In this document: positions 1-64,000 of the stretch, piece after piece
How positions within the stretch are numbered: the stretch's first letter is position 1
Layout: the number at the start of each line of letters is the position of its first letter
Source of the DNA: Branchipolynoe longqiensis
Taxonomy: Eukaryota; Annelida; Polychaeta; Phyllodocida; Polynoidae
Direction of reading: 5' to 3'
Assembly: GCA_030323885.1 (NCBI GenBank)
Contig: CM059196.1
Location: 35,442,481-35,506,480, forward strand
Length of the DNA stretch: 64,000 nt
The notes under the pieces: model-generated
Told to the model about the DNA's origin: nothing
What the model saw: only the letters and a program-made list of their open reading frames with translations
Databases searched by the model: none
Program-made: the position numbers and the translations under genes

Positions 1-277
1 ATAAGTCAGAATAGACTTGTTTTCACCATTAGACACTCGGTCAATAGACAGCCCGAGCCTACAGTTTTAACAAGCCACGAGATTTTTAACATCCCACACC
101 ACATAGACATTGTATGGGAGCAACTGGCCTTTGGTGATGCTGTACATTATAGATAGCGGTGGAAATCCAACTTGTCAGAGGTGATGGTATGGGGAATCGA
201 ACCACTGACCTTCAGATTAGGAGTCCGACCTAGAAAAAAAAGCCAGACTTTCTAACCACTCTGCCAGAGAGAACCCC
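1..277 (-). mobile_element. tRNA-derived SINE family C (cut by window edge)
   Basis: Reading on the minus strand: GGTTCTCTGGCAGAGTGGTT (A-box region), GGTTCGATTCCCC (B box), then a body with CCACCGCTATCTATAATG, ending TCAGAATAGACTTG-like text near the left edge. Confidence 0.75.
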
Positions 278-387
278 CGATATGTATACATATATGAAGG
301 ATAAATTACACAATCTCTGCCTTGATTCTGTCGGCATTCAACCAACTAGAATCATGTAATTCTATTCGCATCTGCTTCATTTTCGCG

Positions 388-728
388 ACCAGACGGGATG
401 GCCGAATGAGTTACAGTGTCCGTCTCCCTTGCTGGTAGATCGTGGGGTCGTGGGTTCGAACCCTGGTCGAGTCAAACCAATGACTTAAAAAGTTATACTT
501 GTCGCTTCCTAGCCAGGCGCTCGGCATTATTAGGACAGGGAAAGGACTGGTTGTCTCAGTGTCAGGATAATGTGACTGAGTGGGATACCAGGTCATGGTG
601 CCGACAGCCTGGTTTCCCAGTGGGACAGCACTATAAAGTCGCCATGAATGTGCACTGCCACAAGTCGGTACCCGTCCTGATATGACTTTACATGTTGCTA
701 GGACGTAAAACAACAAACAAACAACATA
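388..728 (+). mobile_element. tRNA-derived SINE family A, full copy
   Basis: The tRNA-like head holds an A-box-like GATGGCCGAATGAG and a B box GGTTCGAACCC. A conserved body follows (GGCGCTCGGCATTA, then CAGCACTATAAAGTCGCCAT and TGATATGAC), then an A/C-rich tail of CAA repeats. Direct repeats ATTTTCGCG at 379-387 and 729-737 are the target duplication. Family A is the commonest mobile repeat in this window, with about 20 copies or fragments on both strands. Confidence 0.9.
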
Positions 729-1072
729 ATTTTCGCGTCAGACCTCGCTGATGACGTGGTTGCTATGGTTCCCATCCCATCCTAGTTAAATAACTGTTTA
801 TCTGCTTGTTGTCACGGAGGCGTTGCATAGCTGGCATCCCGCCTCGTGACGGTGGGGGGGGGGGGGGGGGGAGAAAGAAGAAATCACACCCACAAAAAAA
901 GACCAACACCAAATCCTGACCTTTCAATGCTGAAGTTGTAAAAACGTCGATTAAAAATGCAAATACCAAAAGCAGACTCTGGATTTGAACCTCGGACCAG
1001 ACTCCACTGTGGAGGTCGGGGATGGGGATGGGGATGGGGGTGGGGTGGGGATGGGGGTGGGGATGGGGATGG

Positions 1073-1188
1073 GTTGGTTGGTTGTTTTGGTTTTACATCC
1101 TGGTAACAGCTAAGATCATATCAGGACGAGTACCGACTTGTGACAGTGCACACTCATGGCGACTTTATAGTGCTGCCCTCTGGAAGAC
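1073..1188 (-). mobile_element. SINE family A 3' fragment
   Basis: Reverse complement of the family A tail and 3' body (GGTTGGTTGTT, then CATATCAGGACG and GCGACTTTATAGTGCTGCC). It lies head-on against the + copy at 1252. Confidence 0.8.
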
Positions 1189-1251
1189 CAGTTGACGGGG
1201 GTGGAGAGTATGAAGCGAGCTTTGGGTTTGGCGTTTCCGGATTCATTACTG

Positions 1252-1572
1252 GGTGAGACCAGACGGGATGGACGAATGAATTGAGCATCCCCTCCCGTGT
1301 CGGGAGTTTGTGGGGTTCGAACCCTGGTCGAGTCCAACCAATTATTTAAAAATTGATACTTATCACTTCTTAGCCAGGCACGTGGCATTATTAGGATAGG
1401 GCAAGGACCAGTTCGCTCAGTGTCAGGATAATGTGACTGAGTGGGATATCCGGTCATGGTGCTGGTGGCCTGGTCTCCCAGTGGGGCAGCATTATAAAGT
1501 TTCCATGCGTCAATACCCATCCTGATATGACCTTAGATCTTGCCAGGACGTAAAACTCCAACACACAGCCAC
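1252..1572 (+). mobile_element. tRNA-derived SINE family A, full copy
   Basis: Head, body and CAA-type tail are as in the copy at 388. TCATTACTG at 1243-1251 and 1573-1581 is the target duplication. Its antisense strand is open for over 130 codons, an artefact of the conserved SINE body. Confidence 0.88.
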
Positions 1573-2224
1573 TCATTACTGTGAGTGGGGGGGGGGGGGC
1601 GAATGAGTCCAGGAGTAAAATGCTAGTGCGACGGTTCTAATGAGTAGCTTACTCTGTCTGGATAATTTAAGTACCTAAATCAAAGCATTCTCATCAATCA
1701 AGGTATACTTATTTGATTCTAGACACAATTCTATTTATGCTCCATTCTGTATGACTCCTTAAATCATATGTACGAGTGGTTAGCAGACATTTCCCTCGGA
1801 CTGAAGCATCGTAAATAGCGTTGTAATGCAGTATTTAATGACAGGGACTGATTCAATCAGGTGATTCAATTAGCAGCGCTCTTAGCATCAATAATGGAGG
1901 CTTATAGGTATGCATTATTAAGCAGAACGCGGGGGGTTGAGGTTCCAGATGATATCGCAGAGTTATCAATTGAAACTAATGAGAATGATTTATAGCGGGG
2001 TTGGTAATTGAAGGATGTATAATGGAGTTGTATATACATATTATATATATGCATAAGTACTTTTGAAAGTTAGCAGAGTGACAGTTGGTTAATGGGTATA
2101 GGAGGCGGGGCAGGAGAGAATGCCTGCTCCGCAGTGAATAACATGGAAGCTTAGGTGTTTAGAGTGAAACATTTTTTAAAAATTTGTTTGTGTCCATTAG
2201 TTGTTTAAGTAGGGGAAATTTCAG
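1573..2224. other. Unique AT-rich DNA, nothing recognised
   Basis: After a G run at 1587-1599 the sequence is non-repetitive, with no convincing ORF, splice pair or inverted repeat. Confidence 0.6.
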
Positions 2225-2441
2225 TCATAGACAACTGGTGTTCCTCATTCCACTGCTGGTCGATAGAAAGCCCGAGCCTACACTTTTACCGACCCAAGGG
2301 ATTTTTAACCTCCCACACCACATAGACATGTTATGAGAGCAACCGGCCTTTGATGACGCTGTAAGTTATACACAGTGGTGGAAATCCAAATTGGCAGAGC
2401 TGGGGGCACGGGGAATCGAACCGCCGACCCATTTAAGGGGC
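2225..2441 (-). mobile_element. SINE family C, head truncated
   Basis: Body and 3' end (CCACTGCTGGTCGATAGAAAG, CCCACACCACATAGACATG) to the B-box region GGGGAATCGAACCGCCGACC. Confidence 0.78.
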
Positions 2442-2526
2442 TGCCATTATTTATATTCACATAATAAATTATGTAGTACATATATGTATATATTAATATA
2501 TAAATATATATATATATATGAAGTAA

Positions 2527-2700
2527 AGTCTGACCACCTCCATACATTGACCTATATCGATCGCTTTGTTTGGGACCCAAAATGTTCACCCTACAATACC
2601 ATTGTAGCAAAATGAAAAACTCCCTAAACAGACCACCTCCCTAAATGGACCATTTAAAGTCGACCCCATGGTCGGTCGATTGAGAGGTTTTATAGAATCC
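2527..2700. mobile_element. pogo/Tigger-like MITE fragment
   Basis: CCTATATCGATCGCTTTGTT, TTGGGACCCAAA, ACCACCTCCCTAAATGGACC and the end GAGAGGTTTTAT match the repeats at 27636 and 34083. Confidence 0.6.
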
Positions 2701-3440
2701 CGGGCAGGTCACCGATTGGACAATAATATAACTAACAAAGTAATAAATAATAATGAAACTCCGCCTGTTTTTAGATCTGCATAATTCATTATACATCCTA
2801 TAACTATACTATATCACGCATATATTTGATGTATGTTATGTATCGGCATTATTCGAGTACAAAGGCGCGGAAAGGAGCTATTATTATTAATATTCTATTT
2901 ACCATTATTCGTTGTAATATTTGGTGCGGGGTACCCCCCTCCCACGTGACCACTGGCGCCACCACCGCCATCTTTCCTAACCACGGACGCTCAACACTGT
3001 GATTCGCCGCCGAAAAAAGATTTTGTTTGTAGCCAGAGCAAGTAGAATGAGAGAAACAAAGACACAATTGAGTAAGTTGCAGAAGTAGAAAGCTATAAAC
3101 ACAGACACATACAGAGAAGCCTATAGACATGCAGAAGAATAAGTATATTTTAATGAGGAAATTAAAAGAGTAACTCGATTTGCCGTGATTCTCTGGCCTT
3201 CATTAATGGCCGACTTTACGAGTATATCTAGTCATTCATCACAGTTCGGTGGCGGCCTTTTTTTGTGCAATATCAAATCATCCTGAAATCCATGCAGACT
3301 GTGTGTTACGTGGTGGGTGCGTGGGTGGGGGGATTGTGTGTATAGGGGCGGAGATTCTATTTGGCCTGCTATTGGGGGGCGTGGCGGTGGGGGGGGGGGG
3401 CGGGGGTACACTATTTCAGCTGTGATATTGAAATCTCTCT
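2701..3440. other. Unique DNA, nothing recognised
   Basis: Non-repetitive apart from a G-run patch at 3370-3405 and short AT palindromes at 2780-2870 that resemble repeat K. The minus-strand 93-codon frame here has no recognisable similarity. Confidence 0.55.
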
Positions 3441-3452
3441 ACCGCTGCGACT

Positions 3453-3787
3453 ACCTGGCATGGTGGCAGAGTCAGTAAAGCGCAGGCTTCCGGTGCGGGA
3501 GAGAGGGAGTTCGATTCCATGTCGAGTCAAACCAATGACTTACAAAATTGATACTTATCACTTCCTAGGTTGGCGATCGGCATTAATAGGATAGGGCAAG
3601 GACTGACTAGCACATCTAGATAATGTGACTGAGTGGGATATTGGGTCATGGTGCCGGTGGCCTGATTTCCCAGTGGGGCAGCACTATAAATTCAGCATGA
3701 GTGTGCACTGTCACAAGTCGATACCCATCCTGATATGACCTTAGATGTTGCCAGGACATTAAGCTCCAACAACCAACCAGCCAACGC
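3453..3787 (+). mobile_element. tRNA-derived SINE family A, full copy
   Basis: Complete head-body-tail copy. CTGCGACT at 3445-3452 and 3788-3795 is the target duplication. Confidence 0.88.
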
Positions 3788-3859
3788 CTGCGACTTCAAT
3801 ATTAAATGTTCCTGTCAATGGCCAGAATATTCCCAAGTATTGCACCGCAGTGTGAGCGT

Positions 3860-4060
3860 TGCATAATCACGTGATGCCATGACGTGGCTGGACTTGCAGT
3901 GATGACGTCACGGGAGGTCACGTGGCACGCCGGGCTGGGTTGTTACTGACGGCCGCCGCCGGGTGGCGCCATACGTCAGGCCGCGTCTGGGGTACATAAA
4001 TAGACGCTGGGCCTGAGAGGCATAGTCCGCGCCAGGACTAGCCGAACTGCGCATGCCCAT
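3860..4060 (+). promoter_or_regulatory. Candidate promoter-like cluster (E-box, CRE, TATA-like, NRF1-like)
   Basis: CACGTG at 3869 and 3919, TGACGTCA at 3903-3910, TACGTCAGG at about 3972, TATA-like ACATAAATAG at 3994-4003 and TGCGCATGC at 4048-4056 lie within 200 bp of CpG-rich DNA. The order would suit + transcription starting near 4025-4035. Downstream there is only a homopyrimidine tract, and no first exon is recognised. Confidence 0.35.
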
Positions 4061-4086
4061 CAGCTGCCAACTTCCGGTTTACCTCC

Positions 4087-4892
4087 ATCCCCTCCCCTCC
4101 CCTCCCCTTCTCTCTTTCTCTATCGTACCTCCCCCTTCTCCCTATCCGTTGTCCACGTGTTCGCTCCCCTTTTCCCCTCCTCTTTCCCCCTTCTCCCTCC
4201 CACCCCTTCCCCCTTCCACTTCCCCCTCCCCTCCCCATCGCCCCTCCCCATCGCCCCTCCCCTTTGCCCCCTCCCCTTTGCCCCCTCCCCTTCCCCCTCC
4301 CCCCTCCCTTCCACCCCTCCCTTCCACCCCTCCCTTCCACCTCCCTTCCCCCCTCCCCTTCGCCACTCCCCTTCCCCCTCCTCTTCTCCCCCCTCTTCCC
4401 CCTCCCCTCCCCCTCCCCCTCCCCTTTCCCCCTCCCCTTTCCCCTTCCCCCTTCCCCCTTCCCTTTCCCCCTCCCCTCCCCTTTCCCCTCCCCTTTCCCC
4501 TCTTCCCTTTCCCCTTCCATTTCCCCCCTCTCAGTTCCCCCCTCCCCGTTCCCCCCTCCCCTTTCCCGCCTCCCCTTTCCCCCCCTCCCCTTCTCTCCCT
4601 CCCCTTTCCCCCTCCCCCTTTCCCTCCGCTCCCTCCCCTCCTCCCGGCTCCCTCCTCCCTCCCATCTCCCATTCCCCCTTCCTACCCCTCCTCTACCCCC
4701 TTCCTTCTCCCCCTCCCCCCTTCCATTCACCTCCCTCCCCATCACATACCTTACCTCTCCCACCCCTTCACCCTCTCGTCGGCACCTCGTACTTCCTCAC
4801 ACACCCCTCCCTACACCCCCCCCCCCTCCCTACACACCCTCCCCCTTCCTACACACCCTCCCCCAACCCGACACACCTCCTCCCTCTTTCTC
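4087..4892 (+). repeat. Homopyrimidine (C/T) tract, ~0.8 kb
   Basis: Almost uninterrupted C/T sequence on the + strand (CCCCTCCCCTTTCCC-type repeats). All three + frames and the minus frames stay open because stop codons need purines. No protein is implied. Confidence 0.95.
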
Positions 4893-5139
4893 TTGGGAAC
4901 CAGATATAAATTCTTACTGAACGCTTCTTCTCACTCGCCAATCGCCTAGAGACCTGTGAAGGCGATAGCGGAAATCTCCAAGTAGGTCGACTCTAATAAA
5001 ACGAAAACTTCTAGGGATGCTTCATCCAGACTGGTCAATACTGATTTGTTTGCTACCCCTCCCCCGACATCCACCCCCGCCCCCACATCCACATCCACAT
5101 CCACACCCGCACCCGCACACACACCCACACACACCCACA

Positions 5140-5478
5140 CCGGTGGCCTGCGGCCGAATCTGTAGGGTGCAGGCCTCCCGTGTGGGAGGTCGGGAGTTCG
5201 ATTCCTGGTCAGAGTCAAACCAATGACTTACAAAATTGATACTTGTCGCTTCCTAGCTTTGTGCTCGGCATTAATAGGATAGAGCAAGGATTGGTTAGCT
5301 CAGTGTCAGGATACTGTGACTGAGTGGAATACCGGGTTATGGTGGCAGCGACCTGATTTCCCAGTGGGGCAGCACTATAAAGTTGCCATGAGTGCGCACT
5401 TTCCAAGTCAGTACCCATCCTGATATGACCTCAGATGTTGCCATGATGCAAAATTCCAACAACCAACCAACCGACACA
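5140..5478 (+). mobile_element. tRNA-derived SINE family A, full copy between CA-rich repeats
   Basis: The head begins GGTGGCCTGCGGCCGAATC and the B box is GAGTTCGATTCC. The body and CCAACAACCAACCAACC tail are present. It is inserted in a CCACAC-rich simple repeat that continues on both sides (5060-5140 and 5478-5540). Confidence 0.86.
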
Positions 5479-5613
5479 CACACATCCACACCCACACACA
5501 TCCACACCCACACACACACGCCCACCTCCACAACCACATCGGTGAGCGAGATTTATTTAAACTGACTTCCGGTCAAGGCGGACATGTTCACCTCATAGAA
5601 AAAGAGAGATATT

Positions 5614-6114
5614 GTAGTGGTCTGCACTGACCTCTCAGGCAAGTAACCACATAGACAGGTAGGCATGGGGAGTGTGTTGATATCAGGGAGCCTAGGTGGT
5701 GTAATGGTTAGCACACTGGCCCGGAATGCAAAGAGAAGTGGGTTCGAGTCCCACTCTAGGCACAATATTTCCCATTTTCATCACCCCCACGACACTGGTT
5801 GCCGTGACCATGATCCTATACAAGCTACGCGCTTGTATGTTGTAGAACCTACCCTGTGTATGTGTGGGTGCATTGCCTGTATGTATGTAATTGTAAGCAT
5901 TACAAGACTCTACAATTCCAGGGGGACGAGTGTAGTGGTCTGCACTGACCTCTCAGGCAAGTAACCACATAGACAGGTAGGCATGGGGAGTGTGTTGATA
6001 TCAGGGAGCCTAGGTGGTGTAATGGTTAGCACACTGGCCCGGAATGCAAAGAGATGTGGGTTCGAGTCCCGCTCTAGGCGCAGTATTTCCCATTTTCATC
6101 ACCCCCATGACAAT
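5614..6114 (+). mobile_element. Composite tRNA-derived SINE family B, head-linker-head dimer
   Basis: The unit begins GTAGTGGTCTGCACTGACC. A tRNA-like core follows, with A box GTGGTGTAATGGTTAGCAC, B box GGTTCGAGTCCC and acceptor-like arms GCCTAGG / TCTAGGC. The head ends at CACCCCCACGACA (~190 bp) and is followed by a 128-bp linker, then a second head that stops at exactly the same place. The period is 318 bp. Confidence 0.85.
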
Positions 6115-6792
6115 ATCTAATTAAATATAATATATTTTATGACTAAAGCATTTTGACTGCTTCCTAAATTAAACATCGCATCGGTACTCGTGTAGTTTCT
6201 CGTTGGGATGATTTCTGGGTAATTTGTTTAGACTAGGTAAACTACATGTCGATTAGACCGGAAATCCCAGGGAACGTAATCAATTATCGATGTGGATTAT
6301 GTGGGTGGAGAGTGAGTGTGTGTCGGGGGGTGGGGGGGGGGGGCGAGGGGCGAGATTACCACCCCACATCAATTGAAGAATGAAATCTTTTTTTTTTTAC
6401 CCTCAAAATCCTGTCCAGTGGGTCTAAAATGTTGAATCATTCCGGATATCCGGTGAGTGGAATCCAAGTTGAAGTATCGGCTTTTCTCGAGTGACTTTTC
6501 ATTTGATTACATAATGCAAGTCCGGAATTTGAGCTCAGACTGGACGCCAATAATCGTCTTTTCTCCTGACATCACATGAATGGTGATCTTTCTTTTTATC
6601 AAATTAATTGGGTTTTTTTGGGGTTCTGAAATTGATTCCAAATCTATATAAAAATGGAATTGTTGGCACCGAGTGAGAGTAGGAAATATTTGTTGCATGA
6701 ATTTATTTGTATTTAATTGCTTCCAAACCTCTATAAAAATGGAATTATCGGGGCGGAGTGAAGGTAATAAAGATAGTTACGGAGGGGGCCGA
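6115..6792. other. Unique DNA with a G-run, nothing recognised
   Basis: AT-rich. GGGTGGGGGGGGGGG at about 6328-6343 is the only low-complexity feature. Two short similar texts (TCTATAAAAATGGAATTRT at about 6643 and 6731) suggest an old duplication. Confidence 0.55.
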
Positions 6793-7028
6793 CGGGGGCG
6801 CCACCAGGATAACATATGCAACCTCAGGTGTAGTTGATAGTTGAGTAGGGATTAAGAGTTGACAACCTTCCGGTTTTTATACTTCCATAATGCATTGTGC
6901 TGTGCTAGTATATGTGATGTACAATACATTATGGGAGTATAAAAAACGGAAGGTTGTCGACTTCTATTTCCTACTCAACTATCAACTTCACCCGAGGTTG
7001 CATGTCTTATCCTAGTGGCGCCCCCATG
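6793..7028. mobile_element. Fold-back MITE, 236 bp
   Basis: Arms GGGGGCGCCACCAGGATAAC / ATCCTAGTGGCGCCCCC, then CAACCTCAGGTG / CACCCGAGGTTG and CAACCTTCCG / CGGAAGGTTG, are complementary for over 100 bp around a short loop near 6905-6925. Confidence 0.82.
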
Positions 7029-7521
7029 TAGAGTCAGCTACATTTGGTAAGTGAGTATAGAATAGGAGTAGAACGCATCCCGTTATTTATAATCATATAA
7101 TGCATTATGCATTACATATTAGTGATGCATGATAATTCTCCTAATAACTAGCAGTGTGGAATTAGCGTAGGCTTATGGATAGTTTTACTTCAATAATCCC
7201 CGCTGCATGACGGTGTAATTACCAGCCTTAGCCTCAGTAGAGACCGACATATGGAAGGGATTTGTATTTATCTGATCTTCCGCTAGATGGCGGTAAAAAG
7301 AAAGGTGCTGCCCCCCTAACTCCCCCCCCCCCCAACACAACCAGCACTTACCCTCTCTACTTATGTGTATTAAGAATACAATCTCCCACGGTAGCAAACG
7401 GAGAAAGTTAGCCTCTATAATCACTGTCGTAATGATGAGCATTATTATTACAATTATATTTTTAATCTAGAACTGTTTTTATTTGGGGTTTTTTGTAACC
7501 GATGGGAATTGTTGCTATATT

Positions 7522-8327
7522 TCAAATTGCATAGTCCGATTATTTTGAGTTTCTGTCATTTTCTGAGATAAATATATTCGGGTGATCGTTATAATCTACC
7601 TTACTTTACGTTAAAGTAAATTAATTAAAATCGGTATGTTTTGAAATAGTTGGAGTGTTAACATGTTAAGTAACTCTGACATTGCCGTAACATGCCCTAT
7701 TAAATTGCCTCAGTATTCCCTTCTATATGCCGACAAATATTTAATAAGTGCACCAGTATCTGATTGATTGATTGATTGGTGGTTGCTTTACGCCATGTCG
7801 GCAGCATAGGCCATATTCACGGCGGGAAATGTTTGTTTTTTGTTCAAACCATCGCTTTTACATGTAAAAGCAGACAATCAATTATGTGCCAATAGACACT
7901 CATTAAATTAGAAAGCTCACAATCATAGATTTTTGGTCAAGGGAAACAAATTCCCATAGAAAAAGAAAAGTTTGATTAATAATTGATAGAATCTATTTAG
8001 TAAACTATATGAGGTGGTACAGTCCAGCTGCCCGCAAAAAGGCTAAAATGTTTTCCTGTTTTACCTTCGTAAAAAGATCATGCATACTGTCTGCAGTGTA
8101 GAACTGTTGGCGCAGGGCCAAAAAATCAACGCAACTTAGTAAAATGTGTTTGAGTGTCAGCTGGGACTGACACCCAATACATTCAGGGGGAGGTTCCCCC
8201 TTGAGCAGAAAAGCATGTGTAAGCCATGAATGGCCAACCCAGTATCTAGGTTAAATATGTTAAATCAAATCTAGATAATTATGTTGGTTTTGATAATTTG
8301 ATGGTTTCATCGGACTAGCAGCTTTAA
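7522..8327. mobile_element. TTAA-flanked MITE copy split by a LINE
   Basis: Ends TTGCATAGTCCGATTATT and CATCGGACTAGCAGC, TTAA on the right (8324-8327) and a degenerate TTCAA on the left. Internal text (TCAGTATTCCCTTCTAT, ATTTAATAAGTGCACC) matches the copies at 18326, 20915 and 52078. The LINE 3' end at 7753-8250 is nested inside. Confidence 0.78.
7753..8250 (-). mobile_element. LINE 3' end with (AATC)n tail, nested in a MITE
   Basis: On the minus strand a frame ending at 8005-8007 reads HSWLTHAFLLKGEPPPECIG, then CQSQLTLKHILLSC and ends AAGLYHLI. The C-x-x-C then LTLKHILLSC pattern is the zinc-knuckle-like C-terminus seen after the RNase H region of I/Nimb-type and related LINEs. The 3' UTR ends in a (GATT)n / (AATC)n tail at 7753-7770. 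CCAGTATCT occurs directly before the tail (ending 7752) and again at about 8245, giving a 9-bp target duplication. The insertion splits the TTAA element at 7522-8327. Confidence 0.82.
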
Positions 8328-9019
8328 ACAAAAATTATTAAATTGTTAAAAGTTCCGATATTTTCGGGAATTTACGACAGCTAGATGAAGCGAGTATAGT
8401 GGAGCCAATGTGATATGGTTACTTGAGAGATGGCTTAGGACTGGAATGTTGTAAGTATTGTAAAAATATTGGGGGGGGGGGGTCTATCTGGTTTTCATGC
8501 ATGGTTTCCTGTGAGATTTTGGTGATGCCTTGTTTGGACGGAGGGATGGGCCAAGTTATGTCGGTGCCTGAGGCACGAGGGAATCCACGAGAGCTGATGG
8601 ATTGAATTTCAAAACAGTTTGATGGTATCCTATGAAGCCTTGTTGGTGTCTTTGTATTCATATCTTGAGCTATATATGATTCTCAAATGATCTCAAATGG
8701 GGTGTACCTGCTTCCAATGCTTCTTCCCAGTAGTGTCCTAGTTAAGTTTAATGGCGGATCTTCAAGCGATAGGAGAAAACCACCCCGCAATACATACAAG
8801 TGTTTCCAATGAAAACAATAATTGCCAAGATAATACATTGCCCCAATTGAAAACTTAATTAGGCTTTGATTGAAAAGCTTTGCTCTGCCTATTATATAAA
8901 CATACGGCAGTTATGGAGTAGATCCTGTGTCAAAGCATTTCGGCATGCGCGACCAAATATTTGTCACATATTTCAATTCAAATATCACCAGAATCTCCCC
9001 CTTCAAAATAAGTTCTGTG
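8328..9019. other. Unique DNA, nothing recognised
   Basis: A G run at 8471-8480 and no supported gene; frames of 60-80 codons are isolated and without splice context. Confidence 0.55.
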
Positions 9020-9335
9020 TGGTGTTTGTGGCAGAGTGTTTAGAGTGTCTGACTTTTTTCTAGTTCGGACTCCTATTCTGAAGGTTGGTGATTCGATTTC
9101 CCATGGCCCCACCCCACCTGCCAATTTGAATTTCCACCGCTGTGTATAACTTACAATGTCATCAAAAGCCGGTTGCTCTCATACCATGTCTATGGGGTGT
9201 GGGAGGTTAAAAATCCATTGGGTCGGTAAAAGTGTAGGCTCGGGCTTTCTATCAACAAACTGTCTAATGGTGAAAACAAGTCTATTCAGACTTAACCATG
9301 ATAGGCAGTATAAATCTTCAAGAAAAAAAGGTGGA
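9020..9335 (+). mobile_element. SINE family C, near-complete copy
   Basis: Head TGTGGCAGAGTGTTTAGAG, B-box region GGTGATTCGATTTCCC, body and 3' end AGGCAGTATAAATCTTCAA. Confidence 0.82.
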
Positions 9336-9599
9336 TTATAACAATGAACCTGATATATCCTGCTGTAATGATATGACAGAAAGTCAAAAGCACCAGATAA
9401 TATAGCAGGTAAGTTCCACAAGCGCTGATACAGATTACCAGTGTTAACACCCTCATTGCACCCCTTCCACACACACACACACATTAAACACGACCTTCTA
9501 CACCAGCACTGCACTCAGGGGATCGGGTTTGATCCATTGATGATAATAGTGGCGATAGAAGTATATTATCTGCCTGAGGGTTGTCTCACCTGTCATTAA

Positions 9600-9815
9600 T
9601 TCCCCGCCCTCACCCCTTACACACTCCCCCCCCCCCCCACCACACTCCCCCCACCCAACCTAACCCCCTCCCCACCCCGCCCCACCACACTCCCCGCACC
9701 CCACCCTACACTACCCTACCCAACTCCACCCAACTCCACCCCACCCCACCACATTCCCCCACCCCACCCCACCACACTCCCCCCACCCCACTTAACCCCC
9801 TCCCCCAACCCACCT
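9600..9815 (+). repeat. CCCCACC/ACCCCA-rich low-complexity DNA
   Basis: C-rich repeat with ACTCC and CCACC words; adjoins the fold-back element at 9816. Confidence 0.9.
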
Positions 9816-10532
9816 CGGGCCGTATGCAGGAGTCAGTGTTAGCGAGGAAAAACGGTATGCACGGTTTAGCGGCGAAAAATGGTATGCACAAGTCAGTGTT
9901 AGGCCTAACACCAAATGCTTAACCGGTGTTACGTTACCCCTAAAAAATATTAGGTTTAGCGAGTTTATTAGGCCCAAATCTATTCAATGCTGTCATATTT
10001 AACAGAATTACATACGCAATAAGTGAAATTTTATCAATTTAACCCTAAATTCAAAGCGTTATTAAGGCTACCGCCGCATTGGCAGCGATATTAATAGTTA
10101 TATTTTCGAATCGACGAAAGTAAAGTAAACAAATCGCCGCCGCCGCCGCCGCATCGACGTCGCTTTCCATACTGGCGGTGGCGGCGGTTTGTTTACTGTA
10201 CGTTCGTCGATTCGAAAATATAACTATTAATATCGCCGCCAATGCAGCAGTAGCCTTAATAACGCTTTGAATTTAGGGTTAAATTGATCAAATTTCACTT
10301 ATTGTGTATCTAATTCTGTTAGATATGATAGCATTTAATATATTTAAGCCTAATATATGGGTACAGACGCAGAGGGATTTCCCAAATCTATAAATAAATT
10401 CACGTTTAGCTATAATGAAAGTGTTACGCGCTCCTGCATACGACTTGACACAGTTCCCGACGTCGGTGATAGCTAAATGGTAACAGGCTCTAACACCAAA
10501 CCCCGCTAACACTGACTCCTGCATACGGGCCC
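9816..10532. mobile_element. Long inverted-repeat (fold-back) element, 717 bp
   Basis: Outer ends GGGCCGTATGCAGGAGTCAG and CTGACTCCTGCATACGGGCCC form terminal inverted repeats. Inner arms (from AATAGTTATATTTTCGAATC to its complement near 10250) flank a centre of GCC/GGC triplets at 10135-10190. No transposase. Homologous to 41476-42190. Confidence 0.85.
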
Positions 10533-10542
10533 TGATCTATAA

Positions 10543-10547
10543 TGTTA

Positions 10548-10602
<55 letters not shown>
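10543..10602. repeat. (TA)n microsatellite
   Basis: About 60 bp of TA with one TTA break. Confidence 0.95.
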
Positions 10603-10639
10603 AACACAAGCTACAGTACAAAAAGGGAGAAAGACAATG

Positions 10640-10935
10640 AAGGTGGGTTGAGCGGTGGTGGAGCCACCGGCGCCCGTATGAGTAGGAGGCAAATACATGC
10701 AGAGAGCCCATTGGCCAATAATATAGTATCGGAATAACATAATACAGTGTAATAAAAGATAGAAATTCCCTTACGCAGCTTAAAACTCGCATAATGCTTA
10801 TACATCACATATATAAAATTGTCTGCGGTTCCGTGAATGTCGGTTACAGTGTGAATCAGGTGGTGGCGCCACGATCGGAGCTGAGGTTGAGCAGGCTGGA
10901 GCAGCAGATGACTAGTCCAGACTCGAGCAGTCAAT
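10640..10935. mobile_element. Repeat K with GGTGGTG / CACCACC palindromes
   Basis: GCGGTGGTGGAGCCACCGG, AAATTCCCTTACGCAGC and CTCGCATAATGCTTATACA, then GGTGGTGGCGCCACGATCGG. The same blocks recur at 53735-54120 and, in part, at 55060-55270, next to (TA)n in two cases. Confidence 0.6.
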
Positions 10936-11259
10936 AACTGGGGTAGTGCTGGGGGCAGAAAGGATATCCTGCGGATATTATACACCGTGCCCATTGCAGT
11001 ATGGTTAGGCCTACTACAGAAGCTGGATATAAATGTCTTTCATGTCCGTTTCTTCATATTTTGTATATAAAGTCTTTACTGGCGGATTATTATTCGGAAC
11101 AAAAGAGCACATTTCCGCAAAAAAATTGCAGGTAACGTCTAAGCGCCATTAAGCCGGACGGGGCGTGTACTAGGCATGTGCCACGTTCCCGCGAATAGCT
11201 TGGCAGAGTGCGTGAAGTCAGCCAGAAATCTCACCCAGCGTGGTAATAAATAAGGCGAG

Positions 11260-11935
11260 GCCAGACGAGGCCAGGCGAGCCCAGACGATGCCAGCCGAGT
11301 CCAGCCCAGCCCAGCCCAGCGCAGCCTAGCCCAGCCCAGCCCAGCCCAGCCCAGCCCAGCCCAGCCCAGCCCAGCCCAGCTCAGTCCAGCCCAGCCCAGC
11401 CCAGCCCAGCCCAGCCCAGCCTAGCCCAGCCTAGCCCAGCCCAGCCTAGCCCAGCGCAGCCCAGCCCAGCCCAGCCCAGCCCAGCCCAGCCCAGCCCAGC
11501 CCAGCCCAGCCCAGCCCAGCCCAGCCCAGCCCAGCTCAGCCCAGCCCAGCCCAGCCCAGCCCAGCCCAGCCTAGCCCAGCCCAGCCCAGCCCAGCCCAGC
11601 CCAGCCCAGCCCAGCCCAGCCCAGCCCAGCCCAGCCCAGCCCAGCCCAGCCCAGCATAGCCCACCCTAGCCCAGCCTAGCCCAGCCTAGCCCAGCCCAGC
11701 CCAGCCCAGCCCAGCCCAGGCCCAGCCCAGCCCAGCCCAGCCCAGCCCGGCCCAGCCCTGCCCGGCCCGGCCCGGCCCTGGCCGGCCCGGCCCTGCCCGG
11801 CCCAGCCCAGCCCAACCGAGGCCAGCCAAGGGAAGCCGAGTCAACCCAAGACCACCCGAGCCCACCCGAGCCCACCCAAGCCCACCCGAGGCCACCCGAG
11901 GCCAGCTCAGCCCCAACCCAGCCCACCCGACCCGC
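11260..11935. repeat. CCCAG pentanucleotide array (GGGCT on the minus strand)
   Basis: About 650 bp, with an almost perfect 5-bp core at 11302-11720 and CCCGG/CCGAG variants at both edges. The open minus frame of Gly-Leu-Gly-Trp-Ala repeats is a by-product. Confidence 0.95.
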
Positions 11936-12149
11936 GGCCAATTCCGGGCATGAAACTCTAATTCAGATCGATAGCGACATGTGCAATTTGCGCTATCGGA
12001 GATAGTTTTAGTTCCATCGATTTTGTGGCATTGAGACATTATAAATCGGCCTTGGTGTCCTCCTTGTACCGAACTGCCACCGCTGACACTGACACTCTAA
12101 CTTAGCTGGTGTAGTCGGTGATGATATATGCACATATCTAGCATTAGTA

Positions 12150-12560
12150 GCAATGATCGGATGGTATTGACCGTCTCCCTAAGATTAAGAACTAGTGACT
12201 TGCTAGAGTAAACTGTACAGTGGCCCTTAGCCATTGACTAGTGTTGGTTTCATCCACTAGGTGGAGTCCTCTAATGTTTCAAACCTTGTACTATCAGCTG
12301 GCGTTGACATAATTGCGTCCATTAACTATTGAATAGTGTTACCTTTATCCACTAGGTGGCATCATCTAATGTTTAGCATGAACTATTCAGTAGTGTTAGT
12401 TGTATCCACTAGGTGGCGTCATCTAATGTTTAGATCCTTGTAGCACCAGCTGGCAATACCATAAGAGTTGCTTTGCGCTATCGAGTAGTCTTAGTTGTAT
12501 CCACTAGGTGGCGTCATCTAATGTTTAGAGCTTTGTACCACGAGCTGGCTGCACCTTCAT
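12150..12560 (+). repeat. Tandem units carrying CCACTAGGTGGC motifs
   Basis: Four diverged units, each with TATCCACTAGGTGGCGTCAT and TCTAATGTTTA, at spacings of 57-95 bp. The 12-bp core occurs at 12254, 12349, 12406 and 12501. The core looks like the central part of a CTCF site; see findings. Confidence 0.7.
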
Positions 12561-12693
12561 ACTAATAATAGTAATAGTGTCATTGAATTACTGAATAGTG
12601 TTAGCTGAATCGAACCCATGAATCAAAATAAGTTTGCAGCACCAGAATACTGGCTTTTAACTATTGCCTAGTATTACTTTTTATCCTCCAGGC

Positions 12694-12757
12694 AGTGCCC
12701 GTCCTGATATGACCTTAGATGTTGCTAGGACGTAAAACAACAACAAACAAACAAACT
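12694..12757 (+). mobile_element. SINE family A 3' tail fragment
   Basis: Only the terminal part (CCGTCCTGATATGACC to the CAAACAAACAAAC tail) is present. Confidence 0.8.
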
Positions 12758-12999
12758 ATCCTCCAGGCGGTATCACCATCCAATGCATATACCCTGACAG
12801 ATACTAATACCAAGCAATACATCCATAAAGTTGTGCATAATCCATGTAGTTGTGCATATATTATTAATATTGGAATGTAATCATAATTTGAAATTGATCA
12901 AATCTAAAATTACTGTCATGAAATCCCTAATAAAAGCCTAATGTGCCTGTAGGAAAATGATGCCACACACATAAATAAAATGCTGGAACAATCCAAGGT

Positions 13000-13555
13000 G
13001 AGATTCCTTGGTCTGTGTTATCTGTCATACAGCAGGGGGGTGCGATGGGGGAGGGGGGTGATGCTATGAGGGTGGGCTGCTGCAGGGAGTGTGTGTGTGG
13101 TGGTGGGGGCTTGGGTCATGGATAATGCATGATGAATACGCCTATTGATCACAACTTCAGTCTATATCGTTTCTCTACTCCCTTGCCGTCACCCACACAC
13201 ACACGCAAACACACTCTCTCTCTCGTTATGTCTCTCTGTCTCTCACAGTTTCTCTATTTCCTTTTTTAATACGGGTATTTTCTTTTCACAAACAGACTAG
13301 GTAATGCCTAATCAGGAATTGATATGGAAGTTTGGAGAAAGGCCAGCTGAAATCTGAGCTTGAGCTGAATGTTTCTTCTTTAATGTGTGTGTGTGTGGGG
13401 GGGAGGGGTTATGTTATGTGTGTGTGGGAGGGGGAGGCAGTAGGGTGAGGGTTGGACATTGGAGGGTGGAGTGGGGGTAGGGTGGAGGGTTGCGTGTGTA
13501 TCTTTGAATGGTAATTATGTAGGAGTTAAATTTGTAGGGTGGTATTGGTGAGGGT
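13000..13555 (+). repeat. GT/G-rich and CT low-complexity DNA
   Basis: Runs of GTGTGTG, GGGGGAGG and a CTCTCTC/ACACAC patch at 13195-13260. Confidence 0.85.
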
Positions 13556-13898
13556 GGTGGTGTTGGAAGCTCAGGTGGTAGAGTGTCCACCTGTGAAAGT
13601 GAGGGTCATCCGATCGATCCTGCTCAGTGGACCTATTTGCAGTTTGGGCTTTTGGGCTATTTACCGTTCCAACCAGTGGTCCACAACTTGTTCAGCAAAG
13701 GTTGTGTGTGGTATGTGCTGTCCTGTCTGTGGGAAAATGCATATAAAAGACCCCTCACTGCTTATCGGAAAGAATAGCCTATGTGGTGGCAGTGGGTTAT
13801 AAATATGTCAGAATGACCAAAATATTATGTTTGACATCCAATAGCCGATGATAAAAATCAACGCGCTCGAGAGGCGTCGTTAAATAAAACAACCTTCT
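13556..13898 (+). mobile_element. tRNA-derived SINE family D
   Basis: Head AGCTCAGGTGGTAGAGTG, B-box-like CCGATCGATCCTGCTCAG, body CTGTCCTGTCTGTGGGAAA and end GTCGTTAAATAAAACAACC. This head, body and tail pattern is widespread in molluscan genomes. Confidence 0.82.
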
Positions 13899-14094
13899 TT
13901 GTGTTGTGGTATTTGGGTGACGCCACTGGTCTAGCTGATTCTAGTCGTTGTGGTGAGACGTGGTGGTGGGTTTGGTGATGGTAATGATAAGGCTGGTCGT
14001 GATGCTGATAGTGGCGGTGGTTCTGTTGTTGCTGGTAGTGATACTACTGGTGCTGGTTGAGAAGAGTTGTTGAGGCTGATGGTAGTGGATTTAA

Positions 14095-14535
14095 GCCCCC
14101 TCCTCCCCCTCCCACCCCGTGATCAGTGGGCCACACCACAACACCTCCCCACTCCCCTCACCCCTCTCCACTTCCTCCCCATCCCCGGTCCCTGCTACAC
14201 CCACTTCCTGCCCCATCCCCTATCCCCCCCCTCCCCTTAGCCCCTTCTCTCTCCTCCCAACTCCCCCTTCCCCTCACCCCTCTCCACCTCCTTCCCTTTC
14301 CCTGTCCCTGCTACAACCCCCGCCTGAAGCACGTCCTCATTACATATCGGCCGGCAGGTCACCTAGTGAATGGTCCCACACTGTACCCCATCAGGAGTCA
14401 ACAACCTCTCCGCCGCGCCGCCCCTCTCCGCCGCGTCGCCCCTCTCCCCCTCCCCATGTCGCTCCTCTCCCTGCCGCCCCTCCCCCTGCCCTTACCCCTG
14501 CCCTCCCCCATTTGCCCCCCCCCCCCCCCCCATGT
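14095..14535 (+). repeat. C-rich, mostly pyrimidine tract
   Basis: CCCCTCCCC-type DNA with a more mixed centre (14320-14410). The open frames are compositional. Confidence 0.88.
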
Positions 14536-14754
14536 TAACGTCCACACGTTATGGTGTCAGATCTCGCATCACTTCCATCGCTCCAACCTTTTAAATTTAA
14601 CCATGGCTGGGGCAGATTCCCAGGTTGTGTCTATGGCATTCCCCTTTTCCACTTTCTCCTTCACTCCAGCCTCCATCCCCAATAACCAATCCCTACAACT
14701 TCTCATTTTGCACACACGCTTATCATACTCGAGAGACCAACATACACCTGTCAC

Positions 14755-15052
14755 ACAGCACACCACATCACCCCACCACAACACACCACCACGTCACACC
14801 ACCACATCATACCACCACATCACACCACCACATCACACCACAACACCACAACACACAACCACACGACTACACCACCACACGACTACACCACCACATGACT
14901 ACACCACCACACCGCCAAACCACCACACCACCACTCCATCACACCACCACTCCATCACACCACCACTCCATCACACCACCACTCCACCAGACCACCACAC
15001 CACCACCACACCACCACACCACCACCACACCATACCACACCACACCACATGT
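14755..15052 (+). repeat. CAC-trinucleotide-rich repeat
   Basis: CACCACA/ACACCACC units with short CATCACACC sub-repeats. A second block is at 15185-15405. Confidence 0.92.
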
Positions 15053-15186
15053 GAGTTACTAAGCAACTCACATGTGCACATTCTTGAAATCGGGGTGATC
15101 GAATTCTTGTAATCGACATAATCCAGTTCCTGAAATCGACATTATTCACTTCTTGAAATCGACATAATCTACTTCTTGAAATCAAC
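15053..15186. repeat. 23-bp minisatellite, first block
   Basis: Leader TTACTAAGCAACTCACATGT, then five units of AATTCTTGAAATCGACATAA type. The same leader and units recur at 15865. Confidence 0.9.
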
Positions 15187-15640
15187 ACCATTACACCACT
15201 ACACCATTACACCACCACACCACACTGCAGCACCACACCAGCACACCACACCAGCACATTACACCACAACATCACACCACAACACACCACCACAACACAC
15301 CACACGACTACACCACCACACCACAACACACCACCACATGACTCCACCACCACACCACCACACCACTACACCACCACACCACCACACCACCACACCACCT
15401 ATTGCTACTAAAACCACCCTCCCCCACACTCCCCATCATCTCACCACGACTACTGAAAAAAAACATACTCTCACCCTCTACTCCCACCCTCCCTTCCCCT
15501 CCCTCCACCCTCACTTCCATCATCCCATCCCACCCCCTCCCTCCTCCACCTTCCATCAACGTCACTCACCATAACCCACCGACTCGCCCTCCCTCCCCAC
15601 CCACCCACACACCCGCCTTCACCCCGACACCTCTCTGGTT
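15187..15640 (+). repeat. CAC-rich then C-rich low-complexity DNA
   Basis: ACCACACCACC repeats to about 15405, then a CCCTCC-rich stretch. It separates the two 23-bp minisatellite blocks. Confidence 0.88.
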
Positions 15641-15864
15641 ACGCTTACACCGCACAACGTGCGCCCGCATCCAAATTTCCCAATTACGTCCGGAGCACCA
15701 GCTAAAGCGCTGGTTAATGCTGTGCCCGCCTGAGCGGCCAGCGGTGCCCGGTGTGTAAGCGGAGCCGTGTTATAGTAATTACGGCCGAACACCAGCGAAA
15801 TATGAAGTCGGCCGATCGACCACGCGTTGGGTGTGTGGCGGGCGGGGGGGGGGGGGGGGTATAT

Positions 15865-16195
15865 TTACTAAGCAACTCACATGTGCACATTCTTGAAATC
15901 GACGTGATCGAATTCTTGAAATCGACAAGATCGAGTTCGTGAAATCGACATTATTCACTTCTTGAAATCGACATAATCCAATTCTTGAAATCGACATAAT
16001 CCAATTCTTGAAATCGACGTGATCAAATTCTTGAAATAGACATAATCAATTCTTGAAATCGACACAATCCAATTCTTGAAATCAAAGTAATCCAATTCTT
16101 GAGATCAACGTCATCCAATTCTTGAAATAGACGTAATCCAATTCTTGAAATAGACGTAATCCAATTCTTGAAATAGACATAATCCAATTCTCACT
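15865..16195. repeat. 23-bp minisatellite, second block
   Basis: The same leader TTACTAAGCAACTCACATGT, then about 14 units (AATTCTTGAAATCGACATAA with TAGACGT variants). Confidence 0.92.
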
Positions 16196-16909
16196 TTTTG
16201 TTTCATTTGGTTTGCGTTACTTATTATATTATGGATATCAAAAATCCTTATTCGTGTACTCAAAAAGCATGCACTGCAATTTCTTCAACACTCCCTCCCC
16301 CCCCCCCCCCCAGTTCCCATGCACCATCATGGCATTATTGTCTAATTTATTAACCTCAAGTGGAACTGTGTAAACTCTCACCACACATATGGCGGCCCCC
16401 CCCCCCCTCACACACACATTGCTTTAGGACTGCTGAATGACATATTCTCCCCATCCCTCTTCTCTCCACCCACCCGGTCACACACAAAACAAGTCGCCAT
16501 TAATTCTAGAATTATCCTGGTAATTTGGTAGATTGGTGGAGATTTTGTGTTTATTTTCCAGTCCGACCTCTGGCGGTGAGTGGGTGGGTGTCTGTTTAAA
16601 ATGGTCGGTGAAATGTTGGTTGCACGGTGCCAGTCTGGTGCTGAAGGGTCCCTAATGACTGGGAGACCCATGAGTAAGGGCATGTCCACTGTGCCTGGGG
16701 GTGGGTGGTGGGTGGTGGTGTGTGTGGGGGTGGGTGGTGTTTCATTAGCTCTAGTTCGTCTCACAAACTAAGTCCATCTATGCATTCCATGAACGCGCAA
16801 CACATATAGCTCTTTCTGATCGGGCCCGAGGTAGAACTTGACTTACATTACTAGTTTCGGTCTGGAAAACAGGACAACTACTAGTGCAGGGATCAAGTAT
16901 GACATATAG

Positions 16910-17372
16910 GGCATAATCGATTAATCAACTCGGGTCACCCGAGCCACTTTTTGGCGCATGCGCACATCCTACAGACTCGGGTTGAATAAACGAATACGCT
17001 CGGGGTGGACAAAATGGTGGCTTAATCTAAAACCTTCTTTTTTTTTTCTTTTTTTTTCAATAACCGATATATATACAGCAAAATAGGATTTAAAGTATTT
17101 TATGATTGTAGAAGCTGACAATCTGGGTTATTAAAAAAAAGAGCATTAAAATAACACATCACAGTTGTACTGGTAGCTGTTACCCTACAGGTACCAGCAC
17201 AGATGTGACGTCATCGCTCCTAGCAAACCCCAGCCAAGAGGTGGGTTACTGGGGTCGGGTCGTTTTGCACACGGCACGTGTATTTCTCGACTCCACTTGC
17301 GGTGTTCGATTTGAAATTCTGATGACTCGTGTCACCCGAGTCGCCTGGGTCGTGTTAATCGATTACGGCCGT
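16910..17372. mobile_element. MITE with ATCGATTA-containing inverted termini
   Basis: Left TAATCGATTAATCAACTCGG and right GTGTTAATCGATTACGG are inverted, followed inward by GGGTCACCCGAG / GTCACCCGAGTCG. The middle holds T and A runs; no coding. Confidence 0.65.
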
Positions 17373-17387
17373 ATATACATTGTACCA

Positions 17388-17778
17388 GATGCGGTGACCG
17401 AATGGGTTAGAGCACAGGCTTCCTTTGAGGAAGGTTGTGAGTTCCGAGTTCCAGCTGAGTCAAACCAATGATTTACCAAAGTGATACTTGTTGCTTGCTA
17501 CCCAACCTGGTGCTCAGCATTAATATGTTAGAAAAAAAATCACTGGTTTGATCAGAATCAGGATAATGTGAATGAGTGGGAAATCACGCCATGGTGCCGA
17601 CAGCCTGGTATCCCTGTGGGACAGCACTGTGAAATATGATAAGACGAGGAATGGTTGGCTCAGTGTTAGGACAATGTGTCTGAGTGGTATATCAGGGCAT
17701 GGTGCTGGCAGTTTGCTCTCCCAGTGGTGCAGCATTATAAAGTCACCATGAGTGTGCACTGTCACAAATCGGTATCGG
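17388..17778 (+). mobile_element. SINE family A with internal duplication
   Basis: The head (GATGCGGTGACCGAATGGG, B-box region GAGTTCCAG) is followed by the body. The segment from the TTGGCTCAGTGT region to CAGCACTATAAAGT is then present twice in divergent form (about 17540-17625 and 17650-17780). It could be two merged SINE copies. Confidence 0.72.
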
Positions 17779-17784
17779 TTAATC

Positions 17785-18046
17785 CAAACTTTTTTTGGTG
17801 GACCGACAAAATACTACCATTTATCATTTTAAAAAGTTGGTGTGGTCTCAGATGACCTTATAACCACATGAAAGTTTGGTTTAACCATACCGGAAGTGGC
17901 CTGGGTTCCGACAATTTTGCATGGATTAACTGATAATTTGGATTAACTGGCTTTGGTTTAACCAACTTTTTCATATGATAAATGGTTTGGATTAACCGAT
18001 CGTTTGGTTTAATCGAACTTGGTTTAACGGGGTTATACTGTATATA
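17785..18046. mobile_element. Diverged element with pogo-like end
   Basis: Repeated GGTTTAACC / GGATTAACY text. The right end TTTAACGGGGTTATACTGTA is the inverted form of a CAGTATAACCCCGTTAAA terminus. It ends about 180 bp before exon 1. Confidence 0.5.
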
Positions 18047-18228
18047 CACACTGTGTGTTGTTTTATCTGTAACGGTATCAGCAGATTGAGTTCTGTTTCA
18101 GTGCAGCCTGTTGTTGCTGCTTGTCAGCTATCACTGTTTATCCCTTCTAAATGGAAATATTTCTTCACACCTGTACAGGGCTGGTTACTCTTCTTACTGA
18201 CTGAGGGTATTTCTTTGTTGTCTTGCAG

Positions 18229-18285
18229 TATGAAGTCCAACAGATGACCTCTGCCGTAGCGGCCAGCACAGCAGTCAGCGCTGAG
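18229..18285 (+). CDS. Polycystin-1-like protein, internal exon 1 of 5 visible
   Basis: A 57-nt exon encodes YEVQQMTSAVAASTAVSAE. It follows a pyrimidine-rich stretch ending in TTGTCTTGCAG and is followed by the donor GTGAGT. Both boundaries are phase 0. The text resembles the helical segment after the REJ module in polycystin-1/REJ proteins, a run of small and polar residues leading into an E-L/D step, and it reads directly into the next exon (SAE then LDSKSL). No upstream exon was recognised in the first 18 kb, so the 5' part of the gene probably lies outside the window or is in exons too short to see. Splice sites are directly visible; the family assignment rests on the joined five-exon product. 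Confidence 0.66.
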
Positions 18286-18325
18286 GTGAGTTCAGTGGCA
18301 CTTCTTATATCTGCTTATTTCATTT

Positions 18326-18712
18326 TTAAATCTGCATAGTCCGATGAAAGCATCAACTTTTCAAAACCAAATCAATTATCTCGATTTTAGTATATGTATC
18401 TACCTTAGATACTGGTGCACTTAGTAAACATTTCTCGCCACACAGACGGGAATACTGGGGTAATTGAATATAACTTGTTACTGTGTAAGTTCTGTAAGCC
18501 TATGGTGTCACTATCATTCCAAATGGCATGCCTGCCAAAATTAATTTGGAATGTTTGCACTTCAAATATCTCAAAAGTTAGCCATTTGATAAATATCTCA
18601 AAAGTTAGCCATTTGAAATAAAAGTTATTTCAAAATGAAGTAAGGTAGATTATAACGATCAATCTACTATAGTTATGACAGAAACGCAAAACATCGGACT
18701 ATGCAACTTTAA
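18326..18712. mobile_element. TTAA-flanked MITE (piggyBac-like target), 387 bp
   Basis: Terminal inverted repeats CTGCATAGTCCGATG and CATCGGACTATGCAAC, with TTAA at both ends (18326-18329 and 18709-18712). It lies 40 bp downstream of exon 1 of the polycystin-like gene. An internal TCAAAAGTTAGCCATTTG segment is duplicated. Confidence 0.85.
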
Positions 18713-19430
18713 TCAAATATGTGAATATCAATCCAGCATTTTGTCATCAAGGCATGGACTCTTTGAATGGCTGCCAAGGTAACAGCTTGCGGAGGTGTTG
18801 CTTCTTAAACTTGTCCAGTCCCATGCACACTCTTTCATCCAAACATGTATTTACTTGCTGGTTGGCATTGTGCACAACACGATCACACCTCCATGTGCCA
18901 TTGTGGATTTTTTAGCGTTTTTAAAAAAAATGATGGTATATTTACCCTGTCCATAACATACAAGTTCATGATATAACTAGTTTTCAATGCTGAACAGCTT
19001 TAGTCATGAGTTTCTGGTTTATTGTCTTGAATGATTTGTTAGTAAAATTTGCAAGTGTATTTATCTCAGAGCTACCTATGAGCAGGGTATGCAGGTATTG
19101 CAGGTATAGCAATACCTCAGGGAGTTTGATGCCCCTGCCCTGCAGACTTGTAAACCACTGCCTTGTGGTACAGGTTCTTGACAGAACCGAAGGCTAAGGG
19201 AGCAAACCCTAAACAGAAAACCATGTGACTGTGGCAGCATTAAGGGCGGTTGATGTATGGAACTCCCAACATCTCCCGACCAGCCACTGCAGGGACAAAT
19301 AGTTTTGCGCCTGTCTAGACATGTTCTTGCCGGTGTGAAACCTCTATTTGCTCCCCGAGAGAGTGCCACTGGTAACTTGCAAAAGCCAGCAGCACTTCAA
19401 CACTTTTGCAGGCAGCTTTCATGAAATGAA
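18713..19430. other. Intron DNA, nothing recognised
   Basis: Mixed-composition sequence without clear repeats, ending at the LINE 3' fragment. Confidence 0.5.
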
Positions 19431-19560
19431 ATCCTGAAGCTGAGAGACATTAAGGCCGACTCATGGACATCACTCTCACAGCAGAGAGCTAAATGGAGAG
19501 TGGCAGTCAAGTAATGAAAGGAGTCTTAATGTCGGATATAGTATGATATGTTCTGCGCCC
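19431..19560 (+). mobile_element. LINE 3' fragment, same family as 34845-36075
   Basis: The + strand reads LKLRDIKADSW, then SLSQQRAKWRVAVK and a TAA stop at 19512-19514, which matches the last residues of the reverse-transcriptase ORF at 34898 on the opposite strand almost exactly. It is followed by the beginning of the same 3' UTR. Upstream of about 19431 the similarity stops, so it is a severely 5'-truncated copy. Confidence 0.85.
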
Positions 19561-19789
19561 AGACGCTAAGACTCTGACTTATTCAACATGCAAACCCAGC
19601 GTTACATGTTAGCTAATGCACCGTAGAGATTCGTGAACCAGATGGCAGTGTGTCTTGTGGCATGCACTGTGGGTATAGTGTATGCAGAGTCAAGTGATTT
19701 ATGACGATTTATGACAATTGCATGTGGTCGGTTCTGTCCACTGAACTCGGACTTATAATGCCCAGGGGTGGATTTAGGGTGGGAAGGCA

Positions 19790-20555
19790 GGCTTAGGTAG
19801 GTAGCTTTCACTTAGTGGGGAGGGTATTGGGTGAGGGAGGTTTACCTGTCTTTCACTTAGCGGGGAGAGAATGGTTGAGGGAGGTTTAGGTAGCTTTCAC
19901 TTATCGGGGAGGGTATGGGTGAGGGAGGTTTAGGTAGCTTTCACTTAGTGGGGAGGGTATGGGTGAGGGAGGTTTAGGTAGCTTTCACTTAGTGGGGAGA
20001 GTATGGGTGAGGGAGGTTTAGGTAGCTTTCACTTAGTGGGGAGGGTATGGGTGAGGGAGGTTTAGGTAGCTTTCACTTAGCGGGGAGGGTATGGGTGAGG
20101 GAGGTTTAGGTAGCTTTCACTTAGTGGGGAGAGTATGGGTGAGGGAGGTTTAGGTAGCTTTCACTTAGTGGGGAGGGTATGGGTGAGGGAGGTTTAGGTA
20201 GCTTTCACTTAGCGGGGAGGGTATGGGTGAGGGAGGTTTAGGTAGCTTTCACTTATCGGGGAGGGTATGGGTGAGGGAGGTTTAGGTAGCTTTCACTTAA
20301 CAGGGAGGGTATGGGTGACGGGAGGTTTAGCTAGATTTCACTTAGTGGGGAGTGTATGGGTGAAGGAGGTTTCACTAGCTTTCACTTAGTGGGGAGGGTA
20401 TGGGTGAGGGAGGTTTAGCTAGCTTTCACTTAGCGAGGAGGGTATGGGTGACGGGAGGTTTAGCTAGCTTTCATTTAATGGGGAGGGTATGGGTGAGGGG
20501 AGGTTTAGCTAGCTTTCTCTTAGCGGGGACGGTAAGGGTGAAGGGAGGTTTATTG
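19790..20555. repeat. 44-bp minisatellite, about 17 units
   Basis: Unit contains GGTTTAGGTAGCTTTCACTT and AGTGGGGAGGGTATGGGTGA. The period of 44 bp is clear at 19921-19965; edge units are more diverged (45 bp with GACGGG). Confidence 0.94.
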
Positions 20556-20914
20556 CAGCCTTTTTTAATATATATTTGTTGTTCTCGTGAGTACTTTTAT
20601 TTAAATTTAGAGTAGATGGGTCATTCTCTGAAATTGGGCACTAAAGTGTGACATGGAAACCCAAAGTGAAAACCTTCAAATAATTGCAGAAAATATTCCA
20701 AATAGTATCAGAAGCCATGTTCCAATTTCACTTTTGCGTTTTGATCTTATACAAATTGAGCAATACATTAATGTCACTTTTGTAACATGGAAGTTGAAGA
20801 CACATCCAGAACATCAGTTTAGCATACACAACAAAGTCAAACAATATTTGATTGATTACAGTTAAACCAACAAGATTATGTCCTACCAGAAAAAAGTTGA
20901 AATGCTGCCCACAG

Positions 20915-21265
20915 TTAAAGCTGCATAGTCTGATGACTCATCAAATATTCAAAACCAAAACAATTATTGACAATTGCTTCTACATATCTAACTTAGATAC
21001 TAATGCATTTATTAAGCATGTCTTGCCGCATATAAGGGAACACTGAGGCAATTTAGTCGAACCTGTTACTGCTAAAGTCTATGGTGTCAGAGTTTTGGCG
21101 TGCTTGCCAAAACTAATTTGACATGTACTTCAAATATCTCAAAACTTAGCCATGTAAAATAAACAGTACTTGAAACTAAAGTAAGGTAGATTATAACAAT
21201 CAATTTAATATATTTATCGCAGAAAAATGACAGAAACTCAAAACCATCGGATTATGCAACTTTAA
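20915..21265. mobile_element. TTAA-flanked MITE, 351 bp
   Basis: AGCTGCATAGTCTGATG and CATCGGATTATGCAACT ends with TTAA on both sides. The interior aligns with the copy at 18326. Confidence 0.85.
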
Positions 21266-21764
21266 ATGTTACCAAGAATATTAATCGTTGTCACTGCCAA
21301 TTGTGGAAATTCTCTATATGACCTTCTCAAAAATGCCCGTATGAAGCCTATTCAAATGTGGTTAATTATACTGCAATATTTATAAATGTTATTCCTAAAA
21401 ACAAGGCTTTCCGTAGATACTCCCCACCGCACCCCCCTTCCTCCCCAGTTCCAATAGATTTTTCTTCACAACGCTTTGTATTAGTAATAATATAAGTAGT
21501 AAAACTATGTGTTGTTGGGAATAGTCGAAAGGTGTGTGTGTGTGGAGGAAGGGGGGTGTTGCAGAGGATCCACATATTGGCAAGGATTCTGCTTATTTTG
21601 TTCATTGGAAATTTCAAATATCATGAGGAGAGAAGATTAAAACAATGTTTTATCTGGCCTTGCTTTTTCCCGCCATCCCCGGTTCTACTCGCCGCAGAAG
21701 ACAGAACACAAACATTATTTTGTTACGCCGTACTGAAAGAACTTGTGCCCTGCTGAGAATGGGG

Positions 21765-23420
21765 GGGGGGGGAGAGTGAGTGTGAGTGTGGTGTGGGGCT
21801 CGTGGAGTATCCGGGTGGGTGTGGGTGTGATGGGGTGTGGGTGTGATGGGGTGTGAGGGGTTGTAGTATGAGTGAGTGCGTGTTGGGTGTGGGTGTGATG
21901 GGATGTGAGGGGTTGTAGTGTGAGTGAGTGTGTGGTGGGTGGTGGGTGTGGGTGTGATGGGGTGTGAGGGGTTGTAGTGTGAGTGAGTCTGTGCTGGGTG
22001 TGGATGTGGGTGTGATGGGGTGTGAGGGGTTGTAGTGTGAGTGTGTGGTGGGTGTGGGTGTGGGTGTGATGGGGTGTGAGGGGTTGTAGTGTGAGTGAGT
22101 GCGTGTTGGGTGTGGGTGTGATGGGATGTGAGGGGTTGTAGTGTGAGTGAGTGTGTGGTGGGTGGTGGGTGTGGGTGTTATGGGGTGTGAAGGGTTGTAG
22201 TGTGAGTGAGTCTGTGGTGGGTGTGGGTGTGGGTGTGATGGGGTGTGAGGGGTTGTAGTGTGAGTGAGTGTGGTGGGTGTGGGTGGGATGGGGTGTGAGG
22301 GTTGTAGTGTGAGTGAGTGTGTGGTGGGTGTAGGTGTGGGTGTGATGGGATGTGAGGGGTTGTTTGTTTGTTTGTTTGTTTGTTGTTGTTTTACGTCCTA
22401 GCAATATCTAAGGTCATATCAGGACGGGGTGAGGGGTTGTAGTGTGAGTGAGTGTGTGGAGGGTGTGGGTGTGATGGGGTTGTAGTGTGAGTGAGTGTGT
22501 GGAGGGTGTGGGTGTGATGGGGGGTGATATGTTGTAGTCTGAGTGAGTGTGTGGTGGGTGTGGGTGTGATGGGGTGTGAGGGGTTGTAGTGTGAGTGAGT
22601 GTGTGGTGGGTGGTGGGTGTGGGTGTGATGGGGTGTGAGGGGTTGTAGTGTGAGTGAGTCTGTGATGGGTGTGGGTGTGATGGGGTGTGAGGGGTTGTAG
22701 TGTGAGTGTGTGGTGGGTGTGGGTGTGATGGGGTGTGAGGGGTTGTAGTGTGAGTGAGTGCGTGTTGGGTGTGGGTGTGATGGGGTGTGAGGGGTTGTAG
22801 TGTGGTGAGGTGTGTGGTGGGTGTGCGTGTGATGGGGTGTGTGATGGGTTGTAGTGGTGAGTGGTGTGTGGTGGGTGTGGGTGTGAGGGGTTGTAGTGTG
22901 AGTGAGTGTAGTGGGTGTGGGTGTGATGGGGTTTGAGGGGTTGTAGTGTGAGTGAGTGTGTGGTGGGTGTGCGTGTGATGGGGTGTGAGTGGTTGTAGTG
23001 TGAGTGAGTGTGTGGTGGGTGTGGGTGTGAGGGGTTGTAGTGTGAGTGAGAGTAGTGGGTGTGGGTGTGATGGGGTTTGAGGGGTTGTAGTGTGAGTGAG
23101 TGTGTGGTGGGTGTGGGTGTGAGGGGTTGTAGTGTGAGTGAGTGTAGTGGGTGTGGGTGTGATGGGGTGTGAGGGGTTGTAGTGTGAGTGAGTGCGTGTT
23201 GGGTGTGGGTGTGATGGGGTGTGAGGGGTTGTAGTGTGAGTGAGTGTGTGGTGGGTGTACGTGTGATGGGGCGTGAGGGGTTGTAGTGTGAGTGAGTGTG
23301 TGGTGGGTGTGGGTGTGAGGGGTTGTAGTGTGAGTGAGTGTAGTGGGTGTGTGTGTGATGGTGGTGAGGGGTTGTAGTGTGAGTGAGTTTGTAGTGGCTG
23401 GAGTACCTAGGTGGGGGTGG
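21765..23420. repeat. ~50-bp G/T-rich minisatellite, ~1.65 kb
   Basis: Units of GTGTGAGGGGTTGTAGTGTG, AGTGAGTGTGTGGTGGGTG and TGGGTGTGATGGG with variable internal copy numbers. The minus strand gives overlapping Thr/His/Ser/Pro-rich open frames of 454 and 493 codons, in two frames at once. A SINE tail interrupts it at 22363. Confidence 0.95.
22363..22426 (-). mobile_element. SINE family A tail inserted in a minisatellite
   Basis: (TTTG)n then TTGTTTTACGTCCTAGCAA to CATATCAGGACGGG, on the minus strand, interrupts the GT-rich ~50-bp minisatellite at 21765-23420. Confidence 0.82.
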
Positions 23421-24015
23421 GTGTGCTGTGAGTGTGGCGGAGGGAGTGTAGCGTGAGTGGGGGGAGTAGGGAAAGAGTGATTGAGTGTGAATATGTGGGA
23501 GAGTGTGACCATGCAGCCGGGGGGGTAGAGTGTGAATGTGTGGTGTGTGGAGGCTGGAGTGTGAATGTGCAGCTGTGTTGGGAGTGTGAACGGGTGCGGG
23601 GTGCAGGGGATAGTGTGAATGTTCAGCTGTGTTGTCAATGTGCATATGCAGCGGTGGGGTGAGAATGGATATGGAACGTTGGGCTGAGAGTGTGAATGTG
23701 AAGCAGTGGGGGGAGAGTGAATTGCAATAAGTGCGAGGAGAGTACGAATGGGCAATATGTGGGAGGACAGTGTGCAACGGTGGGGGAGAGTGAATGTGCG
23801 GTGGGTTGGGGGCTGGAGTATGAATATGCATCAGTGGGGGGAGAGTGTGAATGTGTTGCGGTGGAGGGGGTGGAGTGGCGGGGGGAGTATCAATGTGCAT
23901 CAGTTGTGTGCGAAGAGTGGGGAGGTTGTGTGGGAGAGAGGGGGAGGTTGTGTGGGGAGAGTAGGGAGGTTGTGTGGGAGAGAGGGGCTGGTTGTCGGGG
24001 GACAGTGGGGAGAGT
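23421..24015. repeat. G/T-rich imperfect repeats
   Basis: Degenerate GAGTGTGAATGTG and GGGAGGTTGTGTGGG units continue from the 50-bp array. Confidence 0.85.
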
Positions 24016-24169
24016 GTGTGCGCCTGGCCTTTTCGCTCGATGCCCGCCTGTTTGAATAGCCGTTCGCCTGTTTATTCTCTCTCAACACAATATTTACCTT
24101 TCATCTTGTGCCGAGCTGATGAAATAGAGGCAGAACATGAAGCCGGGCTCTGTCGGAGAGTGGCATTTC

Positions 24170-24818
24170 ACAGCAGAAGCCAGTCAGCTAGTCATCCAGT
24201 CACCCAGTCACCCAGTTAGCTAGTAGGCCAGTCAGCCAGTCAGCCAGCCAGTCAGTCAGTCAGTCAACCAGCCAGTCAGTCAGTCAGTAAGCCAGTCAGC
24301 CAGCCAGCCAGCCAGTCAACCAGCCAGTCAGTCAGCCAGGCATCCAGCCAGCCAGTCAACCAGCCAGTCAGCCAGCCAGTCAGTCAGTCAGTCAACCAGC
24401 CAGTCAGCCAGCCAGCCAGTCAACCATCCAGTCAGTCAGTCAGCCAGTCAGTCAACCAGCCAGCCAGTCAGTAGGCCAGCCAGCCAGCGACCCAGCCAAT
24501 CAACCATCGAGTCAGTCAGTAAGCCAGTCAGTCAGCCAGTCAGTCAGCCAGTCAGTCAGCCAGTCAGCCAGCCAGCCAGTCAGTCAGCCAGTCAGCCAGC
24601 CAGCCAGCCAGCTAGCCAGCTAGCCAGTCAGCCAGTCAGTCAGTCAGTCAATCAGTCAGTCAGCCAGCCAGTCAGTCAGCCAGCCAGTCAGCCAACCAGC
24701 CAACCAGCCAACCAGCTAGCCAGTCAGCCAGCCAGCCAGTCAGTCAGCCAGCCAGCCAGTCAGAGAGCCAGCCAGCCAGCCAGTCAGTCAACCAGCGGGT
24801 CAGCCAGGTAGCCATTCA

Positions 24819-24859
<41 letters not shown>

Positions 24860-25058
24860 TCAGTCAGTCAGTCAGCCAGCCAGCCAGCCAGTCAGTCAGC
24901 CACCCAGCCAGTCAGAGAGCCAGCCAGCCAGTCAGTCAGCCAGCCAGTCAGCCAGCCAGCCAGTCAGTCAACCAGCCAGCCAGTCAGCCAGCCAGCCGGT
25001 CAGCCAGCCAGCCAGACAGCCAGCCAATTAGTCAGTCAGTCAGCCAGTCAGCCAGTAG
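24170..25058 (+). repeat. CAGT/CAGC tetranucleotide array, ~0.9 kb
   Basis: Alternating blocks of (CAGC)n and (CAGT)n with occasional CAAC and CTAG variants. Confidence 0.96.
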
Positions 25059-25063
25059 GCCTT

Positions 25064-25310
25064 GAAGATTGTTTGTTTTACATTTAGGCAACATTTAATG
25101 TCTTATCAGGACGGGTACCGACTTGTGAGAGTGCGTGCTCATGACGACTTTATAGTGCTTCCCCACAGGGAAATCAGGCTGTGACCCGATATCCGACTCA
25201 CTCACATTATCCTGACACTGAGCTAAACAGTACTTGCCCTATCCTGTTAATGTCGAGTGCCAGGCTACGAAGCGAAAAGTATCAATTTTATAAATCATTG
25301 TTTTTAGTCG
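25064..25310 (-). mobile_element. SINE family A, head missing
   Basis: Reverse-complement tail, 3' body and central body (TTATAGTGCTTCCCCA, ATCCGACTCACTCACATTA). It ends near 25310 before the tRNA-like head and abuts the CAGT/CAGC array. Confidence 0.8.
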
Positions 25311-25498
25311 AAATTCAGTGGAAAAGAATTTTGAAAAGTGTAAGATATTTGATGTAATTTTAGTCTATATATTATATTACACATTCATATATATATTTAT
25401 ATATAATTTATATATGACTGTATATATAGTCTAAAGATCCATGGAATCTTTTATATATATATATGTATATATATATTACCTCGGTACTACGCCTCTGG

Positions 25499-25832
25499 CG
25501 GGATGGCCGAATGAGTTAGAGCGTCCGTCTCCCGTGTTGGTAGATCGTGGGGTCGTGGGTTCGAACCCTGGTCGAGTCAAACCAATGACTTAAAAATGTA
25601 TACTTGTTGCTTCCTAGTCTGGCGCTCGGCATTATTAGGATAGGGCAGGGACTGGTTGGCTCAGTGTCAGGATAATGTGACTGAGTGGGATATCAAGTCA
25701 TGGTGCTGGTGGCCTGGTCTTCCAATGGGGCAGCACTATAAAGTCACCATGAGTGCACACTGTCACAAGTCGGTACACGTCCTGATATGACCTTAGATGT
25801 TGCTAGGACATAAAACAACAACAAACAAACAA
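25499..25832 (+). mobile_element. tRNA-derived SINE family A, full copy with paralogous empty site
   Basis: The 334-bp complete element (CGGGATGGCCGAATGAG to CAACAAACAAACAA) is flanked by ACGCCTCTGG at 25489-25498 and 25833-25842. The repeat into which it inserted has another copy at 55700-55830 without the SINE (TATGCCTCTGGG), which acts as an empty site and defines the element ends. Confidence 0.93.
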
Positions 25833-25844
25833 ACGCCTCTGGCT

Positions 25845-26525
25845 ACGGGTAGTCCAGGGAGAAGGAAGCACATCCGGGTCCAGTAATTAGCATAATCTAC
25901 TCACAACGGGAGGATGTTTGTTGAGTAGCTTCGGCAGTTTTCTACATTAACTACTAAAGGAACCAGGTTAGTATCATATTTTGAATGGATACGTTGGTAT
26001 AAGTCATGTTAGCATTCACATACTTCAAGTTTTTAAAACTTTTGATTGAATATTAACGAATTTACAGGTTAATTGTGATGTGTCGTAACATAGTTAGAAC
26101 AATGTCGCCATTATTTTTTGTAATGCCGCCCATTGCCGAACAGAGAAATGTTTGGCAGGAGCTACACATCGTTAGGATTTATTCCTGGGTTTCCTTGAGA
26201 TTCCCCAAAATATTTTAGGCGTAACTCTAAGTTCCGTAGTATTTTCTCCAACTTGGTGGTCGCAAAAGGCCACAGGTGGGAGAACTTTATTGGACAGAGA
26301 GTGTGGGAGGCTATCACTACACTGGTCCCTACCCCTCATTTGGTTTTGGTTGGTTATCCACACCACTTACCTACAACTGACAAATTTAATCACATGCCTG
26401 TGTTAAAAACGGTTTAAATACGGATTTAACACCATTAGACACTTTTGGTTTAATCATTTATTGTTTGCCAGTGTCATGTTCATCATGAAAGATTCCTAAC
26501 CTTTGGGGTTTTTGGTTTCTCCAAG
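25845..26525. other. Mostly unique intron DNA with a low-copy repeat at its start
   Basis: 25843-25960 matches 55715-55830 (GAAGGAAGCACATCCGGGTC, TAATCTACTCACAACGGGAG). The rest, up to the retroelement remnant, shows nothing I recognise. Confidence 0.6.
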
Positions 26526-26527
26526 CT

Positions 26528-27491
26528 ATGCCTATGAAGCGGAGTAAGGCTGATGCACCTCGTGAGGTGAGTGAAGACGAAGACCCGTCACCGCCGGTGA
26601 GGGGACAAAGGTCGCCAGAACACAGAGATTCTGTGGAGGCAGGGCGCTTGGAGGTGGGCTCGGCTGATGACCGAGTGGCGTGCTTGGTTCAGCTTAAGAT
26701 GGAGGAGTTGATGCCCTCCAGGCCACATGCTGCCGGGAGGAGGCAAATCGTCGAGTCAGAGGACTCCGATTGGGAGGACTTCTCAAAGCAAAGACTCATC
26801 AGAGGAAGAGTCACAGGAAGAAGTTGTGGTGCCTGCGCATAAGCGCCAGCACAAGCACAAAAAGACAATAGAGTCGTCTGTAGGGGACGACTTCACCAGG
26901 GTGCGGAAGAAGAAGCCGCTTGTTAAGAAAAGTAAGAAGAGGAGGTCCAAAAAGAGCAAGAAGAGCAAGTCTTTTTGCTTGGACTCCTCTTCCGATTCGT
27001 CTTCCACGAACACCGATTCAGAGGCCAAAGGGTGGGAAAATACACCAGATTAAGCGGAAAGGTGGTCAAGAAGATCAAAGTGCTAAGGTGAAAGAACATC
27101 CAGACCACCACAATGATGAGGAAGACCATACAGGGCCACTTCCACACCTTCAAGCCGGCTGAGGTTATAATGAAACTGGGGGGAAAATACACAATCAAAG
27201 AGATGGATGCCGATATCCAATGATGACTGCAAGAAGTTTGAGGGTGCCCTCCACACAGCGCACAAAGGTGTGTCGGCTCTGTCAGCCATCACTTCTATTG
27301 CCAACAGGATGATGACAGAGAACATGTTCTCTTCACTCTGTGGGGAGATGGACGACGGGAATGCGCTGCTTAAGGCCACCAGCAATTTCCTGTCATATAG
27401 ACGTTTGCTTATAATGCTTTCGCTATTGGCTACTTTCAAGCACACTCCCATTTCCCGAAGACAGACGACTTTCATTCAGAAACTCCGCTAA
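26528..27491 (+). pseudogene. Broken retroelement gag-like ORF (possibly DIRS/Ngaro type)
   Basis: Successive frames encode one plausible protein. 26528 to about 26790 (starts MPMKRSKADAPREVSEDEDP) is acidic and charged. From about 26790 to 27053 a second frame has Lys/Arg runs then a Ser/Asp-rich stretch. 27111-27222 is a third frame (KPAEVIMKLGGKYTIKEMDA). 27207-27491 is the last frame, ending TTFIQKLR and a stop at 27489. At least three frameshifts are needed. The charged tail and the later helical part, with an L-L-K-A-x-x-x-L-x-x-RR-like stretch, resemble ORF1 of DIRS-like elements, but I could not find a tyrosine recombinase or reverse transcriptase beside it. Function is inferred weakly; it could also be a fragment of a host gene copy. 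Confidence 0.5.
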
Positions 27492-27635
27492 ACCACTGAA
27501 TTCCACGTGCAGCAGACGACACTTTGTCATTGACAAGCAGACAACATAAATGGTACCACTCTCTCCGGGTCTAGTTTCACGAGCCCCCGGCGCCTCTGGA
27601 GTTCTCAGTATCTCATATATGCATATAGACATACA

Positions 27636-28015
27636 GTAGAAACCTCTCTAAACCCACCGACCATGGGACCGACTTTAAATGGTCCATTTAGGCTGGTGGT
27701 CGGTATTGTATGGGCGATCGTTTGGGACCCAAATAAAGCGATTGGTATAGGGGAGTAGTCGATCTGTGGAGGTGTCGGTTAGGGAGGTTTTAACTTTTAC
27801 TGTTTGTGTGTATATATATATATAATATATATATATATAATATATACAATATATAGAGTAAAACCTCTCTATACCGACCCCTCCACAGATCGACCGCTCC
27901 CCTATATCGATCACTTTATTTGGGTTCCAACGATAACATTGTAAGGATATTCTAAGTCTCCAAACTGACCACCTCCCTAAATGGACCACTTAATGTCGGC
28001 CCCCATGGTCGGGCA
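27636..28015. mobile_element. Pair of pogo/Tigger-like MITEs around (TA)n
   Basis: The first copy has CAGTAGAAACCTCTCTAAACC and GGTTAGGGAGGTTTTAAC ends (27636-27800). Then come a TA microsatellite and a second copy in opposite orientation starting AGTAAAACCTCTCTATACCG (27855). The ends CAGT(A)RAACCTCTCTA and TA targets fit Tc1/mariner pogo-type elements. No transposase. Confidence 0.65.
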
Positions 28016-28024
28016 TATATATAT

Positions 28025-28245
28025 GCCCCCATCTCTGCCAATTTGGATTTCCACCACTGTGTATAACTTACAGCGTCATCAAAGGCCAGTTGCTCTCATA
28101 CCATGTCTATGTGGTGTGGGAAGTTAAAAATCCCTTGGGTCGGTAAAAGTGTAGGTTCGGGCTTTCTATCGACAAACTGTCTAATGGTGAAAACAAGCCT
28201 ATTCAGGCTTATCCATGATAGGCAGTATAAATCTTCAACAAAAAC
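28025..28245 (+). mobile_element. SINE family C, head missing
   Basis: It begins CTGCCAATTTGGATTTCCACC and runs to AGGCAGTATAAATCTTCAAC. Confidence 0.78.
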
Positions 28246-28314
28246 AACAAAATGGCAGCGCGCTCCTGAATGATACTAGTCTATGCGCGAACTAGATGTT
28301 TGGAATGATTTAAG

Positions 28315-28450
28315 AATCAACGCGCATGCGCAGATATGGCACCGGAAGTGAAAGCGCTTTCTGGGTTTTCTATTCTGTGTGGGAACCTCTTCGTTTGGCT
28401 ACAATGCATTGTGGGCGCAGCCAACTCGCATTGTGGCCTCGCTATTATTG
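28315..28450. promoter_or_regulatory. Candidate NRF1/ETS promoter-like patch
   Basis: GCGCATGCGC at 28322-28331 (NRF1-type palindrome) and ACCGGAAGTG at 28341-28350 (ETS-type) lie beside ACAATGCATTGTGGGCG. Such pairs are typical of TATA-less housekeeping promoters, but no exon was found on either side. Confidence 0.3.
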
Positions 28451-28510
28451 CACTAAGCACTGCAGTGTGGGGGTGAGGGGTAGTACCAACTGAGTTAATC
28501 ACATCCTAAA

Positions 28511-28899
28511 GTGCCTGTCACACTATGCCGGATTGAGCAACGGACAGAATTGTCTAGTCCGTGGTGTTCGGGCGTGATAAGTATCAAAATGTATTAAAAT
28601 GTGTCAAAATGTTGCGATATCGGGTCAAAGGCCGCCAAACAAACGGACATTAAACGGACATGAAACGGACATGAAATGTACATGAACGGATAGCAATGAA
28701 TGAAACAAACTCAGACCGGACAAGAACCGTAGACTTCAATCCGACGGCATTCATTCCAAGTTTTGTGTATGTTCAAAACTTGTAATGGATCAGGCCGGAT
28801 AACAACGGATATGCAACAGACACAAACCAGACTTTGCCGGATATCAACAGACTTTGTTCAGTTTCTTTCTGTTTCCCCAATCCGGTCATGTGTGACAGA
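28511..28899. mobile_element. MITE with CTGTCACAC termini
   Basis: CTGTCACACTATGCCGGATTG and CAATCCGGTCATGTGTGACAG are inverted repeats about 390 bp apart. The interior repeats GGACAT/GGATA-type text without a coding frame. Confidence 0.75.
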
Positions 28900-29020
28900 G
28901 CAATTAAGCATCGCGCACATTAATGTAATTTATGTGATGTGGCAAGAATTAATTAATGTAATTTTAGCTGTTATAAGAGGATGCATATTGGGAAGTTATG
29001 GAGTAGAAGAAAGATGAATT

Positions 29021-29082
29021 TAAGTGGTTGGTTGTTGGAGTTTACATCGTAATAACATCTATGGTCATATCAGGATGGGAGT
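29021..29082 (-). mobile_element. SINE family A 3' fragment
   Basis: GGTTGGTTGTTGGAGTTTAC to CATATCAGGATGGGA is the reverse complement of the family A tail. Confidence 0.75.
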
Positions 29083-29089
29083 TCAAGTA

Positions 29090-29285
29090 AGCGCTATGCG
29101 CTGATGAGTGGGGAATTTGTTAAGTTCCCGCATGTTTATGTCTGTTGTTGTCTTTGTAAGCACTGATGAGTGGGAGTTTCGTAAGTTCCCGCATGTTTAG
29201 CATTAGTTGTTGTCTTTGTAAGGCTGATGAGTGGGAGTGTGTTAAGTTCCCGCATGTCCAGCATCAGTTGTTGTCTTTGTAAAAC
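29090..29285. repeat. ~62-bp tandem repeat, three units
   Basis: Each unit holds GCTGATGAGTGGGA, TAAGTTCCCGCATG and GTTGTTGTCTTTGTAA, with a GGGA..TCCC hairpin. Confidence 0.85.
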
Positions 29286-29774
29286 GGCGTGCTGTTGATG
29301 ACTCCAGCTGTCACTACTGAAGCCCCGATGAACGCACTCGTGTCATAGAAGCTATTTATCATTTATATAAGCGCCGCTCAGATCGATGTGGCGATATGGA
29401 AATTATGTGGGATGCGGCCTGGTTTGCTAACATTTCACCACTCATTTCCGTTAATTGTTGTTCGTTAATTGTAACCGTTATATCGAGGCGTCATATCGCC
29501 TCTTTAAAATAAAACAGTCCGTAACCGCCAACCGGAAGTGCCTGCCTGATTATTGGATTGGCTGTATGTATGGATATAGGTTTTTTTTGCGGAGAATTTC
29601 GGTAATTTTATTCCGTGAATTGTTGGTTAGCTTGAGTAGTTGTATACAGGGTGCAAAATGCTACATCCCTGGCTATCCTCTTACCGCGAAGGACAATTTC
29701 GGTGATTTTAATCTGTGAAGTATTGGTGAGGCGGAGCAGTGGTATACAGGGTGCAAAAGGCTACATCTCTGGCT

Positions 29775-29889
29775 CAGTCTCCCCCGCCCCCCCCCCCTCC
29801 CCTCCGGCGGTGGAGCGCGGTCACCGGCTCAGGCTCCCCCGCACCCCCCCCCCCCCCTCCTCCCCTCCGGCGGTGGAGCGCGGTCACCG

Positions 29890-29923
<34 letters not shown>

Positions 29924-30780
29924 GGTGCGGAGTTATGGAGCGCTAATGGGGCGGCCCGAGGAGCGGATCAGCACTAAAGACTCGGTGGGCGAGGGCGATG
30001 TCAATTCCGTTATTAGGTTCATGAATGGCGCCAATTCTATAGAGCGATGCGGCCCGATAAATATCGCTTACGTGGGGTTCCAGGCAATACGCGGCCCCGC
30101 ATCCGGCCACCTCCCCGTGCCTCCCGGCCGCCTCCCCGCCGCCTTCCCGCCGCGCAGTCTCCCCGCCCCTCTGTCTCGCCCCCGCCCCGCGCCCCCCTCT
30201 ACCCCCTCGCTGCATCGTCCCCGCACCCCCGGGCCCCACCGTTCCACTCCCCATTGCTCGACTGCCCCAAGTCCTTGCAGCCCCGCAGCCCCACAGCCCA
30301 GCCTCCCAGCCTCCCTGCCGCCCCGCCGCCGCCCGGCCGCCGCCCCGCCGCCGCCCCGCCGCCGCCCCGCCGCTGCCCCACCACTGCCCCGCCGCCGCCC
30401 GCCGCCCAGCCGCCGCCCAGCCGCCGCCCGCCGCCCCGCAACCTCCTACCCCTCCTGCTCCTCGCTTCCTCACCCCACTCCTCGCTGCCCCAACGACCCG
30501 TTTCCCCAACGCCCCAATGTCCCCAACACCCCACGCTTCGTCGTCCCGTCGCCACCTCATCACCTCGCGGCTCCTCGCCTCTTGCTCCATCCCTCGGACC
30601 GCCCCGCCCCGCCCCGCCCCGCCCCGCCCCCCCCGCCCCGCCCCGCCCCGCCCTGCCCCGCCCCGCCCCGCCCCGGCCCGCCCCGCCCCGCCCCGCCAGA
30701 CCACGCCACGCGCCCCGTCTGGCCCCACCTAGCCTTACCCCCCACCCGCCCCCTCCCCCCCCCCCACCCGCTCCCAGCAA
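29775..30780 (+). repeat. GC-rich island with (CCG)n and CCCCG arrays
   Basis: CpG-dense: two similar units with GGCGGTGGAGCGCGGTCACC (29813 and 29869), (CCG)n at 29890-29925, CCGCCGCCC repeats at 30320-30440 and (CCCCG)n at 30600-30700. Open frames on both strands are compositional. It could be an unmethylated promoter-type island, but no exon is recognised beside it. Confidence 0.8.
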
Positions 30781-31499
30781 CATTAGTCGAGCGGTAGTTC
30801 TATTTATTGCCTTGCTGATTATTAAAGCCAGCTCCAATTGGATATATATCCTATCCGGGCTTTGTGGGTGCTTAATTCTTTAATTACTTTTTTGTGTGAA
30901 TGGTATGAAATGAAAGCTGGCGGCTTGTGGGGGGGGGGGTGTATGGATAGTGTGTCATTCATTAATCGTGGGTTGCGACTTCACTTATCGACGTCGCCAT
31001 GGATGTGACTGCTTCCTAATACCCCTGTAAACGTTGTAGGAACAATGTGCGCAGCACCACCGCATCGGGAATGGTTTTATTGTGTATCAATAAATGCTTT
31101 TTTTTCCATACATGATTTTTTTTCAATGCATGTTTTTTTTTATATACATGCTTATTTTCTGGACAGGTTTTTACAATTTTTATAAATGTCCTTTTAATGT
31201 TCATTTTTTTAATAAGGGCGTTTGAAACACATTTATTTTAATTTTAGTAAGAGACGTATTGCCCTTGTTGTTAGGGGACCTGCGATAGATTATCCTCACT
31301 GGGATTGGATTGGTTCGGGTTGAGGGTTGATTATGGAGTCGGCAGCGGCACGGAATCCGGCATACCTCCCCCCCCCCCCCCCACAAACCCCCTCCTCCCG
31401 CCGGCCGCACCACTGTACCCTCCTCCCCCAAGCACATAATGCGTGACGGTCGCGCATTAACATCAACTTTCCTCTGAACAGTCGTTACGCCATCATTGG
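30781..31499. other. Unique DNA with T-rich patch
   Basis: 31095-31210 is rich in TTTTTT and CATG words (an imperfect ~25-bp repeat of TACATGCTTTTTTT type). Nothing else recognised. Confidence 0.5.
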
Positions 31500-31785
31500 T
31501 TTTTTCTCCCTTCTCCCTAATACACCTCCCTTAATACATCTCCCTCCCCCTCCCCTCCCCCCCCCCGCTCCCTTCCCCCCTCCTTCCCCCTCCCCCTCTC
31601 CCAATCTCCTCTGTCCTCCTCCCTCCCCATCCCTATCCCCACCCACCCCTTTCTCCTCTTTCTCCCTCCCTCCCTCCCCCCCCCATTGCCCTTCCCCCCC
31701 TCCCTCCTCCCCCTCCCCCTCCCCCTCCCCCCCCCATCCACCCCTACCACCTCCTCCCTCCCTCCCTTCCTCCATCCCGGTTCTT
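31500..31785 (+). repeat. Homopyrimidine tract
   Basis: C/T-rich sequence (CCCTCCCCCTCC type) with a few adenines. A second C-run patch lies at 31915-32010. Confidence 0.92.
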
Positions 31786-32384
31786 CGTAGTCGTACAAAA
31801 TGATGTGCGTGTCTGAAATAAAGTAGAAATAAATCATATTGCCTAATAGAATTTGAAAGAGAATGTGTGTGTGTGGTGGTGGTGGGAGAGGGGAGACCGC
31901 CCGCCGATTCCTCCGTCACCCCCCACCCCCACCCCCCTCCTCCCCCGGACAACACCCCCCCCCCCCCTCGACAACCCCCCCCCCCCACACACACACACAC
32001 ACACCTCCACACCCCACAAATCTGCGCCAGAGTGCATGTTTAAATTGTAAATAACAGCGGGCCCGGCCGGCCGCTTCGTGCCCTGGCAACGGCGGCGCTT
32101 ACCGGTTTAAATTCGGGGGACTAGGGGAAATAAGTGGATTGAATTCACTCCATTAAAATGTTCATTTCCGACTGCCCATCAAGGCAAACAATGCTGGAAT
32201 AGGCTTAAAACGTAGGCGCCAGGCCGATGCCGAGGCCGTGGGTGCGGGGAGGCTGTGGGGGCCGGGGTAGGGGGGCGGCGCCGGCCGATGAGGCGGTGGG
32301 GCCGGGGGGGGGGGGCACCGGGGGTGAGGCGGTGGGGGTTAGGGGGGTTCTTTGGAACCGGCCTGAACTGCTCCCAACTGCTCT

Positions 32385-32990
32385 CAACTGCTCCAACTCA
32401 CCAGGAGCTGGCCAGTGCACACTGCTTACTAGTCATTGCGCACTCTGCTTACTGCTCACTGCACACTCTCACTGCACACTGCTTACTGCTCATTGGGCAC
32501 ACTGCACACTGCTGACTGCTCATTGCACACACTGCATACTGCTTACTGTTCAGTGTGCACACTGCATGCTGCTGACTGTTTCTTGCTCATTGCACACACT
32601 GCTTACCGCTCATTGTACACACCCCACACCGCTCCCTCCACACCGCTCATTGCGCAAACTCCACACTGCTCCCTGTACATCGCTCCCTGTACACTGCTCC
32701 CTGCACACGGCTCCCTGCACACTGCTCCCTGCACACCGCTCCCCGTACACCGCTCCCTGTGCACCGCTCCCTGTACACTGCTCCCTGCACACTGAACACC
32801 GCTCTCTGCACACCGCTCCCTGAACACTGCTCCCTGCACACCGCTCCCTGAACACCGCTCCCTGCACACCACTCCCTGCACACCACTCCCTGTACACCGC
32901 TCCCTGCATACCGCTCATTGTACACTTCACACTGCACACTGCTCATTGCTCATTGCTCATTGCTCATTGCTCATTGCTCATTAGCCCCAC
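32385..32990. repeat. 14-bp minisatellite (CTCCCTGCACACCG) and related TGCACACTGCT repeats
   Basis: 32637-32930 is a regular 14-bp array. 32395-32636 holds longer CACTGCTTACTGCTCATTG units and 32938-32985 (TTGCTCA)n. The minus frames of Gly-Ser-Val-Gln repeats are by-products. Confidence 0.94.
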
Positions 32991-33392
32991 TTTACACACA
33001 CACAGAGTGGCAGGCCTGCTGTCAGGCCGACTAACACTGCCATTTACAGAAGTAGATATAATAACAATGGCGGCACCAGGCTGGAGAAAAGTGCGGGCTG
33101 AGGGAGTAGAGGTGTTATTTGGTTCCTAGGAATGGCGCCGCAAGTGTAAGGCTATGTATGGATTCTAGTTGAGAGGTTGGGCAGATTGCCGAATGCACAC
33201 TATGGCAGCTTTGCTGTTTTTGTGTGTATGCATACATTTAAATGTATACACAGCAACTGAAAGTAATAAAACAAGTGGAACGACGAGAATATTCTTGTCT
33301 AGCTTACTGCGAAAACAAATAAGTTATGGGCAGTATAAATACACCACCACCACAACAAAATGCTATTTAATTACTTATATATAACTGTAGTA

Positions 33393-33535
33393 GTCTGCAC
33401 TGACCTCTTAGGAAAGTAACCACATAGACAGGTAGGCATGGGTAGTGTGGTAATATTAGGGAGCCTAGGTGGTGTAATGGTTAGCACACTGGCCCGGAAT
33501 GGAAAGCGATGTGGGTTCGAGTCCCCTGTCGTGGG
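33393..33535 (+). mobile_element. SINE family B, single head
   Basis: TAGTCTGCACTGACCTCTT to GGTTCGAGTCCCCTGTCGTG. The tRNA-like core is intact but the 3' part is shortened, with no linker. Confidence 0.78.
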
Positions 33536-33597
33536 AGGAGCTCATGCACGGACTACTACATAACTAAATATTATATATACAAATTCTATATATAGTT

Positions 33598-33790
33598 AAG
33601 TATTGAAGTACCATAGTCCGATGGCTTTCGAATTCTTGCATAATTTTTTAGATAAATATATCAGGTTGACTATTATAGCCTACTATTCATTATTTCTCAG
33701 TCATTTTGATGAAAGCTGGCTAATTTTGGAGCAATTTGAGCTGAAAGAACCCAAAAGCATGTCGGCAAGCTTGTCAAAAGTCTTGTTGTT
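33598..33790. mobile_element. Fragment of the TTAA MITE family
   Basis: CCATAGTCCGATGGCTTTCG, ATAAATATATCAGGTTGA and AGCATGTCGGCAAGCTTGTC correspond to one end and the interior of the family; the other end was not found. Confidence 0.6.
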
Positions 33791-34033
33791 GTGGCACAGA
33801 TTCATATATGATGGTCATGTGATGAGGAATGACCTGACCTATTAATGTGTAGTCTGGAACCTGACTAATGCAATACAGTACTGCGAATGAGGGCAGGACT
33901 AACTAGGTCACAAGATTGACCTAATTGGTTAGTGGTCTCCCTGTTTAATGGCTGTCCAAAGGAATGGGGTTATAAATTCACAGATTATGCTGTATATGTT
34001 GTACTGAATCATTAGATTACAAACAGTGTGCTG

Positions 34034-34082
<49 letters not shown>

Positions 34083-34085
<3 letters not shown>

Positions 34086-34275
34086 TAAAGCCTCTCTAAC
34101 TGAACACCTGGACAGATCCACCACTCACCTATATTGACCACTTTATTTGGGTAACGATCACCCACAACAATAGCAGTGTAACGATAAAATAAAACCTCTC
34201 TAAACAGACCACCTCCCTAAAAGGGCCAGTTAAAGTCGGTTCCATTGTAGGTCGATTTAGAGAGCTTTTTCTGCT
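34083..34275. mobile_element. pogo/Tigger-like MITE next to (TA)n
   Basis: CAGTAAAGCCTCTCTAACTG, TATATTGACCACTTTATTTGG and CCTCTCTAAACAGACCACC to TTTAGAGAGCTTTTT, after a (TA)n run at 34038-34080. Confidence 0.62.
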
Positions 34276-34734
34276 TATTTAAACAGTCAAAACATTATAT
34301 AAATATATAGTTTGGTTGGCGATTAGTTTATACGGCGTTGGCATCAATTTCAGACAACAACTTCCGTGATTAATTTATGTCATCGTTTCTTTTAATAGTC
34401 CTATGATATTAGCGGGAAAAGCCAAAGAACATTTATTGAGCGTAAGTTTGATCGATACCAATGCGTTAGCTTGTTTTACTTGTCATTATTAAAGTGGAAG
34501 CATGAAGCTAAACGCATGGTGTCCAAAGAAAAGTACAATGTGTTTTCCCAGGTGCAGATTCTTAGTGAGTGCATCACCAGTTTGGACGCGGAGTTAATCA
34601 TAAATCAATACGCTTTACTGCATTTTTTTCAGCGCTGAGTCTTCCAGTCGTTTACATTCCTTTGTAAATAGGTAGATCAGCAGGTAGGCAACATATTATT
34701 TCAGACCATTCCAGGGTAAAAGAAAAGAGTGTGT

Positions 34735-34844
34735 GGGGGTGGGGCTGTGGGGAAGAAGGTAGGTGGCGCCAAAATGGTGAAGGTGTGCTGTAGCGGTGTC
34801 GCAAGTGAAGTATGTGAGTTTGGGTGTGGATATGTGGAAGAATG
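34735..34844. repeat. 80-bp minisatellite, left part
   Basis: GGAAGAAGGTAGGTGGCGCC and AAATGGTGAAGGTGTGCTG, same unit as 36086-37120, separated from it by the LINE. Confidence 0.9.
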
Positions 34845-36075
34845 TCATCATCATCATCATCATGCTGTCGGTCGCGATGCGACAAAGACTGCTTTCATTA
34901 CTTGACTGCCGCTCTCCATTTAGCTCTCTGCTGTGAGAGTTGCGTCCATGAGTCGGCCTTAATGTCTCTCAGCTTCAGGTTTCTCTTGATGGTATCTTTG
35001 AACCGGAGACGGGGGTGCCCTCTCTTTCTGTAGCCAGAAGACAGTTGAGAATAGAGGATCTGCTTTGGTAGCCTGTCTGATGACATCCTCATGAGGTGTC
35101 CAGTCCACCAGAGATTCTTTTTGATCAGAAGATCTTCCATAGAGGGCAGCCCCATCCGTTTGAGTATTTCCTTATTCGTCACTTTGTCCTTCCAGGTTAG
35201 CCTCATGATTGAACGCAGATGTCGCATCATGAAGGCATGCAGCTTTTTCACCTGCTGTCTGTACACTGTCCAGGCCTCGGCTCCGCATAGTAGGGTGGAT
35301 AGCACGATTGCGCGGTAGATCTCACCTTTGACCTGAATGGACACATGGTGGTTGTTCCAGAGTCTCTGGCGTAGTCGGCCGAAAGATGCACTAGCCTTGG
35401 CCATCCTCCTCTGTATCTCAGCATCAATGCGTCCATCACTTGATATAGTGCTTCCGAGATAGGTGAATTCCGGAACAGAGTTCAGCTTGTTTCCGTCAAC
35501 CATGATCTCCTCCTCTCGGGTTCTTGTAGAGTTGGGTTGGTACAGCACCTCCGTCTTCTTGATGTTAATTTTCAGGCCAAACTTCTTTGATGCATCGGAG
35601 AAAGCGTCCACTATTTTCTGGGTCTCTTCAGCAGAGTGGGCAACCAGTGCACTGTCATCTGCGAATAGTAGCTCCCTCACCAGTATCTGAGTAGTCTTGG
35701 TCTTCGCTCTGAAGTGTGCGACATTGAATAGGTCAGCGCTCTGTCTGGACTGTATATAGATGCCATCCCCCATGTCTCGGAAAGCCTCGTCTAGCATTGC
35801 TGATAGGAAGATGGAGAAGAGCGTGGGGGCCAGTACACAACCTTGCTTGACCCCATTGGTAACCCCGAACGATTCCGAGACTTCCCCTCCAGCACTAACG
35901 TTCGCCATCATTCCTGTATGTAGAGCCTCGATCATAGTTGTGAACTTCTCTGGGCATCCGTACTTCCTCAGTAGCTGCCATAGCCCGGTCCTCCCGACTG
36001 TATCAAATGCCTTAGTGAAACCGACAAATACCATGTACAGTGGTCGGTCCTGCTCAATGCACTTTTCTTGTAGCT
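34845..36075 (-). mobile_element. LINE insertion with 10-bp target-site duplication inside an 80-bp minisatellite
   Basis: The LINE fragment is bounded by direct repeats TGGAAGAATG at 34835-34844 and 36076-36085. Its 3' end on the minus strand has a short UTR after the stop and an (ATG)n tail at 34845-34862. Flanking DNA on both sides belongs to the same 80-bp minisatellite, so the insertion landed within an existing tandem array, which then diverged or expanded on one side (about 1 kb to the right, about 0.1 kb to the left). Confidence 0.85.
34898..36075 (-). pseudogene. Non-LTR retrotransposon (LINE) reverse transcriptase, 5'-truncated and catalytically damaged
   Basis: An open frame of more than 378 codons carries the palm and C-terminal part of a LINE reverse transcriptase. 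Visible motifs, numbered from the first Met, are A at residues 3-13 (FVGFTKAFDTV), B at about 57-76 (GVTNGVKQGCVLAP), C at 123-131 (LFADDSALV), a lysine-rich motif D near 152-164 and YLGSTISSDG near 193. The frame continues upstream of that Met to about 36075 (LQEKC, DRPLY), where the element ends at a tandem repeat. Motif A normally reads F-x-D; here the catalytic Asp is Gly (GGT), so the copy should be inactive although the FADD box and the stop are intact. The clade is not assigned. A second copy of the same 3' end lies at 19431-19560. Confidence 0.9.
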
Positions 36076-36085
36076 TGGAAGAATG

Positions 36086-37120
36086 TGGGTGGCGGCAAAA
36101 TGGTGAAGGTGCGTTGTAACGGTGTTATGAGTGAAGTCTGTGTATGGGTGTGTGGGTAAGAAGGTACGTGGCGCCAAAATGGTGAAGGTGTGCTGTAGCG
36201 GTGTCGCAAGTGAAGTATGTGGGTTTGGGTGTGGATATGTGGAAGAAGGTGGGTGGCGGCAAAATGGTGAAGGAGCGTTGTAACGGTGTTATGAGTGAAG
36301 TGTGTGTATGGGTGTGTGTGGAAGAGGGTAGGTGGCGCCAAAATCGTGAAGGTTCTTTGTAACGGTGTTGTGGGTGAAGTGTGTGGGTGTGGGTCTGGAT
36401 GTGTGGAAGAACGTAGGCGGTGCCTAAATGGTGAAGGTGCGTTGTAACGGTGTGGGGAGTGAAGTGTGGATGTGGGTGTGGGTGTGGATGTGTGGAAGAA
36501 GGTATGTGGCGCCTAAATGGTGGCGGTGCGTTGAAACGGTGTCGCAAGTGAAGTGTGTGTGTGGGTGTATGGAAGAAGGTAGGTGGCACCAAAATGGTGA
36601 AGGTTCATTGTAACAGTGTCGCGAGTGAAGAGTGTGGGTGTGGGTGTGGGTCTGGATGTGTGGAAGAAGGTATGTGGCGCCTAAATGGTGAAGGTGGGTT
36701 GTAACGGTGTCGGGAGTGAAGTGTGGGTATGGGGGATGTATGGAAGAAGGTATATGACGCCTAAATGATGAAGGTACATTGTAACGGTGTCACAAGTGAA
36801 GTGTGTGGGTGTGTGTGTGTGTGGATGAATGTAGGTGGCACCAAAATGGTGAAGGTGTGTTGTAACAGTGTCGCGAGTGAAGTGTGGGTGTGGGTGTGGG
36901 TGTGCGTGTGGGTGTGGATGTGTGGAAGAAGGTGGGTGGCGTCAAAATGGTAAAGGTGCATTGTAACGGTGTCGTGAGTGAAGTGTGTGTGTGTGTGGGG
37001 AGGGGTGTATGGAAGAAGGTAGGTGGTGCCAAAATGGTGAAGGTGCATTGTAAAGGTGTCACAAGTGAAGTGTATCGGTGTGGGTGACTGTGTGTGTGTG
37101 TTGAAATGGCGAAGTTGCGT
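36086..37120. repeat. ~80-bp minisatellite, ~13 units
   Basis: Unit includes GGAAGAAGGTAGGTGGCGCC, AAAATGGTGAAGGTGCGTTG and TAACGGTGTCGCGAGTGAAG. The left continuation is at 34735-34844 beyond the LINE insertion. Confidence 0.94.
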
Positions 37121-37487
37121 TGTAACTGTGTCGTGTTTGTCGTCAGTGTTTTATGGTCAATATTAGCCAAGTTCTGGGTGATAATCCCTCGGGTCTAATA
37201 GAATGTGAAGGGCATTTAACAATTTATTAAATTGTTTCTTAAATACCGGAGAAACGTGAACGAAGACATAAGAAAAGAAGTAGCGAGGCACTTTCCACAG
37301 TGATTCCCCTTATCCACGCGATCCAACCGTAAGGGGCGTCAATCGCATGTGTTGTCACAACTAAAAATGGAGCTGGAGGGGGAGGGGGAGAGTTGAGGCT
37401 GGGGTGGGAGGAGGCGGAGGTTGCCATAGCTACCAGGTTCTTCTCAGGGTGAAAGCACTCCAGCTGCTGATCCCTTCTACCGGGCGC
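37121..37487. other. Unique DNA, nothing recognised
   Basis: No supported ORF, RNA or repeat apart from a G-rich patch at 37375-37420. Confidence 0.5.
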
Positions 37488-37558
37488 GGTGGTCTAATCG
37501 GTAGAGCGCGGGTCTCGCGTGTGGTTCAGTTCCCTGTTCGAGTCAAACCAATTGTAAA
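37488..37558 (+). mobile_element. SINE family A tRNA-like head only
   Basis: GCGCGGTGGTCTAATCGGTA, GCGCGGGTCTCGCGTG and GTTCGAGTCAAACCAATT give the tRNA-like head with the diagnostic junction to the body, then similarity stops. Confidence 0.65.
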
Positions 37559-37654
37559 AATATACGCATTTTCGGTTCGGAATTATATAGCGATATAGCG
37601 AATGGTAGACAGGAAGTGTGAACACTTATTTGTCTCTTTTTTTTTTGGTACATT

Positions 37655-37952
37655 AGTTGTCCCAAGCAGGGGAAATCCCAGTCACAGACGACTGGTCTTC
37701 CCCACTCCACTGCTGGTCGATAGAAAGCCCGAGCCTACACTTTTACCGACCCAAGGGATTTTTAACCTCCCACACCACATAGACATGTTATGAGATCAAC
37801 CGGCCTTTGATGACGCTGTAAGTTATACACAGTGGTGGAAATCCAAATTGGCAGAGCTGGGGGCACGGGGAATCAAACCTCCGACCCTCAGATTAGGAGT
37901 CTGACCTAGAAAAAAGTCAGACACTTTAACCACTCCGCCACAGAGAACACCA
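37655..37952 (-). mobile_element. SINE family C, complete copy
   Basis: Minus strand: TTCTCTGTGGCGGAGTGGTT A-box region, GGTTTGATTCCCC B box, body to CCCTGCTTGGGACAA. Confidence 0.82.
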
Positions 37953-38439
37953 TTGGCAGAGAGCATTATTATCCTCGGGCGATGGAGTGGGGACGAAGGT
38001 TATGTTAGAAAAGCAATGGGTGCCCCACTCGCTGTGTGACATATTAGGCAATGTGAAATATATGTTAATACATAGTGCCCAAGATTATGATGAGATGTTC
38101 CTATATAAGAGACAGTTAATGTTTGGTGAAATGTTCCCTCTATGCACCAGTAAGGGTGCAAGTGGAGGAGAAGGACATTTTTAATATATATATTTATTGT
38201 AACTGTCTGCAACTACCTGTTACCACAGGGCTGATGGGCAAGCCCACCAGCCATTCTGCATAAATTATGGACACCACCTACAGCTGGAGTTAAGTGACAG
38301 CTGCCCATATTGGGGCGTCCCCCCCCCCCCCCAGGCTGTAGAGGGTGCCTGATTGGCTGGCTGTGGGAGGCCCAGTCACCTGCACCCCTTTGCCCCACCT
38401 GACCACATTGGCCTCATTCTGATATTGATTATCCTATAC

Positions 38440-38640
38440 ACACTGCTCCAGACACTCTGAGCAGCGAGCCTTCTGGATGGACTCTTGAAGTGAACACACT
38501 CTTCTCTTGGCCAGGAACACAGACACTCTGTCTGATGCTTCACCTTTCATATACAAACTGAGCTGTGTGCAACAACCATGGGACTCAGGTTCAATGGGCT
38601 GTAGGTACTGATTCATATACATACTAAAGAAAGTAATGAG
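38440..38640 (-). other. Unrecognised non-repetitive open segment
   Basis: On the minus strand a frame of over 60 codons (MYMNQYLQPIEPESHGCCTQ to CSECLEQCV) follows an acceptor-like TTACTTTCTTTAG near 38633. No good donor is visible before its stop and I do not recognise the protein. Unlike most open frames here it is not in a tandem repeat or SINE. It could be an exon of an antisense gene or chance. Confidence 0.2.
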
Positions 38641-38915
38641 GCTCTGTCTGGACAGAAGGTAAGGGGTCAGGGTGATAGGTCACTACTAGGTGAACAGGAG
38701 TTGATGCCAGTAAAGCACAACTTCTTCACTGTCAATCTTGTGTGACTGGTCTTCCCTTTCTGCCTTATGAGAGATACAGTAGATATATTACAGATGAGTT
38801 TGTTGGAGAGGGGCATCAGGTGTGAGCTGACAGACAGTTGTCAGAACGTATCTGGGAAGAGTTTTTGGTATATCTGGGGCTCAGACGGCCGGTAATTCCA
38901 GTTATATTACACAAT

Positions 38916-39158
38916 GACTTTAAAGTGGATACTTGTCGCTTCCTAGCCTGGCGCTCGGCATTAATAGGATATGGCAATGCTGGTTAGTTCAGGGTCAAGA
39001 TAATGTGGCTTACTGGGATATCGGTCATGGTGTCAGCGGCCTGATTTCCCAGTTGGGCAGCACTATAAAGTGTTGCCATGAGTGTGCACTGTCACAAGTT
39101 GGTTCACATCCTGATATTACCTTAGATATTGCTAGGGCATAAAACAACAAAACAACGA
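38916..39158 (+). mobile_element. SINE family A, head missing
   Basis: It starts in the body (ATACTTGTCGCTTCCTAGCC) and runs to the AAACAACAAAACAAC tail. Confidence 0.8.
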
Positions 39159-39224
39159 AATAGGTTGTTCTTCAACTTTAAAATAAAATTACCTCAATCG
39201 GGTCAGTCATTACTTTATACCATG

Positions 39225-39340
39225 TCTGTGGAGGTGGGGGTTAGGGTTGGGGTGGGGGTTGAGGTGGGGTGGGGGTGGGGGTGGAGGTGGGGGTTGAGGT
39301 TAGGGTGGGGGTGGGGGGTGGGCGTTAAAGGGGGAAAGTA
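39225..39340 (+). repeat. GGGGTT/GGTGGG low-complexity DNA
   Basis: G-rich GGGGTTGAGGTGGGGTGG repeats. Confidence 0.88.
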
Positions 39341-40030
39341 TTGCGTTGTAAATAAAAATAACACCAGTTCACTAACCAGGTGACATTTAATTAAAATCCC
39401 GATTCCTGGTACATACACAAAGATAATAAAACGCACTTGATTCGGAGTGTTCATTAATCGTCAAATGGTCGTCTGATTTCCGAGATCACGATTTAGGACA
39501 CAGATTCATACCCACACGCTCTGGCGCGTCCAAATATGGATTAGCAATCATGATTCTTATTTGTGTATTAAAAATGCGGAAAGTCTTTGCTAATTAGGCT
39601 GTTTCCTGGCGAAGTATTTCAGGTTTTTTGATAAGGGAGGTTGGAGGAGACTGAATTCGCCTATCTGTGGTGGAGAAAAGGGGAGGAAGGATTTTGAGGC
39701 AATAGTGCTGACTGCATCTAAATGGAACCAATATTAATATTATTGTGTGGTAGGTTTCTTGTATATTTATTTATTTTCCTGAAGATTTATACTGCCTCTC
39801 ATGGTTAGTACCTAAATAACTCCTGTGGAATAAGTTGTTTCAAGTTATGCACATTATGACTAGTTATAATTGATTATTATAATTGTGAATAAGTAAAGTT
39901 GTCTTGGTCATGTTACAGCCCTTTTAAGTGGTGGAAAATCTCAATGGTGGGGTATTAGTCTTCGGCCTTCAATGACTACTTGCCCGTTCTTAGTATAATC
40001 AATACCCAGGCAAGGTACTGAGAAGTATCA
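39341..40030. other. Unique intron DNA, nothing recognised
   Basis: AT-rich, without a convincing exon or repeat before the SINE at 40033. Confidence 0.5.
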
Positions 40031-40032
40031 GG

Positions 40033-40372
40033 GGAGCGGGATGTATCTCAGGTGGTAGAGGGTCCACCTGTGAAGGTGCGGGTCATCCGATCGATCCTGC
40101 TCAGTTAACAACACATTTGCAGTTTAGGTTATTTTCCGTTCCAACCTGTGGTCCATAACTGGTTCATCAAAGGCTGTGGTATCTGTCCTGTCTGTGAGAA
40201 AGTGCATATGAAAGACACCTTACTGCTTATCGGAAAGAGTACCCTTTGTGCTAGCAGCAGGTTTCCTCCAAAGAAATATGTCAGAATGACCATATCTTTG
40301 ATGTCCAATAGTCGATGATATGAAAATCAATGTGTTCTAGAGGCATTGTTAAATAAACAAGCTTTTTTTCAA
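40033..40372 (+). mobile_element. tRNA-derived SINE family D
   Basis: GGGATGTATCTCAGGTGG to GTTAAATAAACAAGC. AAGTATCA directly precedes and follows it (about 40023 and 40372), a probable target duplication. It is about 440 bp upstream of exon 2. Confidence 0.84.
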
Positions 40373-40507
40373 AGTATCATATTTATAAGTCTTTGGTTTG
40401 ACTCAGCTTGGGATTGAACCCATGACTCATGGTGTGCAGTGTGTGCAATGAGCAGTAAGCAATGTGCAGTGAGCGCTAAGTTCAATCCGTCCTCCTGTCT
40501 CATTCTT

Positions 40508-40811
40508 CTACTGGAGCAAGTATTGAACCGCCTTTTTCTGTACCATCACCAACAACAACCAAAATGCTTCCTCTCTTACAGCTACTGGAGGAAGTCTTGA
40601 TCTGCGTTTTTCTGTACCGTCACCAACAACAACCAAAATACTTCCTGTCTTATAACTACTGGAGCAAGTCTTGATCCACGTTTTTCTGTACCATCACCAA
40701 CAACAACAAAAAGTGCTTCCTGTCTTATAGCTACCAAGTACCAGAGCAAGTCTTGAACCGCCTCTTTCTGTACCGTCACCAACAACAAGAAAAATACTTT
40801 CTGTCTTGCAG
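40508..40811 (+). repeat. Four tandem ~75-bp units ending in acceptor-like sequences, abutting exon 2
   Basis: Units 40508-40581, 40582-40655, 40656-40730 and 40731-40811 share CTACTGGAGCAAGTCTTGA, TTTTTCTGTACCGTCACCAA and CTTCCTGTCTTAYAG. Ends are TTACAG, TTATAA (lost), TTATAG and TTGCAG; the last is the exon 2 acceptor. Confidence 0.9.
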
Positions 40812-41054
40812 CTCGACAGTAAGAGTCTCGACTATGCCTCGAAGATTCTCGAGAAGGCTACAGAGCGTGTGGCCATCATCTCTGACATCAGCAACCGCGT
40901 CGACAGCGACATCATCACCGTCGCCATCCAGGGCACGTCCAACATCGTCGCGGCGGCGTCGCGGGTCAAGGTCAAGGCCGGCGACCAGAACGAGGCTGCC
41001 GTAACTAAGCCGGTGATGGAGCGCACAAGGTGGTCGATTCACAACCTCACACAG
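40812..41054 (+). CDS. Polycystin-1-like protein, internal exon 2 of 5 visible (REJ-to-GAIN helical region)
   Basis: This 81-codon phase-0 exon begins LDSKSLDYASKILEKATERV and ends SIHNLTQ, bounded by CTGTCTTGCAG and GTGAGT. Codons end mostly in C or G, unlike the surrounding repeats. The sequence is amphipathic and helical, with a central stretch of isoleucine, valine and alanine, as in the N-terminal helical part of a GAIN-type domain. One N-glycosylation sequon (NLT) lies near the end, consistent with an extracellular position. The acceptor is the last of four tandem units that each end in an acceptor-like sequence (40508-40811), so a longer alternative form is possible. Confidence in the exon is high; the domain name is by resemblance. 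Confidence 0.8.
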
Positions 41055-41119
41055 GTGAGTGGCTGGCTTGTGTTATTTGTGTATTGTTATTTGTTTGTGT
41101 TTTGTTTGTTTGATTGGTT

Positions 41120-41355
41120 GATTGTTTGTTGGAGATTTACATCCTTGCAACATCTAAGGTAATACTATAGTTTCCTGATATGACCGTAGATGTTTCAAGG
41201 ACGTAAAGCTCCACCAACCAACCATCTAAGCTCATATCAGGATGGGTACAGACTTGTGACAGTGCGCAGTCATGGTGATTTTATAGTGCTGCCCCACTGC
41301 GAGATTAGGCCGCTGGCACTATGACCCAATATCCCATTCAGACCTGCCCACCGGC
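41120..41355 (-). mobile_element. SINE family A, rearranged fragments in the intron after exon 2
   Basis: A minus-strand tail (TTGTTGGAGATTTACATCC), a short + strand tail (TGATATGACCGTAGATG at 41177-41220) and a minus-strand body (TTTTATAGTGCTGCCCCACT) are joined. It looks like nested or inverted SINE fragments. Confidence 0.7.
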
Positions 41356-41475
41356 TAGGGTGCTGCCACCTAACGTTGAAGAACTCTGTAAGGAGACAGT
41401 GTGGTCTCTGCAGTTACCGAGTGGTTAATTGATTGATTGATTGAGTGGTGGTTGATCGCGTGGTGATAGAGCTCA

Positions 41476-42190
41476 GGGGCCGTGTGCAGGAGTCAGTGTT
41501 AGCGTGGCAAAACGGTGTTTGGCGGGAATTTCCCGGTTAGCAGCGAAAAATGGTATGCATGAGGTGATGATAGGCCTAACACCAACAGCTTAACCGGTGT
41601 TACCCTATCCCTGGAACATAGCAGGTTTACAGCAGTCGGTTAAGCCCAAAGCTATTCAATGCTATCATATTTGACAGAATTAAATACGCAATAAGTGAAA
41701 TTTCAACAAATTAACCCTAAATTCAAAGCAAAATTAATGCCTCTGCCGCATCGGCGGAGATATTAATGTTTTCGAATCGATGAATGTAAAGCAACCGCCA
41801 CCGCTGCCAGTATGGAAAGCGACATCGATGCGGCGGTGGCGGCGATTTGTTTACTTTACGTTCGTCAATTCGAAAATATAAGTATTAATATCACCGCCAA
41901 TGCGGCAGTAGCCTTAATAACGCTTCGAATTTAGGGTTAAATTGATAAAATGTCACTTATTGCGTATGTAATTCTGTTAAATATGATCGCATTCAATAGA
42001 TTTGAGCCTAATATATGGCTACAAATGCAGAGGGATTTCCCAAATCTATAAATAAATTCACGTTTAGCTATAATTAAAGTGTTATGCGCTCCTGCATACG
42101 ACTTGACACAGGTCCCGACTTAGGTGATAGGTAAATGGTAACAGGCTCTAACACCAAACCCCGCTAACACTGACTCCTGCATATGGCCCC
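41476..42190. mobile_element. Long inverted-repeat (fold-back) element, second copy
   Basis: Ends GGGGCCGTGTGCAGGAGTC and GACTCCTGCATATGGCCCC. The same internal order is seen as in the copy at 9816, including the GCC-rich palindrome centre (41800-41850). It lies in the intron between exons 2 and 3. Confidence 0.85.
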
Positions 42191-42227
42191 AGGTACGGAC
42201 CACTGCAATCACCTGTATTTGAAACCG

Positions 42228-42625
42228 GATGCGGTGGCCGAATTGGTAGAGCGCAGGCCACCCGTCCGGAAGGTCGGGAGTTCGAATCCCAGCCGAGTCA
42301 AACCAATGACTTATCAAATTGGTATTTGTCGCTACCTAGCTGGGTAGTCTGCATCAATGGGATACGATAAGGATTGGTTCCCGTCCTGATATGCCCCTAT
42401 ATGGTGCCATGAGGTGAAACTCCAACAAAACAAAACAAACAAGGACTGCTTAGCACAATGCCAGGATAATGTGACTATGTGGGATATCAGGTCATGATGC
42501 CGGCGGTCTGGTCTCAAAGTGGGACAGCACTATAAAGTGGCCACGAGTGCGCACTCTCACACGTCGGTGCCTGACCTGATATGACCTTAGATGTTGCGAG
42601 GACATAAAATAACAAACAAAGAAAC
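42228..42625 (+). mobile_element. SINE family A with a nested SINE 3' fragment
   Basis: The head (GATGCGGTGGCCGAATTGG, GGGAGTTCGAATCCC) and body are interrupted at about 42376-42450 by another family A 3' end with its CAAAACAAAACAAAC tail. The body then resumes (AAGGACTGCTTAGC) to its own tail at about 42625. AAGGA(T/C)TGGTT-like text is repeated at the junction. Confidence 0.8.
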
Positions 42626-42730
42626 AACACTTTTATCAAACAAAACTTTTATTTGGGGCATGTAGTTATTTATTGAAAAGGCCGCGCGTTCTTGTACATC
42701 AAAGGAACACAAAAGTGCGATGGCTAAGAT

Positions 42731-42786
42731 GGTTGGTTGTTGGAGTTTATGTCCTGGCAACACCTAAGGGCATATCAGGACGGGAC
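42731..42786 (-). mobile_element. SINE family A 3' fragment
   Basis: GGTTGGTTGTTGGAGTTTA to CATATCAGGACGGG on the minus strand. Confidence 0.75.
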
Positions 42787-42789
42787 AAT

Positions 42790-43180
42790 GGCTAACTTCC
42801 GGGTGGTTTTGTGTTTAGAGTTCACGACAAAGTTGTATTTGCAATTCAAATTTCAAGTTGCAGCATCCTAAGATAAGAACATTTTTTTGCTATGTTTTGT
42901 TCTTGCTTTTTTTCTAGATTTTTTTTTGTAATTATGAGAAGACAAGTATTAAGTTTAAGTCTCCGCACATGACTGCAAATGAGCCGCCGTCCAGTACTCC
43001 GGAATTTGTGAGTTGTGACGTCATCCTGGTCCATTAATCTGTGGCGTAATTGTTTCATGTGTAACGACTGCCGCTATCTGCAGACCACCGCGTAATTGAT
43101 CAAATTAAATAGATTGAATTCAAATTGAAAGCTCTGCTGATTTCCCGATAAGACTTGTCCCTCCGCACCCTCATTCCCCC
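42790..43180. other. Unique intron DNA, nothing recognised
   Basis: AT-rich sequence with T runs at 42880-42930. No exon signals fit the polycystin-like frame. Confidence 0.5.
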
Positions 43181-43184
43181 GCCA

Positions 43185-43318
43185 GCCCAAGAACTGCCTA
43201 CCGCCACCACATGGGCACCCTTCTAGCGCCGGCAACCACCCCTCCCCCACCCCCACCCCCACCGGCCACCACCACATCCTCCTCCACCACCACCACCACC
43301 ACCACCACCACACAATTC
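43185..43318 (+). repeat. CCA/CCACC-rich patch
   Basis: CCTCCCCCACCCCCACCCC and (CCA)n to 43312. Confidence 0.88.
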
Positions 43319-43544
43319 AACTGACCGATCCCATCAGAGTAAGTAGCGCGGGGGCTGGATTACCAAGCAATCGTCAACACAAATTATAAAGAAAACGTGA
43401 CAAATTTCAAACTACTGAACACAACTGATACAATTTTAACAATGTATTTGCAGTACTTTTGATATATTTAATAGAAAATAGACAAGAGTGCATTCAGAGT
43501 AACTTGACACTCCCCGTGATACCGGTACAAGACCATTCTCCAGC

Positions 43545-43978
43545 ACACAACCTTTTGGTAGATCGTGGGATTTGAACCCAGCGGTTCGAACCCTGGTTGA
43601 GTTAAACAATGACATACAATTGATACTTGGCACTTCCTAGCCTGGCACACAGCATTAATAGGATATGACAAGGACTGGTTTACACAGTATCAGGATAATG
43701 TGACTGGTGGGGGTTATCGGGTCATGGTGCTGGTGGCTTGATCTCACATTGAGGCAGCACTATAAAGTCCCCATGAGTGCGTACTGTCACAAGTCCATAC
43801 CAGTCCTGATATAACCTTAGCTGTTGCTTGGACGTAAAACTCAACAACCCAACCAAATCCGGTGGGGCAGCACTATACAGTCTCCACGAGTGCGCACCGT
43901 GCCAAGTTAGTACCCGTCCTGATATGACCTTAGATGTGGCCAGGACGTTAAGCTCCAAAAACCAACTAACCAACTCCA
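43545..43978 (+). mobile_element. SINE family A copy plus adjoining second 3' part
   Basis: A degenerate head (GGTTCGAACCCTGGTTGAG) and full body run to the tail near 43855. This is immediately followed by a second 3' half (GGGGCAGCACTATACAGTC to CCAACTAACCAACT). The tail leads into the CTCACA satellite. Confidence 0.8.
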
Positions 43979-43979
43979 A

Positions 43980-44480
43980 TACACACACCCACTCACACTC
44001 ACACTCACACTCACTCACAATCACACTAGTCACTCACACTCACCCTCACACACACACTCACTCACACTCACTCAATCACTCACATTCACTCACAATCACA
44101 CTAGTCACTCACACTCACCCTCACTCACAATGACTCACACTCACTCACTCACACTCACAATCACACACACTCACTCACACTCACTCACAATCACACTACT
44201 CACACTCACTCACACTCACTCACAATCACTAGTCACTCATACTCACTCACACTCACTCACAATCACACTCATTCACAATCACTCACAATCACACTAGTCA
44301 CTCACACTCACTCACAATCACCCGCTCACTCACTCACTCACACTCACTCACACTCACTCACACTCACTCACACTCACTCTCACTCACTCACACACACTCA
44401 CACACATTCACACACATTCACACTCTCACATATACTGACACTGACACACACTCTCACGCTGACACACACACTCACATTGG
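43980..44480 (+). repeat. CACTCA satellite
   Basis: CACTCACACTCACTCACAA repeats with CACTAGT interruptions, period about 6 and higher-order 40-60 bp. Confidence 0.94.
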
Positions 44481-44824
44481 TGGTGATCCATCCATCCGCC
44501 AGGGGCGCTGTTCCCATATTAGTGACACGTGACCGCCACCATGGCGGTGGACGCCGCTCCCATTTGGTATCAGCAGGAGTTAGTAGGCGCTTTTTGATTG
44601 GTGGGCGAGGCGGCGTGTTTTGATAGAACCTCGCTGATTGGCTCTCAGTCAAGGACACATTTGGGATTCCCTTTGGTCACGGTCCTTGTCGTGTGTGTGT
44701 GGTGTTTTATTTGATTTCTTCTTCTTCTCCAACTTCTCCCTCCGACTTTTAAAACGAGGCAGGCTTATCACTCTCTGGCGTCTTTCAAGGGGTTTTTGAC
44801 TTCTCCACCAGAACCTTGTACGGT

Positions 44825-45238
44825 TTTAACTCCTCTCCCCTCCCCAGGCCCCTCTCCCCCTCTCCCTCTCCCCTCTCCCTCTCCCTTCCCCTCCCCCCTC
44901 CCTTCCCTTCTCCCTCTCCACTTCTCCCTCTCCCCTTCTCCCTCTCCCCTTCTCCCTCTCCCTTCTCCTCCTCTCCCCTTCTCCCTCTCCCTTCTCTCTC
45001 TCCCTTCTACATCTCCCTTCTCCCTCTCCCTTCTCCCTCTCCCCTTCTCCCTCTCCCCTTCTCCCTCTCCCCTTCTCCCTCTCCCCTTCTCCCTCTCCCC
45101 TTCTCCCTCTCCCCTTCTCCCTCTCCCCTTCTCCCTCTCCTCTTCTCCCTCTCCCTCTCCCACTCCCTCTCCCTCTCCCACTCCCTCTCCCTCTCCCTCT
45201 CCCTCTCCCTCTCCCTTTCCCTCTCCCTCTCCGCTTTC
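44825..45238 (+). repeat. Homopyrimidine (CTCCCT)n tract in the intron between exons 2 and 3
   Basis: Nearly pure C/T, CTTCTCCCTCTCCC units; every frame is open. Confidence 0.95.
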
Positions 45239-45311
45239 CTCATCCCCATGCTCCCTTCCCACCCACCTGCGTGGCGAACAGATTTAATCTGCTTCAACAA
45301 AAATAAGCACC

Positions 45312-45645
45312 CGACGGGATGGCCGAATCAGTTGAGCGTCCGTCTCCCGTGTTGGTAGGTTGTGGGATTCGAACCCATGGGTTCGAACATTGGTCGAGTC
45401 AAACCAATGACTTAAAAATTGGTACTTCTCGCTTCCTAGCCTGGCGCTCGGCATTAGTAGGAAAAGGCAAGGACAGGTTAGCCCAGTGTCAGGATAATGT
45501 GACTAAGTGGGATATCGCTTCATGATGCCGGCAGCCTGATTTCCAAGTGGGACAGCACTATAAAGTCGACATGAGTCTGCACTGTCACAAATCTGTGCCC
45601 TGATATGACCATAGCCATAATTCCACCAACAAACCAACCAACCTC
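45312..45645 (+). mobile_element. tRNA-derived SINE family A, full copy
   Basis: GACGGGATGGCCGAATCAG to the CCAACAAACCAACCAACC tail. It is inserted between two homopyrimidine blocks. Confidence 0.87.
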
Positions 45646-45647
45646 TT

Positions 45648-46128
45648 CCCCTCTTCCGCCCCCCGCTCTCTCTTTCGTTCTCTCCTTCTCCCCCTTTCCC
45701 CCTCTCCCCCCTCTCACCTCTGCCCCTCTTCCTTCCCCCTCCCCCACCCCCCTCTCCCCGCCTCACCCTCTCGCTACTCCCCTTCCCTCCCCCCTCTCCC
45801 CGACCCCTCTCCCCCTCTCTCTCCGACCCTCTCTCCCCCACACCCTCTCTCCCCTCCCCCCTCTCCCTTTCCCCCCCTCTCCCTCTCCCCCTCTATCCCC
45901 CTCTATCTCCCCCTTCTCCCTCTCCCCCTCTCCCCTCTCCCTTCTCCCCTCTCCCTCTCCCCTCTCCCCTCTCCCTCTCCCTCTCCCCCTCCCCCTCCCT
46001 CCTCCCCCTCTCTCCCTCTCCCCCTCTCTCCCTCTCCCCCTCTCTCCCTCTCCCTCCCCTCTCTCCCCCCTCTCTCCCTCTCTCCCCTCGCTCTCCTCCT
46101 CTCTCCCTCTCCACTTTCCCTCGTTCCC
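45648..46128 (+). repeat. Homopyrimidine tract, second block in the same intron
   Basis: C/T-rich with CCCTCTCCCC units; separated from the first block by a SINE. Confidence 0.94.
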
Positions 46129-46129
46129 A

Positions 46130-46984
46130 TGCTCCCTACGCTGCCACCCCCTCGGCAACTGCCTGTGTGGCGAACAGATTTAATCTGCTACAAAAAATAC
46201 CAAACAAGCACTGAATTGTGAGAGCTGGTTGCATGTCCTTGGCTGGCCGACACTTGCAAGACGCTGGGACATGTGCGTGTGTCTGCTACTAAGACGCTAA
46301 TTGAGCAGTACTTGGAGCTGCTCTGAGCTGCCGCTAGGTGGCGGCGCTGTTGTATTAGTTGATTCACATGTAACCTCATTTGTCGCTCCTTCCAATGAAT
46401 TGGTCGTCTGCTCTCAAATCAAATCAAATTAACTTAAACCGGTGCGGTCATGTCGTCTTATATCCATAACTTTAATTTACCTAGCAAATTTCGCCCCATG
46501 TCCATTGTATGCACTAATTAGCCGACGTCAAATGCCGTGTGCTAGTATTAGATTAGCTCATTAGTCCCTGTCCTCATATGACCTTAGATGTTGCCAGGAC
46601 TTAAAACTCCAACAACCGACAACTCATTAGTGGCGGGTGCGATTTAGTGCCAACAGCAAACAGACGACATTTTTGGATCATGTTTGAAAGTGAGGCAGGA
46701 AACACGAGAGGGAGCCACTTGTTCTGGCTGTAGCCCGCCCCCTAGTGGTGGTTGGGTTAAGTTGGCTGCCGAGTAAGAAGACTTAAAGTCGTCCTGCTCG
46801 GGCCACACTAACTGGTTGTTTCGTGATTGGTAATCCGTTCACACTAAGTCGACGGTTATCGCAATAAGAGCAATCGGCTTCAATGCGTACTGCTTACAGC
46901 CAACGACAGTTTGCGCGTAAGCTGCAACTTGCAAGTGTAAGCCCTTAGTTCGGAGGTGTTGGCTGTCACCCCCTAACCAGTTCA
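46130..46984. other. Intron DNA with two CTCF-like words
   Basis: Contains CCGCTAGGTGGCGG at about 46332 and, reversed, CCACTAGGGGGCGGG at about 46737-46752, plus a SINE tail. No exon recognised. Confidence 0.5.
46567..46618 (+). mobile_element. SINE family A 3' fragment
   Basis: GTCCTCATATGACCTTAGATG to AACTCCAACAACC only. Confidence 0.75.
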
Positions 46985-47100
46985 GACTAAATCCGGGGTC
47001 CCCCTGCTCCCCCTCCCCACAAAGCCCCCTCCCCCAACCCCCAAACCCCCATCCCCAAATCCCCTCCCCCAACCCCCAACCCCTAGGGGATGGGGGCTGG
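46985..47100 (+). repeat. C-rich patch with CCCCAACCCC words
   Basis: CCCCTCCCCAAC repeats ending in a C/G hairpin (CCCCTAGGGGATGGGGGC). Confidence 0.8.
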
Positions 47101-47394
47101 GGGGAATTATTACAAACGGCTCATGATCAAAATAAATTTGCGCTATGAATTTATTTGATGGACCAGCATTTCTAAAAGATAAGCCTCCTTATCCTCCCTC
47201 CGACTACAACTGAACATGCCTGGCAAAAGAAGGAGGGGGCTGTTAAATTAAGGAAGCGTTAGTAAGCCTTCCTGTCTTTGAAGTATGGACCTGCTCTTGT
47301 TTTATAGACCGCTTTCTTGGTGCACATGCCTGGATGAATCAAGCAAAGCTGGGAAGCAATTTCACAGTAAAACAAGACGTCACTAAATCGGGCT

Positions 47395-47730
47395 ATTTTG
47401 TCGGCAACAAAGCACCGATTTTGGTAACAACAAAGCACCAATTTTGGTAACAACAAAGCACCGATTTTTGTTACCAATAAAGCACCGATTTGGGTAGCAA
47501 AAAGCCCCGATTTTGTTAGCAACAAAGTACCGATGTGTTGTTAGCAACAAAGTTCCGATTTTATTTGCATTAAAGCCACGATTTCTATTTGCATTAAAGC
47601 TTCGATTTTTAGTAGCAACACAGACCGATTTTATTAGCAACAAAGGACCGATTTTGTTCCTAAAAACCACTAGTTTTGTGAGCAACAAAGCGCCGATTTT
47701 ATTAGCAACAAAACCTCGATTTCTATACCT
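47395..47730 (+). repeat. 22-bp minisatellite adjoining exon 3
   Basis: About 15 diverged units of GTAACAACAAAGCACCGATTTT. The last unit (CAACAAAACCTCGATTTCTA) runs into TACCTTGTTGCAG, the exon 3 acceptor. Confidence 0.88.
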
Positions 47731-47738
47731 TGTTGCAG

Positions 47739-48014
47739 ACGGAGCTGAACCACACCGTTCTCGGGGAGGCGCCGAGAAAGCGCGAGACGGCGTCTCTGAC
47801 GACGTACGCCGGACGTTTCCGGACGTCAGACATCGCCACCGCGCACACTCCTCCCGACGCGCCCAACTTCCGGCTTCCCAGCAGCCTCAGCGCCATCCTG
47901 TCCAGACACCAGGTGACTGGGCGCCCTGGTAACCAGACCGACGATTGCTATGAGATGCACGTGGTGACCTACAAGCGCAATCCTTTCCTCTACGGCAAAG
48001 GCTTCCGTGACAGG
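47739..48014 (+). CDS. Polycystin-1-like protein, internal exon 3 of 5 visible (GAIN-type domain)
   Basis: This 92-codon phase-0 exon begins TELNHTVLGEAPRKRETASL and ends NPFLYGKGFRDR, between CTTGTTGCAG and GTAGGT. It has two sequons (NHT and NQT) and one cysteine in DDCYEMHVVTYKRNPF. The segment of a cysteine, a hydrophobic beta strand, then Y-x-x-NPF/Y is typical of polycystin-1 family proteins just before the strand that opens the GAIN beta-sandwich. The flank is a 22-bp minisatellite (47395-47738) on the 5' side and an inverted-repeat element (48134-48385) on the 3' side. Codons are strongly C/G-ending. Confidence 0.82.
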
Positions 48015-48133
48015 GTAGGTGTAGCTGATTTACTACTACTTGTTGTTTCTCACTTTTGTCTGTGTGGGTCTTTGGTATTGTGTTTTGTTGTAAATATTTA
48101 TTCTTCTGAGAAATATTGTTTCAAGGCTTATAC

Positions 48134-48385
48134 CCCCATCACACCAAACTAGTTCAGACTACGTTCTTGAAAATGTTGCTGAACGGACTCAAACTGTGTG
48201 CGAACGGAATGGACGTAGTGGCAACTTTGTACGGTCTTTTTATAAATGGAATGGACAGGCTAGAACCGAATGGTGCTCCAGAACTGTGAGCATGCTCACA
48301 ATTTTCTTGCAGCCACGTTCTACCCCGTCCACAATGCGTTTTAGAACATGGTCGGACGTTTTGAGAACTACTTTGGTGTGATGGG
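48134..48385. mobile_element. MITE with CCCATCACACCAAA termini
   Basis: CCCATCACACCAAACTAGTTC and GAACTACTTTGGTGTGATGGG are near-perfect inverted repeats 250 bp apart, about 120 bp downstream of exon 3. Confidence 0.8.
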
Positions 48386-48439
48386 AGTGTAAGGTAGTTG
48401 TCTCAAAGCCGTATATATAGCAAACACAGTTACTTACAA

Positions 48440-48955
48440 TCTTTGTACATAAGAAGGTCCACTAGAATGGTAATTAAACAATTATTCAGTGAAATCTAAT
48501 TGCAGTTTTGGAATGATAATTAGACATTTACTAAGGGAATTCATTGGAATGACAATTAAACAATTATTAAGTGGAATCTACTACAGCTCTTAGAGTGATA
48601 ATTGGACAAATATTAAGTGAAGTACATACAAATATATAGGAGTCATTGAAATAATAATTGCACAATTATAACGTGGAACATATATATACGAGATGTATTG
48701 CAAGAACAACTGGACAATTAGTAAGTAAAATGTACATTGGAATGGCAATTATACAATTATTAAATGAAATATATGAGTTATTGAAATAACCATTGAACAC
48801 TTATTTAGTGAAATACAGACAAGTTATTGTAATGACAATTAACCCATTATTAACTGAAATGTACACGAGATATTGGAATCACAAGTGTACAATTAGTAAT
48901 TGAAATATACAAAAGTTCTGAGAATGGAAATTAAACAATTATTAATTAAACTTAC
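48440..48955 (+). repeat. AT-rich degenerate tandem repeat, ~60 bp
   Basis: Units with GGAATGACAATTAAACAATT, ATTAAGTGAAAT and ACRAGTTATTG words. Confidence 0.78.
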
Positions 48956-50009
48956 AAGAGTGCAGTCCTACTTCAGATGGGTCAGGTAGCACTCATGGGA
49001 TGGGGAGGGGCAGAGTAGTCCTGATGCTTTTTTTGTAAATATAGTTTATTCATTGAATACAGTCTTTTGTCAGCGCCGTGGCACTGGTCTTCCAGCCATG
49101 TGACATTAAAGTTATTAACAATATATGCATATGTCATCTGATATTGTCAACAGCAGCTAGCTCAGTTCAGCTGAATTAACAATATTAATCATTCCAAGAC
49201 TTAGATATGGTATAGTTTGACAATTCACATATAATAAGATAGTAGTTATATGTTGTGTACATATATACTTAGATACATACATGTGTAATGATTAGACCGT
49301 TGCATTACGGAGTGGTTAGGTGCATAGTTAGGTGCATGTTATTGTTAGGGGGGGGGGGGGGGACCCGACAACAAAGTGAGTTGATGTGACATATTCCTGG
49401 TGATGGCCTGCTCAGGTAGGTGCAACTCAGCCGACAGCTTGAATGCACGATTCGTTGGTGCACTTTTGATTTGGGGAAGTTTGGCATTGCACATTGCCCT
49501 TAGGCGATCCGTCTAAATTGAATGCGCTAGCCGGTGAATATTTTAACATACATCTATTTTATATGCGCTTTAGATGGACAAAGCTTGTAGCTATTTATAA
49601 GTGTCTCTGTAGGCATACACTGTAGCAGGTAGTTGGAAAGTTATGTTGGTTGGTTATTGGAGTTTCACGTCCTGACAACACCTAAGGTCATATGAGGAAG
49701 GGGGGAAGTTATATTTAGTTGGCATACGCTAGTGATTATGAGATAGGTTACAATTTTTCAGCAAAGAGTTATGGACTACCTTTATGGGCTAGTTATTGTG
49801 GAATATTTGAAATTGCTTGAAATGTGTATATAGATATATATGTTCATAAACAAAACTACACTATGCTCAGATTCAATGAGTTATAGGCTTTCTCAAGAAA
49901 ATGGTTTGACAGGTATTGAATTAAAAATAAATGGACCTATTTCATATGACGTCAGCAAAGGTATGTAGGTCAGTGTGTGCGCTGCTTGGCTCCAGGATGA
50001 CACATTGTC
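48956..50009. other. Unique AT-rich intron DNA
   Basis: A G run at 49350-49362 and a SINE tail at 49648. No supported gene. Confidence 0.5.
49648..49706 (-). mobile_element. SINE family A 3' fragment
   Basis: GGTTGGTTATTGGAGTTTCA to CATATGAGGAAGGG, minus strand, in the intron between exons 3 and 4. Confidence 0.72.
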
Positions 50010-50640
50010 ACACTGCAAACTCAATGGCTATAAGTAATCTTCATAGAGAAAAGGTGAAATATCTCTAAAACCACAGCACTTAGAAACAAACTGCCTGGAA
50101 CACATATAGACAACATATTCACCAAAGGGATTATATTAAATTGATATGGTCAGGGTTCTGCATTTCTTTTAATTTTGAATAAAATTTACATATTGATCTG
50201 CGCGTATCGGCAAACTCAATGCAAACTCAATGGCTATGAGCAATCTTCATAGAGAAAAGGTGAAATATCTCTAAAACCACACCACGTAGAAACAAACTGC
50301 TTGGAACACATATAGAAAACATATTGAACGAACAGATTATCTCAAATTTATAAGGTTAGGGTTCTGCATTTCTATTAATTTTGAATCAAATTTACATATT
50401 GATCTGCGCGTATCGGCACACTCAATGCAGTGTCAATGGCCGTGAGCAATCTTCATAAAGAAAAACTGAAATAGCTCTAAAACTACACCACCTAGAAACA
50501 AACCGCTTGGAACACATCTAGAAAACATATTTGACGAACAGATTATATTAAATTGATCTGGTTAGGCTTCTGCATTTCTATTAATTTCGAACTGCGCGTA
50601 TCGGCAAACTCAATGACAGTGTGCATTCGTTCTGCAGCCA
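50010..50640 (+). repeat. 206-bp tandem repeat, three copies
   Basis: CTCAATGGCTATGAGCAATC, TCTCTAAAACCACACCAC and CTGCGCGTATCGGCA blocks repeat at exactly 206 bp (50021, 50227, 50433). The third copy is shortened. Confidence 0.93.
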
Positions 50641-51135
50641 AGCTGCGCGGGCATACACAATGTTTATATACATTGAAAGGGGTCTATATTAAAATAGTTT
50701 TTATTGAAGGATTGACAATGCTCTAATTCTATAGATAGAGATAAACAGATAAACAGATGATGTGTTTTATGCGCATGCGGTTTGTTTTTCTCAGTTCACT
50801 CCTGCCAATATTATTGATAGATTATCTTACACTATGGCATATTATTAATTGCTATGCTATGTAGTTGTGCTGATATCGTTGGCAATGCCTTGAAACCTGT
50901 ATAGTCAGAATAACAATTATATCGACGTAAGACTGGAACTGATCCAATAGCCCTGATTGCTGATTAAATAACGACCTTTAACAACAAATAGCATTATTAA
51001 TCAAAACAAGAAAGAGTCACTGTACATGATCAAAATTTTTTGTGTTAATAACAGAAACCATTTAGTGAACGCTGTGTCGCTAAAATATGGTGTTTTCGGA
51101 AATATGGAGTTTGAGATTCCCATGCCTCTCAGGTT

Positions 51136-51970
51136 TATATCATTGTCGTGGGGGTGATGAAAATGGGAAATACTGCGCCTAGAGCAGGACTCGAACCCAC
51201 ATCTCTTTGCATTCCGGGCCAGTGTGCTAACCCTTACACCACCTAGGCTCCCTGATATCAATACACTCCCCACGCCTACCTGTCTATGTGGTTACTTGCC
51301 TGAGAGGTCAGTGCAGACCACTACACTCGTCCCCCTGGAATTGTAAGTCTTGTAATGCTTACAATTACATACACACAGGCAATGCACTAACACATACATA
51401 CACAGGGTAGGTTCAACAACCATACAGCGCAAAGCTTGTACAGGATCCTGATCACGGCAACCAGTGTCGTGGGGGTGATGAAAATGGGAAATACTGCGCC
51501 TAGAGCGGGACTCGAACCCACATCTCTTTGCATTCCGGGCCAGTGTGCTAACCCTTACACCACCTAGGCTCCCTGATATCAATACACTCCCCACGCCTAC
51601 CTGTCTATGTGGTTACTTGCCTGAGAGGTCAGTGCAGACCACTACACTCGTCCCCCCTGGAATTGTAAGTCTTGTAATGCTTACAATTACATACACACAG
51701 GCAATGCACTAACACATACATACACAGGGTAGGTTCAACAACCATACAGCGCAAAGCTTGTACAGGATCCTGATCACGGCAACCAGTGTCGTGGGGGTGA
51801 TGAAAATGGGAAATACTGCGCCTAGAGCGGGACTCGAACCCACATCTCTTTGCATTCCGGGCCAGTGTGCTAACCCTTACACCACCTAGGCTCCCTGATA
51901 TCAATACACTCCCCACGCCTACCTGTCTATGTGGTTACTTGCCTGAGAGGTCAGTGCAGACCACTACATC
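51136..51970 (-). mobile_element. Composite SINE family B, trimer (head-linker-head-linker-head)
   Basis: Minus-strand array with period 321-322 bp: three tRNA-like heads and two linkers, nearly identical to each other. It ends at the same head boundary (TTGTCGTGGGGGTG) as the dimers at 5614 and 56263. Each head-linker keeps an open frame (MGSVLISGSLGGVRVSTLA) only because the copies are so similar. It lies in the intron before exon 4. Confidence 0.85.
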
Positions 51971-52077
51971 ATCATCAGTTTCACATCAGCTTTTATTTCC
52001 CTAGCGTCTCCTGGGCTTCAAACCCCATATCGGTCAATAACTGCTTACCACGAGCACCACATCTGCAGCATCTTATC

Positions 52078-52432
52078 TTAAAGTTTCATAATCCGATGGT
52101 TTTGATTTCTTTTCTATTTTCTGAGGTAAATATATTAGGTTGATCGTCAAAATCATCTTACTTTAGTTTGAAGTAACTTCTATTTTAAGTCGTTAATTTC
52201 TGAGATATTTGAAGTGTAAACATGCCAAATTAATGTTGGCGAGCATGCCAAAACGCTGACACCATCGGCTTCAGCAGTAACAGGTTCTATTAAATTGCTT
52301 CAGTATTCCCTTCTGTGTGGCAACAAATGTTTAATAAGGGCACTCGTATTTAAGTTGGATATGTAGAATCAAATCTAGGTCAGTGTTTTTGTTTTGAAAA
52401 TGTTACGCTTTCAACGGACTATGCAGCTTTAA
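52078..52432. mobile_element. TTAA-flanked MITE, 355 bp
   Basis: AGTTTCATAATCCGATGG and AACGGACTATGCAGCT ends between TTAA at 52078-52081 and 52429-52432, opposite orientation to the copy at 18326. It sits in the intron just before exon 4. Confidence 0.85.
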
Positions 52433-52571
52433 TGGTATCGAGTTGGCGATTATGTCGGTCGGTACTTTAATGCAGATTCAATCATGAAAATATTCTCCAT
52501 TAAAACGATGTCTGGGATTGGCATGGTGATGGTTTTGCAATGCATATATGCTGGTAGTTGTTAACAGGTTA

Positions 52572-52902
52572 GGAGTGGGATGTAACTCAGGCGGTAAAGT
52601 GTCAACGTGTGAAGGTGTCGGTCATCCTATCGATCCTGCTCAGTGGACCCATTTGCAGTTTCGGCTGTTTTCCATTCCAACCAGTGGTCCACAACTGGTT
52701 CATCATGGGTTGGGGTATGTGCTGTCCTGTCTGTGGGAAAGTGCATATTAAAGACCCATTGCTGCTTATCGAAAAGAGTAGCCTATGTGGCAGCAGCAGG
52801 TTTCCTCAAAAGAAATATATCAGAATGACTATATGTTTGAAGTCCAATAGCCGATGATGTGAAAATCAATGCGCTCTAGATTAAATTAAATAATATTTTC
52901 TT
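52572..52902 (+). mobile_element. SINE family D inserted over the exon 4 splice acceptor
   Basis: GGAGTGGGATGTAACTCAGG to AAATAATATTTTCTTT is a family D copy. The 14-bp direct repeat TTGTTAACAGGTTA lies at 52558-52571 and 52903-52916. The right copy is the intron end plus the first four bases of exon 4, so the target site was the acceptor itself. The SINE's AT/pyrimidine tail now supplies the polypyrimidine tract. Confidence 0.9.
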
Positions 52903-52912
52903 TTGTTAACAG

Positions 52913-53029
52913 GTTAATTCCCAGGTGGCGTCACTGTCGCTCTACTCCTGTGGAGGGAAGGAACTGATGGTCAACAATCTCCCTAGCAACGATCAGATCG
53001 CCATGGCCATTCCGCATGTCAATCCAAAG
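52913..53029 (+). CDS. Polycystin-1-like protein, internal exon 4 of 5 visible (GAIN beta-sandwich)
   Basis: This 39-codon phase-0 exon starts VNSQVASLSLYSCGGKELMV and ends AIPHVNPK, followed by GTAATA. It fits the conserved family pattern of S-x-V-x-SLSL, a short loop with K/E-L-x-V-x-NL, then a strand ending in IP. A cysteine (YSCGG) could pair with the one in the preceding exon. The acceptor TTGTTAACAG is part of a 14-bp duplication made by insertion of the SINE at 52572-52902, so the intron 3' end and the first four exon bases occur twice. The upstream copy would lead into an in-frame stop after five codons. Confidence 0.82.
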
Positions 53030-53394
53030 GTAATATAATAGTGCATGTACATGTTATCTCTATGATGCTCCATAATCCATTATGGAAATATAAATAATGT
53101 ACCATTCCCTTCTCAGTGTCCTCCATAGTTAGCTAATCGACATTCACTATCGGTGTATTATACACTATGGGATACAGTTCCCTATTTCGACACCGTGGCG
53201 CCACCTGTGAGTGGGGATTAAGCCAAACTACCGGAACTGCGATATCGAATTTTAACTTGTTATTCGATGAGGTATATGTTTTCCTGACAGAGAAATTATA
53301 TTTATCAAACAGTAAGTGTGACACTCTCATGGGTTTTCAATCTTCGCAGAATTGAAGCTTCATCTAACTTAGCCTACACAAATCCACATTTAAA

Positions 53395-53620
53395 TAACAT
53401 CTAGATATAGATGAAAACGACATATGGATAAAATCTAAATAAAGAAAGAAAATCTACATACAGATAAAATCGACATATATATGAAATCTACTTAAATATG
53501 AAAACCACGTATAGATAGGATCTACATACATTTAAAAAAAACCATCAACTTATGAAATCTACATAAAATAATACCTACATATAGATTAATTCTACATAAA
53601 GATAACATTAGCATGTATCT
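53395..53620 (+). repeat. AT-rich ATCTACATA-type repeat
   Basis: Units of AAATCTACATAYAGATAAAA, 20-30 bp, diverged. Confidence 0.75.
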
Positions 53621-53734
53621 GTATATAATATGACCCCCAATAGCCAATGTTTACTTTTGTGCTGGGAGGGGGGAGGGGGTTGTTAAACGAACAGACAAAT
53701 AAACAGCAACAACAAATTCTCTGCATCAAGTGAG

Positions 53735-54120
53735 TAGGACAGTGAGCAGGCGAGTGGTGGCGCCACCGTCGGAGCTGAGGCATAAGCATTAGATGAGTAG
53801 GTGAGGTTCCAGCACCCGATCACTGGTGTGTGGGTGCTAGGATAGTATAGTATTCCGTGTTATTATACTCGTATAATTCTTATACAGCATATATATGTAT
53901 GTATATATATATATATATATATATACATTCTCAGGTGCGAGTGACAATGTGCACCCCGGCAGTTCGGGTATGGGCCGGTGGTGGTGCCACCGGTCCCAGG
54001 ATGTAAGGAACCGAGCAAATACAATGCGAATAGTAATAAGTAACAATGGATAATAAATTAATAATAATAAATTCCCTTCCGTGCCTTTATACTCACATAA
54101 TACTTTTACATCACATGTTA
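53735..54120. mobile_element. Repeat K copy with central (TA)n
   Basis: GTGGTGGCGCCACCGTCGG, ACTCGTATAATTCTTATAC, a (TA)n run, GGTGGTGGTGCCACCGGTCC and AAATTCCCTTCCGTGCC follow the order seen at 10640-10935, with the two halves exchanged. Confidence 0.62.
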
Positions 54121-54844
54121 GAGAAAGAGAAGCGCTATTGAAATCTGGATAGTGAAGCCAATATTATTAGAATACATTTTCAATAATAATCATAAAATAA
54201 TAATAATGATGCAAAACATATGGCACCCGTCTGTCTTTTGTACGCCAGGAAGCATCTCGTTCTCATTGAATATTTTAGGCGATCTCATCATAAAAACCTA
54301 TGATTCTTTACGTCAATTAATGCACAGACTGTAAGTTGATTAAGAACTTCACGCATATTGACTCGCCTTATTCCATTCCATCAACGTCTGCCAGCTCTGA
54401 ATCAGCCGGGTATCATTTGTCAGATTATTTTCATATCCATAGTAGTATGTCAATCCTGGGACCAATTTGTCGGGGGTGGGTGTGTGTGGGGGGGGGGGGG
54501 GGGGGGTTGATTACTGTAGGAGATTAGAACAATTAAATAAGATCAATATAGTTAGGTTAATAATTACTTCGATGTGAATACTACAAATATGTATCAAGAT
54601 TATTTTTAATCAAACATAATGTCAGCCATTATTCCCATGTTCAATGAATGTGGGCTTGAAAAGCCAGATTATTCGTGAATTAAAACCTTCGGATTTTCTA
54701 AGAATTTAACGATAACGTGATTATAGGAGGACAAATTATCGGACATTGTAAAAGGCTTTTTTAACAATACAATTTAAATAATTTTAGAGGCAAAACTCGA
54801 TCTAGAATTTTAGGCAGAAAGTTATTATCATTTGTATTATTATT
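54121..54844. other. Unique AT-rich intron DNA
   Basis: Only a G run at 54490-54508 stands out. Confidence 0.5.
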
Positions 54845-55270
54845 ATAATTATATACATGTGATGCATAAGGATTATGCAAGTATAAAGGCGCTCAAGGGA
54901 TGTTCCTTTATTTACTACCGTCCTGATATGACCTTAGATGTTGCTAGGACGTAAAACAACACCAAACAAACAAACAAACTTTATTTACTATTAATATATT
55001 ATTAATTTACTATTAAATAACCACTGCCACGCTGTGTACTACTCTATGGGTGCCCCACCACTATGACTGGTGGCGACACCACTCCTTCCGACTTCACCAG
55101 TGATGCGCATATTGTCACTCGCGCAATCGAATTTTTATATCATCTTAACCCACCATTTGTCTTGTCTCTTTACTATACTGGAGCATGCCCTCTATATGCT
55201 GTATAAGAATTATGCGAGTATAATAACACAGAATATCCCTCCTTTCCCTCATCACTCACTCAGCTCCATG
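54845..55270. mobile_element. Repeat K fragments upstream of exon 5
   Basis: TGATGCATAAGGATTATGC at 54861 and TAAGAATTATGCGAGTATAA at 55203 are copies of the recurrent repeat K palindromic motif. CTGGTGGCGACACCACTCC at 55070 matches its GC-rich palindrome. A SINE tail (54919-54980) separates the parts. Confidence 0.5.
54919..54980 (+). mobile_element. SINE family A 3' fragment
   Basis: CCGTCCTGATATGACCTTAG to CCAAACAAACAAACAAAC. Flanking text TTTATTTACTA is repeated at 54908 and 54980, a probable target duplication of about 11 bp. Confidence 0.82.
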
Positions 55271-55389
55271 GACTGGAGTCTGTCCTACTCATCTACCGCT
55301 CCAGCCTCCCCAACCCCAGCACACTCCCCAACCCCACCACCCCTCCACACTGTATCCGCCACTCACTGTACCGCTATTTCTTTCTGCAG

Positions 55390-55550
55390 GCCCGACCGAA
55401 GGTAGCCACGTTCAAGTTCCACAAACACACGATGCAAGTTCACCAGTTGAACGTCAGCCTTGACCCCACTGACCTCAGCTCCATCCACATCCTCATAGAA
55501 CTCGACCCGGTGCCCCAGGGGCGACTCTTCCCCATAGCCTTACTGCTACG
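55390..55550 (+). CDS. Polycystin-1-like protein, internal exon 5 of 5 visible (GAIN domain, continues outside)
   Basis: This 161-nt exon encodes 53 codons plus two bases (phase 2 at its end), between TTTCTTTCTGCAG and GTAAGTGAG. It starts ARPKVATFKFHKHTMQVHQL and ends with a hydrophobic strand, FPIALLLR. The arrangement (F-x-F-H-x-H, then L-x-V-x-L, a polar turn, a hydrophobic strand and A-L-L-L-R) matches the late GAIN part of polycystin-1-like proteins, upstream of the GPS cleavage motif. The GPS itself (HL/HF-T-type site with its cysteines), PLAT domain and transmembrane segments were not found downstream, so the gene runs past the window or through a long intron. Together the five exons make 854 coding nt over 37.3 kb. 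Confidence 0.8.
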
Positions 55551-55587
55551 GTAAGTGAGTTTTTATTAATTGCATAATTCATTACAT

Positions 55588-55658
55588 GTACCATCCTGGA
55601 TGGAGACAGCTGTCACCTTAGATGTTGCCAGGATGTAAAACTCCAACAACCAACCAAC
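55588..55658 (+). mobile_element. SINE family A 3' fragment just after exon 5
   Basis: Degenerate tail (CCTTAGATGTTGCCAGGATG, CAACAACCAACCAACC) about 40 bp downstream of the exon 5 donor, next to a TATATC microsatellite. Confidence 0.7.
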
Positions 55659-55699
55659 CAACTATATGTATATATATATATATCTATCTATATATATGT

Positions 55700-55835
55700 T
55701 TTACCTTGGTCTATGCCTCTGGGTACTCGTAGTCCAAGGAGAAGGAAGCACATCCGGGTCCAGCAATTAGCATAATCTACTCACAACGGGAGGACGTTTG
55801 TTGAGTAGCTCCGGCAGTTTTTCTACATACTATAT
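55700..55835. repeat. Low-copy repeat also at 25480-25960 (empty site for a SINE)
   Basis: TATGCCTCTGGGTACTCGTA, GAAGGAAGCACATCCGGGTC and GTTTGTTGAGTAGCTCCGGC match the flanks of the SINE at 25499 without the SINE. Confidence 0.85.
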
Positions 55836-56154
55836 ACATACATGCATACATATATACATCTGGGTATCTGGTATTTCACTCGCGGGAATTCGCGGTTCCA
55901 GTCCATGAATGTTAAATACTGAACCTTCTTGTACGACATCAAATGGAAGCCAGGTAATCGAGTTATACAGAAAAAAGAACTTGCTAGCTCATGTTCCTGC
56001 CTCGGCGGCCATATCCTCGGGAAGGTGTATCTATCGATCCTTGCAGGTTACCGTCTAGTTTTTTATCCGTTTGTTGATTAGGCTGGAGATATTTCAATTG
56101 CATTTTTTATTGGACTGCTCTAGTAATGCTGGACAGCAGGTACAGTAGTGTAGT

Positions 56155-56257
56155 AGGGGGAATTAACCTGGTAGGAACTACATGTATGCAGCCAGGTAGG
56201 CATGGATATGGTGATTGCATCAGGGGGCCTAGGTAGTGTAATGGTTAATATGCTAGT
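56155..56257 (+). mobile_element. SINE family B head, older diverged copy in inverse orientation
   Basis: GGTAGGCATGGATATGG, then GGCCTAGGTAGTGTAATGG and GTTAATATGCTAG resemble the family B head. It stops where the minus-strand dimer begins, giving a head-to-head arrangement. Confidence 0.65.
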
Positions 56258-56262
56258 GTCGT

Positions 56263-56753
56263 GGGGGTGATGAAAATGGGAAATACTGCGCCTGGAGCGG
56301 GACTCGAACCCACATCTCTTTGCATTCCGGGCCAGTGTGCTAACCATTACACCACCTAGGCTCCCTGATATCAACAAACTCCCCACGCCTACCTGTCTAT
56401 GTGGTTACTTGCCTGAGAGGTAAGTGCAGACCACTACACTCGTCCCCCTGGAATTGTAAGTCTTGTAATGCTTACAATTACATACAGACAATGCACTAAC
56501 ACATACATACACAGGGTAGGTTCAACAACTATACAGCGCAAAGCTTGTACAGGATCCTGATCACGGCAACCAGTGTCGTGGGGGTGATGAAAATGGGAAA
56601 TACTGTGCCTAGAGTGGGACTCGAACCCACATCTCTTTGCATTCCGGGCCAGTGTGCTAACCATTACACCACCTAGGCTCCCTGATATCAACACACTCCC
56701 CACGCCTACCTGTCTATGTGGTTACTTGCCTGAGAGATAAGTGCAGACCACTA
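56263..56753 (-). mobile_element. Composite SINE family B, head-linker-head dimer
   Basis: Minus-strand copy with two tRNA-like heads (ACTCGAACCC B box, CTAACCATTACACCACC A box) and one linker. The truncated last head has the same boundary as the other loci. Confidence 0.85.
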
Positions 56754-56787
56754 CACTAGCCATGGAATGGCAATAAGTGTGGGGTTG

Positions 56788-57212
56788 AATCTAGATAAAA
56801 GATTCACCCTGTACTTGTAGTACACGGGTGAACAACAATGTAGTCTAAATACTGGCGAAAATAGCTTTAGTATGGAACAGGAAGTAGAATGCCTGGTTCC
56901 AATATCAAATGGCTACTTATATCGGCACAGATTTAGTGAAATGGAGATTATGCAAAAAGGCAATATGGCGGCGATAAAACGCTGTCGATTTCACTTTTAA
57001 ATTCTATTAAACTAGATGTTTTATTATATTTGTCAACTCAAAAGTAGTGGGGAAATATTAAGACATATATAAAGAATAAGTATTGTTTTTTAGATTGTGG
57101 ATTTAGGCTCTCATTTCATTTCCCCGCTTTTTCGGCAGCTGTTATATAGGGCTGATATTCACCCGTGTACTGCGAGTACAGGGTGACTCCTTTATCTAGG
57201 TTGAATCCTGCT
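56788..57212. mobile_element. Fold-back element with ~45-bp inverted ends
   Basis: GGTTGAATCTAGATAAAAG and CACCCTGTACTTGTAGTACA at the left are complementary to TGTACTGCGAGTACAGGGTG and CTTTATCTAGGTTGAATCC at the right. The 310-bp interior is AT-rich, with no ORF. Confidence 0.72.
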
Positions 57213-57440
57213 GTATGCGCAATATTTCCCATTTGCATTACCCTATGGCACTGGTTTCGTGACCCCCTGTAGCCGATGTTTACTTTTTGTGCTGGGGGGT
57301 TGTTAAAGAAACAAAGAAACTCACTGCTTTCTGTGACCTTGACCCACATGTACATGCTCTATGGTTGTTGAACGTACCCTGTGTATGTATGTAAATTCAT
57401 TCTATGTATGTCTGTAATTGCTAGCACTAAACGACATATG
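57213..57440 (+). mobile_element. Diverged relative of family B linker
   Basis: CAATATTTCCCATTTGCATTA, GGCACTGGTTTCGTGACC and ACGTACCCTGTGTATGTATG match the end of a family B head and its linker. A block GCCGATGTTTACTTTTTGTG, shared with 53630-53700, is inserted. Confidence 0.55.
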
Positions 57441-57949
57441 GAGGTAAACCATTTTTTTTAAACTTACAATTCCAATTCCAATTTGATAAATTTGAACTTG
57501 ACTACATTTGAAATGTGACATTTTCCAACAATATAATTTTTTTCAAATTGACCACTCTTAGGCTATTTCTCTTCAACTCCAATATTCCAATTACACTACA
57601 TTGTGTCGTTCTATTAACTGGGGGACAGCAACAATCTTCAGGTACTTGTTTAAATATTTAGTAATAAATTCATAAAAAAATGTGTAGATTTCATGGTCTT
57701 GCATCAACACTATTTTAATGTAAATAGCATGTGAAACCTCCTTACCGATGTAAAACCTTTAAAAAAATGTAGCGTTCATAAACAACCAGGCTATAATTAA
57801 TCACCTATAATTGTTGTTGATTTTGTCGTGAGTTAGATTTCAATGTCAGTTGAGACAAGTCTAACCACTTCAAAATTCCATCACATATAGTGGTTGCCAT
57901 CGTTCGACATGGATCTAACCATTTCAGAGTTGTGTGTAAATGTCAATGT
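57441..57949. other. Unique AT-rich DNA, nothing recognised
   Basis: No repeat, exon or RNA gene supported downstream of exon 5 here. Confidence 0.5.
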
Positions 57950-58425
57950 AGGCATCCCCTACACCTGCCCCCTACACCTCCCTCACCCCTACACCCATTA
58001 CACCCATTACACTCATTACCCCCCTATACCCCTACAACCTAACGCCCTAACACCCTACACCCTAACACCCCTACACCCCTACACCCTAACACCTCTACAC
58101 GACCTGCCCCCTAAACCTCCTTCACCCCTACACCCCTTCACCCCATCACCCCTTACGCCCATTACACCCATTACACCCCCAACACCCCTACACCATAACA
58201 CCTAACACCCCTACACCCCTACACCCTTACACCCTTACACAGCTACACCCTAACACCCCTACACCCTAGCACCCCTACACTCGCCTACATCCCCTAAATC
58301 CCCTACAAACCCCCTACACACCCCCTACACACCCCTACACACCCCTACACACCCTACACACCCCCTACACACCCCCTACACACCCCCTACACCCCCCACC
58401 TACAACCCACACCCCAACACAACCC
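57950..58425 (+). repeat. CCCCTACAC repeat
   Basis: CACCCCTACACCCTAACACC and ACACACCCCCTAC units. Confidence 0.93.
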
Positions 58426-58667
58426 CGAAAAGCAGCTCCACAGCAGCTCCTCAGTAGCTCCTCATCACTGTCACATTAGGAGTCCTTTTTGTCCGATGAC
58501 GGCTGCTTGAAAAAGGCATTTCTGATCTCTAATTGGGCTTTCAGCTAACAGATCTGTCTCGATCGCTCTGAAAGCTCCCCCATCATCGGACCGGCCCGAA
58601 AATAACAAGGTGCTGGCGGCGGCAGGTTGTCGGTGGTAGCTGGGTGGGCGCGAGCTTGGTGATGATG

Positions 58668-58985
58668 ATTGATTGGTTGTTGGAGTTTTACATCCGGGCA
58701 ACATTTAAGGTCATATCAGGATGGGTATCGACTTCTGACAGTGCACAGTCATGGCGACTATATAATTATAATGCTGCCCCACTGGGAAATTGGGCCGGCA
58801 GCACCATGACCCGATATCCCACTCAGTCACATTATCCTGACACTGGGCCAACCAGTCCTCGCCCTATCCTATTAATGCCAAGTGTCAGGCTAGGAATCGA
58901 CAAGTAAGTCATTGGTTCGACTCGACTGGGAACCGAACTCCTGACCTACCTACCACATGCGAAGCCCATGCTCTACCAATTCGAC
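58668..58985 (-). mobile_element. tRNA-derived SINE family A, full copy
   Basis: Minus-strand tail, body and head (GGGAACCGAACTCCTGACC, then TGCTCTACCAATTCGACAACC). Its antisense frame gives a spurious ORF. Confidence 0.86.
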
Positions 58986-58989
58986 AACC

Positions 58990-59640
58990 ACGCACATTGG
59001 GTTGTGATGATGATGATGATGACGATAGCGTTGATGTTGGTGGTGTTGGATATTTACGACGGCAGCAACACCCTGCCCCCAACCACCAACAAATAAACCA
59101 ATTTACACAAATAAATCACTAAAAGGCATGTCCAATTTGAAATGCTCTGTTAACATGTCGATGACCTATTTAGGGTTGTGAACAAGGCTTTGCTGCTGAC
59201 ATCAACTCGTATGGCTGGATATGCACAGATTGGTGCCCATTAGAAACCAGACTCCCCCCCCCCCACACACACACAGACACCCTCCCAAATCAACACCCCC
59301 CCCCCCCGCCATCCTCCCCACCATCCCACCTCCATCAGCGCCCTTCTCTCTGCTGTCTGTTTGAGCTAATTGCTCTCACAATATGGGCGTCCGAAGTGAG
59401 GGAATGCTAGCCTTGGTTGGTTGGGATGGCGTGTGTGGCATGGCGACAGTAGGAGTGCTTTTGCCTTATTAGCAAAGATTCGCAGTGTGTGGAGATTTTT
59501 AATCATAGCGATGTTTGCATGTTGGTGTCGGCAAACCAATGGCCCCGATTTAATGCAAATTCCGATACACCGCGATGATTCATTAGACCAGGAATTGTTT
59601 ATGTCAAAGGTAATTTTGTAAGCTGAACACTGATTTAATA
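58990..59640. other. Mixed DNA with (GAT)n and C-run patches
   Basis: GATGATGATGATGATGACG at 59005 and C runs near 59257 and 59300. The 66-codon + frame at 59421 has no recognisable similarity. Confidence 0.5.
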
Positions 59641-59644
59641 TAAG

Positions 59645-60440
59645 CTGAACCCCGATTTAACGATTCACATCTATTTTCGCGATGACATTGAATGGATCAA
59701 CAGTGTTTCACTGTATATATAACGATCCCGTTATAACGGGGTTTCACTGTGTATATATAATGATCGCATTATAACGGGGTTTCACTGTATATATATAATG
59801 ATCGCGTAATAACGGGGTTTCACTGTATATATATAATGATCGCGTTATAATGGGGTTTCACTGTATATATATATATATATATAGCAATCGCATTATAAAT
59901 ATAATATGGTTTTACTGTGTATATATAATGATCACGTTATAATGGCGGTTCACTGTATATATAACAATTGCATAATAATGGGGTTTCACTGTATATATAA
60001 TGATTGCAGTATAATGGGGTGTCACTGTATATATATAATGATCGCCTTATAACGGGGTTTCACTGTATATATATAACGATCGCGTTATAATAGGGTTTCA
60101 CTGTATATATATAACAATCATGTTATAATGGGGTTTCACTGTATATGTATATAACAATCGCGTTATAATGGGGCTTCACTGTATATATATATAATGATCG
60201 TGTTATAATGGGGTTTCTTTGTATATATATAATGATCGCGTTATACCATGGTGTCACTATACATATATATAAAGATCAGGTTATGACGGGGTTTCACTGT
60301 ATATATATATAACGATCATGTTATAACAGGGTTTCACTGTGTATATATAACGATCGCGTTATAACGGGGTTTTATTGTCTCTATATAACGATCGCGTTAT
60401 AACGGGGGTTCACTCTATATACAGTGAAATCCTCTTCTAG
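59645..60440. repeat. ~38-bp minisatellite made of pogo-like transposon ends
   Basis: About 19 units of TATAACGATCGCGTTATAAC and GGGGTTTCACTGTATATA. On the minus strand each unit reads TACAGTGAAACCCCGTTATA, the form of a pogo/Tigger terminus beside a TA target. Confidence 0.93.
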
Positions 60441-60544
60441 TGTGATCGTTATATATGTATATATGCACTAAATTCGCCGAGGGAGTCGTTAAAAGTGAAA
60501 TTGTAGCAGAACACTGTCTTGACGAGGCTTACTGCCTGGTGTAA

Positions 60545-61530
60545 TGAGTGACATTCAGGAGGGCCGGGTTTGTGTGTGGTGGGTGAGGGGAGGGGCTGAT
60601 GGTGGTTAGTTGGGGAGGGGAGAGTTGCGGGTTGTGTGTGGGATAGATGCAGATGATGGGGTGGTGGGGACGGGAGGCGGTGATGGTGGTTAGTGGCGGG
60701 AGGGGAGTGTTGCTAGTTGTGTGAGGGCTGGAGACAAGGGGGTGGTGGTGGTGAGGACGGGAGGCAGTGATGGTGGTTAGTGGCGGGAAGGGAGTGTTGC
60801 TAGTTGTGTGAGGGCTGTAGACAGAGGGGTGGTGGTGGTGGGGAGGGGAGGCGTTGATGGTGGTTAGTGGGGGCAGGGGAGTGTTGCTAGTTGTGTGAGG
60901 GCTGTAGACAGAGGGGTGGTGGTGGTGGGGACGGGAGGCGGTGATGGTGGTTAGTGGCGGGAGGGGAGTGTTGCTAGTTGTGTGAGGGCTGTAGACAAGG
61001 GGGTGGTGGTGGTGGGGACGGGAGGCGGTGATGGTGGTTAGTGGCGGGAGAGGAGTGTTGCTAGTTGTGTGAGGGCTGTAGACAGAGGGGTGGTGGTGGT
61101 GGGGACGGGAGGCGGTGATGGTGATTAGTGGCGGGAGGGGAGAGTTGCTAGTTGTGTGAGGGCTGTAGACAAGGGGGTGGTGGTGGTGGGGACGGGAGGC
61201 GGTGATGGTGGTTAGTGGCGGGAGGGGAGTGTTGTTAGTTGTGTGAGGGCTGGAGACAAGGGGGTGGTGGTGGGGAGGGGAGGCGGTGATGGTGGTTAGT
61301 GGCAGGAGGGGAGTGTTGCTAGTTGTGGGAGGGCTGTAGACAAGGGGGTGGTGGTGGTGGGGATGGGAGGCGGTGATGGTGGTTAGTGGCGGGAGGGGAG
61401 TGTTGCTAGTTGTGTGAGGGCTGGAGACAAGGGGGTGGTGGTGGTGGGGAGGGGAGGCGGTGATGATGGTTAGTGGCAGGAGGGGAGTGTTGTGGGTCGT
61501 GTGTGGGCTGGAGACAGAGGGGTGGGGGTG
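60545..61530 (+). repeat. 87-bp G-rich minisatellite, ~11 units
   Basis: TTGCTAGTTGTGTGAGGGCT, GGTGGTGGTGGGGACGGGAG and GGTGATGGTGGTTAGTGGC repeat every 87 bp (60711, 60798, 60885, 60972). Confidence 0.95.
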
Positions 61531-61689
61531 GGTGTGGGGTGGGAAGACTGGTGGGGAAGGCGTGCACTAATTGCAGGAAGCCATTTCAGATTAATTGACA
61601 CCACGCCCGCCTTCTGAGCAATGGTTTCCGCCCCGCACCATTGTGGCCAATAATAGCGCAAGTCCGCCATGTTGTCGACCTGTCAGAGC

Positions 61690-62240
61690 GCTCCCCTCCA
61701 CCCCCTCCGCCCCCTCCCCTACACCCCCTCCACCCCTCCTGCTCCTCCCCCTCCTCCTCCCCCCTCCCTTCTCCCTTCTCCCCCCTCCTCCCCGCTCCTC
61801 CCCCCTCTTCCCCTCTCCTCCCCCTCCCCCTCCCCTCCCCCTCCTCCACCCCCTCCCCCTCCTCCCCCCCTCCCCCTCCTCCTCCTCCTCCCCCTCCCCC
61901 TCCCCCTCCCTCCCCCCCCCTCCCCCTCCCCCTCCCCCTCCCCCCCGCCCTCCTCCTCCCCCTCCCCCTCCTCCTGCCCCTCCCCCTCCCCCTCCCCCTC
62001 CTCCCCCTCTCCCTCCCCCTCCTCCCCCTCCCCCACCCTCCTCCCCCCTGCTCCCCCCTCCCCCACCCTCCTCCCCCCTCCTCCCCCCTTCTCCCCCTCC
62101 TCCCCTTTCTCCCTCCTCCCCTTTCTCCCTCTCCTCCCCCCTCCCCCCTCTCCCCTCCCCCCTCCCTCCCCCTCCCCCCTCTCCCCTCCCCCTCCCCTCC
62201 CCCTCCCCCCTCCTCCCCACTTCCCCACTTCCCCACTTCC
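61690..62240 (+). repeat. Homopyrimidine tract downstream of exon 5
   Basis: CTCCTCCCCC-type sequence, almost pure C/T for 550 bp; frames on both strands are open by composition. Confidence 0.95.
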
Positions 62241-62529
62241 CCATGCCCCCTTCACCCCACTACCGCGCTCTCGCCTTTACGGCATGGCGTGCACGGGTGG
62301 GTGGGTTGGAAATTATGGGATTAGATCTAGGGGGAAGTCACGTCGGTTACTCTGGGGGACACGGGAGGAAATGATAGGATCAGGCGGCGCACCCTGCCAC
62401 GATCTCCGGGGGGCGCGGTCGGAGACCCATGGGGAACCCGGGAGGAAGGGCGCCGGGGACGGGAGGGAGGAGGGACGGGGAGCCGGGAGCAGATTGGTGA
62501 GTCAGCAATCAATCTGAGCAACAGTCAGC

Positions 62530-63010
62530 GCGACTTGTGGCCGTGAGGAGCTGTTCATGTGTAAAGGTCTCAGTGACACCCGCAGTGCCAATTATACTAG
62601 TAGGTGTGAAGATTGTTGTAGGGGTCGTTACTGACGGCTGTAGTGACAGTCACACTAGTAGGTGTGGAGATTGTTGTAGGGGTGAGTACTGACAGCTGTA
62701 GTGACAGTCACACTAGTACTACTTGTTGTAGGGGTAGGTACTGACAGCTCTAGTGACAGTCACATGCGTATATGTGGAGATTGTTGGAGGGGTGGGTGCT
62801 GACAGCTGACAGCTGCAGTGACAGTTACATTAGTAGAATTTACCATAGGGGTTGGTACTGACAGCTGTAGTGACAGTGACACTAGTGGCTGTGGAGATTA
62901 TTGTATTGATGGGTACTGACAGCTGTAGTGACAGTGACACTAGTGGCTGTGGAGTTTATTGTAGGGCTGGGTGCTGACAGCTGCAGTGACAGTCACACTA
63001 GTTGGTGTGG
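62530..63010 (+). repeat. 59-bp minisatellite, ~8 units
   Basis: GTGACAGTCACACTAGTAGG, GTGGAGATTGTTGTAGGGG and GTACTGACAGCTGTA units. Each contains the short palindrome GTGACAGTCAC. Confidence 0.92.
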
Positions 63011-63365
63011 AACTTAAGTACTGCTGGGTACAATATTACGTCATGCCTCTACTCTTAGATGGTGGGTTGCTTAATAAGAACCTTCCCAAAGAGCATGCTA
63101 CATTGAGCTCCAGAACCACATCTTCAGTTCTTCCACTCCTACCAGATGATGGATTATTCCTACCACTACCGTCATAGGGCGGGTTGGTAATGGAAATCAT
63201 CTATTAGTCATGGCTTCCTGCTTCTTTTCCTTCTCTTTCTCTTATCTCTTCAGCCAGACCACCCACTCCGAACTCTCCCCCTTTGCACTTCACCTACTTC
63301 CAGCCTTCCAGCCCTAACAGATCTTACAGCAACTCTTCCACCTCGAACCCTCCACCTTCCTTTCC

Positions 63366-63772
63366 TGACGGGATGGCCGAATGAATTGAGAGTCTCTCTC
63401 CCATTTTGGCAGATCATTCGATTCGCACCCATGGGTTTGAACCCTGGTCGAGTCAAACCAATGACTTGAAAATTGATACGTGTCAATTCCTAGCCAGGTG
63501 CTTGGCATTATTAGGATAGGGCGAAGACTGGTTGGCTCAGTGTCAGGATAATGTAACTGCGTGGGATATATGGTCATGGTGCCGGTGGCTTGGTCTCCCA
63601 GTGGGGCAGCACTATAAAGTCACTATGAGTGTGCACTGTCACAAGTCGGTACCCATCCTGATATTTGTTTTAACGTTTTTTATTGAGGCTGTGTTTATAC
63701 TGTCTATAGCATATAAGCTCGAGTACTGATATGACCTTAGATGTTCCCAGGACGTAAAACCCCAACAACCAA
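63366..63772 (+). mobile_element. SINE family A with a ~60-bp internal insertion
   Basis: The complete head (GACGGGATGGCCGAATGAA) and body run to CATCCTGATAT. About 60 bp of unrelated sequence follows (63666-63726), then CTGATATGACCTTAGATG resumes to the CCAACAACCAAC tail. CTGATAT flanks the insertion on both sides as a small direct repeat. Confidence 0.85.
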
Positions 63773-64000
63773 CAAAGGAAATAACCAACCTACTTCTTCC
63801 CCATTTTCTCCGCGAGCAAACACAGCTACAAAACCAAGTGCACTACTTTAACAGTGCACCCCAAGCAGGTAGTGTAGTATTTGAGATTTAGAGTGTACTC
63901 GATTTCAAAGCGGACGCTTCCGGCGGCTGACAGAGGTCTGCTGCTAGGCCGTCCTCTCTCCCCCCCCCCCCCCCCCCCCCCCGCCCCCTCACACACGCGC
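63773..64000. other. Unique DNA ending in a C run
   Basis: The C run at 63961-63982 ends the window; nothing else recognised. Confidence 0.5.

What the first reader, a model, noticed from the sequence alone, without database searches (positions are those of the whole stretch)
52558..52916. A SINE inserted exactly over a splice acceptor and duplicated it
The 14-bp direct repeat TTGTTAACAGGTTA flanks a family D SINE. The right copy (52903-52916) is the exon 4 acceptor plus the first four coding bases, so the target site was the intron/exon boundary itself. The left copy (52558-52571) is now a decoy acceptor. If used in phase 0 it reads GTT AGG AGT GGG ATG TAA, a stop at 52583. The right copy is preceded by the SINE's own AATATTTTCTTT tail, so the mobile element supplies the polypyrimidine tract of a conserved exon. 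This is a rare, cleanly readable case of a gene surviving an insertion into a splice site because the duplication rebuilt it.
Basis: partly seen in the sequence, partly recalled or inferred. Interest (0 to 1): 0.86.

Follow-up and report, generated by a model that had tools for sequence, protein, structure and literature searches.

The report
SINE that rebuilt a splice acceptor
A short mobile element (a SINE) sits exactly on an intron-exon boundary with the same 14 bases on both sides, so it apparently duplicated the splice site when it landed, and the copy beside the exon, now fronted by the element's own T-rich tail, likely still works as the splice site.

Summary
TTGTTAACAGGTTA is exact at 52558-52571 and 52903-52916 and abuts both ends of a 331-nt element. 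The element is a high-copy SINE in a 1.85-Gb genome whose copies carry direct repeats of about 13 bp and T/C-rich tails. The right copy holds the exon 4 acceptor: a REJ/GPS-type gene elsewhere in the genome has a homologous exon starting at the same residue, in phase 0, behind an AG without a SINE. The left copy reads into TAA at 52583 but looks weak: pyrimidine fraction 0.50, with a TAG 10 nt upstream; the right copy has 0.75. The duplication supplies only the last ten intron bases and four exon bases; the pyrimidine tract and branch-point candidates come from the SINE tail. Among sampled copies with an AG close behind the tail, 17 of 26 look acceptor-grade, against 14-16% in matched controls, but the element's antisense end does equally well, 18 of 27. 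No RNA, empty site or orthologue was available, so splicing is inferred. Closest precedent: the canine merle SINE, also at an acceptor with a 15-bp duplication, but antisense.

The parts
52558..52571 (+). Left copy of the 14-bp target site; holds the displaced acceptor AG (52566-52567)
   Evidence: exact repeat; phase-0 reading VRSGM then stop
52555..52557 (+). TAG whose G lies 10 nt before the G of the left AG; a competing acceptor in the old context
   Evidence: sequence; reading LLTG then stop
52583..52585 (+). In-frame TAA if the left acceptor were used
52572..52902 (+). SINE copy, sense orientation, 7.9% from a 10-copy consensus
52880..52902 (+). SINE tail: A-rich stretch with TnA motifs, then pyrimidine tract; predicted branch-point region and tract of exon 4
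   Evidence: function inferred
52903..52916 (+). Right copy of the target site: last ten intron bases with AG 52911-52912 and first four bases of exon 4
52913..53029 (+). Exon 4, 117 nt, phase 0 to 0, VNSQVASLSLYSCGGKELMVNNLPSNDQIAMAIPHVNPK; donor GTAATA
   Evidence: homologous exon start in a REJ/GPS gene
47739..48014 (+). Exon 3, ends in phase 0 before GTAGGT
55390..55550 (+). Exon 5, starts in phase 0, donor GTAAGT
40812..41054 (+). Exon 2 of the host gene, donor GTGAGT
40033..40363 (+). Second copy of the SINE in the window
13566..13896 (+). Third copy of the SINE in the window (envelope from 13551)

Best explanation
A sense-oriented SINE apparently inserted by target-primed reverse transcription into the exon 4 acceptor, leaving the 14-bp site on both sides, and the exon-side copy is predicted to remain the working acceptor because the SINE tail in front of it would serve as branch-point region and pyrimidine tract. 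Shown by sequence: the exact duplicate, the element's ends, the family tail, the exon boundary and its match in a paralogue. Inferred: the order of events, the branch point and the actual splicing. The mechanism has two halves. The staggered cut copied the acceptor's last ten intron bases with its AG, and four exon bases, to both sides. The T/C-rich 3' end of this SINE family then stands where a pyrimidine tract must stand, behind an A-rich stretch (TTAAATTAAATAATA) free of AG. The left copy keeps its AG but has no good tract of its own and a TAG just upstream; if used, it would lead to a stop after five codons.
For: Exact 14-bp repeat abutting both element ends. Direct repeats found by script at 27 of 41 near-full-length family copies, mean 13 nt. 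Tail aligned with the family tail. Right acceptor: pyrimidine fraction 0.75 (12 of 16), run of nine, 31 nt free of AG; left: 0.50 (8 of 16), longest run two. TnA motifs at -19 to -29 only before the right AG. Exon 4 aligned without gaps from residue 1 with an exon of a REJ/GPS gene that starts behind an AG in phase 0, 0 of 5000 shuffles; a second REJ-type gene reads through the exon 3-exon 4 join in one exon.
Against: No RNA, empty site or orthologue seen. The paralogue's acceptor is itself weak (0.56), so splicing here may not need a strong tract and the left copy could work. Exons without a yTnAy match exist (exon 2), and neither exon 4 acceptor has one at a usual distance. The tblastn E-value of the paralogue was only 0.42. 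Alus in NF1 3' splice sites caused skipping. The open frame does not prove use.
Confidence: 0.77

Rival explanations
1. The insertion damaged the acceptor: exon 4 is now partly or wholly skipped, exon 3 joining exon 5 in frame, and the gene lives on with a shorter product.
For: Exon 4 is 117 nt, phase 0 to 0. Four of 14 Alus in NF1 that hit a 3' splice site caused skipping.
Against: The right acceptor has a pyrimidine fraction like those of exons 2, 3 and 5 (0.75 against 0.69, 0.75, 0.81). Exon 4 keeps an open frame and a GT donor, which is weak evidence.
Confidence: 0.12
2. Both acceptors are used: the left copy works as a regulated decoy that yields a stop-bearing transcript and lowers the dose of the protein, as the cryptic site does in merle dogs.
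For: The left AG is intact and identical over 14 of 14 bases, and leads to a stop. The paralogue manages with a tract of 0.56.
Against: Pyrimidine fraction 0.50, longest run two, TAG 10 nt upstream, no TnA between -38 and -4. Identity of the 14 bases needs no selection: 32% chance at 7.9% drift.
Confidence: 0.08
3. The gene is a decaying or dead copy, so that the insertion had no cost and no splice site was rescued.
For: Open frames of exons 3-5 are compatible with drift (36% at 7.9%). Few exons and no later domain were recognised by motif search up to 30 kb downstream; only REJ was sought genome-wide and it has no match in the window.
Against: No stop in exons 3-5 as joined; AG and GT at the junctions read. 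It is the only close copy in the assembly.
Confidence: 0.08

Closest known systems
Canine merle SINE at PMEL intron 10/exon 11 (PMC7349775; section 3.1 and passages read)
   Same: tRNA-derived SINE at an intron-exon boundary; target duplication of 15 bp that holds the original acceptor; T-rich stretch acting as pyrimidine tract.
   Different: Merle is antisense with a poly(T) at the far side, recent, with leaky use of a cryptic acceptor shown in RNA. Here the insertion is sense, the tract lies directly before the exon-side copy, and no RNA was seen.
Alu insertions into NF1 3' splice sites (PMC3219598; section 8 and passages read)
   Same: Retroposon inserted into the AG or pyrimidine tract of an acceptor.
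   Different: Poly(A)-tailed elements; result is exon skipping and disease, in de novo mutations.
Introners (PMC9860276; passages read)
   Same: Splice sites recruited from the target duplication of a mobile element.
   Different: Introners make a whole new intron inside an exon, mostly DNA-transposon-like with duplications of 3-9 bp; here a 4.9-kb intron with its own donor got a new 3' end.
Molluscan SINE superfamilies, MetaSINE and V-SINE (resemblance recalled; the MetaSINE paper is not held; a bivalve repeat paper, PMC10294476, seen in passages)
   Same: About 330 nt, dispersed, head that looks tRNA-like by eye, variable target duplications.
   Different: No named family was matched here.

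Membership tests
SINE retroposon | Short, dispersed, high copy number | tested here: met
   331 nt; 40 scored matches of 7619 first-look candidates
SINE retroposon | Target-site duplications of variable sequence at each copy | tested here: met
   27 of 41 copies by script, some of the imperfect ones doubtful
SINE retroposon | RNA polymerase III promoter head from tRNA, 7SL or 5S | tested here: inconclusive
   Head GGAGCGGGACGTAGCTCAGGCGGTAGAG looks like a tRNA A box (motif recalled); ARAGORN and Rfam call nothing inside the element
SINE retroposon | 3' end shared with a partner LINE | not tested
   No LINE was sought
Merle-type SINE at an acceptor | Target duplication contains the exon's acceptor | tested here: met
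   boundary supported
Merle-type SINE at an acceptor | Antisense orientation with poly(T) | tested here: not met
   Sense copy with TTTTCTTT tail
Merle-type SINE at an acceptor | Alternative acceptor use in RNA | not testable with these tools
   No RNA data
Introner | Element creates a new intron within an exon | tested here: not met
   Intron 3 runs 48015-52912 with a donor far outside the element; a paralogue has an acceptor at the same residue without the SINE, another has no intron there
Polycystin-type REJ/GAIN/GPS gene (host gene) | REJ domain | tested here: not met
   No Pfam match for the joined exons; none of the 21 REJ matches of the genome is in the window. The domain may lie in exons not found
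Polycystin-type REJ/GAIN/GPS gene (host gene) | Homology of exon 4 to a REJ/GPS gene | tested here: met
   Ungapped match from residue 1, 0 of 5000 shuffles (exons 4+5 together 1 of 5000); tblastn E only 0.42

The most novel reading that the evidence does not exclude
This SINE family carries a portable half of a 3' splice site. Its tail, TTAAATAAAACAAGCTTTACTTTT, is a ready branch-point region plus pyrimidine tract that lacks only an AG, and the target site supplies the AG. Copies can thus land on acceptors without breaking them, and elsewhere in introns they seed new acceptors; with tens of thousands of copies the family would be a standing source of repaired and new exon starts in this genome.
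Probability: 0.27. Interest if true: 0.7.

Novelty: new variant of a known kind. Interest (0 to 1): 0.48.

Why it matters
Insertions into splice sites are known mostly as disease mutations. A case in which the duplicate and the tail together make a new, apparently stronger acceptor shows how such a hit can be harmless, and ties the outcome to the kind of tail a retroposon carries. That gives a genome-wide test: SINEs with T-rich tails should sit on acceptors more often than SINEs with poly(A) tails.

Tried and rejected
Relatives: the protein search had 66 candidates and none at E up to 10 (the typed query lacked four residues at the exon 3-exon 4 join). Solved structures gave only chance-like matches. 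Pfam gave a single sub-threshold match to a 39-residue piece (PF04872, E 0.057, below its cut-off), taken as chance, and nothing for the joined exons; NCBIfam nothing. A SINE pattern had no exact match in viral contigs and six exact matches to a shorter pattern in prokaryote records, L001-L006, taken as chance and not examined.

A second case at an acceptor: L013 has a duplicate CCTCCTCTGCAG / CCTCCTTTGCAG that looks like an acceptor, but no long reading frame follows, so it is rejected as a coding case. Branch-point consensus yTnAy: exon 2 has no match, exon 3 one at -37, exon 5 one at -24, both exon 4 acceptors only one at -3, which is too close; so only the looser TnA is reported. Orientation-specific story: rejected as a claim, because the antisense end gives as many pyrimidine-rich AGs. 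Pseudogene test by stops: too weak to decide. Own control mended: the threshold 0.69 left out AGs with 11 of 16 pyrimidines, while searches counted them; one search recounts both sides with one rule, and the odds of the novel reading were lowered for that and for the antisense result.

Papers: ten searches. Six phrases for a duplicated splice acceptor gave 0 papers. A Pompe disease insertion (PMC8509548, passages) and a BLOC1S2 MIR/Alu exon (PMC6822395, passages) are TE-made splice sites of another kind.

Full report
What is there. The two copies of TTGTTAACAGGTTA are exact, at 52558-52571 and 52903-52916, and abut the two ends of a 331-nt element. Two further copies of the element lie in the window, at 40033 and about 13551. 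The genome that holds the window is an unnamed assembly of 1,850,408,144 bases in 1914 contigs; its first look gave 7619 candidate places for the element, of which 40 were scored and 40 matched, the window copy included. In 134 kb around the locus a consensus finds five matches, about four elements, which extrapolates very crudely to some 69,000 matches in the genome.

The family. Ten copies aligned with flanks (three of the window, seven of the genome) have the consensus start GGAGCGGGACGTAGCTCAGG and the consensus end GTTAAATAAAACAAACTTTTCTT. The window copy is 7.9% from this consensus, 26 of 331 positions; the nine others are 3.3 to 11% away. The genome copies are the best matches to the window copy, not a random sample. 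A script found a direct repeat at 27 of 41 near-full-length copies, mean 13 nt, 92% identical; two partial rows were left out, some of the longer imperfect pairs are doubtful, and it missed some that the eye accepts. The 14-bp repeat is thus typical of the family. By eye the head looks like a tRNA promoter box; neither ARAGORN nor Rfam calls a tRNA inside the element. The resemblance to molluscan SINEs is recalled and untested.

The host gene. Exons 2 to 5 were read from the sequence: 40812-41054, 47739-48014, 52913-53029, 55390-55550. Exons 3, 4 and 5 start in phase 0. Pfam, NCBIfam and solved structures name nothing credible, and a search of public proteins found no relative. I recalled a polycystin-like region and tested it inside the same genome. 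REJ, the domain of polycystins and the sea-urchin egg-jelly receptor (recalled), has 21 matches there, none in the window. I fetched 20 kb at and behind six of these places. One, on contig C7 at 3.52 Mb, has an exon that begins VRSNILGIKFRHDNGTIIKVNNLPEKQRITLMMP right behind an AG, with a GPS-like CVCNHLT about 2 kb on. It aligns without gaps to exon 4 from the first residue; none of 5000 shuffles of exon 4 did as well, one of 5000 for exons 4 and 5 together. The tblastn E-value alone was a modest 0.42. A second REJ-type gene, C7 at 52.96 Mb, reads TNPFVWDASSSFIKSGVLSL without a stop across a point that matches NPFLYGKGFRDR/VNSQVASL, our exon 3-exon 4 join (match by eye). The other four places gave nothing convincing. 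So the acceptor at 52912, phase 0, is supported as the gene's proper boundary.

The two acceptors. At -20 to -5 the right copy has 12 of 16 pyrimidines (0.75), a run of nine, and 31 nt free of AG. The left copy has 8 of 16 (0.50), a longest run of two, and a TAG ten bases before its AG. Exons 2, 3 and 5 have 0.69, 0.75 and 0.81. Of 1074 AGs between 38001 and 60000, 115 (10.7%) have at least 11 of 16 and 48 (4.5%) at least 12 of 16 (one search had printed the latter under the label 0.69). Branch-point-like TnA motifs stand at -19, -23, -24, -28 and -29 before the right AG, all in the SINE; before the left AG there is one at -38, then none until -4. From the left AG the frame reads VRSGM and TAA at 52583. 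The paralogue's acceptor has 0.56, so a weak tract may have been the ancestral state; or the left flank has decayed since the insertion. An orthologue would decide.

How it works. I infer target-primed reverse transcription: the duplicate carried ten intron bases with the AG, and four exon bases, to both sides. But the duplicate lacks a pyrimidine tract. The tract, and probably the branch point, now come from the SINE's tail. In front of this 14-mer, the tails of 16 copies that I picked for clean repeats, the window copy among them, would give a mean fraction of 0.75, and 13 of 16 would reach 11 of 16; a poly(A) tail would give 0.25; the antisense end of the same SINE would give 0.75. Of 41 rows with a readable 3' end, 26 have their first AG within 22 nt of the element's end; 17 of these 26 have at least 11 of 16 pyrimidines and 11 of 26 at least 12, the window copy included. 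Matched controls, the first AG within 22 nt behind any position, give 13.9% and 5.8% in the window region, 16.1% and 7.3% in the 39 fetched loci. The antisense side under the same limit gives 18 of 27 and 10 of 27. So the family's ends are acceptor-like on both sides by pyrimidine content; what sets the sense tail apart is its T-rich tract behind an A-rich stretch, and that this difference matters is inference.

What is known. The merle SINE of dogs is the nearest case: a tRNA-derived SINE at an intron-exon boundary, a 15-bp duplicate with the acceptor, poly(T) acting as pyrimidine tract, and leaky use of a cryptic acceptor (PMC7349775, section 3.1 read). In NF1, four of 14 Alus hit a 3' splice site and caused skipping (PMC3219598, section 8 read). 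Introners take splice sites from their target duplicates but make whole introns (PMC9860276, passages read). Six phrases for a duplicated acceptor found no paper; the library holds open-licence papers only.

How surprising. If the genome had about 175,000 acceptors with 12 usable positions each (both assumed), some 69,000 insertions would give about 80 such hits without selection; the inputs are rough. One such site is striking in a 64-kb window but need not be singular in the genome. Its worth lies in being cleanly readable, and in pointing to the tail as what makes the hit tolerable.

What is not shown. No RNA, no empty site, no orthologue. The protein search of the genome finds only the window's own three exons, so no second copy or haplotype of the locus was seen at that sensitivity; direct searches for the empty site did not complete. 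Open frames in exons 3-5 do not prove survival: 552 nt stay without a stop in 36% of simulations at 7.9% drift, 68% at 3%, substitutions only. The 14 left bases would stay unchanged in 32% of cases at 7.9%. Exon 4 could be skipped in frame.

Noticed in passing
window 51144-51968; also 5690-6081 and 56288-56678: Seven tRNA-Ser(GGA)-like sequences that pass the Rfam tRNA threshold; three of them sit in a 322-nt tandem repeat of 2.6 copies, 99% alike, directly upstream of the finding. They look like a tRNA-derived repeat rather than tRNA genes.
   Followed up: partly
window 50014-50591: Tandem repeat, 206-nt unit, 2.8 copies, 88% alike, in intron 3.
   Followed up: no
window 53777-53952 and 55107-55308: Long interrupted inverted repeat in intron 4 (arms up to 43 nt, 95% complementary, and further arms nearby), perhaps the ends of a mobile element.
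   Followed up: no
window 52919-52937 and 53192-53210: The start of exon 4 is 84% complementary over 19 nt to a stretch of intron 4, 254 nt apart; a stem there could hide the acceptor region, or be chance.
   Followed up: no
L013 1489-1500 and 1839-1850: Another SINE copy whose target duplicate, CCTCCTCTGCAG / CCTCCTTTGCAG, makes a very acceptor-like site with the tail (15 of 16 pyrimidines), without a long reading frame behind it.
   Followed up: partly
window 53380-53605: Degenerate 17-nt repeat (AAATCTACATATAGATA), about 13 copies, in intron 4.
   Followed up: no
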